DNA from: Candidatus Omnitrophota bacterium
GTDB lineage: Bacteria; Omnitrophota; Gorgyraeia; Gygaellales; UBA12090
DNA: 52,315 nucleotides
Direction: 5' to 3'
Assembly (NCBI GenBank): GCA_030674475.1
Contig: JAUSCZ010000035.1
Location: forward strand, 138,682-190,996
The position numbers and the translations under genes are program-made. The notes below the pieces were generated by a model. That model was not told the DNA's origin. It saw only the letters and a program-made list of their open reading frames with translations, and ran no database searches. Every line of letters starts with the position of its first letter. Positions within the stretch are counted from its first letter, which is position 1. Positions 1 to 52,315 of this stretch are shown piece by piece.

Positions 1-193
1 CGTTCCCTCCTTCTGTCGCTAGATAGGTGCTGTTTGTGGTGGTCAATTCGCTATATATCCCATACGGCGCGGGATAATAGGTTTCCAGGGTAAGACTCTC
101 ATCAGAGGCTTGAGCAGTCCGGCTGAACATAAGAGATACTACGCAAGATATCAAAACTCCAACGCCGAAGATAAAATACTCTTTTTTACGCAT
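1..193 (-). CDS. Secreted protein, N-terminal 64 residues only (runs off the window)
   Basis: The gene starts at an ATG at 193 with an ideal Shine-Dalgarno AGGAGG at 201-206. The first ~30 residues are a signal peptide: Lys/Arg-rich start MRKKEYF, hydrophobic core, then a plausible signal-peptidase site SRTAQAS. After it comes LTLETYYPAPYGIYSEL. I recall TYYP(A/S)PYG motifs near the N-terminus of many secreted proteins of unknown function in Omnitrophota-like genomes. It lies downstream of four minor pilins and may be the last gene of that cluster, perhaps a pilus-associated or tip-like protein, but function cannot be assigned from 64 residues. Confidence 0.75.
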   Translation of the reverse strand, partial: MRKKEYFIFGVGVLISCVVSLMFSRTAQASDESLTLETYYPAPYGIYSELTTTNSTYLATEGGN

Positions 194-264
194 CACGCTT
201 CCTCCTCTTTAAGTATCTTTTTTTCCGGGCCTGTTCTGTAGTCTTCAACTATTCATACCTTAGG

Positions 265-888
265 CTAATGAATAGATTGAGAGAGCGCGGCGATTCTTGT
301 TTGCAGGACTACCTCGGGATTAACAGCGCTGGGAGGACTGGTATCCGCCGCATCCCGCCGCGCGGTTATGGCAATAGTAACCCAAAGGTTTTTATTGAGT
401 GAAGTAACTTGGGCGATAGTAAAACTGCAGCCGGAAATATTATTGGCTAAAGTCTCTGAGGCTCCCCAAGTATTACAGGCAGATTGACTTGCAGTGGTAC
501 AATATTGCCTTGTAATACGGAAATTAGGTGCTGCCTCATAACTATACCTAACCCAGGTATCATCACTAAAATCATCATACGTCGGCGCCGCGGCAGGATC
601 GAGCTGCCGAATCTCCACCCTATCATTTATCGCTGACACAATCACCCCGGGATTATTAGCGTTACCGTAGCCTCGGGAAATATCTTTAGCTATCATCTCA
701 AGTATTGGCGCGGCTTCATTCTGCACCTTGCTTTCATAATAAGTGGTATTTAAGAATTTACGGGAGACGATGTCCACCGCGGTAACAGACAAAAGAACCA
801 TACTTACCAGTATAATCGCGATAAACAATTCCACTAAGATAAGGCCCGCTTGAGAGTTTATGGAGTTCTTAGAATTAGTTAAGCTCAT
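265..888 (-). CDS. PilW/PulJ-type minor pilin (prepilin-like)
   Basis: A type IV pilin-like N-terminus is clear: a short leader ending SQAG, then LILVELFIAIILVSMVLLSV, with Glu at +5 of the mature protein, the usual prepilin peptidase site and alpha-1 helix. About 190 residues follow, including a probable Cys pair (near QYCTTASQSAC) and another Cys in NISGCSF. Length and place behind PilV- and PilE-like genes fit a PilW/PulJ-class minor pilin. I chose ATG 888; an upstream TTG at 897 would add only three residues. No good Shine-Dalgarno is visible, so translation may be coupled to the preceding pilin gene. Confidence 0.75.
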   Translation of the reverse strand: MSLTNSKNSINSQAGLILVELFIAIILVSMVLLSVTAVDIVSRKFLNTTYYESKVQNEAAPILEMIAKDISRGYGNANNPGVIVSAINDRVEIRQLDPAAAPTYDDFSDDTWVRYSYEAAPNFRITRQYCTTASQSACNTWGASETLANNISGCSFTIAQVTSLNKNLWVTIAITARRDAADTSPPSAVNPEVVLQTRIAALSQSIH

Positions 889-945
889 GGAGTTCAATAA
901 CCAAACTCAGGAAGGACAAAGATAGCTCCTCTGTATACCGCGCTA

Positions 946-1329
946 TCAATCCGGTTCGGTCCAATTAGCAGTTACCGATACCGGACGCAAAGCTGTATTA
1001 ACAGTATTGGTAACCGTGTAATTAAGGAGTCCACTCCAGGTACTGCTAAAAGAAAAAGGTTCTGAGTATGGCTGAGATAAATTTTCTGGAGCATAAAGCA
1101 AATTAATACCAGAGGTTGAGTTTGTCCAGGTATCCTGCCGGACATACGGCCTCAACTCTTCAAGCTTCTGACGGGCAAAATTGACCGCGGCAATCCGCCG
1201 CTTTGACCTTAGCACATAGTTTTGGGCGGCAACAAAACTGGCAAAGATTCCCGCGGCTGTGGTTAAGAGGATGAGCAGTGATACTATAACTTCAACCAGG
1301 GTAAAACCACCTTGCTTATTTTTTTCCAT
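946..1329 (-). CDS. PilV/PulI-type minor pilin (prepilin-like)
   Basis: From ATG 1329 the protein begins MEKNKQGG followed by FTLVEVIVSLLILLTTAAGIF, a textbook prepilin cleavage site (G/F, Glu+5) and hydrophobic helix. The basic stretch RSKRRIAAVNFARQKLEEL after the helix is typical of PilV/PulI minor pilins. An upstream ATG at 1356 would overlap the previous pilin gene and give an unusually long leader, so 1329 is preferred. The mature protein of about 120 residues has a Ser/Thr/Asn-rich C-terminal half. It should prime or decorate a type IV pilus or a type II secretion pseudopilus. Confidence 0.75.
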   Translation of the reverse strand: MEKNKQGGFTLVEVIVSLLILLTTAAGIFASFVAAQNYVLRSKRRIAAVNFARQKLEELRPYVRQDTWTNSTSGINLLYAPENLSQPYSEPFSFSSTWSGLLNYTVTNTVNTALRPVSVTANWTEPD

Positions 1330-1340
1330 AATTTTAAGGC

Positions 1341-1787
1341 TTAAGAAGGGGGGCATACGTTAGACACGCAAGAAGAGCCGCAGGTTGACGCGCAGGATAA
1401 AACTCCTGAGGCGTCAATTGACCACTGCCTGCTCCAACTTGCTGGTCCGTTCCTCGCGGCTACGGCATTAAAGTTTACTCCTCCTGAGCCGATGTCAGTG
1501 ATTGTATACTCCCAGGCGCTGGAAGATAAATCTAATTGCAAATTATTCTCAATATCACTTCTGACCACAGTGCCTGAAAAGGGATAGTAGAAACTTATTT
1601 TTGCCCGGTACATTTTTTCTCCCGCCACGATAAGGTTTAATTCTATCTGCGCTTCCTTATCAAAAGCTCTTTCTTTGGTGCGGAAAAAGCCTGGTATGGC
1701 TAAAGAAGTCAACACACCGACTATTATCAAGACTACCATTACTTCAATAATCGTAAAACCCTCATTAGGTGTTCTTTCCTGTGTCAT
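1341..1787 (-). CDS. Type IV pilin / major pseudopilin-like protein with Cys-rich tail
   Basis: The start MTQERTPNEG/FTIIEVMVVLIIVGVLTSLAIPGFF is a canonical class III prepilin signal: short hydrophilic leader, Gly-1, Phe+1, Glu+5, and Ala-Ile-Pro-x-Phe near the end of the helix as in PilA/PilE/GspG. The rest is a ~115-residue globular domain. Its last 20 residues carry four closely spaced cysteines (CASTCGSSCVSNVC), unlike the single C-terminal disulfide loop of classic PilA. It sits between PilX-like and PilV-like genes, so it may be a PilE-like minor pilin rather than the main subunit. No clear ribosome site is visible before ATG 1787. Confidence 0.8.
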   Translation of the reverse strand: MTQERTPNEGFTIIEVMVVLIIVGVLTSLAIPGFFRTKERAFDKEAQIELNLIVAGEKMYRAKISFYYPFSGTVVRSDIENNLQLDLSSSAWEYTITDIGSGGVNFNAVAARNGPASWSRQWSIDASGVLSCASTCGSSCVSNVCPPS

Positions 1788-1826
1788 TTAGGCAAAATTT
1801 GGAATAATAAAGGTGTTTTGGCAGAT

Positions 1827-2168
1827 CTAATAGTCAACGGTTACATTAAAGGCGCGGGTATTCTTGGGCCCGCTGCCGGGAGCTCCCCAAACCACCTTTG
1901 CCTGATAACCACCATTAAGGCCTCCCGAAGGCAGCACATCTGTCCAGGTCTCGGCACCGGAAGGAGGGCTTTTTGCCCCGGTTCTCAGTTGTTCAAAAAC
2001 ATAAGTATGCGCGGCTTCCGCGGTATAAAATGCCCTCATCCGCTTGATTTGATATTCAGCAATACGGGCCTGGTTGGTCATAAGCCCTATTACCACTGCC
2101 GCGGTAATTGATAACACTATAATAAAAATAAGAGCTATCATCAAGATTATTCCTTTTTGGTTAGCCAT
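1827..2168 (-). CDS. PilX-like minor pilin, translated from an internal start
   Basis: An ATG at 2168 is preceded by CAGGAG 11 nt upstream, and the product begins MANQKGIILMIALIFIIVLSITAAVVIG. This matches the PilX/PilX_N type: short leader, 'QKG' before a long hydrophobic helix, then a TNQARIAEYQIKRMRAFYTAEAA segment, where the A-x-x-AE-A motif is characteristic. The 113-residue protein is shorter than typical PilX. The reading frame is open upstream into a siroheme-decarboxylase-like domain with no stop between them. The pilin could therefore be made alone from this start, as a fusion, or both; the leader and ribosome site favour independent translation. Confidence 0.65.
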   Translation of the reverse strand: MANQKGIILMIALIFIIVLSITAAVVIGLMTNQARIAEYQIKRMRAFYTAEAAHTYVFEQLRTGAKSPPSGAETWTDVLPSGGLNGGYQAKVVWGAPGSGPKNTRAFNVTVDY

Positions 2169-2624
2169 CCTCTTAACTTCTCCTGATGGAAATTTTGTTA
2201 TTGCTCGCCCCTTGCAAATAAAGCTCCGCTTGTTTCTTGCCGGGTTAAATGAGGTTTTCTTTAGTTCCTTGACGGTGTTGAGCACCCTGAAATCGCGGCA
2301 GTTAAGCAGGCGCGAAAGCTCATCAATAAAAATGCTTAGCTCTTTCTTAGCCTTGGCGTGAACCATGGTGTAGAGACTGTAAGGCCAGAGCCGATGGGGC
2401 TTTCTTAAATAGATATGGCTGAGATATTCTTTTTCTTTGAGGGCCGCGCTCAGCTTATTACCCGGAGAGCTTCTTTTCCAGGCAATAAGGGCATTATGGC
2501 TAAATTGCAGTTTCTGGTGGCTGACAATCGCCCCGAAGCGACGGAGCTTTCCCGCCTTCAAATCGCGCTTTAATTTCTCTAACTCTTCTTTAGTGAAAGG
2601 CTCAGACTTTATTTCTATGTCCAT
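1827..2624 (-). CDS. ahbB: AhbB-like siroheme decarboxylase domain, in frame with the PilX-like pilin
   Basis: Residues 1-130 match the C-terminal part of AhbB: KAGKLRRFGAIVSHQKL, the PHRLWPYSLYTMVHAKAK core (family pattern GWPYNLYTM-h), and the closing RVLNTVKELKKTSF. The AhbA/AhbB heterodimer decarboxylates siroheme to 12,18-didecarboxysiroheme in the alternative heme pathway. Two things are odd. The N-terminal HTH-like half is shortened: only a recognition-helix remnant (TKEELEKLKRDL) precedes the core. No stop separates residue ~130 from the pilin start at residue 153, so the frame is 265 codons. ahbB may have lost its own stop, or this may be a true fusion. A 50-bp palindrome lies just upstream. 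Confidence 0.6.
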   Translation of the reverse strand: MDIEIKSEPFTKEELEKLKRDLKAGKLRRFGAIVSHQKLQFSHNALIAWKRSSPGNKLSAALKEKEYLSHIYLRKPHRLWPYSLYTMVHAKAKKELSIFIDELSRLLNCRDFRVLNTVKELKKTSFNPARNKRSFICKGRAITKFPSGEVKRMANQKGIILMIALIFIIVLSITAAVVIGLMTNQARIAEYQIKRMRAFYTAEAAHTYVFEQLRTGAKSPPSGAETWTDVLPSGGLNGGYQAKVVWGAPGSGPKNTRAFNVTVDY

Positions 2625-2640
2625 TTAATTTCCAGAAATC

Positions 2641-2690
2641 CCCCTCACCCTACCCTCTCCCCCGTCGGGGGAGAGGATTAAGGTGAGGGG
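2641..2690. repeat. 50-bp dispersed palindrome between ahbA and ahbB
   Basis: The sequence is a near-perfect inverted repeat, CCCCTCACCCTA.CCTCTCCCCC against GGGGGAGAGG.TTAAGGTGAGGGG with a GTCG centre. Palindromes of this CCCTCACC...GGTGAGGG type are scattered in many bacterial genomes as small non-autonomous elements. It fills most of the gap between ahbA and ahbB, may have displaced the normal 5' end of ahbB, and would fold into a strong hairpin in the transcript. Confidence 0.85.
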
Positions 2691-2722
2691 AAAATTGCGC
2701 TATTTTGAACAGCTATGATTTT

Positions 2723-3205
2723 CTAAGGTTGAAAGACAGTCTTTATTTTTATGGTCCTGATTGTGGGCAGGCTGATTATGGTTTTTATCCGGCTTTTCTC
2801 CTTGATGGCCTGGATTATCCGCTTGATTTTATTTTCGGATGGGCAGATCAAAGTAAACCAAAGATTAAACTCGGGGTCATCCCGCAGATAGTTATGGGTT
2901 ACCTCGGAGAAGCTATTAATTAGGCTCGCGGTTTGGCCTATTTTTTCCGCAGGAACGCGCATCCCCACCAGGGTCCGCTTAAATTTAAGGTTCTCGGAGC
3001 TGTGCACCGGGCCGATGCGCTTGATCAGGCCTAAGCCCTTAAGGCGCTTGGTTCTTAAAATGACATCCTCTTCGCTTAAATTCAAATCTTTGCCTATCCG
3101 TTTAAATGGCCTTAAAACCAGAGGAAATTTCTCTTGCAGGTAAAAAAGTAGTTTTTTATCTATATTGTCTATACCGATGGATTCCCGCTTTCGCGGGAAT
3201 GACAT
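2723..3205 (-). CDS. ahbA: AhbA-like siroheme decarboxylase subunit
   Basis: The Lrp/AsnC-fold architecture of AhbA is complete: an HTH-like N-terminal part (IDKKLLFYLQEKFPLVLRPF, then LNLSEEDVILRTKRLKGLGLIKRIG) and the ligand-binding core with the family hallmark SEVTHNYLRDD..NLWFTL. Together with AhbB it removes two acetate carboxyls of siroheme on the route to heme b; NirD/L proteins of heme d1 synthesis are related. The start is uncertain. ATG 3205 places a mobile palindrome in the coding region (residues SFPRKRES), ATG 3259 lies at the foot of a terminator hairpin, and the conserved domain begins only at IDNIDKK. It probably supplies heme for the upstream respiratory operon. Confidence 0.75.
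   Translation of the reverse strand: MSFPRKRESIGIDNIDKKLLFYLQEKFPLVLRPFKRIGKDLNLSEEDVILRTKRLKGLGLIKRIGPVHSSENLKFKRTLVGMRVPAEKIGQTASLINSFSEVTHNYLRDDPEFNLWFTLICPSENKIKRIIQAIKEKSRIKTIISLPTIRTIKIKTVFQP
3181..3200. repeat. ATTCCCGC/GCGGGAAT palindrome inside the 5' end of ahbA
   Basis: This is a perfect 8-bp inverted repeat with a 4-nt loop. Read in the ahbA frame it encodes FPRKRES, a peptide well known from annotation artefacts where this palindrome has landed at gene starts. It marks an insertion at, or just before, the true ahbA start. Confidence 0.85.
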
Positions 3206-3260
3206 TTTTAGACATTTTGCAACAGTCCCATCAAATGCTATCGAATCTTTTTTAAGCATA

Positions 3261-3299
3261 TAAATAAAAAATCCCTTCTCAGCTTTCTAAGAAAGGATT
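3261..3299 (-). terminator. Rho-independent terminator at the end of the NXR-type operon
   Basis: On the minus strand AATCCTTTCT pairs with AGAAGGGATT (10 bp with one G-U) around a 10-nt loop, followed directly by TTTTATTTA. The stem pairs fully only in minus-strand RNA (a C-A mismatch appears on the other strand), which fixes the direction. It lies 33 bp after the stop of the second cupredoxin gene and separates the respiratory operon from ahbA. Confidence 0.7.
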
Positions 3300-3331
3300 G
3301 TAACATACTAAAATACTTCTGTCAACCAAGC

Positions 3332-3721
3332 CTATTCCACAATAACTTCTCCGCTCATATGCAGATGCTCGTTAGAGCACCAAACCGTGCAGAAAAACGG
3401 GAATTTTCCCCTCTTATCCGGGGTAAACTTCACCACCTCTACCTCTCCGGCTTTTATCTCTCTGGCTGAAACATTAAACTCCGGCAGGGAAAAACCGTGG
3501 CTGACCGTCTCCACATTGCGGATATAAATCTTTGCCTCTTTCCCCAAGGGAACCTTGAACTCTTTAGGATACCAGTTGCCGTTTAGAGGCGAGCGGGCAA
3601 TCAGCTCCACGGTATAAAACTTCTTACGCCTGGCGCCTTCAATAACAAAAACCCCGATAATGGTCCCCACGGTCGCCAATAACATCAGAATAACCGCTAT
3701 AGTCTCGTTTATCTTTTTCAT
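3332..3721 (-). CDS. Membrane-anchored CuA-type cupredoxin (second in operon)
   Basis: The 129-residue protein has an N-terminal membrane helix (residues 7-27, uncleaved anchor) and a periplasmic cupredoxin domain. The metal motif C111-TVW-C115-SNE-H119-LH-M122 together with H75 in SHGF is the Cys-x3-Cys-x3-His-x2-Met plus upstream His pattern of binuclear CuA sites in cytochrome oxidase subunit II and nitrous oxide reductase. It would carry single electrons on the outer face. It is the last gene of the molybdoenzyme operon, with its own AAGGGA ribosome site 8 nt before the ATG. No oxidase subunit I accompanies it, so it most likely wires the polyferredoxin or another donor to the molybdoenzyme. 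Confidence 0.85.
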   Translation of the reverse strand: MKKINETIAVILMLLATVGTIIGVFVIEGARRKKFYTVELIARSPLNGNWYPKEFKVPLGKEAKIYIRNVETVSHGFSLPEFNVSAREIKAGEVEVVKFTPDKRGKFPFFCTVWCSNEHLHMSGEVIVE

Positions 3722-3738
3722 CTGAAAATCCCTTTACA

Positions 3739-3819
3739 GGTGCGATAAATCGCACCGCTACGCGACACGGATGATCCAAGCTCTATTTTCATACTCATTG
3801 GTGCCGGCTTTTGCCGGCA
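3739..3819. repeat. Two small palindromes upstream of the second cupredoxin
   Basis: GGTGCGATAAATCGCACC (3739-3756) and TGCCGGC-TTTT-GCCGGCA (3802-3819) are perfect hairpins in the 114-bp gap between the polyferredoxin and cupredoxin genes. Neither is followed by a U-run on the minus strand, so I read them as dispersed palindromes or mRNA-processing hairpins rather than terminators. Confidence 0.7.
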
Positions 3820-3835
3820 TGAAAGTTTAACTTCT

Positions 3836-5245
3836 TTATCCTATATACAGCCATAAAAAAGCCAAGGTCGCCAGGGTCAAGAAAATCAAAATGGGAATCC
3901 AGCCCCGTTTGGCCTGTTCCTCGGTAGGATAGGTCTGTCTGGACAGCCGCGCGCCGTAAGCAAGGGAAAACAAATAGAACACTATCAGCACCGCGCCCTG
4001 CAGGTGTCCCAACGCCCCGGTAAATACCGGAGTCCAGGGAACACTCCTGGTGCCGAAAAGGTTCCAGCCCCAGGCAAAAGGATCCGAAATAATATGTAAA
4101 ATGTAGCTTCCGTTGGGCAGGACAATCCCCACGCTAAAGGCAATCCAAACTCCTAAACCTAAAGGCACCAGGGTATAAGAAAAATTAGTGAATATCTTTT
4201 TTAAGGAAACCTCTTTTGCCCCGCTAAAAGACTTGGACAGGTAACTAAACACCAAGAATATTGCCGGGACAATCAACAGGCTGAAAGCGGTATGCAAAGA
4301 AATAAAGGTCAGATACCCCTTTAAAGAGGTGCCCCTGACCCAGTCCTTGAGAAAACCCCAGGGCCCCTGCATAGTCAGGAAAAAGACCATGGCAATCCCC
4401 AACATAATAAAGGCCTTCCAGGCCTCATCCAGACCGCGCTTTTCATCTACCAGAAGATCCACCCCCGGCGGCCGCAAATTAAAAGCCATATTATCATGAG
4501 GACAACTTTTAAAACATTCTAAACACATCCCGCAGTAGGTATTCTTAGTAAAATTAAAAGGAGTAAGCATCCAGGGACAGCCATAGCCGCATTCATTACC
4601 CACATAGCAGGTCTTGACCTTATGGTTCTTACAGATCTCCGGATCCTTCCTTCTGACCTCCGCCATGGCAAACTGGGAATATAAGCCCTGGAAGCCGGAA
4701 ACCGGGCAGACATAAAGACAGAAACTGCGCTTCTCAAAGACAAGTCCGATCAAAAAAGCCAAAAGAATTATCCCGCCTAAAAGAATAAAAGTAGCCAATG
4801 GCCGCACTGTAAAGAAGCCGGAGAAGAATGTGGTAACCAAGAAAAGTATATTCATCACCCACATATTCTTTAAGGCCTTGGGCCATTTCAGGCCTAATCC
4901 TTTTAACTTTAAACCGGTAACTACGAATAACGCCCCTCTCTGCAGCCAGTCGCTGAATACCGGAAACGGGCACATCAGACACCAGGCCCGGGAGAATATC
5001 GGTACCAGGATAAACATCAGCATTACCCACCAGAGTATCCAGACAATCATAATCCCGAAATTATAATTCCCGGCGGAAAAACCCCCAATCAAACCGGAAA
5101 TCAGGATAATCACAAAGATAAAGAGGTTAAAAATTATAGCCAGGAGGGGAAACCAACGGGACTTAAATAGATTTCTGATGAGTTTGAACTTAGTCAGCTC
5201 AAAACGCCAATTTAAATCTATTAATCCGAATAATTTATCAGCCAT
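3836..5245 (-). CDS. NapH/NosR/CcoG-like membrane polyferredoxin
   Basis: This is a 469-residue integral membrane protein with about nine or ten hydrophobic helices. Two cysteine motifs mark the membrane face as in NapH/NosR: C89-LM-C92-P and C176-LYV-C180-P. Between helices lie a four-Cys cluster C205, C213, C219, C223 and a classical 4Fe-4S ligand set C238-GM-C241-LE-C244-FKS-C248-P. Such proteins pass electrons between the quinone pool or cytoplasm and periplasmic reductases. It overlaps the preceding cupredoxin gene by 8 bp, indicating translational coupling. No N-terminal FMN-binding NosR domain is present, so it is closer to NapH/CcoG in layout, with extra C-terminal helices. Confidence 0.85.
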   Translation of the reverse strand: MADKLFGLIDLNWRFELTKFKLIRNLFKSRWFPLLAIIFNLFIFVIILISGLIGGFSAGNYNFGIMIVWILWWVMLMFILVPIFSRAWCLMCPFPVFSDWLQRGALFVVTGLKLKGLGLKWPKALKNMWVMNILFLVTTFFSGFFTVRPLATFILLGGIILLAFLIGLVFEKRSFCLYVCPVSGFQGLYSQFAMAEVRRKDPEICKNHKVKTCYVGNECGYGCPWMLTPFNFTKNTYCGMCLECFKSCPHDNMAFNLRPPGVDLLVDEKRGLDEAWKAFIMLGIAMVFFLTMQGPWGFLKDWVRGTSLKGYLTFISLHTAFSLLIVPAIFLVFSYLSKSFSGAKEVSLKKIFTNFSYTLVPLGLGVWIAFSVGIVLPNGSYILHIISDPFAWGWNLFGTRSVPWTPVFTGALGHLQGAVLIVFYLFSLAYGARLSRQTYPTEEQAKRGWIPILIFLTLATLAFLWLYIG

Positions 5246-5687
5246 TTGTCTTTCTCGCGCGATTAAGAGTAATAAGACTTCCTATGCCGATTACCAACAC
5301 TATTGCCGCGTACAGCCAAAAGCGTGAATTTGGCCCTACCACCAGATACCCCACCATATAAGGATGAAACTCCCCGCAGGTTACCGAACAGCGAAAGGTA
5401 TATCTACCCGCTTTATCCGCGATGAACTTCAGGCTGCCCTCCATCCCTGGATGGGCCGAGGTCTTTATCCCGTAACCGTCCACAAAAAACCCATGATGCA
5501 CATCCTCGCTAAGCAGACGGATTTTTACCGTATCCCCCCGGTTAACATTGATGATATTGGGAGTATAAGAAAATTTCTTGGCCTTGATCTCAAAAAACCT
5601 CTCCGCCGCCTGCGCCGATCCTGGCATAAACCATAAGCCATAAACTATAAACGAACTGATTATTAGTATATTTTTGCGTAATTTCAT
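5238..5687 (-). CDS. Exported CuA-type cupredoxin with C-terminal anchor (first in operon)
   Basis: Starting at ATG 5687, whose ATGA overlaps the stop of the gamma-subunit gene, the protein is 149 residues. It has a cleavable signal peptide ending near GSAQAAE, a cupredoxin domain and a C-terminal membrane helix (about residues 122-141). The site C100-SVT-C104-GEF-H108-PY-M111 with His64/65 (DVHHGF) is the complete CuA ligand set of the COX2/NosZ type. An upstream ATG at 5708 lies inside the previous gene and is unlikely. It is probably the one-electron relay next to the heme-b gamma subunit. The topology is the reverse of the other CuA protein in this operon. Confidence 0.88.
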   Translation of the reverse strand: MKLRKNILIISSFIVYGLWFMPGSAQAAERFFEIKAKKFSYTPNIINVNRGDTVKIRLLSEDVHHGFFVDGYGIKTSAHPGMEGSLKFIADKAGRYTFRCSVTCGEFHPYMVGYLVVGPNSRFWLYAAIVLVIGIGSLITLNRARKTNG

Positions 5688-6529
5688 TGTATATTTAATT
5701 CTACCCAATCCGATATGGACTTTCTTCCGCCCCGGTCTTCTTGTGAGCCGTTCCAGATGGCTAAGGCGGCTAATTTCTTTCCCGCGGCAAAATTTACCCC
5801 GTTCTCAGCCTCCAGGGCCTCAAGCGGCCGCTTAAGCACTATACTCCAAACCCCGTTCTCCCAAACACCCTTACCCATTACCTCCTGATTGTCTTTAGGG
5901 GTTATGGTGCCTACCCGGATAGCCAGCAAATCATTCACCGCGGATTTAGTGACGTGTTTGGATACCGGAAAAAGTTCCTGTTCCTCGAAAGGATAGTAAA
6001 AATCCACATAGGCGTTGGTCTGGGGAGATTCATTCTTCCAATATTCCCGATCCTGATTGGCCTTCCACTGCCAGATATTCACCCGGCCCAGAAAACCCAT
6101 CATAATGGTATGCGGCTGGGCCTTTTTCTCCAAAGGAAACATTATTGCCCCGGCATCAGGCCAAACCGCGGTTTCATGAAAGCGGTCTTCTGTGTTATCC
6201 GGCCAGCTTAGATAAAAGTAAATATTCTCCTTATTGTGAAAGGCCTTAAAGGTTACCTCCCCCAGCCCGGCCTTTATCTTCGGCCAGGGCAGGACAGTTA
6301 CCTGATACATCAGCTTAATTTCCTGAGGCTTGATGCCCTGCCAGAGCTCCGGAGAAATCCCCTGGGCCAGGTCTATGTCCTGGGCAATAAAAGGCACCTC
6401 CGCCAGCGGAGTTACAATCTTCTCAATCTTTACCGGTGTCCCCCTGGAATTAGTTACCCCGTAATAAATCAAACCGGCAAAGGCCGCGATCAATATAACC
6501 GCGATTAAAAAGGCAGTGGATTTTTTCAT
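5684..6529 (-). CDS. NxrC/EbdC-like heme-b gamma subunit of the molybdoenzyme
   Basis: After an N-terminal membrane anchor or signal (residues 5-24), the 281-residue protein has the ethylbenzene-dehydrogenase-type heme-binding fold: AFHNKENIYFYLSWPD, then HTIMMGF..VNIWQWKA, and near the end GGRKSISDW. By analogy with EbdC (axial Met and Lys), Met143/144 and Lys270 are the candidate heme-b ligands. No CxxCH is present, so heme is not covalently bound. The gene overlaps the chaperone gene by 4 bp (ATGA) and the CuA gene likewise. Its role is to pass electrons between the iron-sulfur subunit and the CuA protein on the periplasmic face. Confidence 0.85.
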   Translation of the reverse strand: MKKSTAFLIAVILIAAFAGLIYYGVTNSRGTPVKIEKIVTPLAEVPFIAQDIDLAQGISPELWQGIKPQEIKLMYQVTVLPWPKIKAGLGEVTFKAFHNKENIYFYLSWPDNTEDRFHETAVWPDAGAIMFPLEKKAQPHTIMMGFLGRVNIWQWKANQDREYWKNESPQTNAYVDFYYPFEEQELFPVSKHVTKSAVNDLLAIRVGTITPKDNQEVMGKGVWENGVWSIVLKRPLEALEAENGVNFAAGKKLAALAIWNGSQEDRGGRKSISDWVELNIQ

Positions 6530-7056
6530 TTGGCGTTAAAGAACTCCTCTTCTTGGCTCAAGAAATCAATCAATTCCGAGGCCGCGTTCTTATAAAAGGT
6601 ATTCTCCGTGGCGGCAACAATCTTTTGGGCAATAGCCTTGGCCGCCGGGCTTAAGTGTTCAGTGAAGAATTTTTTCTGGGCGTTAAGACAGATCTCCGCC
6701 TTTTCTTGAGTCGGGGCCTTAGCTTCCTTAAAAATCAAATAGTGCATAAATTCTAACTCGGCGTTCAAGGCATCCGGACGTTCGGAGTTTACCTCCACCC
6801 CAAAGGCCTTATAGAAACCGGAGATATCCGCTAAATAATTACTTCTCTGAAATTCATGTTCGCTCATATATTCCGTGCCATAGAGCCAGATGTCCTTGGC
6901 CCGGAAAAGGCGGTCGTATTCCCGAATAAGCTCTCCTTTTTCTCCAGAGGACTCCGGAAAAAAATCAAAAAAGCTTCCTTCCGGGTAAGAAAAGGCCACC
7001 GCCAAACTCTTATATTTACTTAATCTCTCTTTATTTAACTCTAATTGTGCCACCAT
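6526..7056 (-). CDS. TorD/NarJ-family molybdoenzyme assembly chaperone
   Basis: The protein is 176 residues, cytoplasmic and predicted all-helical. The hallmark of the TorD/DmsD/NarJ group is present at residues 92-108: ERPDALNAELEFMHYLI (pattern E-x-PDHL-x-x-ELEFM). These chaperones bind the Tat leader and apo-enzyme of Mo-bisMGD proteins until cofactor insertion is complete. It sits between the iron-sulfur and heme subunits as in nxr, ebd, ser and clr operons, and its last 4 bp overlap the gamma-subunit start. It is expected to act on the catalytic subunit encoded two genes upstream. Confidence 0.88.
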   Translation of the reverse strand: MVAQLELNKERLSKYKSLAVAFSYPEGSFFDFFPESSGEKGELIREYDRLFRAKDIWLYGTEYMSEHEFQRSNYLADISGFYKAFGVEVNSERPDALNAELEFMHYLIFKEAKAPTQEKAEICLNAQKKFFTEHLSPAAKAIAQKIVAATENTFYKNAASELIDFLSQEEEFFNAK

Positions 7057-7068
7057 ATTTTAAGCAGT

Positions 7069-7086
7069 GGTCAGCGTCCGCTGACC
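7069..7086. repeat. GGTCAGCGTCCGCTGACC palindrome
   Basis: This 18-bp inverted repeat lies in the 41-bp gap between the iron-sulfur subunit and chaperone genes. The same palindrome, extended by one G/C pair, recurs at 34557-34576 in the rplV-rpsC spacer, so it is a dispersed element. Confidence 0.8.
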
Positions 7087-7097
7087 TTATATAGTAT

Positions 7098-8243
7098 TTA
7101 ACTGATGCTAATCCTATGCACATCCCTTTCCTGGTCATACTCCTTACGAATAATGATTGGCTCCTTTAAAGGCACCCGGGCTATTTCCTGGCCGTTTTCA
7201 GTATAACCTATGCAATATCCGTTATTGATATCCCCTTCCACCTTGAAAGTATAGGGTATCTGTTCAGTAGCCCCCATCAACATAAGTATCCCAATCAATT
7301 TCAAGTCCTCGTAAGCCTTTTTATACATCTCCACCGCGTTCTTGGACCCCGGGCCAAACAACTGTTTGTTAAATCCATCAGGCACATTTATCGGCGGGAT
7401 ATAATACACATTAGGCTCAGTGCCAAACTGGGGATATAAAGGCAGGGCAATCTTCTTAAAATGCACCAGATAATCTATCGGGTTATCTTCCCTGGGCTTG
7501 TCCCAGGGGTTCTTAAAACCAAACATCCGGATTCTTCCGATACAATTCACCGTGCACTGGGTCTGATTACCCTGTTCCGCCGCCGGATAGCAGGAGATGC
7601 ATTTCTCGGACTTACCGGTAAACTGCCGGAATATTGCTTTCTTGTAAGGACATCCACGGTTACACTCCTGATAGCCCCGGCAGCGATCCTGGTCAATCAA
7701 GACTATACCGTCATCTCTCTTATATATTGATTTTCTGGTGCAGGCGGCCAGACATCCGGGATAGGTGCAGTGGTTGCAAATCCTCTGCAGATAGGCCATC
7801 CAGGGCTGATGTGGAATCTTGATATATTCACCCTGCTTTACCGGCTCAGACACCTCATCCTCGCCGATATTAGGGGAAAGCCAATCCTCAACTTCGGGGG
7901 TCCAACCTAATACTTCTTCACCTGACTCAGGATGCTCAAAGATTGTCTTACCCGTGTATTTATCGCCATCCCAGGACTGGGTTCCCATCATCTCCAAGAG
8001 ACGCACATCCCAGCCTAAAGGATAAAATCCCCAGGGTTTGGTTTCCACATTATTCCACCACATATGCACCTGGCCCTTGCCGGAGGTCCAGGCGTTCTTA
8101 CAGGCCATAGTGCAGGTCTGGCAGGCAATACACTTATTGGTGTCGAAAATCCAAGCCGCCTGTTTTTGAGGCCGGGCCTCGGGATATTTATACTCCATAT
8201 GGCGTTTTAACTGCCAGTTGTAAACTTTATGCGAGGTGCTCAT
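7098..8243 (-). CDS. nxrB: NxrB/NarH-like iron-sulfur beta subunit
   Basis: The 381-residue protein has four cysteine sets: C38/C41/C44/C48, C156/C159/C164/C168, C188/C194/C198 and C215/C218/C230/C234. The third reads CRGYQECNRGCP, with Tyr191 where a fourth Cys would stand; the equivalent Trp in NarH goes with a [3Fe-4S] cluster, so three [4Fe-4S] and one [3Fe-4S] are expected. It has no signal peptide and should be exported as a passenger with the Tat-bearing alpha subunit. The ATG overlaps the alpha-subunit stop (ATGA). Overall sequence and insertions (WWNNVETKPWG..) look like the periplasmic NxrB/SerB/EbdB group rather than cytoplasmic-facing NarH. Substrate is unproven. Confidence 0.88.
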   Translation of the reverse strand: MSTSHKVYNWQLKRHMEYKYPEARPQKQAAWIFDTNKCIACQTCTMACKNAWTSGKGQVHMWWNNVETKPWGFYPLGWDVRLLEMMGTQSWDGDKYTGKTIFEHPESGEEVLGWTPEVEDWLSPNIGEDEVSEPVKQGEYIKIPHQPWMAYLQRICNHCTYPGCLAACTRKSIYKRDDGIVLIDQDRCRGYQECNRGCPYKKAIFRQFTGKSEKCISCYPAAEQGNQTQCTVNCIGRIRMFGFKNPWDKPREDNPIDYLVHFKKIALPLYPQFGTEPNVYYIPPINVPDGFNKQLFGPGSKNAVEMYKKAYEDLKLIGILMLMGATEQIPYTFKVEGDINNGYCIGYTENGQEIARVPLKEPIIIRKEYDQERDVHRISIS

Positions 8244-11200
8244 GATACAAATGCTCCTTTAAGGAAGTTCTTCATTGCCGCGTTCTCGTAAGTCGGCCTC
8301 AAACCCAATTTAACCGGTCTCCAGAGCTTCTCCGGGTTAATCCCGCCGTCTTCAGCCTTGGTGAATTTGACAAAGCTTTCCTTGGGCGCGCCGGTAGGAC
8401 AATGCACATCCGGGGCAAAACCCTTGCTGATTACCTGGCCTACAGTATCCTTGCGGACTAAGCTTTCGGTCATTAAGGTTGGCTTAAGCCAGCCACGGGT
8501 GCAACTCTGGTGCGAGCCGAACCTATACATTGCCTGATAGCCGGTGCGGGGGTTTCTGGCCAAGCCGTCCTTATTCTCCAGATGCCCCTGAACCGAGCCA
8601 TAAGTAGCTCCATACATATTAAACCAGGAACGGCTGACAGTTCTAGGTATGCCATAATAATACCTGGCCCGTAAGCATAGCCTAGACAAGCGGTAATTTT
8701 CACTACCCGGTATCTTTTCCCCGTGATAAGGCCGGTCCTCGGGATCAGCATCTACCCAGACATAATCCCCATCTTCAATGCCTAATTCCTTGGCATCCGC
8801 GGGATTGATATCCACATAGCCTTCGCCCACCCAAGGAGTGCGTTTATCTCTGCGGGTAGGGTCGCCAAACGGGCCGAACCAGATAGCGATAATATCCGTA
8901 TCAATAGGGGTGGTATGGGCGCCGTGGCGGTATTTAGGGGTGATATAGACATGGCTCCAGCCATCCTTGCGCAGGGGATGATTAGACTTAAGTAATTCCT
9001 CCGGAGTCATCATCACATTCCTGACCTGGCGCACATCCGTGGACAAATTATCTTTACTTAATCCGTATTGCTCCGGCTGGGCCGGTTTTATGGCCGGATG
9101 GGGTTTAGCTACAATCACATTAGGCTCAAAGATGGTCCCGTCAATCGGCTCGCGGTAAACCGGGAGATTCTCCCCGGCTTCAATAAACTCATCTTCCTCC
9201 CGGTAAAACTCCAGCCTCCCGGTCTTGGTATACCACTTCTTATTCTCATTGGCCTGCTCCCAGCCCATAATCTTAGGATAGGTGCGGCTCATCAATAAGG
9301 CCGGGATACCCTCTTTAGCATCCTTCTCTAATTCCAAGACTTTATAGCCCTTAGCCATTGAGCTGGCGCTCATAATCCTCTGCAGATAGACATCCACCCG
9401 GCCATCATCCACAAACTTCCAGAAATCCGCGAAACGATTATCGTTAAGCAGACGGGATAAGGCCTTGGCCACTCCGGAGTATATCTCCATATCCGACCTG
9501 GTATCATGCAGACGTTTCAGGGGCGTAGTCGGATACATCTGCAGGAAGGGATTGGTTACCGCAGCCGTGGCATCCGGGTATTTAAACTCGGCCCAGGAAT
9601 CCACGGGAAAAACCACATCCGCGTATTCGCAGGAAGCGGTCCACCACCAGTCGCTGACGGTGATCATATCTATCTTAGGTAAAGTGTTAATTACCATATC
9701 ATAATGGCCTTTAAGGTTGCCTAAAATAGAATTGGCATTGGCAAACATCAGAGACTTGGTCGGGGTAGGCATATGGGACTTGCCGGTAAAAAGCTTGTTG
9801 CCTATTCTTAGCGGCTGGTCGCCGTGATTGTAATAATGCGCGGACTCAAATTTAAAATACTGCCTGACCTTGGCGGGCTTAGACTCGTCTAACTCGGGAT
9901 TAAAAGGATCCTCGCTGATGTATTGGCCGATCCCGTCAAAATAGGCCACCCGGTAATTACCGGCAAAACTTCCGATATTTCCGCCGTGGGTGCCGATGTT
10001 ACGGGTAAGAGAGCAGACCAAAAAGATTGCCCTGTCCTTGAGGTCATTATTAAAGAAATGGTTCGGGCCCATCCCTACGGCGATCAGGGTTTTGCCCTTA
10101 TTTTCCGCTATCTGGCGGGCCAGACTGATTATCGCCTCTTTAGGGGCCCAGGTTATCTTGGAAACAGTCTCCGGGTCAAAATTATCCTTAATATATTGGG
10201 AAAGGATGCTGTATACAGTCCTGACCTTTAGCTTATTACCTTTGATGTCAACAACCTCATACTCATCCGCGTCCAGAACCGGTTTTACGCCCTTTTCAAC
10301 AAAATACTTCCCAACCTCATCACGGGTAACCGCTCCAAGGGCATTCTTGTCCTTATCCCAGACCACAAAACTGCCGAATTCATTCAAAAGCTCCTGAGAT
10401 ATATGCTGCTGGCCTCCCTGCTTTATGGGAGCAGGGGGTTTTTCACCCTTATTGACAATCTTAACTTCCCGGGCACCTTGCGGCGGCTTAAAATCCGCGA
10501 AGACCTCTTCCGCCCGCAGGAGCTTTAAGGTATCCATCCGGACTAAAAAGGGCAGATCAGTGGAGCTGGCAACATATTCCTCATCATAAAGTTTTTCCTG
10601 AATAATGACATTAGCCAAACCCAGAGCAAAGGCCGGGTCGCTACCGGGACGGATAATCACCACCTCGTCGGATTTGGAGGCAACCGAGGAATATTCCACG
10701 GTTACTGATATAACTTTAGCCCCCTTAACCCTGGCTTCCGTAAGCCAGTGGCCGTCGGGCATCTTGGTGGAGATCCAGTTCATACCCCAAGGAATAATCA
10801 ATTTGGAGTTCTCGGCATCTACGAGGTCAAAGTCAATAGTCTGCTGTCCGGTAACCATAGGATGCCCAGGCGGGAGGTCAGTATGCCAGGAATAATTATC
10901 CCAGCCCTTGGCTCCCACTGCCTCATCAGGAGAGAGTCCGCGAATATGGGAATCTAAGATAGCCATAGAGTTCGCCGTGCGATACATCCCCAGGAGCCGG
11001 GTTATCCCTAAGAGGGGCATGCCCCCACGAAACTTTAAAGCCTGAACCCCCGCGCCCTTCATCGCCTCAATCATCGCCGGGTCATAACCTTGTTGAGTAA
11101 GCAAGGCCTTGCCGCTGTCGCCGGAATAAGTGGTGGCGATATTGATTAAACCCTTAGCCGCGATCTCAAATATTTCATCCCAGGAAACCTTGACAAAATT

Positions 11201-11695
11201 CTCTTTACCGCGCTGGAGGTATTCTGAAGACGGCTTTCCGTCTACGCCTCGGGGGAATCCCGCCTCTACCCACTTCTTAAAGCCCTCCCGGACCATCGGG
11301 TATTTGACCCTGCGCGGGCCGTAAACCCTGCGGTTTAAAACCAATCCCTTATTGCACAACCTGGGCTCCCAACGGTGAGAAGCCTGATTGCCGTAAACAT
11401 CCTTGGCCTTGCCATAGCCGTAGCTTGGTCCGATTCTGGTAATAATATCGTTCTTGACATAGGCCCTAAGTAGGCAGTTATGGGTATCATTGGGGGCGCA
11501 GAGGAAATGAAAGGTGGAATCAAACTTAAATTGGCTGCGGTAGATTTTTTCCCAATCCCGGTTAGGATAGAACTCCAGAGGATTATCCACCTCCGGGATA
11601 AACTTTAAAGCCGCCAGCAATGGTTTGCTCGCGGCTAGACCGGCAATAGAAATTAAGGAAGCTTTTAAAAATTGCTTACGGGTAAGCTTTTTCAT
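8240..11695 (-). CDS. nxrA: NXR/NAR-type Mo-bisMGD catalytic alpha subunit (type II DMSO reductase family)
   Basis: The 1,151-residue enzyme has a Tat-like leader, TRKQFLK followed by a hydrophobic stretch to ~residue 29, with Arg-Lys in place of the usual twin Arg. Iron-sulfur ligands for the FS0 cluster are in H63-FL-C66-APNDTHN-C74 and later C114 (PRLCNKG). The molybdenum ligand is predicted to be Asp273 in WHTDLPPGHP, equivalent to the NarG aspartate in YSDLPP. The opening YPNRDWEKIYRSQFKFDSTF and length are close to periplasmic nitrite oxidoreductase/nitrate reductase alpha subunits. It should interconvert nitrate and nitrite outside the cytoplasmic membrane; direction is not readable from sequence, and selenate, chlorate or hydrocarbon enzymes share the fold. 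First gene of the operon. Confidence 0.85.
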   Translation of the reverse strand: MKKLTRKQFLKASLISIAGLAASKPLLAALKFIPEVDNPLEFYPNRDWEKIYRSQFKFDSTFHFLCAPNDTHNCLLRAYVKNDIITRIGPSYGYGKAKDVYGNQASHRWEPRLCNKGLVLNRRVYGPRRVKYPMVREGFKKWVEAGFPRGVDGKPSSEYLQRGKENFVKVSWDEIFEIAAKGLINIATTYSGDSGKALLTQQGYDPAMIEAMKGAGVQALKFRGGMPLLGITRLLGMYRTANSMAILDSHIRGLSPDEAVGAKGWDNYSWHTDLPPGHPMVTGQQTIDFDLVDAENSKLIIPWGMNWISTKMPDGHWLTEARVKGAKVISVTVEYSSVASKSDEVVIIRPGSDPAFALGLANVIIQEKLYDEEYVASSTDLPFLVRMDTLKLLRAEEVFADFKPPQGAREVKIVNKGEKPPAPIKQGGQQHISQELLNEFGSFVVWDKDKNALGAVTRDEVGKYFVEKGVKPVLDADEYEVVDIKGNKLKVRTVYSILSQYIKDNFDPETVSKITWAPKEAIISLARQIAENKGKTLIAVGMGPNHFFNNDLKDRAIFLVCSLTRNIGTHGGNIGSFAGNYRVAYFDGIGQYISEDPFNPELDESKPAKVRQYFKFESAHYYNHGDQPLRIGNKLFTGKSHMPTPTKSLMFANANSILGNLKGHYDMVINTLPKIDMITVSDWWWTASCEYADVVFPVDSWAEFKYPDATAAVTNPFLQMYPTTPLKRLHDTRSDMEIYSGVAKALSRLLNDNRFADFWKFVDDGRVDVYLQRIMSASSMAKGYKVLELEKDAKEGIPALLMSRTYPKIMGWEQANENKKWYTKTGRLEFYREEDEFIEAGENLPVYREPIDGTIFEPNVIVAKPHPAIKPAQPEQYGLSKDNLSTDVRQVRNVMMTPEELLKSNHPLRKDGWSHVYITPKYRHGAHTTPIDTDIIAIWFGPFGDPTRRDKRTPWVGEGYVDINPADAKELGIEDGDYVWVDADPEDRPYHGEKIPGSENYRLSRLCLRARYYYGIPRTVSRSWFNMYGATYGSVQGHLENKDGLARNPRTGYQAMYRFGSHQSCTRGWLKPTLMTESLVRKDTVGQVISKGFAPDVHCPTGAPKESFVKFTKAEDGGINPEKLWRPVKLGLRPTYENAAMKNFLKGAFVS

Positions 11696-11721
11696 AGTTC
11701 GACTCGCTTTGCTTGCTCACT

Positions 11722-11757
11722 ATGATCCTGAGCAAATGAAATGCGTCGAAGGATCAT
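11722..11757. repeat. ATGATCCT/AGGATCAT dispersed palindrome in the operon leader
   Basis: 8-bp perfect arms flank a 20-nt interior that includes GAGCAAAT and GCGTCGA. It resembles the widespread 'GATCCTTCGAC...CTCAGGATCAT' element. It lies between the CRP-like palindrome and the nxrA start and would fold in the 5' leader. The final stretch AAGCAAAGCGAGT just before the ATG resembles the ribosome-site module seen ahead of ribosomal genes in this window. Confidence 0.75.
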
Positions 11758-11779
11758 GTTTTACTTTTAATTATTTATA

Positions 11780-11795
11780 TGTGAATATTTTCACA
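11780..11795. promoter_or_regulatory. TGTGA-N6-TCACA palindrome (CRP/FNR-superfamily operator)
   Basis: TGTGAATATTTTCACA is an exact TGTGA-N6-TCACA site, with one more matching base pair each side (A...T). This is the consensus of CRP-type regulators and close to FNR/DNR-type sites. It lies 84 bp upstream of the nxrA ATG and about 55-70 nt downstream of the start point implied by the promoter at 11857-11884. It would repress that promoter from inside the leader, or activate a second, closer start. Confidence 0.7.
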
Positions 11796-11856
11796 TCAAC
11801 CTGAATAAAAAAAGTAGTAAGCGCGTGAGGCTTGCCTTCTAATCATTACATAAATA

Positions 11857-11884
11857 ATTATAGCCAAAATGAAAATCTTGTCAA
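11857..11884 (-). promoter_or_regulatory. Consensus sigma70-type promoter of the NXR-type operon
   Basis: On the minus strand TTGACA (11884-11879) and TATAAT (11862-11857) are separated by 16 bp. Both hexamers match the consensus perfectly. The start point should fall near 11850, giving a leader of about 155 nt. This is the only exact consensus promoter I noticed in the window. Confidence 0.7.
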
Positions 11885-11890
11885 GATTTT
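11872..11890. promoter_or_regulatory. Perfect palindrome over the -35 box (operator or weak terminator)
   Basis: AAAATCTTG-T-CAAGATTTT is a perfect 9-bp inverted repeat that includes the TTGACA -35 element. It could be an operator for a dimeric regulator covering the -35, or an A/T-rich terminator for the phosphoribosyltransferase gene ending 2 bp away. On the plus strand it is followed by a T7 run, but no plus-strand gene reads into it. Confidence 0.5.
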
Positions 11891-11891
11891 T

Positions 11892-12593
11892 TTATAATTT
11901 GTTACGCGAAGCAAGGCTCTTTCTTCTTTGGGCTTCTTCTCGAAGTATTTTTATCACCTCGACATCTTCCACCTGGAGAAACTCATTATAAAATTGGCTG
12001 ATGGCTCCAAAAAAAGCCGGCGCCCGAAGGCAGATTATTTCATCCGCGTATTCGCTTAATCTTTCTATTGTATCCGGCGGCCCTACCGGTAAAGCCGCGA
12101 TCAGCTTTTGGGGAGATTCCTGAGCCATGGTCAAAAGGGCGGACTCAATAGTAGCTCCGGTAGCCACGCCGTCATCAACCACTATCGCGGTCTTTCCTTT
12201 TAAGGAAATCTTAGGAATAATCTTACGGTATTCCAGAGCCCGAAGTTTAATCAAAGAAAGCTGTGTATTCTTTTCCTGCTCAAGATAGGCGCTGTCTACG
12301 CCAAGAGAATTCACCAGATCCTTATTACTACACGCCTTTCCTTCTTCGCCGATAGCTCCTATCGCCAGTTCCGGATTGCCCGGCGCTCCGAGTTTACGGG
12401 AAAAGACAACATCTAAAGCGCAGTTGAGCCTAAACGAAATTTCCCGGGCTATGACTATTCCTCCGCGGGGGATTCCCAGAACTACCGCGTCCTCTGCCCT
12501 TATACCTTTTAACTCCCGCCTCAGGAGCCTTCCCGCCTCACTACGATTCTGAAAAGGCTCGCTACTATGAGCGATAATTCTTATTTTTCCCAT
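11892..12593 (-). CDS. Predicted phosphoribosyltransferase (COG1926-like)
   Basis: A type I phosphoribosyltransferase fold is indicated by the PRPP-binding loop TAIVVDDGVATGATIESAL and the N-terminal VVLGIPRGGIVIAREIS motif of the COG1926 group. These proteins of ~220 residues are widespread, lack an assigned substrate and are not the classical purine or pyrimidine salvage enzymes. ATG 12593 is chosen because GGGAG stands about 5 nt upstream; a GTG at 12605 would add four residues. The gene ends just before the promoter of the molybdoenzyme operon, so it belongs to the upstream transcription unit or its own. Confidence 0.75.
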   Translation of the reverse strand: MGKIRIIAHSSEPFQNRSEAGRLLRRELKGIRAEDAVVLGIPRGGIVIAREISFRLNCALDVVFSRKLGAPGNPELAIGAIGEEGKACSNKDLVNSLGVDSAYLEQEKNTQLSLIKLRALEYRKIIPKISLKGKTAIVVDDGVATGATIESALLTMAQESPQKLIAALPVGPPDTIERLSEYADEIICLRAPAFFGAISQFYNEFLQVEDVEVIKILREEAQRRKSLASRNKL

Positions 12594-12608
12594 AAAAACT
12601 CCCACAAT

Positions 12609-12659
12609 AATTAGGGACAGACACTGTTTTCTCTAAAATAATGGTGTCTGTCCTTAATT
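12609..12659. repeat. GGACAGACAC/GTGTCTGTCC inverted repeat
   Basis: Arms AATTAGGGACAGACAC and GTGTCTGTCCTTAATT enclose a ~19-nt centre. Elements of this 'GGGACAGACAC' style are common dispersed palindromes in uncultivated bacteria. It occupies about half of the 127-bp gap between the lipoprotein and phosphoribosyltransferase genes; the rest includes a GGGGTCAGACCC-like hairpin near 12703-12716. Confidence 0.75.
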
Positions 12660-12720
12660 ATCTAATTATTGTTTATTTATCCAGCCGTAATGTCTATTGT
12701 CCGGGTCTGACCCCTTTACT

Positions 12721-13575
12721 TTATTCGATGGGCGGTTGCGCGTTCTGAGTAACTACAACCGCGGCCTCTGGTTTTGGGATAACCGCCTCCGGCTCTACCG
12801 GCGGCAGGACTTTAAGTTTTTCTATAGGGATATCTCTTAACTTGGAGCGCATATCCGCGATCACTTCTTCTATGCCTTCTTCCATAAGCCCAACAAAACT
12901 ATTCATATTCTTTCCCCAGTTACGATAAAGCCCCTGGATGACTATTTTTTCTTTATTTAAGTCATAAGACCACACTATCTGCGCGGTATCTATTTTCTTT
13001 AGATAAAGCGATATTCCTAATTTTTTGTAAGATGAGCCGGCCGGTAAGCCCAAACACCAAAGCGCCGGCCCCAGGAAAGAAATTCCGTAAGAATAGGTCT
13101 TTCCTTCATAAAGCGTGGAGTAGATATCGCCGCTTAAAATCAAATCCGCTTTTGATTCCAGGGGAGTATGGGTAATGATAACGCTATCAAACAAGCCGCT
13201 TTTTTTCACCCCGTCCGCGGTTATCTTCAGCAGGTTTTCGCTCATATTAAATTCAACCTCATCCTGGACATTAAACATCCGGGCCTGATCCGGACGCTCA
13301 TAGCGAATAGTGCCGTAAGGAACTAAGGGAATCAAATACTTATACACACTGCCGTAGCTTTTCGCCTCCCCCCTTTTCTCGGCAAAAGGCACGACCGCGA
13401 TATTAAGCTTGTTCATTTCTTCCCGCTGAGTGAGCTTCCCTTTTAAAACCTTATCTGAAGAAGAAACTCCTGTAGCAGTTTTAGCTATTGTCGCGCATCC
13501 GGCGAAAGAAAATAAAATCAAAAGGCATAAAGCCTTTAAATTTCCCTGAAAAAATACCTCGCGATTTTTCATCAT
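12721..13575 (-). CDS. Putative outer-membrane lipoprotein of unknown function
   Basis: The 284-residue protein begins with a basic start, a hydrophobic core and a lipobox-like LFSFAGC with Cys27 as the lipidation site. The mature part starts with a flexible stretch, then a domain with LNIAVVPFAEKRGEAKSYG (a pattern seen in periplasmic penicillin-binding-protein activator and TolB-like lipoproteins), and ADLILSGDIYSTLY. The C-terminus is Pro/Glu/Ala-rich. I do not recognise a specific family. Its ATG overlaps the stop of the lipoyl-domain gene (ATGA), so it is co-translated with it, though no metabolic link is evident. Confidence 0.7.
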   Translation of the reverse strand: MMKNREVFFQGNLKALCLLILFSFAGCATIAKTATGVSSSDKVLKGKLTQREEMNKLNIAVVPFAEKRGEAKSYGSVYKYLIPLVPYGTIRYERPDQARMFNVQDEVEFNMSENLLKITADGVKKSGLFDSVIITHTPLESKADLILSGDIYSTLYEGKTYSYGISFLGPALWCLGLPAGSSYKKLGISLYLKKIDTAQIVWSYDLNKEKIVIQGLYRNWGKNMNSFVGLMEEGIEEVIADMRSKLRDIPIEKLKVLPPVEPEAVIPKPEAAVVVTQNAQPPIE

Positions 13576-13805
13576 TCTTCTATGTTTCCTATGGCTTGTC
13601 CGACATTCACGTTTTGGCCTTCAGGGGCAAGTATCTCAGTCAACTTTCCCGAAACCGGACTGGGTAGATTAAAAGTGGCTTTATCCGTGGTAAACTCAAC
13701 CAAATCTTCCCCTTTTTTCACCGCTTGGCCGGCCTGAAAATACCAATAGGACACTACCGCCTTGGTTATCCCTTCGCCTAATTCCGGCAATATAATCTTA
13801 GTCAT
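13572..13805 (-). CDS. Free-standing lipoyl-domain protein
   Basis: The 77-residue protein is a single lipoyl/biotinyl hammerhead domain: MTKIILPELGEGI (typical E2 N-terminus), EFTTDKATF with the modifiable Lys42, then SPVSGKLTEILAPEGQNV and GQAI. In 2-oxoacid dehydrogenases this domain is fused to the E2 acyltransferase; here nothing follows. The next gene upstream is LipB and the one before is dihydrolipoamide dehydrogenase, so a lipoate-making enzyme, the carrier and its reductase form a set. It is not GcvH-like in length or motif. Its partner E1/E2 must lie elsewhere, or it serves as a separate carrier or reductant. Confidence 0.85.
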   Translation of the reverse strand: MTKIILPELGEGITKAVVSYWYFQAGQAVKKGEDLVEFTTDKATFNLPSPVSGKLTEILAPEGQNVNVGQAIGNIEE

Positions 13806-13809
13806 AAAA

Positions 13810-14460
13810 TTATCCTCCGCGCGTAAAAACCTGTTTAAATTTATCGGCTAATTTTATCTTAATTTCGCTAACATTCAAATCATTAGAATGTATGAATCGC
13901 GCCATTGATGTCATTATTATATCCTGGCCGCAGGGCCTAATCAAGGAAAATAAATCTAAATTACAATTTATGTTTAAGCTTACGCCGTGATAGGCTACCC
14001 AATTCTTAACCGCGATTCCGATTGAGGCAATCTTCTTTTGCTCTACCCAGACTCCGGTTGAGCCTTCTAAGGCCGTTGCCTTGATCCGGTAATCATTAAG
14101 CAGGGATATAACCGCCTTTTCCATATTCCTTAAGAATAAACCGATATCCCTTCCCAGGTAGCGCAGGTTGAAAACCGGATAAACCACTAATTGCCCCGGC
14201 AGGTGCAAAGTTACATCTCCTCCGCGATTAGTAGCAACAACTTCAATTCCTAAAGACTTTAATTGCTCGCCAGGCTTAAGCACATTTTCTTTTTTCGCGC
14301 TTCTTCCTAAGGTAATCACCGGACTATGCTCACAGAATATCAGGACACCCTTTCTTTTTCCCGAGGCGATTTCATTTACTGAATCCTGTTGCCAAGAAAA
14401 ACCATCCTGATAAGCAATCAGGCCTAAATCCAACACCTCAAAGTCAAATCCCAAAGACAT
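13810..14460 (-). CDS. lipB: Octanoyl-[acyl-carrier protein]:protein N-octanoyltransferase LipB
   Basis: LipB transfers octanoate from acyl carrier protein to lipoyl domains, the first step of lipoate synthesis. Conserved blocks are present: NRGGDVTLHLPGQLVVYPVF (RGG-x-THxHGPGQ region), GVWVEQKKIASIGI with the catalytic Lys, VAYHGVSLNIN and FSLIRPCG with the catalytic Cys. The open frame extends upstream to ATG 14484, but those eight codons (MCPYFFKP) are encoded by a mobile palindrome. ATG 14460 (MSLGFDFEVLDLG) is where family similarity begins. It is followed after 4 bp by the lipoyl-domain gene, its obvious substrate. Confidence 0.85.
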   Translation of the reverse strand: MSLGFDFEVLDLGLIAYQDGFSWQQDSVNEIASGKRKGVLIFCEHSPVITLGRSAKKENVLKPGEQLKSLGIEVVATNRGGDVTLHLPGQLVVYPVFNLRYLGRDIGLFLRNMEKAVISLLNDYRIKATALEGSTGVWVEQKKIASIGIAVKNWVAYHGVSLNINCNLDLFSLIRPCGQDIIMTSMARFIHSNDLNVSEIKIKLADKFKQVFTRGG

Positions 14461-14466
14461 TGGTTT

Positions 14467-14540
14467 AAAAAAATAGGGACACATCCCATTTTTATGGGTC
14501 TATCATCGCTCAAGAAAAATGGGATGTGTCCCTATTTTTT
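14467..14540. repeat. Long inverted repeat spanning the lpd stop and lipB start
   Basis: Arms AATAGGGACACATCCCATT and AATGGGATGTGTCCCTATT are perfect complements, flanked by A/T runs, with a ~22-nt centre. One arm holds the lpd stop codon (TAG at 14534-14532), and the other encodes the dispensable extension upstream of lipB. It is a dispersed palindromic element that settled at the gene junction without breaking either gene. Confidence 0.85.
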
Positions 14541-15818
14541 AAGGGCTTCAGCTATCGCCTCGGAGATAGTAGGATGGGCAAAGATGGTGTCCCGGACCTG
14601 GGCTAATTTCATCCGATTATTCAAGGCTAAGGTTAGCACATGAATAAGCTCCGAGGCTTTTGGCCCGATAATTGAGGCGCCCAGCAGGAAATCGTCCTTA
14701 TCGGAGATAATCTTGACAAATCCCTCCACCTCATCCAGGACATAACTCATTCCTAAACTCCGAAAGTCAAACTTTTTAATTATTATTTCGCCAAAATTAG
14801 CGGCCGCGTCTTCTTCACTCAGGCCCACCACGGCAATCTCAGGATTGGTAAATATGGCTGAAGGCACTGCCCGGTAATTTGTTTTCTCTTTATCGGCGCC
14901 AAACATATTTTTTACCGCCAGCCGGCCTTCGTAGCTGGCTATATGGGCCAAAAGATAGCCACCGGTACAATCGCCGGCGGAATAAATATTAGGGATACTG
15001 GTCTGAAGATACTCATTAACCAAAATCCGATTGCGTTCTTTTTTGACCTCAACACTACCTAAGCAATCGCTATGAGGGGCCCGGCCTACGCAGAGTAAAA
15101 TTTTATCGTAAGCGCCAAAATCCAAAGTCGTGGCATCGGTATTCAGGGATATTTTAACCCCTTTCTTCTTTAAAATTATTTCTAATTTCTTAGCCACCTC
15201 TCTGTCTATCCCCGGCAGAAGTCCGGGAGTAAGTTCAACCACCTCAACCTGTGAGCCTAAAGAGCTGAATATCTCGGCAAACTCACAACCGATTACTCCG
15301 CCGCCGATAATCAAAAGCTTGCCTGGGACATTAGAAAGCTCTAAGGCCTCGGTACTGGAAATTATCTTTATCCCGTCAAATTTTATCTTGGGCAGTTCTA
15401 TCGGCCTTGAACCGGTAGCGATAAGTATATACTTGGCCTCTAAAACGCTTCCCTCAATCTTGACCTGATTAGGATTAATCAGCTCGGCAGGACTTTTAAA
15501 GAAATCAATTTTCCGGGATTTCAGACGAAATTCCAGGCCGCTTCTTAACTGGGAGTTTATTTCTTTTACCCTTTGATTAAGGCGGATTAAGTCTATATCT
15601 ATCTGGCTGCAATTTATTCCGAATTTTCCGGATTTTTTGAATTGGGAAAATAGCTTAGTGGTGTTAAGGATGGTTTTAGTGGGAATACAGCCGTAATTCA
15701 GACAGGTGCCGCCTAAAAGGTCTCTATCTATCAACGCGGCTTTAAAGCCTTTTTGCGAGGCGTATTCAGCCGCGCTGAAACCCGCCCAGCCGGCGCCGAT
15801 TACTATTAAATCATACAT
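14532..15818 (-). CDS. lpdA: Dihydrolipoamide dehydrogenase (E3)
   Basis: This FAD-dependent pyridine nucleotide-disulfide oxidoreductase of 428 residues starts with the FAD-binding GxGWAG fold. The active-site disulfide is GGTCLNYGCIPTK (Cys39, Cys44), the NAD domain is LLIIGGGVIGCEFAEIFSSLG, and the dimer-interface catalytic His is in HPTISEAI near the C-terminus. The CLNYGC spacing matches lipoamide dehydrogenases rather than mercuric or glutathione reductases. It is somewhat shorter than typical E3 (about 460 residues). The start overlaps the mdh stop by 8 bp. With lipB and the lipoyl domain downstream it forms a lipoate-using module, but no E1 or E2 gene is in the window. Confidence 0.9.
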   Translation of the reverse strand: MYDLIVIGAGWAGFSAAEYASQKGFKAALIDRDLLGGTCLNYGCIPTKTILNTTKLFSQFKKSGKFGINCSQIDIDLIRLNQRVKEINSQLRSGLEFRLKSRKIDFFKSPAELINPNQVKIEGSVLEAKYILIATGSRPIELPKIKFDGIKIISSTEALELSNVPGKLLIIGGGVIGCEFAEIFSSLGSQVEVVELTPGLLPGIDREVAKKLEIILKKKGVKISLNTDATTLDFGAYDKILLCVGRAPHSDCLGSVEVKKERNRILVNEYLQTSIPNIYSAGDCTGGYLLAHIASYEGRLAVKNMFGADKEKTNYRAVPSAIFTNPEIAVVGLSEEDAAANFGEIIIKKFDFRSLGMSYVLDEVEGFVKIISDKDDFLLGASIIGPKASELIHVLTLALNNRMKLAQVRDTIFAHPTISEAIAEALKK

Positions 15819-16734
15819 TGAGACTGGCCAGTTGACCGCGAATAGATTCCGCTGAATCTAATAATTGTTTTTTCTCGTGCTCACTCAACTCTATTTCAAT
15901 TACCTCTTCTATGCCTTGTTTTCCTACTCTGGCCGGGACTCCCAGATACAAATCTTTTATAGTATACTGTCCATCTAAATAAGCGCATACTCCAAGGACG
16001 CGCTTTTGATCCTTAGTTATTGCCTCGATGATATCGCAGGCGGCGGCGGCCGGGCCGTAATAAGCGCTGCCTGAACCCAGATGGGCTACAATAGAAGCTC
16101 CTCTTTCCACTGTTTCCCGGGCCAATTTGGCAATTATCCCCTCACCGACAAGCCGCCCTATCCGCACCCCCGAAACCTGGGTTTGATTAGGCGCGGGCAC
16201 CATAGCCTGTCCGTGGCTTCCGATCACCACCGCCTCAATACTGGTAACCGGCACTTTCAACTCCTCGTGAATAAGGTTAGCGAATCTGGCCGAATCCAGG
16301 CTTACCCCCATTCCAAATACCTGGTTTTTAGGAAATCCGGTTATCCTGGCAGTCAGGCAAGTCATTAAGTCTACCGGATTAGTTATCACCAAAACTATTT
16401 TTCCAGAAGCGTATTCCTTGATTTTCAAAGAAATATCCTTAATAATCTCGGAATTCTTTTTTAAAAGGTCATCCCGGCTCATTCCCGGTTTGCGGGCCAG
16501 GCCGGCAGTAAGAACAATTATATCCCTGTCCTTTAAAAGAGAAAAGTCTTCGCTTCCTTTAATAACGCAGTCCTGCTTTAACACGCTGGCGCAATCTTCT
16601 AAATCCAGGGCCTTTCCCTTGGCCAGCCCCTTTACCACATCCAAAAGTAACACATCAACCGGGCCTTCTTTAATCAAAAACGCCGCTATCTGGCCGCCGA
16701 CATTCCCGGCTCCGATTATCGCAATCTTTTGCAT
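15811..16734 (-). CDS. mdh: Malate dehydrogenase (LDH-like, NAD-dependent)
   Basis: The 307-residue enzyme has the NAD-binding start IAIIGAGNVGGQIA and Asp32 at the end of beta-2 (LLLDVV), favouring NAD. Substrate residues Arg81 and Arg87 (LARKPGMSRDDLL) indicate malate rather than lactate; ITNPVD and the catalytic His in IGSHG follow. It interconverts malate and oxaloacetate. It overlaps the isocitrate-type dehydrogenase gene by 19 bp upstream and lpd by 8 bp downstream, so the three are one translational unit. Together they cover three dehydrogenase steps or partners of the TCA cycle. Confidence 0.9.
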   Translation of the reverse strand: MQKIAIIGAGNVGGQIAAFLIKEGPVDVLLLDVVKGLAKGKALDLEDCASVLKQDCVIKGSEDFSLLKDRDIIVLTAGLARKPGMSRDDLLKKNSEIIKDISLKIKEYASGKIVLVITNPVDLMTCLTARITGFPKNQVFGMGVSLDSARFANLIHEELKVPVTSIEAVVIGSHGQAMVPAPNQTQVSGVRIGRLVGEGIIAKLARETVERGASIVAHLGSGSAYYGPAAAACDIIEAITKDQKRVLGVCAYLDGQYTIKDLYLGVPARVGKQGIEEVIEIELSEHEKKQLLDSAESIRGQLASLNV

Positions 16735-17798
16735 ATCGCCTCAGCCATTTCCCGGGTGCCCACTGCCGTGGGGTCATCCCGGCGCTCTTTTAAGTCATAA
16801 GTTACAAATTTGCCCTGGGCGATCACCTGGCGCGTGGCTTCCTCCAGCCGGGCGGCCGCTTTTTCTTCCCCCAGGTATCTAAGCATCAAGACCCCGGAGA
16901 GGATCATTGCCGTGGGGTTAACCTTATTCAGTCCGGCATATTTTGGGGCCGAGCCGTGCACGGCCTCAAAACAGGCGATACCTTTTCCGATATTAGCTCC
17001 CGGGGCAATACCCAAGCCTCCGATTAGACCGGCGCAAAGGTCAGAAATTATGTCCCCGTAAAGATTAGGTAAAACCAGGAGATCAAAATCCTCAGGATTT
17101 TTGACTAACTGCATAGAGAGATTATCCACCAGGCAATCATTAAATTCAATTTTACCGGCGTATTCTTTAGCTATTTTTCTGGCGATAGCTAAGAATAATC
17201 CATCGCTAAACTTCATAATATTGGCCTTATGTACCGCGGTTACTTTCTTGCGCTTATTTTTTAAGGCGTAATCAAAGGCGAATTTTACCACGCGCTTAGT
17301 GGCGGTTATTGAAATAGGTTTAATGGATATCGCGGAACATTTCAGTATTTTCTTAGGTTGAAGCTTATGCAGGACATCTATAAGCTTTAGAGTCTCTTTC
17401 TTTCCCTGCTCAAACTCAATTCCGGCGTAAAGGTCTTCCGTATTCTCCCGGACTATCACCAAATCAATATTGGAATACCGGGATTTGACGCCCGGGATAG
17501 ACTTGGCCGGACGAAGACAGGCAAAAAGATTTAGCTCCTGGCGCAGGGCCACATTAACCGAGCGAAAGCCTGTCCCAATAGGGGTAATAATCGGCCCTTT
17601 TAGGGCAATTTTGTTTTTACGGACGGATTTTAAAACATAATCCGGTAAAGGGGTGCCGAATTCTTTAATCGCCAGGCTTCCGGCGATAACCTCTTCCCAT
17701 TCAAACTTTATCCCGGTTGCCTCCAGACATTGCCTGGCCGCTCTCGCCACCTCCGGGCCTATTCCATCTCCGGGAATCAGGGTTATTTTATATGGCAT
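16716..17798 (-). CDS. icd: Isocitrate/isopropylmalate-family beta-decarboxylating dehydrogenase, probably NAD-isocitrate dehydrogenase
   Basis: The 360-residue protein has ITLIPGDGIGPEV at the start, substrate Arg residues (NLFACLRPAKS, VIVRENTEDLYAGIE), the Lys/Asp catalytic regions (VHKANIMK, DLLVLPNLYGDI) and NAD loop AVHGSAPKYAG. The phosphorylation-loop sequence FRSVNVALRQE carries the Ser-x-Asn pattern of isocitrate dehydrogenases instead of the Glu/Leu pattern of isopropylmalate dehydrogenases, so isocitrate is the best guess; homoisocitrate remains possible. It lies directly after leuD-like and before mdh, consistent with aconitase-like, IDH and MDH steps in one operon. Confidence 0.8.
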   Translation of the reverse strand: MPYKITLIPGDGIGPEVARAARQCLEATGIKFEWEEVIAGSLAIKEFGTPLPDYVLKSVRKNKIALKGPIITPIGTGFRSVNVALRQELNLFACLRPAKSIPGVKSRYSNIDLVIVRENTEDLYAGIEFEQGKKETLKLIDVLHKLQPKKILKCSAISIKPISITATKRVVKFAFDYALKNKRKKVTAVHKANIMKFSDGLFLAIARKIAKEYAGKIEFNDCLVDNLSMQLVKNPEDFDLLVLPNLYGDIISDLCAGLIGGLGIAPGANIGKGIACFEAVHGSAPKYAGLNKVNPTAMILSGVLMLRYLGEEKAAARLEEATRQVIAQGKFVTYDLKERRDDPTAVGTREMAEAICKRLR

Positions 17799-17842
17799 AT
17801 CATTTATGAATATCGAATAACGAACAAGGAATAATGAATCTC

Positions 17843-17876
17843 GTAGTAGGGGCGGGTTCGAACCCGCCCCTACTAC
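17843..17876. repeat. Perfect 34-bp palindrome
   Basis: GTAGTAGGGGCGGGTTC is followed immediately by its exact reverse complement, with TTCGAA at the centre. The 93-bp spacer between the LeuD-like and dehydrogenase genes otherwise holds AT-rich sequence (CGAATAACGAACAAGGAATAA). The element belongs to the 'GTAGGGGCGGGTT' class of small dispersed palindromes. No U-run follows, so it is not an ordinary terminator. Confidence 0.85.
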
Positions 17877-17891
17877 ACGCTGACCACTACT

Positions 17892-18395
17892 TTATAACTC
17901 TAACTTTCCCTGATGTTTCTTAAGGTGGCGGACAATTCCTCCGTCGGCGAGCAATTTCTGCATCACCGGGGATAGCGGCTGTAGTGTAAGTGTAAGTTTT
18001 TGGCTCATATCTTCGAGAAGAGAATTATCTAAATCAATAAGAAGCGCGTCTTTTTCTTTTATCTTGGAGGTATCCGCCTGGATAAGGGGAAGCCCGATGT
18101 TAAAACCGTTACGATAAAAAATCCGGGCAAAGGACTTAGCCACCACGCACACGATTCCCGATTCCTTGATAACCAAAGGAGCCTGCTCACGGGATGAACC
18201 CATCCCGAAATTCTCACCGGCCACGATTACGGAAAGGCCGGGTTTTAATTTCTGGGGGAACTCGGGGTCAATATCCTCCATAATATGCTTGGCCAATTCC
18301 TTCACATCGGTAATGGAAAACTTATACCTGCCCGAGATTATAAAATCGGTGTTGATATTATCACCCAATAAAACCGCCTCGCCCTGTATCTTCAT
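17892..18395 (-). CDS. leuD: LeuD-type small subunit of a hydro-lyase (isopropylmalate isomerase/homoaconitase/aconitase-like)
   Basis: The 167-residue swivelling-domain protein shows GDNINTDFIISGRYKF at residues 12-27 and AGENFGMGSSREQAP, the family signature with the Ser-Arg substrate loop. The specificity loop after the first motif is YKFS, neither the YLRT of isopropylmalate isomerases nor the YLVY of homoaconitases I recall, so the substrate is open. It pairs with the LeuC-type large subunit encoded one gene upstream; pilT stands between them. The next gene downstream is an isocitrate-type dehydrogenase, which suggests an aconitase-like duty. The 135-bp gap upstream holds a CCGCTGA/TCAGCGG hairpin (18436-18483). 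Confidence 0.8.
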   Translation of the reverse strand: MKIQGEAVLLGDNINTDFIISGRYKFSITDVKELAKHIMEDIDPEFPQKLKPGLSVIVAGENFGMGSSREQAPLVIKESGIVCVVAKSFARIFYRNGFNIGLPLIQADTSKIKEKDALLIDLDNSLLEDMSQKLTLTLQPLSPVMQKLLADGGIVRHLKKHQGKLEL

Positions 18396-18530
18396 ATTCT
18401 CTCGCTATCTTTAGAAATTCTTTGCGTCTTTGCAACCGCTGAAACGCTGAATTAATAGGATAAATTACTCTGCGCCTCAGCGGAAACATTTATTTTCAAA
18501 AAACATTCTGCGTTCTCTGCGATTCCGCGG

Positions 18531-19577
18531 TTACAAATTCCTGAATTCATCCGGATGTTTGGCCTTCTCTAAAGCCACCTCTAAGCTAATCTGGTTATTC
18601 TGAAACAACTCCTTAAGCGACTTATCCATAGTCTTCATCCCAAACTGCGCTCCGGTCTGCATCAAGGTGGGGATTTGCTCAATCTCCTGTTCACGGATTA
18701 AATTGCGGATACCCGGAGTTGCCACCATAATCTCAGTTGCCATCACCCTGCCTTTACCGCTGATATGGGGAAGCAGAAGTTGAGAAAGTACCGCCTGAAG
18801 GCAATCGGCAAGCTGTAATTTTATCTGGGTTTGCTGATTAGCGGGAAAAACATCAATAATCCTCTGGATGGTCTGCGGGGCATTCGGAGTATGCAAAGTA
18901 GCTAAAACCAAATGCCCGGTCTCTGCCGCGGTAAGGGCGGTAGAAATAGTTTCCAAATCCCGCATCTCACCCACGATGATGACATTAGGGTCCTCACGCA
19001 GGGAATGGCGCAGGGCGCTGGCAAAAGACTTGGTATCCGAAAAAATCTCGCGTTGTTTAATAATGCTTTTTTTATTACTGTGGAGAAATTCTATCGGGTC
19101 TTCAATAGATATAATCAAAGCCTCTTTCTCCCGATTGATTAAATCCACCATCGCGGCTAAAGTAGTTGTCTTACCTACACCGGTTGGGCCGGTAACCAAA
19201 ACCAATCCATTAGGCTTACGCGCCAGGGTCTCATAGATTGGCGGAAGCCTCAAACTTTCGAAAGTAGGGATGACCAGAGGGATTCTCCTTAAGGCCGCTT
19301 CCACTGAACCCCTTTGCATATGCACATTCACCCGAAAACGGTCCAAATCAGGCAGGGCCAGAGAAAAATCCAGCTCCAGCTCCCGCTCAAACTCCGTCTT
19401 CTGCATATCAGTAAGCACGCTGTAAATAAGCCGCTTAAGATCATCCTTGGACAACGGTTCTCCGCTGGTTCTCCGCAAAGCTCCGTCAATGCGTAATAGA
19501 GGCGGCTCATTCTCGGTAAAATGCAGATCAGAAGCCTTTTTTTCTATAACTAACTTTAAAAGTTCCCGGATTTCCAT
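18531..19577 (-). CDS. pilT: Type IV pilus retraction ATPase PilT
   Basis: The 348-residue secretion ATPase powers pilus retraction and twitching at the cytoplasmic base of the machine. Landmarks are the N-terminal KKASDLHFTENEPPLLRIDG, Walker A GPTGVGKT (130-137), the Asp box ISIEDPIEFLH, Walker B NVIIVGEMRDLETI, the His box TGHLVLATLHT, and the C-terminal GIRNLIRE motif typical of PilT/PilU. A good AGGAG lies ~7 nt before the ATG, and a hairpin array separates it from the upstream leuC-like gene. It is placed unusually, between the two subunit genes of a hydro-lyase; the minor pilins it would act with are 17 kb downstream. Confidence 0.95.
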   Translation of the reverse strand: MEIRELLKLVIEKKASDLHFTENEPPLLRIDGALRRTSGEPLSKDDLKRLIYSVLTDMQKTEFERELELDFSLALPDLDRFRVNVHMQRGSVEAALRRIPLVIPTFESLRLPPIYETLARKPNGLVLVTGPTGVGKTTTLAAMVDLINREKEALIISIEDPIEFLHSNKKSIIKQREIFSDTKSFASALRHSLREDPNVIIVGEMRDLETISTALTAAETGHLVLATLHTPNAPQTIQRIIDVFPANQQTQIKLQLADCLQAVLSQLLLPHISGKGRVMATEIMVATPGIRNLIREQEIEQIPTLMQTGAQFGMKTMDKSLKELFQNNQISLEVALEKAKHPDEFRNL

Positions 19578-19607
19578 AGCTCTTCTCCTATGTCAAAAAT
19601 AGTGTTT

Positions 19608-19670
19608 CGTTTACCGTGTGCCGTGTACCGTTCACCGTATCGGTAAACGGTTAGCGGTTAACGGTAAACG
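19608..19670. repeat. Inverted heptad array ACCG x4 / CGGT x4 upstream of pilT
   Basis: ACCG (once GCCG) begins at 19613, 19620, 19627 and 19634; CGGT begins at 19641, 19648, 19655 and 19662. The whole array is thus on one exact 7-nt grid, four words each side with a 3-nt loop. Extended ends CGTTTACCGT and ACGGTAAACG also pair. Same architecture, different word, as the arrays in the ribosomal spacers. Confidence 0.85.
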
Positions 19671-19695
19671 CAGCATTCATCAGTGCTCATCTGTG

Positions 19696-20952
19696 TTATT
19701 TGAGATATTTCCTGGGATCAGCAATTTTGCCTTCGATAGCCGAAGCCGCTACTGTGGCCGGTGACCCAAGGTAAATAAAGGCTTTAGGATTACCCATCCG
19801 GCCTAGAAAATTACGGTTGGCCGTGGAAATAACCACCTCTCCATCCGCGGGCACGCCTTGATGCGTTCCCACGCAGGGCCCGCATCCCGGATTAAGCACC
19901 ACTGCCCCGGCATCAATAAAAACCTCCAGGTATCCCCGCTTTAAAGCCTCTATATATATTTCCCGGGAAGCCGGGGCAACTACCAGCTTAATTCCTTTCC
20001 CTACCTTTCTTCCTTTTAATATTTTTGCCGCTATCTCTAAATCTTCCAGCCGGCCATTGGTACAGGTTCCGATAAAGGCCTCATTAATAGCCGTGCCTTT
20101 AACCTCTTCAACTCTGGCGTAATTATCCACACTATGCGGCCTAGCCACGCCGGGAACCATCTTAGAGGCGTCGTATTCCTTCACCAGGCAATAGTGAGCG
20201 TTTTTGTCCGCGGAGTATATCTTATATTTCTTATTGGTCCTTTTACTTAACCACTTCTTCACCTTATCGTCAACCGGGGTAAAGCCGCACTTTGCCCCTA
20301 ATTCCACCACCATATTACAGATAGTAAATCTGCCTTCTAAGCTTAAAGAATCTATTGTCTGGCCGTAAAATTCTAAGGCCATATAGGTGGCTCCGTTAGC
20401 AGTCAAGTCTCCGGCAATATGCAAAATTAAATCTTTGGCTAATACCCCTCGAGGAAGCCTGCCGTTAACTATTATCTTGGCGGTCCGGGGCACTTTAAAC
20501 CAGTTTTTCCCGGTAGCTAAGGCTATTGCCAAATCAGTTGAGCCTACCCCGGTAGCTAAGGCTCCTAAAGCCCCGTAAGTGCAGGTGTGCGAATCCGCGC
20601 CCAAAACCAGATACCCGGGAAGGATATGGCCTTGCTCAGGAATTACCTGATGACATATTCCACAGTTTATATCGTATAAATGAACACCCTGCTCTCGGGC
20701 GAAATCGCGCATCTTCTTCTGCACAGTCGAAGCGCCCTGATTAGGGGCCGGTGAATTATGGTCAATCACCATGCAAAATTTCTTTTTATCAAAAACCTTG
20801 TCTACCCCAAGCTCCTTAATCCGGTCAATAATAATAGAGCTGGTACCGTCCTGGCCAAAACAAAAATCTACTTTACAAACAGCAAAATCATCGCTTTTAA
20901 GATCGTATCCGGCGCGCGCGCTTAAGATTTTTTCGGCAATTGTTTTATCCAT
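19696..20952 (-). CDS. leuC: LeuC-type large subunit of a hydro-lyase (isopropylmalate isomerase/homoaconitase/aconitase-like)
   Basis: The 418-residue [4Fe-4S] hydro-lyase large subunit has MVIDHNSPAPNQGAS, GYLVLGADSHTCTYGALGALATGVG, then the cluster ligands C297 in IGTCTNGRLEDL and C357/C360 in PGCGPCVGTHQG. Length fits the compact two-subunit class (about 420), not full-length aconitase. The class includes 3-isopropylmalate isomerase, homoaconitase and citrate/methylmalate-type enzymes. No leuA or leuB-like partner is nearby, whereas icd and mdh are. A TCA-cycle aconitase role is therefore plausible but unproven. It works with the small subunit at 17892-18395. Confidence 0.82.
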   Translation of the reverse strand: MDKTIAEKILSARAGYDLKSDDFAVCKVDFCFGQDGTSSIIIDRIKELGVDKVFDKKKFCMVIDHNSPAPNQGASTVQKKMRDFAREQGVHLYDINCGICHQVIPEQGHILPGYLVLGADSHTCTYGALGALATGVGSTDLAIALATGKNWFKVPRTAKIIVNGRLPRGVLAKDLILHIAGDLTANGATYMALEFYGQTIDSLSLEGRFTICNMVVELGAKCGFTPVDDKVKKWLSKRTNKKYKIYSADKNAHYCLVKEYDASKMVPGVARPHSVDNYARVEEVKGTAINEAFIGTCTNGRLEDLEIAAKILKGRKVGKGIKLVVAPASREIYIEALKRGYLEVFIDAGAVVLNPGCGPCVGTHQGVPADGEVVISTANRNFLGRMGNPKAFIYLGSPATVAASAIEGKIADPRKYLK

Positions 20953-20987
20953 TTCAACGAGTTCCCTTTTTCATCAAGCGAGTTGAA

Positions 20988-21009
20988 CCCGCCAACGCTT
21001 TGTGGCGGG
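20988..21009. repeat. CCCGCC/GGCGGG hairpin after the aminotransferase gene
   Basis: CCCGCCAACGCTTTGTGGCGGG can form a six-pair GC stem with a 10-nt loop, 4 bp after the aminotransferase stop. No run of T follows on the minus strand, so it is more likely a small palindromic repeat than a terminator. Confidence 0.5.
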
Positions 21010-21013
21010 TAAA

Positions 21014-22177
21014 TCATATCTTCTTTAACCAGCTTTCCAGTTTATCTATTCCTTTTTTGATGGTATCTAAATTCAAGGCAAAGCTCAAACGGATATACTC
21101 ATCACAGCCAAAGCCATCCCCGGGGATCACCGCCACCTGAGCCTCATTCAAAAGGCGCGTTGAGAAATCCTGGGATTTGAGGCCGGTTTTGGAGATATCG
21201 CAGAAAAGATAAAACGCCCCCGCGGGGCGGACATAACTTAAAGAAGGGATTTTATCTATCCGGCTGATCAGGTAATCCCGCCTCACCTGAAATTCCTCGC
21301 GCATCTTTTTGGTCCATTCATCCGGATAAGTCAAGGCCGAAAGAGCGGCCTTTTGCGAGATTGAACAAGGGTTAGAGGTAGAATGATCCTGAAGATTTTT
21401 CACCGCCTCTGCCAGTTCAAGCGGCCCGGCGAAATAACCGATACGCCAGCCGGTCATCGAATAGGCCTTAGATACGCCGTTTACGGTAAAGGCGCGCTTA
21501 TAGATTTCGCTATTCAGACTAGCGATTGAGATATGCTTCAAGCCGTCATATATTAATTTTTCGTATATCTCATCAGAGATAACATATATATTACGCGCGA
21601 CGCACAAGTCAGCGATATCCTCCAACTCCTGGCGATCATAGACCGCTCCGGTCGGATTAGAGGGGCTGTTAAGAATCAGCAGTTTTGTTTGCGCGCGCAG
21701 GGCTTCTTTGATTTCCTTAGCGGTAATCTTGAAAGAATTTTCTTTCCTTCCTTGAATAAAGCGGCTTACCCCGCCGGCAAGCTTAACCATTTCCGGATAG
21801 CTCACCCAGTAAGGCAGGCCCATGATAACTTCATCACCTTCATTAATAAGCGCCAATATGATATTGAACAGGCAGTGCTTGGCCCCCGAGCACACAATAA
21901 TCTGCTCCGGAGAATACTGAAGATTATTTTCTTTCTTGAATTTTTCCTGGATGGCTTTCTTTAATTCTGGCGTGCCGGTAGAAGGGGTATATTTGGTAAA
22001 TCCGCTTCGAATAGCCTCAATAGCTGAGGCCTTAATAAAATCCGGGGTGTCAAAATCAGGTTCACCCGCGCCAAAACTCACCACATCTAAACCTTCCAGA
22101 CGCAGTTTATTGGCTAAAGCGGTAATCCGTAAGGTGGAGGAAGGACTCAAATCTTTAACTCTATTGGAAAGAAACAT
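21014..22177 (-). CDS. Class I aminotransferase, aspartate aminotransferase-like
   Basis: This PLP enzyme of 387 residues, fold type I, has the N-terminal VVSFGAGEPDFDTP, cofactor-binding YWVSYPEM, NSPSNPTGAVY, DEIYEKLIYD and the Schiff-base Lys237 in VNGVSKAYSMTGWRIGYF, then the carboxylate-binding Arg near YIRLSFALN. The pattern fits aspartate aminotransferases of subgroup I-gamma, which interconvert aspartate/2-oxoglutarate and oxaloacetate/glutamate. That suits the neighbouring malate dehydrogenase and hydro-lyase genes. It follows the alpha operon after a spacer filled with a hairpin array, so it may be read through from rplQ. Confidence 0.85.
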   Translation of the reverse strand: MFLSNRVKDLSPSSTLRITALANKLRLEGLDVVSFGAGEPDFDTPDFIKASAIEAIRSGFTKYTPSTGTPELKKAIQEKFKKENNLQYSPEQIIVCSGAKHCLFNIILALINEGDEVIMGLPYWVSYPEMVKLAGGVSRFIQGRKENSFKITAKEIKEALRAQTKLLILNSPSNPTGAVYDRQELEDIADLCVARNIYVISDEIYEKLIYDGLKHISIASLNSEIYKRAFTVNGVSKAYSMTGWRIGYFAGPLELAEAVKNLQDHSTSNPCSISQKAALSALTYPDEWTKKMREEFQVRRDYLISRIDKIPSLSYVRPAGAFYLFCDISKTGLKSQDFSTRLLNEAQVAVIPGDGFGCDEYIRLSFALNLDTIKKGIDKLESWLKKI

Positions 22178-22185
22178 TATAAAAA

Positions 22186-22255
22186 ATAGTTTATAGCTGA
22201 TAGCTTACGGTTGATAGCAATAAAAACAAACTATAAACTATAAACTATAAACTAT
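22186..22255. repeat. Inverted heptad array ATAG x5 / CTAT x4 between rplQ and the aminotransferase gene
   Basis: ATAG words start at 22186, 22193, 22200 and 22214, with a degenerate ACGG at 22207, all on a 7-nt grid. After a 13-nt loop, CTAT words start at 22231, 22238, 22245 and 22252. The ends give a perfect 12-bp stem AATAGTTTATAG/CTATAAACTATT. The array runs into the first base of the rplQ stop codon. Confidence 0.85.
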
Positions 22256-22791
22256 TAAAGGGAGTCTCTTTCTTTCTTAAAGAAACCGCGCAGGCCTCCG
22301 AAGAATTTCTTAGAAGGTTCTTTTTTCTCGGGCGCTTTGGGTTTTTCTTCAACTTTATGGGCATGCGGCTTTTCTTCAGGATGCGCCGGATGCGGCAAAG
22401 ATACCGCTGAGTGCTTTTGTTTTTTCGGCTTAACTGATTTCTCGGTAAGCTCTAAAATAGCCATCTGCGCGCCGTCTCCCCGGCGAGAACCTAATTTCAA
22501 AACCCGGGTATAACCGCTGTTTTTATCCTTGAATAAAGACGCGGTCTCGGTAAATAGCCGCTTGACCAATTTGTGGTCGCAAAGCGTCTTATAGGCCTGA
22601 CGCCTGGCGGCAAGTGTTTGACTTTTAGCCAAGGTTATCAAATGCTCAACTATAGAGGCGGCAGCCTTAGCCTTATCATGGGTAGTCTTTATAGACTGAT
22701 TTATGATTAGGGCGCGAGCCATGGAATTAAGGGTAGCTTTTCTATAACTGCTGAATCTTCCAAAACGATTAGTTTTTATTTTATGTCGCAT
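22255..22791 (-). CDS. rplQ: 50S ribosomal protein L17 with C-terminal extension
   Basis: The core (residues 1-118) is standard bacterial L17: MRHKIKTNRFGRFSSYRKATLNSM, the tRNA-exit-side helix region and SGYTRVLKLGSRRGDGAQMAILEL. About 60 further residues, rich in Lys, Pro, His and Glu and ending in GGLRGFFKKERDSL, extend beyond the usual end and look disordered. L17 sits near the polypeptide exit tunnel, so the tail could reach the ribosome surface. It is the last gene of the alpha operon, after rpoA. A CTCCCGAGC..GCGAGGG module supplies the ribosome site. Confidence 0.95.
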   Translation of the reverse strand: MRHKIKTNRFGRFSSYRKATLNSMARALIINQSIKTTHDKAKAAASIVEHLITLAKSQTLAARRQAYKTLCDHKLVKRLFTETASLFKDKNSGYTRVLKLGSRRGDGAQMAILELTEKSVKPKKQKHSAVSLPHPAHPEEKPHAHKVEEKPKAPEKKEPSKKFFGGLRGFFKKERDSL

Positions 22792-22845
22792 ACGCCCTCG
22801 CTTTGCTCGGGAGTAACCAGAGGCCAGATTTTTTCTGGTTATTGG
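22792..22845. repeat. Ribosome-site module plus short heptad array (CCAG x2 / CTGG-TTGG x2) before rplQ
   Basis: Read on the minus strand, a two-by-two array of CCAG/CTGG words around a short A/T loop (22817-22845) is followed by CTCCCGAGCAAAGCGAGGG and then the rplQ ATG. The array abuts the rpoA stop codon. The GAGGG end acts as the Shine-Dalgarno. Confidence 0.8.
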
Positions 22846-23838
22846 TTACTTCTGTTTTAACTTCTTCAAATCAATCTTCATCCCCATGCTAAGACCCATG
22901 CCGGCAAGCAGTTCCTTAACCTCAGTTAAAGATTTCCTTCCGAAATTACGCAGAGACAACATTTCATCTTCGGTCTTCTTAACCAAATCAGAAATTAACT
23001 TAATCCCTTCCTCCCTAAAACAGTTGGATGATCTCACTGAAAGCTCTAATTCTGAGATAGGAAGCCTTAACTTCTCATAGAAGGAAATTTCCTCAGAGCT
23101 CATCTGCGGCTCTTCCTCTATCTCTTCTTCGGGAAGTTTACCGAATCCCACAAACACATCCAGATGTCTTTGCAGGATATTCGAGGCGTAAAGAAGGGCA
23201 TCTTTAGGATTCATCGCCCCATTAGTCCAAATCTCCAGGATTAAACGATCGTAATCAGTCCTCTGGCCGACGCGGGTATTTTCAGTAGAGAAAGCTACCT
23301 TGATTACGGGGCTAAATATGGAATCAATGGCGATAACTCCGATGGGTTGATCTTCTTTCTTATTTAATTCCGCGGAATAATAACCCCTGCCCTTAGCCAC
23401 TTCCATTTCCAACGAAAAATCTACATCGCGGGTCAAAGCGGCGATATGCAGATCACGGTTAATTACCTCTATAGTCTCATCGGTTTCTATATCTTTGGCG
23501 GTTATATTCCCCTTCTTGTTCTTCTTGATGCTGATCGTCTTGGGAGTCTTTGAATTAGAACGAAGCACCAGCCTCTTGATGTTTAATATAATCTCCGTCA
23601 CATCTTCGGCGACTCCCGGGATAACGGTAAACTCATGCTGAACCTGGGCAAATCTGACGCTGGTAACCGCCGCTCCTTCTATAGAAGACAGAAGCATTCT
23701 TCTTAAAGAATTTCCTAAGGTAACTCCGTATCCTCTCTCAAAAGGCTCGGCGCTGAATTTACCGTAAGTATTAGTATAGGTAGACTCATCGCACTCAAGC
23801 CTTTTGGGCATCTGGAAATCTCTCCATTTAATTCCCAT
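22846..23838 (-). CDS. rpoA: DNA-directed RNA polymerase subunit alpha
   Basis: The 330-residue alpha subunit is complete. The N-terminal dimerisation domain includes EPFERGYGVTLGNSLRRMLLSSIEGAAVTSVR, the second insert domain follows, and the C-terminal DNA/activator-binding domain shows ELSVRSSNCFREEGI and LRNFGRKSLTEVKELL with helix-hairpin-helix character. A short acidic linker joins the two (PEEEIEEEPQ). The start has a strong GAGGAGT ribosome site. It stands between rpsD and rplQ as in classical alpha operons and supplies the assembly platform for the beta subunits encoded 20 kb upstream. Confidence 0.97.
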   Translation of the reverse strand: MGIKWRDFQMPKRLECDESTYTNTYGKFSAEPFERGYGVTLGNSLRRMLLSSIEGAAVTSVRFAQVQHEFTVIPGVAEDVTEIILNIKRLVLRSNSKTPKTISIKKNKKGNITAKDIETDETIEVINRDLHIAALTRDVDFSLEMEVAKGRGYYSAELNKKEDQPIGVIAIDSIFSPVIKVAFSTENTRVGQRTDYDRLILEIWTNGAMNPKDALLYASNILQRHLDVFVGFGKLPEEEIEEEPQMSSEEISFYEKLRLPISELELSVRSSNCFREEGIKLISDLVKKTEDEMLSLRNFGRKSLTEVKELLAGMGLSMGMKIDLKKLKQK

Positions 23839-23867
23839 ATCTTTACTCCTCGCTTTTTGTAATTTTA

Positions 23868-24503
23868 TTACTTAGAATATAACTCCACTATCAGCTGTTC
23901 TTCAATCGGCATACGGATGTCTTCTTTCTCCGGAAGCCGCAATACCTTGGCGGAAAACTTTTCCCCATCCACGCCAAGCCAGGCAGGCCTGGAGCGCTCA
24001 GCGGCGATTTTCAAATTCTGGCGTAAAATTTCCAACCCTTTTGATTTGGCCTTAATCTCTATCTCATCGCCGCTTTTAATCGAATAAGAAGGCACGGTAA
24101 CCCTCTGACGATTAACTTTTGTCCAGCCATGGGATACCATTTGCCGGGCCTGATCCCGGGAAAGAGCAAAACCCGCCTGATACAACACATTGTCTAAACG
24201 TCTTTCCAGAAGCTGTAAAAGTATCTTTCCGGTAATACCCTTAGTCCGGGAAGCAATGCTGAAATAACGTTTAAACTGTTTTTCCAGCACCCCATACATT
24301 CTTTTCACCTTCTGCTTTTCCCTTAACTGCACGCCGTAGTTGGAAAGCTTGCCCCCCCTTTTTCCTCCGGCGCCATGCTGGCCGGGAGCATAAGCCCTTC
24401 TACTAAGAGCGCATTTTTCAGTATAGCAGCGCGTTCCTTTAAGAAACAGCTTCAACCCTTCCCTGCGACACAATCTGCAATCCGCACCTGTATATCTTGC
24501 CAT
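23868..24503 (-). CDS. rpsD: 30S ribosomal protein S4, zinc (C+) form
   Basis: The 211-residue S4 binds 16S rRNA early in 30S assembly. The N-terminus has Cys9, Cys12, Cys26 and Cys31 (DCRLC...RCYTEKC), the intact zinc-binding set of the C+ type. The S4 RNA-binding domain is [28 protein letters not shown]. It ends with the normal [12 protein letters not shown]. It may autoregulate the alpha operon as in other bacteria, though no leader structure is recognisable. GAGGAG lies about 12 nt before the ATG. Confidence 0.97.
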
Positions 24504-24508
24504 GAATA

Positions 24509-24898
24509 TTATACTCTCCTCTTCTTTTTAGGACGGCACCCGTTATGGGGCATAGGCGTAGTATCTTTAATTAAAGTTATATTTAATCCGGCTGCCTGCA
24601 ATGCCCTAATCGCGGATTCTCTTCCTGAACCCGGACCCTTAACATAAACCTCCAAGTCCTTCATTCCGACATCCCTGGCCTTCTTGGCGGCATCGGTAGC
24701 GGCTATCTGGGCCGCGAAAGGAGTGGCCTTTTTAGAACCGCTGAATCCCACTATCCCGGGGGTAGACCACACCAAAACATTACCCTGCTTATCTGTAATA
24801 CTGATAATGGTGTTATTAAAGCTTGCCAATATATACGCCACTCCCTGAGTGATTCCCCTGGCTATCTTCTTTTTTCTTGCCTTATCTTTTGTTGCCAT
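24509..24898 (-). CDS. rpsK: 30S ribosomal protein S11
   Basis: The 129-residue S11 forms part of the platform of the small subunit near the E site. Family blocks are clear: [66 protein letters not shown] and the basic C-terminus [11 protein letters not shown]. Compared with E. coli it keeps the standard length. It lies between rpsM and rpsD, 5 bp before the latter. The upstream 53-bp spacer contains a half array (CTATAAACTATAAACTAA), and GTGAGGTAAAATG supplies the ribosome site. Confidence 0.97.
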
Positions 24899-24951
24899 TT
24901 TACCTCACTTTATTCTGGCGATTAACTATAAACTATAAACTAATTATAAGC

Positions 24952-25356
24952 TTATTTGGCCTTGGCCGCCCTTGGTTCTTCTTTTTTCTTTACTGCCGAG
25001 TGTCCGCCTTTACGCGGACCCTTGCGGGTGCGAGCGTTGGTCTTGGTTCGCTGCCCTCTTACCGGAAGGCCTTTCTTATGCCTCAGGCCTCTCCAGGATC
25101 CGATATCCATCAAACGTTTGATATTGGCGGAAATCTCGCGGCGCAAATCTCCTTCAACCTTATATCCGCTTTTCTGAATATAATTATTGATCCTGGAAAC
25201 CTCCTCTTCCGTCAAATCCTTAGTCCGCTTATTGATGTCTATGTTAACTTCTTTCAAAATCTTATTTGACAATGCCCTTCCAATGCCAAAAAGATACATA
25301 AGGGCAATTTCAACGCGTTTTTCCTTAGGTAGGTCTACTCCTAGAATTCTGGCCAT
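24952..25356 (-). CDS. rpsM: 30S ribosomal protein S13
   Basis: The 134-residue S13 sits at the top of the 30S head and contacts P-site tRNA and 23S rRNA. It has [25 protein letters not shown], the helix-two-turn-helix region, [34 protein letters not shown] and a Lys/Ala-rich tail slightly longer than usual ([13 protein letters not shown]). The ribosome site GAGGTAAAATG is provided by the repeated module CGAACGGAGTGAGG. It follows rpmJ after a spacer filled with a heptad array. Confidence 0.97.
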
Positions 25357-25456
25357 TTTACCTCACTCCGTTCGGTAGATTACAGAGAACAGTTTACAGA
25401 GAACAGAAAGATAATTCTCATTACTATAAACCATAAACTATCAACTATAAGCTAAC
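25357..25456. repeat. Ribosome-site module plus heptad array (ACAG x4 / CTAT x4) between rpmJ and rpsM
   Basis: ACAG words start at 25382, 25389, 25396 and 25403; CTAT/CCAT words at 25424, 25431, 25438 and 25445 (plus CTAA at 25452), all on 7-nt grids. In minus-strand RNA, AUAG pairs with CUGU using one G-U wobble, so the arms match in RNA although the words differ. The module ACCGAACGGAGTGAGG precedes the rpsM ATG. Confidence 0.75.
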
Positions 25457-25570
25457 TTATCCCTGTCTCTGTTTATGTTTAGGATTAGTGCAGATAACCC
25501 TTACTACTCCGCATCGCTTAATTATTTTACAGCGGTCGCAAATTCTCTTTACTGAAGATTTTACTTTCAC
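25457..25570 (-). CDS. rpmJ: 50S ribosomal protein L36, zinc (C+) form, GTG start
   Basis: A 37-residue open frame beginning with GTG at 25570 reads [20 protein letters not shown] followed by a basic tail ending KHKQRQG. Cys11, Cys14, Cys27 and His32 are the zinc ligands of C+ L36. GGAAG lies about 6 nt upstream. Position between infA and rpsM is the standard place for rpmJ. The GTG start and small size make it easy to miss. L36 stabilises the 23S rRNA around the L6/L16 region of the large subunit. Confidence 0.95.
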
Positions 25571-25650
25571 TGCGCACTTCCTTTTCTAATTAGTTCTTAC
25601 TGAAAAAACCATCAAGAATTTAGTTTCCAGGATTTTTCAGTGGAAACTAA

Positions 25651-25869
25651 TCATTTCACCCTAAAAGTTATCCTGCCTTTGGTTAAATCGTAAGGTGATA
25701 ATTCCATTTTTACTTTATCACCGGGAAGAATCCGAATAAAGTGCATCCGCATCTTACCTGAGACATGGGCTAAAACAACATGGCCATTTTCCAATTCCAC
25801 TCTAAACATCGCGTTCGGCAAAGATTCTTTTACTACCCCCTCAACCTCAATCGCTTCTTCTTTGGCCAT
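25651..25869 (-). CDS. infA: Translation initiation factor IF-1
   Basis: This is a 72-residue single OB-fold protein: [62 protein letters not shown] and the final TFRVK. IF-1 occupies the A site of the 30S subunit during initiation. It lies between map and rpmJ, its usual position, separated from map by 15 bp. All hallmark residues appear intact. Confidence 0.97.
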
Positions 25870-25884
25870 TTTACGTTTTACGGA

Positions 25885-26631
25885 TTAAACCTTAGTCAAT
25901 ATTTCAGGGCCGGCGGCGGTAATCGCCACAGTATGCTCAAAATGAGCGGATTCTAAGCCGTCTTTAGCCAGCGCGGTCCAGCCATTTTCGCTGATTCTCA
26001 CCTGCCAACTGCCGGCGTTAACCATCGGCTCAATCGCTAAAACCATGCCTTCCCGCAGTAGAGGTCCACTATGAGGCTGGCCAAAATTAGGAACCTCAGG
26101 AGGCTCATGCATATCCCTGCCAATACCATGTCCCACGAAATCCCTCACCACGGAAAACCCCTGCGATTCTACATAACTCTGTATGGCCCAGGAAATATCA
26201 AAAAGGCGATTATTCACTTTGGCCTCACGAATGCCCAGCTCCAGGGCCTTTTTCGTTGCCTCTATAAGGCGCCTGGCGCGTCCGCTGATATTGCCTATAG
26301 CAAAGGTAAAGGCGTAATCTGAAAAAAAACCGTTAAGACTGATACCTATATCCAGTTTAAGCAGGTCGCCATCCTTCAGGCATCTGCCCGAAGGTATACC
26401 ATGAACCACTTCTTCATTGAGCGAAGCGCACACACTCGCCGGAAAACCGCGATATCCCTTAAATGCCGGAAGCGCGCCCTCTCTAAGAATCAGCTCCTCG
26501 GCAATCTTATCAATTTCTTCGGTAGATATTCCGGTTTTAATTTTACCGCGTATCTTGTCAACTATCCTGGCCAGCAATACCCCGGCCTCCCGCATTGCCT
26601 TAAGCTCATAAGCTGATTTCGCAGGAATCAT
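25885..26631 (-). CDS. map: Methionine aminopeptidase, type I
   Basis: The 248-residue enzyme removes N-terminal Met from nascent proteins using two metal ions. Metal ligands of the pita-bread fold are visible: Asp in LLKLDIGISLNG and FFSDYAFTF, His in FVGHGIGRDMHEPP, and Glu in MVLAIEPMVNAG and FEHTVAI. The substrate His is in NEEVVHGIPSG. No zinc-finger N-terminal extension (type Ib/Ic) is present. It overlaps the adk 3' end by 26 bp, so the two are translationally coupled, and it precedes infA as in many spc operons. Confidence 0.95.
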   Translation of the reverse strand: MIPAKSAYELKAMREAGVLLARIVDKIRGKIKTGISTEEIDKIAEELILREGALPAFKGYRGFPASVCASLNEEVVHGIPSGRCLKDGDLLKLDIGISLNGFFSDYAFTFAIGNISGRARRLIEATKKALELGIREAKVNNRLFDISWAIQSYVESQGFSVVRDFVGHGIGRDMHEPPEVPNFGQPHSGPLLREGMVLAIEPMVNAGSWQVRISENGWTALAKDGLESAHFEHTVAITAAGPEILTKV

Positions 26632-27274
26632 TTACCTTTAAAAATTTTAATATGCCTGCTATTACTTTGTCCGCCTCATTATCCGCGGATATATGAAGCA
26701 ACTTACCCTTATGAGAATAATAAGCCACAACCGGAGCTGTCAGCCGCTCATACACCTGGAGCCGGTTTTTTATAGTCGCTTCACTGTCATCAGGGCGCTG
26801 GTAAAGCTCCCCGCCACAGGCGTCACAGACGCCTTGTTTATTAGAGGGCGCGTTAATCAAATGGTAAACCGCCTGACAACTTTTGCATATCCTGCGCCCG
26901 GTAAGGCGTTTAATAATAGTATTCTCGCTTGTTTCTAAGTATATAACCGAATAATCCAACAAACCATTACTATTAAAAAACTCATCCAGAGACTCTGCCT
27001 GGGCAAGATTGCGGGGAAAGCCGTCTAGGATAAATCCTTCTTTTGTATCATCACAAGACAACCGCTCCCGGGCCATCCTGGTTACCAGATTATCCGGAAC
27101 CAACTCGCCGCGCTCCACATATTTAGCCGCCTCCTGCCCTAAAGAAGTATTGGTCTTAATCGCCTCTCGCAGGATATCCCCTGTGGATATATGAACTATC
27201 TTTAATCTTTGGCTTAAAGTTTTCGCCTGGGTGCCCTTACCCGCGCCCGGCGGCCCCAGAAGGATGATTATCAT
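26606..27274 (-). CDS. adk: Adenylate kinase, long-lid zinc form
   Basis: The 222-residue enzyme catalyses AMP + ATP = 2 ADP. It has the P-loop GPPGAGKGTQ (7-16), the NMP-binding STGDILREAI and LVPDNLVTRMARERL, and FILDGFPRN with the AMP-binding Arg. The LID domain carries Cys130, Cys133, Cys150 and Cys153 (CKSC, CDAC), the four-Cys zinc site seen in Gram-positive-type adenylate kinases. It lies between secY and map as in the spc operon of many bacteria. Confidence 0.97.
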   Translation of the reverse strand: MIIILLGPPGAGKGTQAKTLSQRLKIVHISTGDILREAIKTNTSLGQEAAKYVERGELVPDNLVTRMARERLSCDDTKEGFILDGFPRNLAQAESLDEFFNSNGLLDYSVIYLETSENTIIKRLTGRRICKSCQAVYHLINAPSNKQGVCDACGGELYQRPDDSEATIKNRLQVYERLTAPVVAYYSHKGKLLHISADNEADKVIAGILKFLKVNDSCEISL

Positions 27275-27303
27275 TATAGTACACCGTTAAATTAGTTTTT
27301 GAG

Positions 27304-27374
27304 CAATAGAGCATTAGACCGCAATTGAGCTTTTGCTTGTCTATTGTTCTATTGTCTATTGCTCAATTGCTCTG
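27304..27374. repeat. 71-bp repeat, copy 1 (adk-secY spacer), octad array CAATA/TATTG
   Basis: This block differs at one base from 28780-28850 on the other side of secY. Internally CAATA-type words (left arm) and TATTG-type words (right arm) recur at about 8-nt steps and are inverted relative to each other, so the block can fold into a long hairpin. It is followed at 27377-27408 by a second potential stem using GCGCGCTGT and ACAGCGCGC. Confidence 0.9.
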
Positions 27375-27408
27375 CGCGCTGTCTATTAAAAATTAATTTA
27401 ACAGCGCG

Positions 27409-28749
27409 CTACCGTCGGCCATGAATACGTCCGCTCTTGATAAAACCTTCGTAGTTACGCATCAAAAGCTGAGATTCAATCTGCTTAAGGGTGTCCAGCA
27501 TTACTCCGACCACAATAAGAATACCTGTTCCGCCGAAGAATGAAGCAACTAAATAAGGAACTTTGAGGGTAGCCATTACGAAATCCGGCAAAATAGCAAT
27601 AACCGCGATAAATATCGCTCCGGCTAAAGTAATCCTGGTCATTACAAAATCCAGAAACTCCGTAGTGGGCGATCCCGGCCTGATCCCGGGGATAAAACCA
27701 CCGTATTTTTTTAAATTATCCGAGATATCTTTGGGATTAAAAACAATAGCCGTGTAAAAATAGCAAAAGAAGATTATCAAAAGAGCGTACATTATGGTAT
27801 AGACTATATGCCCGCGCATAAGGAAATTAGACATTCTCTGGAATGCCGGATTGGGAATGAAAGAAGCCAGAGTTGCCGGAAACATAATAATAGATTGGGC
27901 AAAGATGATCGCGATAACCCCTGAGGTGTCTACCTTTAGAGGTATGTAGGTTGACTGTCCGCCAAAGACCTTTCTTCCCACCACTCGTCTGGCATATTGC
28001 ACCGGAATCTTACGCTGGCCCTGAGTAACAAAGATAACCGCCAAAACCACAAATACCAGCAAAGCCGCCATAACCACCAGAGTCGCCGGATGAAGCTGAC
28101 GGGTTTTAGGTGAAACATACATAATTAACTGCTGAACAGCCGCTGGGATGCTCGAAATAATCCCGGCGGTAATAATCAAAGAAATCCCGTTGCCGATACC
28201 CCTTTCCTGGACCTGCTCGCCTAACCACATAATAAAAATAGTGCCGGTAGTCAGGGTAATCACGGTAATGAATCTAAAGCCTAATCCCGGGTCAGTCACA
28301 ATACTTAAGCCCTCTAAAAGCCTTCCCGGATGCTCCAGCCATAAGGCGATAAAATATGACTGAATTATGGCCAGGCCCACCGTGGCATAACGGGTATACT
28401 GATTTATCTTTTGATGTCCGGCTCTTCCTTCTTTAGAAATTTTTTCCAGGGCCGGAATAACCGCGGTTAAGAGCTGAATTATAATCGAACTGGAGATATA
28501 AGGCATTATCCCCAGGGCGAAGATAGTCAATTTTTCCAAAGAACCCCCGGAAAACATATTCATAATGCCTAAGATTGACCCGCCCTGGCTTTTGGCAATT
28601 TGGGCAAAGAACTCAGCTAAGGCCTGAGAATCAATTCCGGGAACAGGGATAAAGCCGCCTACGCGGTAAACCGCTATTAAGGCCAAGGTAATTATAACCT
28701 TGTGTTTTAAATCCTGAATCTTAAATATATTCTTAAAAGCTCCCAGCAT
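27409..28749 (-). CDS. secY: Preprotein translocase subunit SecY
   Basis: The 446-residue channel subunit of the Sec translocon has ten hydrophobic helices. Recognisable blocks are YRVGGFIPVPGID (TM1 and plug approach), FALGIMPYISSSIIIQLLT (TM2), LGEQVQERGIGNGISLIIT, RRVVGRKVFGGQSTYIPLKVD (cytosolic loop C5 with conserved Arg) and GIRPGSPTTEFLDFVM. The length and the ten-helix layout are normal for bacterial SecY. It lies between rplO and adk and is flanked on both sides by nearly identical 71-bp repeats. Confidence 0.97.
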   Translation of the reverse strand: MLGAFKNIFKIQDLKHKVIITLALIAVYRVGGFIPVPGIDSQALAEFFAQIAKSQGGSILGIMNMFSGGSLEKLTIFALGIMPYISSSIIIQLLTAVIPALEKISKEGRAGHQKINQYTRYATVGLAIIQSYFIALWLEHPGRLLEGLSIVTDPGLGFRFITVITLTTGTIFIMWLGEQVQERGIGNGISLIITAGIISSIPAAVQQLIMYVSPKTRQLHPATLVVMAALLVFVVLAVIFVTQGQRKIPVQYARRVVGRKVFGGQSTYIPLKVDTSGVIAIIFAQSIIMFPATLASFIPNPAFQRMSNFLMRGHIVYTIMYALLIIFFCYFYTAIVFNPKDISDNLKKYGGFIPGIRPGSPTTEFLDFVMTRITLAGAIFIAVIAILPDFVMATLKVPYLVASFFGGTGILIVVGVMLDTLKQIESQLLMRNYEGFIKSGRIHGRR

Positions 28750-28779
28750 TGTGAGTTATTGAGTTTGTGAACAATAGAA

Positions 28780-28850
28780 CAATAGAGCATTAGACCGCAA
28801 TTGAGCTTTTGTTTGTCTATTGTTCTATTGTCTATTGCTCAATTGCTCTG
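28780..28850. repeat. 71-bp repeat, copy 2 (rplO-secY spacer), octad array CAATA/TATTG
   Basis: This copy is identical to the one at 27304-27374 except one C/T change. Left words CAATA at 28772 and 28780 and CATTA at 28788; right words TATTG at 28818, 28826 and 28833 and AATTG at 28841. The following stretch ATTAAAAATTAA.TTAACAGCGC (28890-28911) is also shared with copy 1 and includes the 3' end of rplO. Confidence 0.9.
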
Positions 28851-28896
28851 TGCGTCGGTCAGACTTCGTCGCCCAGACGAGCTGTCTTATTAAAAA

Positions 28897-29337
28897 TTAA
28901 ATTAACAGCGCACTCCCGCCGGCCTTTTTTATTCTTTCACCGGCACCCTTAGAAAACTTATGGGCCTTGACCGTCAAAGGATGAGTTAAATCACCATCCC
29001 CCAGTATCTTTACCAAACCCATGGCATCTTCTATTAAACCACTCTTGAGTAGTGAGTCCGCGTCTACAATCGAATCTTTGGGAAATCTATTTAAGCTATT
29101 GATATTTACTATCTGATAGTTATTTCTTTTACGATGGTTGAAACCCCTTTTGGGAATCCTGCGAATCAAGGGAGATTGGCCTCCCTCAAATCCAAGATAA
29201 AAATCCCTTCCCGAACGAGACCTTTGCCCTTTATGGCCGCGAGTTGAAGTTTTTCCGTGTCCTGAGCCCGGGCCGCGGCCTACCAGTTTTTTTCTTTTTT
29301 TAGCGCCTTTTACTGATATTAGTGCGTTTAAAGCCAT
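28897..29337 (-). CDS. rplO: 50S ribosomal protein L15
   Basis: The 146-residue L15 has the Gly/Lys-rich N-terminal extension that threads into 23S rRNA ([23 protein letters not shown]), [12 protein letters not shown] and the C-terminal globular part ([32 protein letters not shown]). The last codons GGSALLI lie within sequence shared with the secY 3' end. In most bacteria rpmD (L30) precedes rplO; here the preceding gene is rpsE with a repeat-filled spacer, and no L30 frame is present. Confidence 0.96.
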
Positions 29338-29459
29338 TTTCCCTCACTTCCTGCCTGCTCAGCAGGCAGGCGTTCGGAAGATTACAGATTACAGATAACA
29401 GATAAAATAATTCTTTATTACTGTTCTCTATCAACTATCAACTATCAACTATCACCTGT
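29338..29459. repeat. Composite repeat between rpsE and rplO (module, CCTGCCTGC palindrome, heptad array)
   Basis: From the rplO start outward come the ribosome-site sequence GTGAGGG, the palindrome CCTGCCTGCT-AGCAGGCAGG (29350-29370), then ACAG words at 29384, 29391 and 29398 and CTGT/CTAT words at 29421, 29428, 29435, 29442, 29449 and 29456, all at 7-nt steps. The right arm enters the last codons of rpsE. Confidence 0.75.
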
Positions 29460-29953
29460 TCTTTTGTTTCAACAGCCTTTTGGATATTTACGGCTTCATC
29501 GACCTTTATTAACTGCCTAAGCCCCTCGACCGTAGCTTTCACCACATTTATAGGATTATTGGACTTAAGGGATTTAGCCAGGATATCTCTTATGCCCACA
29601 GCCTCACAGACCGCCCTGACTGAACCAGCGGCAATAACTCCGGTCCCTTCGGAGGCGGGTTTCAACAAAACCTTGGCCGCTCCATAATGTCCCATCACTT
29701 CATGGGGAATACTCGTGCCTTTGAGATTAATCTTAAAGAGGTTCTTCTTGGCGTGATACAGGCCTTTACGTATGGCATCGGCCACCTCATTAGCCTTACC
29801 TAAGGCATAGCCTACGCGCCCCTTAACCGGATCACCCAGCACTATCAGGGCGCTAAAAGACATTTTCTTGCCTCCCTTGGTAACCTTGGTGATACGGTTA
29901 ATGCTGATAACCTTTTCCACAAACTCCGAAGCTTCTTTTCTTTTGTAATCCAT
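29438..29953 (-). CDS. rpsE: 30S ribosomal protein S5
   Basis: The 171-residue S5 of the decoding side has the double-stranded RNA-binding N-domain ([33 protein letters not shown]) and the S5 C-domain ([46 protein letters not shown]). Its final residues VIVDS are encoded by the heptad array GATAGTTGATAG, so the spacer element has shaped the C-terminus. It lies 2 bp after rplR. Confidence 0.96.
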
Positions 29954-29955
29954 GC

Positions 29956-30318
29956 TTAAAAAACTAACCCTCCTTTACGCAAAGCCTCGGCAATGGCTTT
30001 GACTCTTCCATGATAGGCATAACCGCATCTGTCAAAGATAATCTCTTGGATGCCTTTTTTTACCGCTAAGGCGGCAAAGGCTTCACCTAATGCTTGCGCC
30101 GCCTTAATATTGCCTCCGAAAGATTTTTTTTCCTTCACCTCTTTAGCCAACGTGGATAAAGATAAAATAGTAACGGACTTAACGTCATCCACAAGCTGAG
30201 CCTGCATATTCTTTAGACTGCGATGCACGCAAAGCCGAGGGCGATCTGATACTCCGCGCAGTTTCTTCCTTATTCTTTTATGGCGGGCTGTTCTTTTTGT
30301 TTCTTTAGTCTTTGGCAT
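29956..30318 (-). CDS. rplR: 50S ribosomal protein L18
   Basis: The 120-residue L18 binds 5S rRNA. It has the basic N-terminus [37 protein letters not shown] and the closing [26 protein letters not shown]. Position between rplF and rpsE is standard. Family blocks are intact and length is normal. Confidence 0.96.
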
Positions 30319-30359
30319 TTTCTTTCTACGCTAATTTAATAATTCGCGTTAATTCGTGT

Positions 30360-30899
30360 TTATTTCGTTGTGGATTTTCCGACCTTTCTACGCACTATCT
30401 CACCCTGATAGCGGATACCTTTTCCTTTATAAGGCTCGGGAGGATATACCCTGCGTATCTGAGCTGCCGTCTCGCCAACCCTCTGCTTATCAATACCTCT
30501 GACAACAATCTGGGTTGGTTTTGGCGTCTCAATCTTAATATCCGCGGGGATGGGAAAACTAACCGGATGAGAGAAACCCATGATTAAAGTCAAAATATTA
30601 CCCACGCTCGCCGCGCGAAAACCCACGCCTTGAATTTCCAATTCTTTGGTATAACCGGCGGATACGCCGGTAACCATATTGGCGATAATACTGCGCGTCA
30701 GGCCATGTAAAGATTTATCTTCAATGCTGTTTGAAGGAGATTTTATCAGGACCTGGCCGTCTTTGACTTCACAGCTTATCCTTCCGGGAAGCTTAAATTT
30801 AAGCTTTCCCTTCTGGGCCTCCACAGAAACCTCACCGTCAACTACGGTAACCTTAACCCCTGGTACTGCTGTTATTATTTTTTTTCCAATCCGTGACAT
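30360..30899 (-). CDS. rplF: 50S ribosomal protein L6
   Basis: The 179-residue L6 has two repeated folds. It begins MSRIGKKIITAVPGVKVTV, with the central TRSIIANMVTGVSAGYTKELEIQGVGFRA and the C-terminal signature PEPYKGKGIRYQGEIVRRKVGK. It lies near the factor-binding site of the 50S subunit. It starts 9 bp after rpsH. Confidence 0.97.
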   Translation of the reverse strand: MSRIGKKIITAVPGVKVTVVDGEVSVEAQKGKLKFKLPGRISCEVKDGQVLIKSPSNSIEDKSLHGLTRSIIANMVTGVSAGYTKELEIQGVGFRAASVGNILTLIMGFSHPVSFPIPADIKIETPKPTQIVVRGIDKQRVGETAAQIRRVYPPEPYKGKGIRYQGEIVRRKVGKSTTK

Positions 30900-30908
30900 A
30901 ATTTACCC

Positions 30909-31310
30909 TTACCATACATAACAAATAACTTCTCCGCCTAATTTTTGCTTTCTGGCCTCTTTATCAATCATTAAACCGCGGGATGTGGAAATTATCGCCC
31001 GGCCAAACCCTCTTAACACAAAAGGTATTTTGGAGGCATTAGCGTAAACCCTTAAACCCGGGCGGGAAACCCTCTTTAAACCTTTCACCAGCGGTTTCTT
31101 ATCAGAGTTATACTTTAAATACACTTTGATTTTTTTAGCCGCGCTCAGTGCCGCCTGCTCTTTAAAATTTTCAATATATCCCTCGGCCTTTAATATCTCT
31201 AAAATAGCCCTGTTTATCTTGGATGCCGTAGCTATCGTGGAATCTTTACGCGCCATTACCGCGTTGCGAATCACGGTCAACATATCTGCTATTGGATCTG
31301 TACTTGCCAT
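30909..31310 (-). CDS. rpsH: 30S ribosomal protein S8
   Basis: The 133-residue S8 binds helix 21 of 16S rRNA and often represses the spc operon. It has DPIADMLTVIRNAVMARKDS at the N-terminus and RPGLRVYANASKIPFVLRGFGRAIISTSRGLMID near the C-terminus, ending GGEVICYVW. Family blocks are complete. The spacer before it contains GAGGTAAAATG and a truncated CTGCCGG element. Confidence 0.97.
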   Translation of the reverse strand: MASTDPIADMLTVIRNAVMARKDSTIATASKINRAILEILKAEGYIENFKEQAALSAAKKIKVYLKYNSDKKPLVKGLKRVSRPGLRVYANASKIPFVLRGFGRAIISTSRGLMIDKEARKQKLGGEVICYVW

Positions 31311-31352
31311 TTTACCTCGCTTCTTGCCTGCCGGGGTGAATGATTAACCGGT

Positions 31353-31538
31353 TCACCAACTTGCTTTCTTTACCCCCGGAATCAACCCCTTCCAAACCAT
31401 TTCCCTAAAACATATCCTGCACAACTGAAATCTTTGAAGATAGCCGCCTGAACGGCCGCAGACATAACAACGGTTGTATTTACGGGTTGAGAATTTTGCC
31501 GGCCGCTTCCATCTTGCTATTTGTGATTGTTTTGCCAT
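31353..31538 (-). CDS. rpsN: 30S ribosomal protein S14, zinc (type Z) form
   Basis: The 61-residue S14 carries Cys24, Cys27, Cys40 and Cys43 ([20 protein letters not shown]), the zinc-ribbon of the short S14 type, followed by [18 protein letters not shown]. Its place between rplE and rpsH is normal. Upstream is one of the full-size CCAG/CTGG heptad arrays joined to the ribosome-site module. Confidence 0.97.
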
Positions 31539-31629
31539 TTACCCTCGCTTCGTTCGGGAGTAACCAGAGGCCAGTTGCCAGAGACCAGATTTTTTCTGGT
31601 TACTGGTTACCGGTTACTGGTTACTTTTA
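31539..31629. repeat. Ribosome-site module plus heptad array CCAG x4 / CTGG x4 (rplE-rpsN spacer)
   Basis: CCAG starts at 31564, 31571, 31578 and 31585; CTGG at 31596, 31603, 31610 (as CCGG) and 31617. The loop is ATTTTTT. Towards rpsN the minus strand reads CTCCCGAACGAAGCGAGGG and then TAAATG. The spacer has essentially no other sequence. Confidence 0.88.
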
Positions 31630-32178
31630 TTATGTCTTAGCCTGAAAAGGCATACCGAATAATTTCAATAACTCGTATGCCTCTTTATTATTCCGAGCGC
31701 TGGTTACTATAGTAATATCCATACCCTGAACCCGGGGAAGCCTATCTATATCTATCTCCGGAAATACGCTTTGATCTTTTAATCCCATGCTATAATTGCC
31801 CTGCTGGTCAAAAGAATTTGCCGGAATGCCTCTAAAATCTCTGATTCGAGGCAAGGTAGCGTTAATTAACCTATCCAGAAATTCATACATCATCCTGTTT
31901 CTTAAAGTTACCTTGCAGCCGACAGGCACACCCTCTCTGGTCTTAAAATTAGCAATCGCGGCCTTGGCAACGCGCCTAATAGGCTTTTGCCCGGTAATCA
32001 TAGCCAGCTCCTCCTGGGCCTTATCCAGGATTTTAACATCAGCAATCGCCTCCCCCACGCCCATATTAACTACCACTTTTTTGATCGCCGGAACCTGCAT
32101 CGGGCTTTTATATCCGAATTTCTCCCGCATCTGGGGCACGATTTCTTTACGGTATTTTTCTAATAAATTAGGTATCAT
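31630..32178 (-). CDS. rplE: 50S ribosomal protein L5
   Basis: The 182-residue L5 binds 5S rRNA and contacts P-site tRNA. Motifs include VPAIKKVVVNMGVGEAIAD, QKPIRRVAKAAIANFKTREG, RDFRGIPANSFDQQGNYSMGLKDQSVFPEID and the final MPF. It overlaps the rplX stop by 4 bp (ATGA), showing translational coupling. Confidence 0.97.
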   Translation of the reverse strand: MIPNLLEKYRKEIVPQMREKFGYKSPMQVPAIKKVVVNMGVGEAIADVKILDKAQEELAMITGQKPIRRVAKAAIANFKTREGVPVGCKVTLRNRMMYEFLDRLINATLPRIRDFRGIPANSFDQQGNYSMGLKDQSVFPEIDIDRLPRVQGMDITIVTSARNNKEAYELLKLFGMPFQAKT

Positions 32179-32486
32179 ATATTTTGTTTACACCTTTTAC
32201 AAATTCTCGATTTAGTAGTATCCTTATTTATATTAACACCTATTCTCACCGGGCGGTTGCAATTTTTACAAAAAGGCATAACATTGGAAACAGAAACCGG
32301 CCTCTCGATCTGGATAATCCCACCCTTCTGGTTCTCCTGAGTCCTGCGCACATGCTTCTTCGCCAGGTTTATTCCTTCAACTAAAACCCGGCACTCCTGG
32401 GTAAAAACGCGGATAATCTTACCTGTCTTACCCTTGTCTTTCCCGGAAGTTACCATCACAATGTCGTTCTTTTTTATTCTTAACAT
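32175..32486 (-). CDS. rplX: 50S ribosomal protein L24
   Basis: The 103-residue L24 is an assembly initiator of the 50S subunit. It has the KOW motif (KNDIVMVTSGKDKGKTGKII), the loop EGINLAKKHVRRTQENQKGGI and, near the end, a CxxC..CxxC set (CKNCNRPVRIG....CKRC) typical of zinc-bearing L24 forms. It follows rplN across a spacer wholly made of the ribosome-site module and a CCAG/CTGG array. Confidence 0.96.
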   Translation of the reverse strand: MLRIKKNDIVMVTSGKDKGKTGKIIRVFTQECRVLVEGINLAKKHVRRTQENQKGGIIQIERPVSVSNVMPFCKNCNRPVRIGVNINKDTTKSRICKRCKQNI

Positions 32487-32579
32487 CTACCCTCACTCCG
32501 TTCGGGAGAAACCAGAGGCCAGTTGCCAGAGGCCAGATTTTACTGGTTACTGGTTACTGGTTACTGGTTACTGGTTACT
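32487..32579. repeat. Ribosome-site module plus heptad array CCAG x4 / CTGG x5 (rplN-rplX spacer)
   Basis: CCAG starts at 32512, 32519, 32526 and 32533; CTGG at 32543, 32550, 32557, 32564 and 32571, an exact 7-nt grid on each side. The right arm (CTGGTTA repeated) is nearly perfect. Towards rplX the minus strand reads CTCCCGAACGGAGTGAGGG, then TAG and ATG. Confidence 0.9.
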
Positions 32580-32948
32580 TTAAATGACTTCGGGGGCTAA
32601 AGAAACAATCTTCATAAAATTTCTATCCCGCAATTCCCTGGCTACCGGTCCGAAAACGCGGGTGCCTCTGGGATTACCTTGAACATCCACAATCACCGCG
32701 GCATTGCGGTCAAACCTTAAATAAGAACCATCCGGACGCTTTATCGCTTTGACGGTTCTGACAATAACCGCCTTGGCCTTTTCACCTTTTTTTACGGCGG
32801 CATTCGGCGCGGATTCTTTAATATTGACCGTAATCACATCGGCAATATTGGCAAAGCGGCAATTCTTCCTACCGGTCACGCCTATCATTGATGCCTTTTT
32901 AGCGCCGGTATTATCCGCGACATCCAAAATTGTCTTCATGTATATCAT
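32580..32948 (-). CDS. rplN: 50S ribosomal protein L14
   Basis: The 122-residue L14 lies on the 30S-facing side of the large subunit. The start [24 protein letters not shown] is typical apart from the extra Met4, and [30 protein letters not shown] and [28 protein letters not shown] are intact. Its ATG overlaps the rpsQ stop by 4 bp. Confidence 0.97.
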
Positions 32949-33202
32949 AGCTTCGCCTTTTCAATTATCTCAACCAATCGCCAGCGTTTTTCTTTAGACA
33001 GCGGACGGCTTTCGATAATCCTTACCTTGTCGCCGATTTTAGCGCTGTTATTCTCGTCGTGGGCCTTGAGCTTCGCGTATCTTTTAATAATTTTTTTATA
33101 CAGCGGATGCTTGGTCGTTCTTTCAGTTTTAACCACAATAGTCTTTTTCATTTTATCACTGACTACCGTTCCCACTCTTATCTTTCTTCTGTTTTCAGCC
33201 AT
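32945..33202 (-). CDS. rpsQ: 30S ribosomal protein S17
   Basis: The 85-residue OB-fold S17 has [33 protein letters not shown] and the [26 protein letters not shown] block. It binds 16S rRNA early in assembly. It follows rpmC and is coupled to rplN. Confidence 0.97.
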
Positions 33203-33235
33203 GTCTTTTTGAGTTATAAGTTAAATTACAATTTC

Positions 33236-33427
33236 TTACGATTTACGAATCTGTCTTATCGCGGTCTTTATCCTGGCAACATCTTTCTTGATTAAAGAAA
33301 AGTTATGCGGTTTTTCCACCCTCCCGCTATAACGTTGGTAGTTTAATTTATAAAGCTCTTCCTTCAAGGCTTTTTCTTTTTCTATTAATTCCTGCTGGCC
33401 TAAGCTTGATAAATCTTTATATTTCAT
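33236..33427 (-). CDS. rpmC: 50S ribosomal protein L29
   Basis: The 63-residue two-helix L29 sits at the tunnel exit near the SRP and trigger-factor site. It reads MKYKDLSSLGQQELIEKEKALKEEL and ends with VARIKTAIRQIRKS, the family end pattern. It begins directly after the rplP stop. Confidence 0.95.
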   Translation of the reverse strand: MKYKDLSSLGQQELIEKEKALKEELYKLNYQRYSGRVEKPHNFSLIKKDVARIKTAIRQIRKS

Positions 33428-33841
33428 CTAATGGGCCCTTTTAATAAGTTTTACCGGAAACGGCAATTTATAGGCGCACATCCTGAAAGCTTCATGGGCA
33501 ATAGCCTCAGGCACCCCGCCTAACTCAACCAGGATTCTGCCTCTTTTAACTACCGCCACCCAATGATCGAGATCGCCTTTGCCTTTTCCCTGACGGGTTT
33601 CCGCCGGTTTCTTGGTAACTGATTTATGCGGGAAAACCCTCAGCCACATCTTGCCGCCGCCATGCAGCCTCCTGGCTAAAACTACGCGAATAGCCTCAAG
33701 CTGATTATTTTTCAACCAGCCGTTCCCCAGGGCCTTTAAACCAAACTCACCAAAATTAAGTTCTGACCCCCGGGTAGATACGCCATCCCGAGCGCCTCTT
33801 TGAGTCTTGCGGAATTTTACTCTCTTAGGCATTAACAGCAT
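33428..33841 (-). CDS. rplP: 50S ribosomal protein L16
   Basis: The 137-residue L16 helps form the A site of the large subunit. It has KRVKFRKTQRGARDG, the basic loop IRVVLARRLHGGGKMWLRVFPHKSVTKKPAETRQGKGKGD and AIAHEAFRMCAYKLPF. ATG 33841 has GAGGTGG six nt upstream and is preferred over ATG 33832. It overlaps rpsC by 17 bp. Confidence 0.96.
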   Translation of the reverse strand: MLLMPKRVKFRKTQRGARDGVSTRGSELNFGEFGLKALGNGWLKNNQLEAIRVVLARRLHGGGKMWLRVFPHKSVTKKPAETRQGKGKGDLDHWVAVVKRGRILVELGGVPEAIAHEAFRMCAYKLPFPVKLIKRAH

Positions 33842-34535
33842 TTTTAACCACCTCGGTATCTCGTTTTAATTCTTCTGTTTTAGGAATAATCGGCTTAACT
33901 TTGGAAGGAATAAATACCTCTCCCTTATATATCCAAACCTTAACTCCGATAAGCCCGTAAGTTGTAAGAGACTCGCTAAATCCATAATCAATCTCTGCCC
34001 TTAAAGTGGAAAGCGGCAATTTACCCTGCCTATACCCCTCGGTTCTGGCAATCTCTGCTCCTCCGAGCCGGCCTGAAGCTGAAATCTTAATACCCTTTGC
34101 CCCCGCTCCCAGGGCCTGCTCAATCGCCCTCTTCATCGCCCGGCGAAACGCGATTCTTTTCTCAAGCTGGAGAGCTACATTCTCAGAAACCAGCTGAGCG
34201 TCAATAGCGGGATTTTTTACTTCAATTATATCAATGGCTATTTCCTGTTTAATCAAAGCTAATAAATCCTGGCGCAGCCTTTCAATGTCCTGCCCATGCC
34301 TGCCGATAATTAATCCCGGCCGCGCGGAATGTATCTTTACCTTAAGTTTATCTGAAAGCCTTTCAATTATAATTTTGGAAATAGAGGCCTGCTTAAAACG
34401 CTTCTTTATAAGTTTACGGATTTCATAATCCTGCTGGATAAATTTAGGATAATCCCGCTTCTTAGCAAACCAAATACTACGCCAATTTTCAATATAACCT
34501 ATTCTTAATAATAACGGACTTACTTTATGTCCCAC
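33825..34535 (-). CDS. rpsC: 30S ribosomal protein S3
   Basis: The 236-residue S3 of the 30S head belongs to the mRNA entry helicase region. It has the KH domain (ARPGLIIGRHGQDIERLRQDLLAL) and the C-domain (MKRAIEQALGAGAKGIKISASGRLGGAEIARTE; GVKVWIYKGEV). N-terminal GHKVSPLLLRIGYIENWRSIWF is normal. A spacer with two palindromes separates it from rplV. Confidence 0.97.
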   Translation of the reverse strand: MGHKVSPLLLRIGYIENWRSIWFAKKRDYPKFIQQDYEIRKLIKKRFKQASISKIIIERLSDKLKVKIHSARPGLIIGRHGQDIERLRQDLLALIKQEIAIDIIEVKNPAIDAQLVSENVALQLEKRIAFRRAMKRAIEQALGAGAKGIKISASGRLGGAEIARTEGYRQGKLPLSTLRAEIDYGFSESLTTYGLIGVKVWIYKGEVFIPSKVKPIIPKTEELKRDTEVVKNAVNA

Positions 34536-34556
34536 TTTATCCTCACCTTCCTGTGG

Positions 34557-34604
34557 GGGTCAGCGTCCGCTGACCCTTCGATATCGTTGCCTTACGGCAA
34601 CCGC
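34557..34604. repeat. Palindromes in the rplV-rpsC spacer
   Basis: GGGTCAGCGTCCGCTGACCC (34557-34576) is the same palindrome found at 7069-7086. Next to it CGTTGCC-TTAC-GGCAACCG forms a second hairpin (about 34584-34602). Neither has a U-run on the minus strand. Confidence 0.75.
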
Positions 34605-34607
34605 TGC

Positions 34608-34943
34608 TTACTTAGCTTTAAGGTCTAACTCTATATTAATATGGCTGGTGCGCTTGAGTATCTTTGATGCCCGGCCAAAAGCCGCCGCCTTAAATCTCTT
34701 CCACATCGGACCCGCGTCAGCGTTAATTTTAGAGATATACAGCTGTTCCGGAGAAAAACCCTTAACCTTGGCGTTAGCCGCCGCTGATTTTAAAACCTTT
34801 TGAATGTATCCCTTGGCGCGTTTACCAATGTTAAGCAAAATTCCTTCGGCCTCTATCACGCTCTTTCCCCGCACGCAATCCATTACCTCTCTGAGGCGGC
34901 TGGGCGATATCCTTATAAATTTAGCGCTTGCTTTTACTAACAT
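34608..34943 (-). CDS. rplV: 50S ribosomal protein L22
   Basis: The 111-residue L22 has its beta-hairpin lining the exit tunnel. Motifs: SAKFIRISPSRLREVMDCVRGKS, the central ANAKVKGFSPEQLYISKINADAGPMWKRFKAAAFGRASKI and the end RTSHINIEL. It starts 1 bp after rpsS. Blocks and length are normal. Confidence 0.97.
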   Translation of the reverse strand: MLVKASAKFIRISPSRLREVMDCVRGKSVIEAEGILLNIGKRAKGYIQKVLKSAAANAKVKGFSPEQLYISKINADAGPMWKRFKAAAFGRASKILKRTSHINIELDLKAK

Positions 34944-34944
34944 T

Positions 34945-35232
34945 TTAGGTCTTTTCCGCGGCCTTTTTGGCCTTTACGCCGCCATGCTTCCTGAAAATTC
35001 TGCTGGGAGCAAACTCTCCTAATTTGTGTCCTACCATATTCTCCACGATAAATACCGGAATATGCCTTCTTCCGTCGTGCACAGCAATAGTTAAACCCAC
35101 AAAATCCGGGCTTATGGTAGAACGCCTGGACCAAGTCTTAATCGGCAGGCGCGAACCGCTGGACCTTATTTTCTCTACCTTCTTTAATAGCTTTAGGTCT
35201 ATATATGGACCTTTTTTTAATGATCTCGGCAT
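34945..35232 (-). CDS. rpsS: 30S ribosomal protein S19
   Basis: The 95-residue S19 of the 30S head has [69 protein letters not shown] and TFR-like RIFRKHGG. The preceding spacer contains GTGAGGG, a CCTGCC palindrome and a one-armed heptad array. Confidence 0.97.
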
Positions 35233-35317
35233 ATTACCCTCACTTCCTGCCTGCCGGTAGGCAGGCGTTCAGGAGATTACAGATTACAGATAACGAATAA
35301 CGGATTACAATATGAAA
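35233..35317. repeat. Composite repeat between rplB and rpsS
   Basis: It contains the ribosome-site GTGAGGG, the palindrome CCTGCCTGCC/GGTAGGCAGG (35246-35265) and a single-armed series of ACAG/ACGA/ACGG/ACAA words at 7-nt steps (about 35279-35310). The matching right arm appears to be missing, so this may be a truncated array. Confidence 0.6.
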
Positions 35318-36151
35318 TTATTTTCTTTTTTTGGCGATAAATTTATTTGAATACTTGTTTTTATTACGGGTTTTGAAACCTTTTGTTGGTTTGCCCCAGG
35401 GAGTAACCGGATGAGGATTTCCTTGGCCGGATTTACCTTCACCGCCGCCATGCGGATGGTCAACCGGATTCATTGCCAAACCCCTGACAGTAGGCCGTAT
35501 TCCCAACCACCGGCTTCTGCCTGCCTTACCTATGACTAAAGACTCATGATCTATATTAGAAACCTGCCCGATAGTAGCCCGGCAGTCTAAATTAATAAAC
35601 CTTACCTCTCCGGAAGGAAGCCTCACCTGGGCCATATCGCCTTCTTTTGCCGTAATGTTGGCCAAGTTGCCAGCGCTTCTGACTATCTGGCCGCCTTTCC
35701 CTTTGGCAAGCTCCAGATTATGAATAGGAACCCCCAGAGGAATATGCCTTAAAGAAAGGCAATTACCCGGCTTTATTTCTATATCCGGTTTATAAGAACT
35801 TACAACCTTATCTCCAACCTTTGTTTCTAAGGGAGCGATACAATAACTTTTTCGGTGATCCGGATATTCAATTAACATTATTCTGCTTGAACGGTTAGGA
35901 TCATACTCGATAGTTAGAACCGTAGCGAATTCATCAAGCCGGCCGCGCTTGAAATCAATCAAACGATACATCCGCTTATGGCCGCCGCCGTGATGCCGAA
36001 CAGTTATCCTGCCGTAGACATTTCTTCCTCCGCTTTTCTTCAGCGGCCTTAACAACGGCTTATATGGCTCATCCGTGGTCAGTTCTTTAAAATCTGAAGT
36101 ATGCGTCCACCTTAAACTCGGTGTGGTCGGCTTATGTTTTTTTATACCCAT
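35318..36151 (-). CDS. rplB: 50S ribosomal protein L2
   Basis: The L2 protein, 277 residues from ATG 36151 ([14 protein letters not shown]), is needed for subunit joining and peptidyl transfer. It has [23 protein letters not shown], the OB- and SH3-like domains, and the C-terminal [20 protein letters not shown] with the conserved peptidyl-transferase His. The frame extends ten codons upstream to 36181, but those codons lie in a palindromic array and are not family sequence. Confidence 0.96.
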
Positions 36152-36173
36152 TGCATTATAATGACAAAGGACA

Positions 36174-36253
36174 AAATTCAAATGACAAAAACCTTCGTTT
36201 CGGTATTGGTGCTTTGAAATTATTTTGAATTTTGCGCTTTGACATTTGAATTT
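36174..36253. repeat. Inverted array AAATTCAAATG/CATTTGAATTT in the rplW-rplB spacer
   Basis: AAATTCAAATGACAAA (36174-36189) and TTTGACATTTGAATTT (36238-36253) pair with one mismatch; an extra TTTTGAATTTT lies between them. It resembles the word arrays in other spacers but with a longer word, and it overlaps the last rplW codons and the alternative rplB start. Confidence 0.75.
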
Positions 36254-36254
36254 A

Positions 36255-36542
36255 TTAGGTGGTTTCTATTTTATTGCCTTCTTTTAAGGTAACTAACGCG
36301 GTCTTCTTATCCGGCTCGTATCCGGCCTCCCGGCGCACTACCCGCAACTTTCCAGGAGATATCAGCGTGTTAACTGAAGAAACCTTAACCTTGTAAATTT
36401 CCTCAACCGCTTTTCTTATTTGAACCTTATTCGCTCTTTTATCGACGAGGAATAAATATTTTCTCGCCGGTTCTAACTGAGTTGATTTCTCTGTGCGCAA
36501 CAAAGTTTTAATTATATCATACGAATTAGTATTTGTCATCAT
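36255..36542 (-). CDS. rplW: 50S ribosomal protein L23
   Basis: From ATG 36542 the product is 95 residues: [49 protein letters not shown] and [27 protein letters not shown]23 sits at the tunnel exit and docks trigger factor and SRP. The open frame continues 27 codons upstream into rplD, but those residues are basic, unlike L23, and overlap rplD, so the later start is chosen. Confidence 0.95.
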
Positions 36543-36550
36543 TTTTTTAA

Positions 36551-37210
36551 TTATTTTTCTAACCGCTTGCTTAATAACCCTAAAGACTCTTTTGAGAAAA
36601 TAATCTTTCCGGCTCTTAGACAATCGAGCGCGTTCAGGCCTTCTGCTAAGGCCGACTCTACATCCGTCATATTCTTAATCGCGAGCTTCAGGTTATGATC
36701 GGCTCTCGGCAAAACCAAAAGGGTTTTTGCTTTTATATTAAGATTGTCCAATATATTTTTTATCTCTTTGGTTTTGGGCTTTGCTATTTCTAGTTTTTCC
36801 AAGACTAAGATATCGCCGTTTAGGCTTTTTTCATTCAAGACTGAACGCAAAGCGGCATTCTTAAGTTTTGCCGATAGAGTATAATGAAAATCTTTCGGGT
36901 GCGGACCAAAGACAACTCCTCCGTGCCGCCATAGGGGTGAGCGGATTGAGCCGGCCCTGGCCCGGCCTGTTCCCTTCTGTTTCCAGGGCTTTTTTCCGCC
37001 GCCTGAAACTTCACCGATTGTCTTAGTCGAGGCCAACCCGCATCTTTGATTGGCCAGATACATCGTGACGGCTTGCGATACTGCCGCGGACTTAAGCGGA
37101 CCATTAAAAATTGAAGGAAACTCTTCAATCTTTTTACCCTGCATATCATACACTACTAAGGTTTCTGATATGTCTTTTTTGTCTTTGGATTGTCCTTTTG
37201 ATTTTTGCAT
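36551..37210 (-). CDS. rplD: 50S ribosomal protein L4
   Basis: The 219-residue L4 has the extended tunnel loop QRCGLASTKTIGEVSGGGKKPWKQKGTGRARAGSIRSPLWRHGGVVFGPHPKD (family W-x-Q-K-G-T-G-R-A-R motif). An N-terminal charged stretch (MQKSKGQSKDKKDISETLVVYDM) extends it slightly. In enterobacteria L4 represses the S10 operon; no equivalent leader is recognised here. Confidence 0.96.
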   Translation of the reverse strand: MQKSKGQSKDKKDISETLVVYDMQGKKIEEFPSIFNGPLKSAAVSQAVTMYLANQRCGLASTKTIGEVSGGGKKPWKQKGTGRARAGSIRSPLWRHGGVVFGPHPKDFHYTLSAKLKNAALRSVLNEKSLNGDILVLEKLEIAKPKTKEIKNILDNLNIKAKTLLVLPRADHNLKLAIKNMTDVESALAEGLNALDCLRAGKIIFSKESLGLLSKRLEK

Positions 37211-37269
37211 TTTGATTTTTTATACCACACTACGTTGGCGGAGTGCGCCAATTTTTGTGGTGAGAGTTT

Positions 37270-37968
37270 TTATTTTTTAGCCGCGGCCTGCTTCTTGGCG
37301 TCTTTCTTTCCCGCCTCAGCCTTCTGTTCGGCAATTATAGGCTTAATTACCTGACGCTTATGTTTAGTGGTCTTACGGATGACCAAATAATTATTTTTAG
37401 GCCCCGGCACAGCTCCCTTTACTGCCAAGAGATTATTCACGCTGTCTACCTTTGCCACCTTAAGACCAAAAACAGTAACCTTATCATTCCCCATATGCCC
37501 CGGCATATGATGCCCTTTGAAGACCCTTCCCGGAGTAGTGCTGGAGCCGATTGAACCTACCCGGCGGTGACTGGTTGAGCCATGGGTCTTAGGCCCGCCT
37601 TGCCAATGCCAGCGCTTCATCCCGCCCTGAAAACCCTTACCGATGGAAACCCCAATAACATCTACTTTCTCACCAAAAGTAAACATGTCTACCTTCAGCT
37701 CTCCTCCTAAAGTATACTCTTGACCGGACAGCCTGGGAACTTCTTTCAACATCCTGCGCGGACTTACTCCCGCTTTTTTATAGATACCTAACACCGGCTT
37801 AGTTAAATATTTTTCTTTAACCTCATCAAAGCCTATCTGAATATTCCTATCCTTAATTGCCACAATCGGACATGGCCCGGCCTCAATTACCGTAACCGGA
37901 GTTAACTTTCCCGACTCATCGTAAATTTGAGTCATCCCTATTTTTTTACCAATAATATAATTAGACAT
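37270..37968 (-). CDS. rplC: 50S ribosomal protein L3
   Basis: From ATG 37968 (MSNYIIGKKIGMTQIYDESG) L3 is 232 residues with GFQGGMKRWHWQGGPKTHGSTSHRRVGSIG and VFKGHHMPGHMGNDKVTV. The C-terminal ~20 residues are an Ala/Lys tail. An upstream ATG at 38013 would add 15 Arg/Ile-rich residues encoded by a word array and is rejected. Confidence 0.96.
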   Translation of the reverse strand: MSNYIIGKKIGMTQIYDESGKLTPVTVIEAGPCPIVAIKDRNIQIGFDEVKEKYLTKPVLGIYKKAGVSPRRMLKEVPRLSGQEYTLGGELKVDMFTFGEKVDVIGVSIGKGFQGGMKRWHWQGGPKTHGSTSHRRVGSIGSSTTPGRVFKGHHMPGHMGNDKVTVFGLKVAKVDSVNNLLAVKGAVPGPKNNYLVIRKTTKHKRQVIKPIIAEQKAEAGKKDAKKQAAAKK

Positions 37969-37975
37969 TTTTCGG

Positions 37976-38053
37976 ACACGGATGCGCGCGGATATTCTTA
38001 CCCGGATTAGCACAGATATCCTACCCGTGCCTATCCGTTTTCTTTATCCGTGT
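37976..38053. repeat. Inverted word array (CGGAT/ATCCG) between rpsJ and rplC
   Basis: ACACGGAT (37976-37983) and ATCCGTGT (38046-38053) pair at the ends. Inside, CGGAT recurs twice more in the left half and ATCCG in the right half at looser 10-14 nt steps. Shorter versions of the same words occur at 41805-41833 between rpsG and fusA. Confidence 0.6.
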
Positions 38054-38064
38054 TTCTCCGCGTG

Positions 38065-38364
38065 TTATTTGATTTCCACATCCACGCCTGCCGGAAGATT
38101 GAGCTTACGCAAAGCGTCGATTGTCTTGGCGGTCGGCTCATTCAATTCCATAAGGCGCTTATGGGTAATTAAATAAAACTGCTCCCTGGATTTTTTATCA
38201 ATGACCGGCGAACGATTCACCGTGTAGATCTCGCGCTTAACCGGAAGAGGAATAGGCCCGGAAACCTTTGCTCCTGTTCTCTTGCCGGTTTCCACTATCT
38301 CTGCCACTGCCTGATCTAATAAGCGGTGATCGTAGGCCTTCAATTTTATACGAATTTTTTGCAT
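38065..38364 (-). CDS. rpsJ: 30S ribosomal protein S10
   Basis: The 99-residue S10 (NusE) functions in the 30S head and in antitermination with NusB. It has [39 protein letters not shown] and the loop [15 protein letters not shown]. It begins the S10 gene block immediately after tuf, as in many non-proteobacterial genomes. A 100-bp spacer with a CGCGAAT/ATTCGCG inverted repeat separates it from tuf. Confidence 0.97.
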
Positions 38365-38464
38365 TCTCTTTTTTTAGGCGCGGATTTCCGCGAATCAATA
38401 CCCGCTCCTACCTGACGAACAAACAGGAATATTCGCGAATAAAAATTAGCGTGAAGTACGCGTT

Positions 38465-39667
38465 TTACTTTATAATCTCCGAAACAACTCCCGCGCCGAC
38501 GGTATGACCGCCCTCGCGTATAGCAAAACGGGATTCTTTTTCCATGGCAATCGGTATTATCAACTCCACCTCAAGCAGAATATTATCCCCGGGCATAACC
38601 ATTTCCACGCCCTCGGGAAGATGACAGTCCCCGGTAACGTCCGTAGTCCGGAAGTAAAACTGCGGACGGTATCCTTTAAAAAACGGGGTATGTCTTCCGC
38701 CTTCTTCCTTAGACAAAATATAAATCTGGGCCTTGAATTTGGTGTGCGGAGTAATTGAGCCCGGAACCGCCAAAACCATCCCTCGCTCTAAGGTTTGCTT
38801 ATCCACGCCTCGTAAGAGAAGCCCGACATTATCCCCGGCCAGACCCTCATCCAGAAGCTTACGGAACATCTCAATCCCGGTAACCACGGTTTTTCCCACC
38901 TCAGGCCTTAAGCCCACGATATCCACGCTCTCGTTAAGCTTGACCTTACCGCGCTCTATTCTTCCGGTGCCGACCGTGCCGCGGCCTTCAATAGAGAACA
39001 CGTCTTCAATCGCCATCAGGAACGGCTTATCCAAGTCTCTCTTGGGAAGCGGAATAAAAGAATCCACGGCCTGCATTAACTCTAATATAGGCTTACAATT
39101 CGGACAGTCATCCTTAGCGCAGGCGCAGTTCATCGCGTTCAATGCCGAGCCTTTTATGATGGGGGTTTTATCTCCGGGAAAATTGTATTTGGTGAGCAGG
39201 TCCCTGACCTCCATCTCAACCAGCTCAATCAATTCCTTATCCTCAACCATATCCACCTTATTCAAGAATACCACCATTGAGGGAACATTCACCTGACGGG
39301 CCAATAGGATATGCTCTCTGGTCTGGGGCATCGGGCCGTCAGCCGCGGAAACCACTAATATCGCTCCATCCATCTGGGCCGCGCCGGTAATCATATTCTT
39401 GATATAATCAGCGTGCCCGGGACAATCAATATGGGCGTAGTGACGGTTTTCAGTTTGATACTCCACGTGGGAAATATTAATAGTAACCCCTCTTTCCCTT
39501 TCCTCAGGGGCATTATCAATGCTGTCATAGGCCCTGGCCTCGGCAAAACCTTTTTTATGCAAAACACAAGTGATTGCTGAAGTCAGGGTAGTTTTTCCAT
39601 GGTCTACATGACCGATGGTTCCGATATTTACATGTGGTTTTGATCTTACAAATTTTTCTTTAGCCAT
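38465..39667 (-). CDS. tuf: Elongation factor Tu with a Cys-rich insert
   Basis: The 400-residue GTPase delivers aminoacyl-tRNA. G motifs are intact: [25 protein letters not shown] and GSAL. In the GTPase domain, just after GSALNA, the sequence [15 protein letters not shown] contains four cysteines (181, 183, 188, 191) in a loop where E. coli EF-Tu has none; it could bind zinc or another metal. The rest, including RTTDVTG and the C-terminal GGRTVGAGVV-like end ([10 protein letters not shown]), is standard. It lies between fusA and rpsJ. Confidence 0.97.
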
Positions 39668-39698
39668 ATTTAACTCCTTCCGTATTTAGACTTATTGT

Positions 39699-41795
39699 TT
39701 ATACGCCAAACCTTTGGACAGCGACACCTCTTTCAGTTATCTTCTGCGCTATATGTGAAGGCACCTCGTGATAAAAGGAGGGCTCCATCGAATAACTCGC
39801 TCTCCCCTGGGTCATAGAGCGGATAATCGTGGCATAATTAAATATCTCCGCCAAAGGAACGGTGCACCTGATAATTCTGGCATTGGCACGCTGACCCAAA
39901 GAAACTATTTTTGCCCGGCGTGAATTCAAGTCACCAATAATAGTGCCCATAAATTCTTCCGGAACAATAACCTCCATATCCATAATCGGCTCTAGCAAAA
40001 TAGAAGAGGCCTTTCTCATGCCGTCGCTGAAAGCGATAGAACCGGCCATCTGAAAGGACAGCTCGGAGGAATCCACATCATGATATGAGCCGTCAATTAA
40101 AGTAACGGCCACATCCGTAACCGGATATCCGGCTAAAATCCCGGTCTTGGCGCTGGCCATAACCCCATTCCTGACTGCTGGAATATATTCCCGGGGGATT
40201 ACTCCGCCCTTAAGCTTATCTTCAAAAGTTACCCCCGCTCCGGGAGTTTCCTGCGGCTGCATTTCTAAAACACAATGTCCGTATTGCCCGCGGCCTCCCG
40301 ACTGCTGAACAAACTTACCGGTTGAAATAATCTTCTTGGTCAGGGTTTCTTTATAGGCAACCTGGGGCTGTCCCACCAGGGCCAGCACGTTGAATTCCCT
40401 CTGCATCCGGTCTATGATAATATCCAGATGTAATTGCCCCATCCCCGACATTATGGTTTGCCCGGTTTCATGATTATACTTGACTTTCAGAGAGGGGTCC
40501 TCATCCATCAGCTTCCTTAAGGCCATACCCATCTTTTCCTGGTCGGATTTGGTTTTTGGCTCAACCGCCTGAGAAATAACCGGCTCAGGAAAATGCATCG
40601 CTTCCAACACTATCTGGTCTTTCTCATCACAGAGGGTATCTCCAGTCTTGGTGTCTTTAAGCCCTACCAGGGCGCAGATGTCTCCGGTTGCCACACTATC
40701 AACAATCTCCTGTTTATTGGCGTGCATTAAAACTATTTTGGTTACTCTTTCTCTTTCCCGCTTGCTGGAATTATAGATATAGGTTCCGGCCTTTAACATC
40801 CCGGAATAAACCCGCACAAAATTAAGCTTACCCACATAGGGGTCAGAAGCAACCTTAAAAGAAAAACCGCAGAAAGGGGCATCGTCACTCACTAAACGCT
40901 CTTCGTATTGGTCGGTTGCCGGATCTATACCTTTGATATTCACCCGGTCCGAAGGAGCCGGCAAATAAGCGCACACCGCGTCTAACAAAGGCTGAACGCC
41001 TTTATTTTTAAAAGAAGCGCCGCAAAACACCGGAACGAAAGCATTATTAACAACCTGCCGGCGAATAGCCTTTTTAATTATATCCTTGGCAGGATATTTA
41101 TTCTCTACATAATACCGCATTATTTCTTCGTCAGCCTCAGCCAGATGCTCAATCAATTTACCTTGCGCCTCTTTTACGCCTGCCCTTAATTCCTCAGGCA
41201 CATCTAAGATACTATACTCTTTTCCTATCTGGTCATCATACAAATAAAGCTTATCCTCAATTATATCTACCATTCCCTTCAGGTTATCTTCGATGCCATA
41301 AGGAATCTGCACTGCCGCGGCATTCGCCCCCAAGCGATCATGTATCTGTTTTACGGTTTCGCTCACGCTTGAGCCGGGCCGGTCCATTTTATTCACAAAG
41401 CATATTCGCGGCACGCCGTATCTATCCGCCTGGCGCCACACTGTTTCGGATTGCGGCTCAACGCCGTTTACGCCGTCAAATAAGACTACCGCCCCGTCTA
41501 AAACCTTGAGTGATCTTTCAACCTCAATAGTAAAATCCACGTGTCCCGGAGTATCAATAATGTTGATCCGGCAGTCCTGCCAAAAACAAGTAGTGCAGGC
41601 CGAGGTAATGGTAATGCCCCGCTCCTGCTCCTGAGGCATCCAATCCATAATCGCGGTCCCCTCATGAACCTCGCCAATTTTATAGGTTTTACCGGTATAA
41701 AACAGAATGCGCTCAGTAGTGGTAGTTTTACCGGCGTCTATATGGGCAACTATCCCGATATTTCTTATTTTATCTAAAGTAAATTGTCTTTGCAT
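39699..41795 (-). CDS. fusA: Elongation factor G
   Basis: The 698-residue translocase GTPase has the expected motifs: [19 protein letters not shown] (P-loop), RGITI switch [17 protein letters not shown] and NKMDRPG. Domain IV includes the HDVDSSE-like tip ([11 protein letters not shown]) and [18 protein letters not shown], and it ends with the usual [10 protein letters not shown]. Only one copy is visible here; the sequence is EF-G1-like in full length. It lies in the str block between rpsG and tuf. Confidence 0.97.
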
Positions 41796-41837
41796 TTTTT
41801 TATGCGGATTACCTTGCTATCCGCGTTCATCCGTGTT

Positions 41838-42308
41838 CTACCAGCGGAAATGGGCGTAAGCCTTATTGGACTCGGCCATCTTATGCATATCATCACGCTT
41901 TTTTATCGCCGAACCTTCACCCTTATAAGCTGAAACCAACTCATCGGCCAACCTGTCAACCATAGCCTTGCCTTTTTTATTTCTGGCAAAGTCTCTTAAC
42001 CAGCGCATTGATATTGATGTTCCCCTATCCTGACGCACCTCAATAGGAACCTGATACGTGGCTCCACCCACCCGGCGCGGCTTCACTTCCAAGCGCGGCC
42101 TGACATTATCTATGGCCTTATGAAAAAGTTTAAGCGCGTCCTGGTCATTAAGCTTCTGCCTCATTATCTCAAAGGCGCCATAGACTATTCTCTCGGCAAT
42201 CGATTTCTTACCTCTGGTCATCACCATATTGACAAATTTAGTAACCGTCTTACTATTATACTTGGGGTCTAAACTAATTTCTCTTTCCGGGGCTTTTCTT
42301 CTTCTCAT
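41838..42308 (-). CDS. rpsG: 30S ribosomal protein S7
   Basis: The 156-residue S7 organises the 30S head. It has MRRRKAPEREISLDPKYNSKTVTKFVNMVM, MTRGKKSIAERIVYGA, VKPRRVGGATYQVPIEV and the C-terminal KRDDMHKMAESNKAYAHFRW. It follows rpsL in the str block. No anomalies. Confidence 0.97.
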   Translation of the reverse strand: MRRRKAPEREISLDPKYNSKTVTKFVNMVMTRGKKSIAERIVYGAFEIMRQKLNDQDALKLFHKAIDNVRPRLEVKPRRVGGATYQVPIEVRQDRGTSISMRWLRDFARNKKGKAMVDRLADELVSAYKGEGSAIKKRDDMHKMAESNKAYAHFRW

Positions 42309-42387
42309 GAATCCTCTCGTTCCTAATTAAAAATGTTTTTAAATAATTTTTTACATTTCTTTTGAACTTTGATATTTGCTATTTGAT

Positions 42388-42789
42388 TTACTTAGTTTTA
42401 GCCGCTCCTGAAGCGGCTTCCTTAGGTCTCTTAGCGCCGTATTTTGAGCGTGATTTTCTCCTGTTTTGCACACCGGCAGTATCCAAAGTACCCCGGACAA
42501 TATGATACCTTACGCCGGGCAAATCCTTAACCCTGCCGCCCCTGACCAAAACTATGGAATGTTCCTGTAAATTATGTCCTTCGCCGGGAATATAAGAAGT
42601 AACCTCGATACCGGTGGTGAGACGGGTCCGGGCAATCTTACGTAAAGCTGAATTGGGTTTCTTGGGAGTCATGGTCTTCACCTGAAGGCACACACCTCTT
42701 CGCTGAGGACAATTTTTAAGCGCCGGAGATTTAGATTTTTTTATCTTTTTGATTCGTCCAAGCCTGATAAGCTGAGAGATTGTGGGCAT
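42388..42789 (-). CDS. rpsL: 30S ribosomal protein S12
   Basis: The 133-residue decoding-centre protein S12 has [22 protein letters not shown] (Lys of the streptomycin region retained), [28 protein letters not shown] and [10 protein letters not shown]. Residues linked to streptomycin sensitivity look unchanged. It starts the str block after rpoC. Confidence 0.97.
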
Positions 42790-42808
42790 TTTTTATCCTT
42801 AATTTGTA

Positions 42809-42880
42809 GGAACAGAACAATGTTCTGTCCTTGCGTTAGCTTCCGCCGGAGGCGGACCCGCCTTCGGCGGAGAAAGCTGA
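42809..42880. repeat. Palindromes between rpoC and rpsL
   Basis: ACAGAACA-A-TGTTCTGT (about 42812-42829) is followed by TCCGCC-GGAGGCGGA and CCGCC-TTC-GGCGG stems (about 42842-42871). They occupy the 92-bp spacer. No U-run follows, so they resemble dispersed palindromes or processing hairpins between the rif and str blocks. Confidence 0.65.
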
Positions 42881-42881
42881 T

Positions 42882-45800
42882 CTAAACCGCCGCGCCGTGC
42901 GGCTCTTCCTTTACCGCTTTAGCTTCCTTAACTACCTCAATATTTTGATGTATCTTCAATCCAGTTCCCGCGGGAATAAGATGACCTACTATGACATTCT
43001 CTTTCAAACCTAGAAGATTATCCTTCTTGCCGGAAGCCGCCGCCTCAGTGAGCACCCGGGTAGTCTCCTGAAAACTGGCGGCTGAGATAAAACTTTCGGT
43101 AGTCAGTGAGGCCTTGGTGATTCCCAAAAGAAGCGGGGTTGCCGAAGCTGACTTCGCGCCTTTTTTAGCCACCCGGGAATTCTCCCTCAGGAACTTAATT
43201 TTGTCTATATGCTGGCCAGAGAGAAAATTCGTATCTCCGGCGTCTTCTATACGCACTTTCTTGAGCATCTGCCGGATAATTACTTCTATATGTTTGTCGT
43301 TGATACGCACACCCTGGAGACGATACACCTCCTGAATTTCATTGACTAAATATTCCTGTAAAACTTTATCTCCGGAAACCCGCAATATATCCTGCAAAAC
43401 CACCGGCCCATCAGTGAGTTGCTGGCCCGCGCTGACCCGGTCGCCCTTATACACATTTGGATGTTTGCCGTGGGGGATAGCGTATTCGCGTTTCATGCCG
43501 GTTGAACTTCTCACCACAATCTCTCTTTGGTTTTTCTTGCTCTCGCTAAATTCCACAAAACCGTCTATTTCGCTGATTACCGCCGGGTCCTTAGGCCTGC
43601 GGGCTTCAAACAACTCCGCTACCCGGGGAAGACCTCCGGTGATATCGCGCGTCTTTCCGGAAACCCGGGGAATCTTGGCCACCAGCTCACCCGCCTCCGC
43701 GGTCTCGCCGTCCTTAACCATAATGTGCGCGCCTATCGGCAGAGGATATATACCCAAAACCTCGTCCTTGGAATCAAGAATGATGATCTGAGGATGATAT
43801 TCAGTTTTATGTTCAACCACTACGCGCTCAGTAACTCCGGTAACCGGATTGAGTTCCTCGCGCATGGTCTTGCCTTCTCCCATATCCTCAAATTTAACCC
43901 TGCCTTTTACTTCAGTAAGTATTGGTGAAGTGTAGGGGTCCCAGCGGACAAAAACCTCTCCCTTGTTTACCTCTTTACCTTCAGCAATACTGATAAACGC
44001 GCCCTGAGGTACGGAATACCGCTCTAATTCCCTGCCTTGCTCATTATTAACGCTTATCGCGCCGTTACGGTTTAAAACTATAAATTCCTTATCTTTATGG
44101 ACTACCCTTAAATTATGATATTTAACACTGCCTTTGTTTTTGGCTTTCAGTGAAGATTGCTCTACCACGCGCGATGCCGTCCCTCCGATATGAAAAGTCC
44201 TCATGGTCAACTGGGTTCCCGGCTCGCCGATACTTTGAGCGGCAATTACTCCCACCGCCTCACCTATTTCCACTAATCTTCCGGTAGCCAGGCTCCTGCC
44301 GTAACATTTGGCGCAGACTCCCCGTTCAGACTCGCAGGTCAAGACGCTGCGGATACGGATTTTTTCAATGCCTAAGCGCTCAATCATATCCGCCTTTTCT
44401 TCAGTAACCTCGCTTCCGGCGTCCACCACAGTCTCATCAGTAATAATATCTACTACATTATCCAAAGCCGTTCTTCCCGCGATACGATCCTTCAAGGAAA
44501 CCACCATCTCATCGCCCTCGGCAATCGAAGCCAGGGTTATCCCGTTAAGGGTGCCGCAATCTATCTCATTTATAATAACTTCCTGAGCCACATCTACCAG
44601 CCTGCGGGTTAGATAACCGGCATCAGCGGTCTTTAAAGCCGTATCCGCCAGACCTTTTCTGGCTCCATGGGTAGAGATAAAATATTCCAAAACTGTTAAT
44701 CCTTCGCGGAAATTAGCGGTTATCGGATTCTCGATAATCTCACCCGAAGGCTTGGCCATAAGCCCGCGCATTCCGGCCAGCTGTCTGATCTGTAAGCGCG
44801 AGCCTCTGGCCCCGGAATCAGCCATCATAAATATGGGATTGAACGGCTCCATTTCCTTAAAAAGAAGTTCAGAAATCCTGTCGGTAGTATGAGTCCAGAT
44901 ATCTATGACCTTATTATATCTTTCACCATCGGTAATGATGCCCTTACGGTATTGCCCGTCAACCTTGGCCACCTCCAGCATAACCTCTTTCAGGATTTCG
45001 CCTTTTGCCTGAGGGACTTTCAAATCATCAATGGAAATAGACATTCCGCCCAGTGTCGCGTATTCAAAGCCTAATGTCTTAAGCCTGTCTAAAAGCTTGA
45101 TCGTTTCCATATGTCCGAATCTTTTGTAACAATCCGCCACCACCTGCCCTATACGGTTTTTATTCATTTCTAAATTAACAAAACCAAAACCGCCAGGTAA
45201 TGTATCATTAAAGATAACCCTTCCCACCGTGGTCTCGATTATCTGTTTTTCTTCAATCAATTGAGTTTGAGCTAAGTCAAACACCGAGCTGATTCTCACC
45301 TTTATCCTGGCATTTAAATCTACGGCATCATCACTGTGAGCCGTCAAAACCTCATCGCAGGAAGAGAATATCTTTCCTTCTCCTTTGGCGTGGGGCTTTT
45401 CTTTGGTCAGGTAACAGCAGCCCAAAACAATATCCTGGGTAGGACTGAGAATCGGACGTCCGTCAGCGGGAGAAAAAACATTGTTTACCGAAAGCATCAG
45501 CAGTTTAGTCTCAGCCTGAGCCTCTAAAGACAGCGGCACATGCACCGCCATCTGATCTCCGTCAAAATCCGCGTTAAAAGCGGTGCACACCAAAGGATGT
45601 ATCTTGATGGCTTTTCCTTCAATAAGAACCGGCTGAAAGGCCTGTATGCTCAAACGGTGCAGAGTAGGAGCGCGATTTAACATCACCGGATGGTCTTTAA
45701 TCACTTCATCTAAAATATCCCAGACTTCTATCTTGGCTCTTTCCACCATCCTTTTAGCGCCTTTAATGCTATGAACAAAACCTTTTTCCCGGAGCTTCTT

Positions 45801-46919
45801 GATGATAAACGGCTCAAAGAGTTCTAAGGCCATCTGTTTGGGCAGGCCGCACTCGTTCATCTTCAACTCCGGCCCGACCACAATAACCGATCGCCCGGAA
45901 TAATCCACCCGTTTTCCCAGGAGATTCTGGCGGAAACGGCCTTGTTTTCCTTTGAGCATATCCGATAATGATTTTAAGGGCCGGCTGCTTGCCCCCATAA
46001 CCGCCCGGCCGTGCCTTCCGTTATCCAAAAGGGCGTCCACCGCCTCCTGAAGCATCCTCTTTTCATTGCGGATAATTATCTCCGGGGCATTTAATTCCAT
46101 CAGTTTCTTGAGACGGTTATTACGGTTAATTACCCTGCGGTATAGATCATTCAAATCCGAAGTGGCGAATCTTCCGCCGTCAAGAGGAACCAGAGGACGC
46201 AGATCCGGAGGAATAACCGGAAGGACCTCTAAGACCATCCACTCCGCCTTATTACCGGAGTTTTTAATATCCTCAACTAATTTTAGAATCTTGGTAGTCT
46301 TGCGGTTAGAAGGAGTGTCTTTGCCCTCACCTAAACTCTTGCGCATTTTGACGCAAAGTTCATCAAGGTCAGCTTCTTTGAGCATGTCCCGGATTGCCTC
46401 CGCGCCTATCTTAGCCTTAAAACTAGTGCCGTATTTTTCTACACAGGCCTGGTATTTTTCTTCACTAAGTAATTCTCTTTTCTTTAAAGGTGTATCCTGA
46501 GGGTCAATAACCACATATTCTTCATAATAGATTACCTTTTCCAGATCCCTCAAGCCTAAGCCTAATATAGCGGATAAACGGCTGGGCACCGCTTTAAAAA
46601 ACCAAATATGAGTAACCGGGCAAGCCAGCTCAATATGGCCCATCCTCTCACGCCTGACCGAAGAACGATCAATAGTTACCCCGCATCTATCGCAGGTAAT
46701 ACTTTTAAACTTTATCCCCTTATATTTTCCGCAGTTACACTCCCAGTCTTTCACCGGGCCGAATATCTTTTCACAAAAAAGTCCGCCCTTCTCAGGTTTA
46801 AGGGTACGATAGTTTATAGTCTCGGCCTTCCTAATCTCACCCTTTGACCAAGAGTGAATTACCTGGGGTGAAGCTATTTTAATTGTTATAGAATCAAAAT
46901 TAACTATTTCTTGTGCCAT
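42882..46919 (-). CDS. rpoC: DNA-directed RNA polymerase subunit beta'
   Basis: The 1,345-residue beta' has the N-terminal zinc ribbon ([20 protein letters not shown]), the clamp and rudder regions, and the catalytic magnesium triad [12 protein letters not shown]. The trigger loop area includes MGMRG-like [16 protein letters not shown], and a second zinc site is at [13 protein letters not shown]. The bridge/trigger region and C-terminal clamp end are intact. It follows rpoB across a short spacer that supplies the CGAGCAAAGCGAGGA ribosome-site module. Confidence 0.97.
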
Positions 46920-46972
46920 TCATCCTCGCTTTGCTCGGATAGATTACAGATTACAGAGAAAACATTTTACTG
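46920..46972. repeat. Ribosome-site module and short heptad array between rpoB and rpoC
   Basis: Next to the rpoC ATG the minus strand reads ATCCGAGCAAAGCGAGGATGA. Beyond it ACAG words occur twice at a 7-nt step (about 46945-46955), with one CTGT near the rpoB stop. It is a reduced form of the larger arrays. Confidence 0.6.
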
Positions 46973-49900
46973 TTATTTGTGCTCTTTAGAGACCTGGGTT
47001 TTTATGTCTAAGGCCAGGCCTTGCAATTCTTTTATTAGGACGTTGAAAGATTCCGGAGTGCTGGGATCAAGCCTCTGTTCACCCTTAACTATATTTTCAT
47101 AAATACGGGTTCGGCCCTTGACATCATCAGACTTTACCGTAAGCATTTCCTGGAGGGTATAGGCCGCGCCATAGGCCTCCAGGGCCCAGACTTCCATTTC
47201 ACCAAATCTTTGTCCGCCAAACTGGGCTTTTCCGCCTAAAGGCTGTTGAGTAACCAAAGAATATGGGCCTATTGAACGGGCATGGATCTTTTCATCAACC
47301 ATATGGTTTAATTTCATCATATAGATATAGCCTACGGTTGCCTTCTGAGAAAAAGGTAGCCCGTTATAACCGTCATACAACTGAATCTTGCCATCCTCAG
47401 GAAGGCCGGCCTTTTTAAGCATCTCTTTTATCTCGCTTTCGGCGGCGCCGTCAAAGACCGGACTGGATACTTTTATCCCCAGGGCCTTAGCCGCCCAGCC
47501 TAAATGAGTTTCTAATATCTGGCCCACATTCATCCGCGAAGGCACACCCAAAGGATTAAGCACTATCTCCACCGGAGTGCCATCCGCCAGGAATGGCATA
47601 TCTTCTTCGGGAAGTATTCGGGCGAGCACGCCTTTATTGCCGTGGCGCCCAGCAAGCTTATCTCCTACTGCCAGCTTTCTCTTGATGGCGACATACACGA
47701 CTACCCGCTTAAGAACTCCCGGAGGAAGCTCATCTCCGCGGTGAACCTTTTCAATTTCCTGTTCCTGCTCAGTCAACAATTCCTTGATCTGCTCCTCGAA
47801 AGAGGTAGTTAAGGCAATCGCCTCCTCATTGGAGCTATAATCAATACGATCTAATTTATTTTTATCCACTCCCAAAAACTTACTCAGACGGAGAATTTTT
47901 TCTTCTTCCACAAATTCTACTTCCTGTTTATAGTAAGCCTTGATCTCGCGGATTTTGGCCAATTCCTGCTTCTTTTCTTCCTTAGATTTCCTGCCCCGGT
48001 CTTTACGTTGGAAGACATGAACATCCACCACCACGCCTTCCACTCCCGGGGGAACCACTAATGAAGTATCCCGGACATCCCCGGCCTTCTCGCCGAATAT
48101 CGCCCTTAAAAGGCGCTCTTCAGAGGAAAGTTCGGACTCAGTCTTAGGGGTAACCCTGCCCGCCAGTATGCCGCCGGGATGCACCTCCGCGCCGACGCGA
48201 ATAATTCCGTCCTTATCCAGGTCTTTAAGGCTTTCTTCAGAAACATTAGGGATATCCCGGCTAATCTCTTCGTTTCCTAATCGGGTCTCGGTTGCCTCAA
48301 TTTGGAATTCTTCAACATGGATAGAGGTAAAGATATCTTCTTTAGAAATTTTCTCGGAAATAAGAATAGCGTCCTCAAAGTTATAACCGCGCCAGGGCAT
48401 AAAGGCAACCAAAAGATTTTTGCCTAAAGCCAACTCTCCCTGGTCAGTGCTCATTCCATCGGCAATAGCCTGGCCCTTTTCTATCTTTTCCCCTAATTTA
48501 ACCAGCGGCCTTTGATTTATACAAGTATCGGCATTGGAGCGCTGAAATTTCTTCAGCTTATAAGTGTTCTTTCCTACAGTAATGCTTGAGCCGTCAAAGG
48601 CGCTAACCTTGCCTTCTTCCTTAGCCACTACCACCGCTCCGGAATCAATCGCTACCTTATATTCCATATCCGTAGCCACCAGAGGAGATTCGGTAATCAT
48701 CAAGGGAACAGCCTGTCTCTGCATATTTGAACCCATCAGCGCGCGGTTGGCATCATCATGTTCTAGGAATGGTATTAACGCGGCGGCTACCGAAACTAAC
48801 TGTTTAGGGCTGACATCCATATACTCCACTTTCTTAGGGTCAGCCTTGGGGAAGTCGCCTTTAAGGCGGCAGGAAACCCCTTTCTCCTGGAAATGTCCGT
48901 CAGGGCCAACAACCGCGTTGGCCTGAGCAACAAGCTTATTCTCTTCAATATCAGCGGTCAAATATTCAATCTTGCGGGTAACTTTACCGTCTTCAACCTT
49001 ACGGTAAGGAGTCTCCAGCAACCCTAAATCATTTACCTGGGCAAAAGTGCTTAGAGAAGCGATTAAACCGATATTCGGTCCTTCAGGAGTCTCTACGGGA
49101 CAGACCCTTCCGTAATGCGAAGAGTGAATATCCCTAACCTCAAAACCCGCTCTTTCCCGGGAAAGGCCTCCCGGCCCAAGAGCGGAAAGCCTGCGCTTAT
49201 GAGTCATCTCAGCCAAAGGATTCACCTGATCCATAAACTGAGAAAGTTGGGAACGTCCGAAGAAATCCTTGATCTGGTTAGATAAAAGTTTGGAATTTAT
49301 CAAATGATGCAGGCTCAAGGTATGAAATTCGGACAAGACCGCCAGGCGCTCCCGGATAGATTTTTCTAAACGGGTCAAACCTATGCGCACCTGGTTTTGA
49401 ACCAGTTCACCGACACTCTTGACGCGCCTGTTTCCTAAATGGTCAATATCGTCAATCTGTCCGATTCCCTCTCTTAATTTTATTAAGTATTCAATTACTT
49501 TAATTACTGTGGGGGCGTCAAGTATCCGCTTATCCAGAGAAATATTAATGCCGAGTTTACGATTTAAGATGAACCTGCCGGCGCGGGAGAGGTCATAACG
49601 GCGGGGGTCAAAAAATAGCCGATAGAAAAGATTTTCCGCCGCTTCGGGAGTTATTGGTTCAGCCGGGCGCATCTTGCGGTAGAAATCAGCTAAGGCTTCT
49701 TCTTTATTTTTAGTATAATCTTTCTTCAGGGTATTGAGAATCTGCGGGTAAGGTTTGGAACCAAAGGCGTTTAAAATATCTTCATCGGTAGAATAACCGA
49801 TAATCCGTAAAATCTGGGTCACCGGAAAATTACGGCGATGGTCCACATAAGCCAGGATCACTTCGGAAATATCATACTTAAACTCAAGCCAGGCCCCATG

Positions 49901-50389
49901 ATACGGAATTACCCGGCCATGGAATATTTTTTTCCCGGTAGGATGCATCTCCTCTTCAAAGGAAACACCCGGCGAACGTTGAAGCTGAGAAACCACCACC
50001 CTCTCATCGCCGTTAATAATAAAGGTCCCGGTATCGGTCATTAGAGGAATTTCTCCGAAATACGACTCCTGCTCTTTAATTTCTCCGGGGCTGACCAGCT
50101 TGAATCGGACCTTCAGGGGAGCGGCATAGCTCATTGAACGCCGGCGGCATTCATCCACATCGTACTTTGGTTTTCCTAAATTGTAGCCGATAAAATCAAG
50201 GCGCACCTGACGGTCAAAACTTTCCACAGGAAAAATCTCGTTAAAAACTTCCTGCAGGCCGATATTCTTACGCTGTGAAGGAGACACTTCTATCTGCAGA
50301 AATTCAGCGTAAGACAAACGCTGGATATCCAACAGATGCGGCATATTATAGACTTCTTTGATTTTGGCGAAATTTTTACGTTCTGACAT
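46973..50389 (-). CDS. rpoB: DNA-directed RNA polymerase subunit beta
   Basis: The 1,138-residue beta subunit has the rifampicin region [18 protein letters not shown] followed by LSALGPGG, with the key His and Ser of sensitive enzymes kept; Val replaces the usual Thr/Asn in DQxNPL. Other blocks: [40 protein letters not shown] and the C-terminal [18 protein letters not shown]. Length is compact, without the large lineage-specific insertions of Proteobacteria. It lies between rplL and rpoC. Confidence 0.97.
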
Positions 50390-50471
50390 TTACCCTCGTT
50401 TCACTCGGGAGAAACCAGAGGCCAGTTGCCAGATGCCAGATTTTTTCTGGTTACTGGTTACTGGTTTCTGG
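50390..50471. repeat. Ribosome-site module plus heptad array CCAG x4 / CTGG x4 (rplL-rpoB spacer)
   Basis: CCAG starts at 50415, 50422, 50429 and 50436; CTGG at 50447, 50454, 50461 and 50468, exactly every 7 nt, with an ATTTTTT loop. Spacer triplets such as agg/ttt can also pair in RNA. Towards rpoB the minus strand reads CTCCCGAGTGAAACGAGGG, then TAAATG. The array ends exactly at the rplL stop codon. Confidence 0.92.
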
Positions 50472-50852
50472 TTACTTTAACTCTACCGTCGCTCCAGCGG
50501 CCTCTAGCTTTTTCTTTATTTCTTCGGCTTCCGCCTTGGGGAGGCCGTCCTTAACTGTTTTAGGGGCGCCGTCAACTAAATCCTTGGCCTCTTTTAGTCC
50601 TAAGCTAGTGATAGTGCGCACTTCTTTAATAACCGCGATCTTATTCGCTCCGGATGAAATTAACACTACGGAAAAAGCGGTCTTTTCTTCAACCGCCGCG
50701 GCAGGGGCCGCTGTGCCGCCGGCCGCGCCAACAGCCACTTGCGCCATCTGGCCTGAAACCCCAAATTTATCCTGAAGCTCTTTGACTAAATCAGCAAGCT
50801 CCAGCACATTCATTCCTTCAATTGACTTAATTACATCATCTTTAACAGCCAT
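50472..50852 (-). CDS. rplL: 50S ribosomal protein L7/L12
   Basis: The 126-residue stalk protein has an N-terminal dimerisation domain ([27 protein letters not shown]), an Ala/Gly hinge ([17 protein letters not shown]) and the C-terminal factor-binding domain ([51 protein letters not shown]). AGGAGG lies upstream. It follows rplJ across a spacer with a large palindrome. Confidence 0.97.
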
Positions 50853-50891
50853 TTCAAAACCTCCTGTTATTTAGTTAACGCTGAATAACCC

Positions 50892-50967
50892 GTCATTGCG
50901 AGCCCCGAAGGGGTGAAGCAATCCCACTTTTAAGATTGCTTCGGTCGCTTCGCTCCCTCGCAATGAC
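50892..50967. repeat. GTCATTGCGAG/CTCGCAATGAC palindromic element between rplJ and rplL
   Basis: Arms of 11 bp are perfect, and inner segments AAGCAATC/GATTGCTT also pair, giving a long branched hairpin. This GTCATTGCGAG...GAAGCAATC type is a frequent dispersed element in many bacterial genomes. Here it lies between L10 and L12, which must be made at about 1:4. Confidence 0.88.
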
Positions 50968-50994
50968 ACAAAAATGGGGGTTTTTCAATGTAAA

Positions 50995-51522
50995 CTATTT
51001 ATCTTTTTTCTTTTCTTTTATCTGATTAAGCACGATCACTAATTTATTTAAAACGCCCCCAAGGGTAAAAACCAAACCTGCCAGCGGAGACTTCAGGGCG
51101 GATACCACCTGGGCTATCAATACCTCTTTAGAGGGAAGCTTAGCTATATTTTCAATATCTTTCTGCTTAAACAGGCTTCCCTTATAATAAGCCCCCTTCA
51201 AGATGAGTTTCTCGTTCTCTTTGGCAAATTTATAAAGGATTTTTGAAACAACGGCAATATCATTATCGCTAAAGACCAGGGCCGCCGGCCCCTCAAAAAG
51301 TCCGTCTAAGCCATCAATCTTAGAATCTTTAAGGGCTATCTTCATCAGGCTGTTTTTGGAAACAAAGAGCCTGGATTTCCCATCCCTGAGCGCGATTCTC
51401 AGCTGGCTCATTCTAAAGCTGTCCAGCCCTAAATATTGAACCACAAAAAGGCTGTCAGATTCACTGATATCCTTCTTTAATCTGTTAACAGCCGCGTTAC
51501 GAAAAAAACTGCCTAATTTCAT
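50995..51522 (-). CDS. rplJ: 50S ribosomal protein L10
   Basis: From ATG 51522, which overlaps the rplA stop by 4 bp (ATGA), L10 is 175 residues: NRLKKDISESDSLFVVQYLGLDSFRMSQLR, KNSLMKIALKD, FEGPAALVFSDND and the helical C-terminus that carries L7/L12 dimers. An ATG at 51555 would only add residues from inside rplA. A C-terminal Lys-rich end (NQIKEKKKDK) is present. Confidence 0.95.
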   Translation of the reverse strand: MKLGSFFRNAAVNRLKKDISESDSLFVVQYLGLDSFRMSQLRIALRDGKSRLFVSKNSLMKIALKDSKIDGLDGLFEGPAALVFSDNDIAVVSKILYKFAKENEKLILKGAYYKGSLFKQKDIENIAKLPSKEVLIAQVVSALKSPLAGLVFTLGGVLNKLVIVLNQIKEKKKDK

Positions 51523-52202
51523 AGGGTAAGCCTTACTCCCGGGCTCATACTGCAAGAAAGAAAAATAGACTTAATAAAATTTCCCTTGACTGTCCCCGGC
51601 CTTGACTGGGTAATGACCTCAATAACCTTGGAGGCATTCTCAAGAAGCTGCGTCTCGCTAAAGCTAATCTTTCCCGCGGGCGCCTGGATTCCCGATTGCT
51701 TATCTACTTTAAATTCTACCCTGCCGCCCCTGATCGCTTTAACCGCCTGAGCGACATTAACAGTTACGGTTCCGGTTTTGGGGCTGGGCATCAGGCCTTT
51801 TGGCCCCAAAATTTTTCCTAAGCGGCTTAAATCTTTCATCATATCCGGGGTAGCCACCGCGGCGTCAAAATCAAGAAAACCGGCAGCCACCTTATCAATA
51901 AGTTCACTGCCTCCCACGAAATCCGCCCCTGAAGCCTTGGCCTCTTTTTCCTGTTCGCCTTTACAGAAAACAGCCACGCGCACCGTCTTTCCCGTGCCAT
52001 GGGGAAGGCTCACCGTGCCCCGGACGAGCTGATCTGATTTCTTAGGGTCAACATTGACGTAAAAATTCAAATCAACCGTCTGGTCAAATTTGGTTGAGGG
52101 AAATTTCTTTAAAATAGCAATTGCCTCTTTAAGGCCGTAGGATTTATCTGCGTCAAAAAGTTTTAAGGCCTCTTCATATCTTTTGCTTCTTTTTTTTGAC
52201 AT
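51519..52202 (-). CDS. rplA: 50S ribosomal protein L1
   Basis: The 227-residue L1 of the mobile stalk has SKRYEEALKLFD, FDQTVDLNFYVNVDPKKSDQLVRGTVSLPHGTGK, DAAVATPDMMKDLSRLGKILGPKGLMPSPKTGTVT and a slightly divergent end. It starts directly after the rplK stop (TAA followed by ATG). L1 often autoregulates the rplKA mRNA; the leader is outside the window. Confidence 0.96.
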   Translation of the reverse strand: MSKKRSKRYEEALKLFDADKSYGLKEAIAILKKFPSTKFDQTVDLNFYVNVDPKKSDQLVRGTVSLPHGTGKTVRVAVFCKGEQEKEAKASGADFVGGSELIDKVAAGFLDFDAAVATPDMMKDLSRLGKILGPKGLMPSPKTGTVTVNVAQAVKAIRGGRVEFKVDKQSGIQAPAGKISFSETQLLENASKVIEVITQSRPGTVKGNFIKSIFLSCSMSPGVRLTL

Positions 52203-52315
52203 TTATCCCTCAACCGCGATGCCCATGCTTCTGGCCGTGCCCGCGATTACCTTGAACGCCTGTTTTAAATCGGTGCAATTCAAGTCTTTTAATTTTAGAT
52301 TAACTATTTCTTCCA
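52203..52315 (-). CDS. rplK: 50S ribosomal protein L11, C-terminal part only (runs off the window)
   Basis: The last 37 residues of L11 are encoded: [20 protein letters not shown] followed by [16 protein letters not shown] and a TAA stop. The GTARSMGI block is diagnostic for the C-terminal rRNA-binding domain. The rest, and the usual nusG/secE genes, lie beyond the right edge. Confidence 0.95.

Follow-up and report, generated by a model that had tools for sequence, protein, structure and literature searches.

A predicted Rex operator in the transcribed leader of an NXR-type operon of an Omnitrophota bacterium

The window analysed here, the whole stretch of 52,315 nucleotides, carries on its minus strand an operon of the nitrite oxidoreductase (NXR) type, headed by a strong promoter and a leader that contains a palindrome. 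The best solved relative of the catalytic subunit A is the Kuenenia nitrite oxidoreductase subunit A (7b04, 921 bits, residues 3-1150 aligned), a full-length match that bears out the NXR-type label of the initial annotation, and the nearest named relatives are Omnitrophota metagenome bins. The features of the leader and of the operon are:

11879..11884, minus strand, -35 element TTGACA, invariant in all five site-bearing leaders
11857..11862, minus strand, -10 element TATAAT, spacer 16, predicted transcription start at about 11850 (consensus match only)
11779..11796, minus strand, predicted Rex operator ATGTGAAAATATTCACAT, an 18-mer kept in four other genomes with the NXR leader
11698..11758, minus strand, inserted repeat-like element (TGATCCTTCGACGC...GCTCAGGATCATAGTGAGC; also given as CCTTCGAC...GCTCAGGATCATAGTGAGC), between operator and start codon
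8240..11695, minus strand, NXR-type catalytic subunit A, 1151 aa, with a twin-arginine-like signal LTRKQFLK; 7b04, 921 bits
7098..8243, minus strand, iron-sulfur subunit B (DMSO reductase type II beta model, below cut-off)
6526..7056, minus strand, maturation chaperone of the nitrate reductase delta type
5684..6529, minus strand, heme b subunit C of the ethylbenzene dehydrogenase gamma type
5238..5708, minus strand, cupredoxin/COX2-like electron carrier
3836..5245, minus strand, membrane iron-sulfur protein (Fer4_5)
3332..3721, minus strand, second cupredoxin

Promoters were identified as consensus matches and +1 was set 7 bases past the -10 element (about 11850), which places the 18-mer at +55 to +72 and the 16-mer at its centre, TGTGAATATTTTCACA (11780-11795), at about +56 to +71, with the start codon of the first gene at 11695. 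The initial annotation had described a TGTGA-N6-TCACA palindrome at 11780-11795, about +55 to +70 downstream of an exact TTGACA-16-TATAAT promoter, and both the position and the placement are confirmed. This is the sole perfect copy of the pattern within the window, where a first-order Markov estimate predicts 0.009 copies (0.37 per genome). Compared with TTGTGAA-W4-TTCACAA, the NXR site matches 12 of 14 defined positions, both mismatches being outermost, and it also satisfies the CRP/FNR core TGTGA-N6-TCACA. Once transcribed, the repeat-like element between the operator and the start codon may form a fold close to the ribosome site. A separate palindrome, AAAATCTTGACAAGATTTT, encloses the -35 element (11872-11890); it is identical in a close relative (G002) and decayed in other genera, and it may be due to chance or may be a second, genus-specific operator. 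At the other end, 3' of the operon (1827-3259), there are two genes of the siroheme-decarboxylase-like (AsnC/NirDL) type, which may link the operon to heme d1, to alternative heme synthesis or to an AsnC-type regulator.

A regulon list was built from pattern searches of the genome. The scan for the 16-mer pattern, proposed in the initial annotation, returned seven perfect copies of TGTGA-N6-TCACA against the 0.37 expected, and none of the reversed control pattern. Five of the seven lie upstream of energy genes, namely nuoA, a hydrogenase operon with an NAD-binding subunit (hyd), moeA, fixC-fixX and the NXR operon, and rnfC-rnfD is preceded by a copy with one mismatch. The remaining two perfect copies, on C2 (L006) and C40 (L011), were inspected and set aside as unrelated, with no sensible target, as were one-mismatch copies in L015, L017, L018 and L020 that are located within coding regions. 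A search with TTGTGAAN4TTCACAA at one mismatch or fewer gave exactly four places in the genome, hyd, moeA, fixC and rnfC, each matching 13 of the 14 defined positions of TTGTGAA-W4-TTCACAA, with about 0.5 expected by chance; at two mismatches, nuo, NXR and four further places are added. The targets nuo, rnf, fixCX and the hydrogenase with its NAD-binding subunit belong to NADH and energy metabolism. On sequence grounds, the palindrome most likely links the NXR operon with five further operons of energy metabolism in this genome.

A TTGACA-type promoter is predicted at all six operons. At NXR (+55 to +72), hyd (+29 to +46), moeA (+72 to +89) and rnfC (+45 to +62) the box follows the predicted start; at fixC it overlaps the predicted start, and only at nuo is it located just ahead of the -35 element, at -59 to -42. 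The distance from the end of the box to the start codon is about 6-11 bases at hyd, moeA, fixC and rnfC. Because the box at these four operons is downstream of or over the predicted start, class I or class II activation is impossible there, and repression is therefore the natural reading. The repression suggested by the initial annotation is upheld to this extent, as a conserved leader palindrome at a position that points to repression. In each of the genus's three genomes (L007 3001-3016, L040 3001-3016 and L044 2166-2181) the nuo box immediately precedes the -35 element, and the effect of this site may differ, being either weaker repression or activation.

The NXR leader is readable in five genomes of the family, the present one (G000) and G002, G005, G006 and G008, the gene start in G003 being off the contig. 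As the initial annotation anticipated for close relatives that keep the operon, the palindrome has been retained: ATGTGAAN4TTCACAT is found in five of the five readable leaders, with subunit A identity down to 68%. The 18-mer begins at +49 to +57 and occupies about +49 to +74 overall, and in G006 a second candidate promoter would place it at +19. The other blocks shared by these leaders are the -35 and -10 elements. Between G000 and G002 the distance from promoter to box is equal, whereas the repeat-like insert, which is longer in G002 (L039 8690-8825) owing to a further stretch inserted inside it, shifts the start codon by 52 bases relative to the box. The hyd, moeA and nuo boxes are likewise conserved, and G002, G005 and G006 carry the rnfC box letter for letter, the rnfC gene itself having been checked in G005 and G006. 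When 26 NXR loci located in the collection of genome contigs were checked, the site was found only in the family members L103, L168 and L181; the other 23, mostly from other phyla, have no site apart from one weak match of 11 of 14. In G028, which belongs to the same order and another family, the NXR gene is present and neither box nor Rex was found. We also observed that in G005 moeA and the NXR operon are neighbours on the same strand, separated by AsnC/NirDL-like genes and each provided with a box (L047 3012-3027 and 12707-12722).

Rex is a dimeric redox-sensing repressor, and one is encoded in this genome on C23 (207 aa), scoring 231.7 bits with the NF003993 equivalog against a cut-off of 217. 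It has a GAGNLG motif in an NAD(H)-binding Rossmann domain and matches NAD-bound Rex structures over its full length, the best solved relative being the Thermotoga maritima Rex (E 7e-43). Arg48 and Lys49 of that protein read its operator (PMC8836258), and the corresponding positions in the G000 Rex are Arg-Arg (DQLRRDLWYFG). The DNA agrees with this assignment: the half-site consensus of the family operators is (T/A)TGTGAAWW, with A at position 7 in 40 of 46 half-sites and an AT-rich spacer, and the Staphylococcus aureus Rex sites, TTGTGAAW4TTCACAA, have an AT-rich spacer and frequent mismatches at positions 1 and 7 (PMC2883068). S. aureus Rex binds the upstream regions of narG and nirR (PMC2883068).

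Genomic linkage outside the family points in the same direction. Among more remote relatives the motif is found ahead of hydrogenase operons or of rex itself, and linkage to rex is frequent: rex is directly preceded by the box in G075, G101 and G032, and it adjoins or lies within the box-bearing hydrogenase locus in G037, G088, G058, G105, G109, G111 and G121. Among the 20 genomes outside the family with both, box and rex are within about 7 kb of each other in 10, from five genera, where about 1% is expected for each. By count, site and Rex are only modestly associated outside the family (20/32 vs 33/87, P 0.015), and no box was found at the rex gene of G000 itself. Sites without a Rex match occur in G005 (89% complete) and G008 (65%), as well as in the other-family genomes G033, G041, G043, G054, G085 and G094. 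For G033, about 1.6 Mb, nearly the whole genome, was searched with a profile built from the order's Rex proteins; no Rex emerged, and the best match was a sugar-transferase-like protein with a Rossmann stretch. Genome incompleteness may explain some of these cases but hardly all; in the rest, either Rex has diverged beyond the profiles or another protein reads the box. Taken together these data suggest that the palindrome is probably a Rex operator, at which Rex loaded with NAD+ would block transcription in the leader and from which NADH would release it.

The assignment to the CRP/FNR family in the initial annotation is not the best reading of the box. An operator read by the genome's own CRP/FNR protein, in response to oxygen, nitric oxide or another signal, is in our view very unlikely, although the box is not unlike one. 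Half-site position 7 is A, against the T of CRP, which prefers T/A inside the arms (TGTGAT...ATCACA), and in the six target leaders no good match was found to the FNR-type boxes TTGAT-N4-ATCAA and TTGAC-N4-GTCAA. TGTGA-N6-TCACA is, indeed, the consensus of both Escherichia coli CRP and Desulfovibrio HcpR (PMC1274295), and of the regulator with a matching recognition helix that the initial annotation asked for, the regulator exists: a single CRP/FNR-type protein of 226 aa with a Crp HTH, a second cNMP-binding domain in a frame of 715 aa having no Crp-type HTH match. The helix does not match. It reads IPETLSR, with Pro180 and Glu181, whereas CRP and HcpR have Arg180, and Arg180 is associated with TGTGA boxes and Ser or Pro with TTGAC boxes (Rodionov et al. 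2005, PMC1274295). Pro180 is also found in five of the six other CRP/FNR proteins of the family, leaving six of seven (PETLSR) without Arg180; in G001 a different CRP/FNR-family protein is encoded (L083 1483-2169), with the helix TRETATVI, vs the PETLSR type of its relatives. In the family, whose genomes carry the enlarged set of sites, seven of nine genomes do have a match above the cut-off, but G002 (80% complete) has four perfect sites and no such match, and in other families the motif is frequent in genomes that lack CRP/FNR; over the 128 genomes of the order, CRP/FNR HTH domains are present in 8 and the motif in 38. Recognition helix, co-occurrence, half-site letters and geometry thus reject CRP/FNR as the leading explanation. 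Some part for these proteins keeps a small probability, since the CRP/FNR proteins are encoded in the very family that has the enlarged regulon. The likely signal is NADH/NAD+ rather than, directly, the oxygen or nitric oxide that the initial annotation gave as examples.

A third, unrecognised regulator that read the box across the order, with Rex only sometimes nearby, would account for the genomes in which the box stands ahead of this hydrogenase operon and neither Rex nor CRP/FNR was detected, one of these genomes having been searched almost completely. We consider this improbable, given that linkage to rex recurs independently, in some genomes at the promoter of rex itself, that the present genome encodes Rex and that the motif is identical with the known Rex operator. 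A combined picture, in which an undescribed regulator reads the Rex box kept upstream of the membrane hydrogenase operon in genomes devoid of Rex and CRP/FNR, while in the family the Rex leader roadblock has become standard for most of the electron-transport regulon, is speculative and somewhat unlikely. The location of the box in the transcribed leader, close to the start codons in four operons, could also fit an RNA hairpin acting near the ribosome site, but its arms are invariant in sequence with no covariation, at the NXR operon it is the distance to the promoter that is kept while that to the start codon varies, and the nuo box lies upstream of the promoter. We rejected the hairpin on the invariant arms and the variable position relative to the start codon, and it is highly improbable. 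Chance has in its favour the two perfect copies with no sensible target (C2 and C40), but only 0.009 copies are expected per window, and relatives with subunit A identities as low as 68% retain the palindrome at about +49 to +74, which leaves chance a negligible likelihood.

The predicted Rex operator resembles several known systems, each with differences. The S. aureus Rex regulon (narG, nirR, nirC, adhE, ldh; PMC2883068) shares with it the inverted repeat, the AT-rich spacer and the weak positions 1 and 7, and S. aureus Rex, like the one predicted here, is a repressor of anaerobic electron-disposal genes including narG. The targets differ, being here the NXR-type enzyme, moeA, nuo, rnf, fixCX and the hydrogenase, and so does the placement: S. 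aureus sites are in promoters or within a few bases of them (PMC2883068), whereas most sites here are 30-90 bases past the predicted, consensus-based start. The T. maritima Rex-DNA complex (7WB3, PMC8836258) contains the closest solved Rex, whose base-reading Arg48/Lys49 are conserved as Arg-Arg here; it comes from a different phylum, and its Ser52 is Trp in the Omnitrophota lineage. Desulfovibrio HcpR, of the CRP/FNR family, has a DNA consensus practically equal to our box (wTGTGAnnnnnnTCACAw, PMC1274295), but it needs Arg180, where the present protein has Pro, and the targets here are not hcp/frdX. The core letters of the E. coli CRP site are identical to those of the box, but class I/II activation is ruled out by the box positions at four operons here. 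In the literature searched, there was no paper naming Rex and Omnitrophota together, nor one giving an NXR-type operon in Omnitrophota as a Rex target. Most likely, the operator is of a known kind, and its recurrent place in the leader would be an uncommon variation, provided that the predicted starts are correct.

What we infer for Rex binding, the roadblock, the response to NADH and the direction of the enzyme is as follows. At low NADH, NAD+-bound Rex would occupy the leader some 55-72 bases downstream of the start of a strong sigma-70 promoter, where it would stop the elongating RNA polymerase or hinder promoter escape. A build-up of NADH would release Rex and allow the NXR-type operon to be transcribed, together with moeA (molybdenum cofactor for the NXR-type enzyme), complex I, Rnf, FixCX and the NAD-linked hydrogenase.

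A specific NADH switch would in this way replace the guessed oxygen or nitric-oxide switch, and it would define a small regulon in an uncultured phylum, comprising the NXR-type enzyme, molybdenum cofactor, complex I, Rnf, ETF-quinone reductase and hydrogenase. The company that the NXR-type operon keeps is a clue to which way its enzyme runs. Because genes released at high NADH are normally electron sinks, nitrate reduction is favoured over nitrite oxidation, and the NXR-type enzyme would most plausibly be an electron sink that reduces nitrate in vivo.
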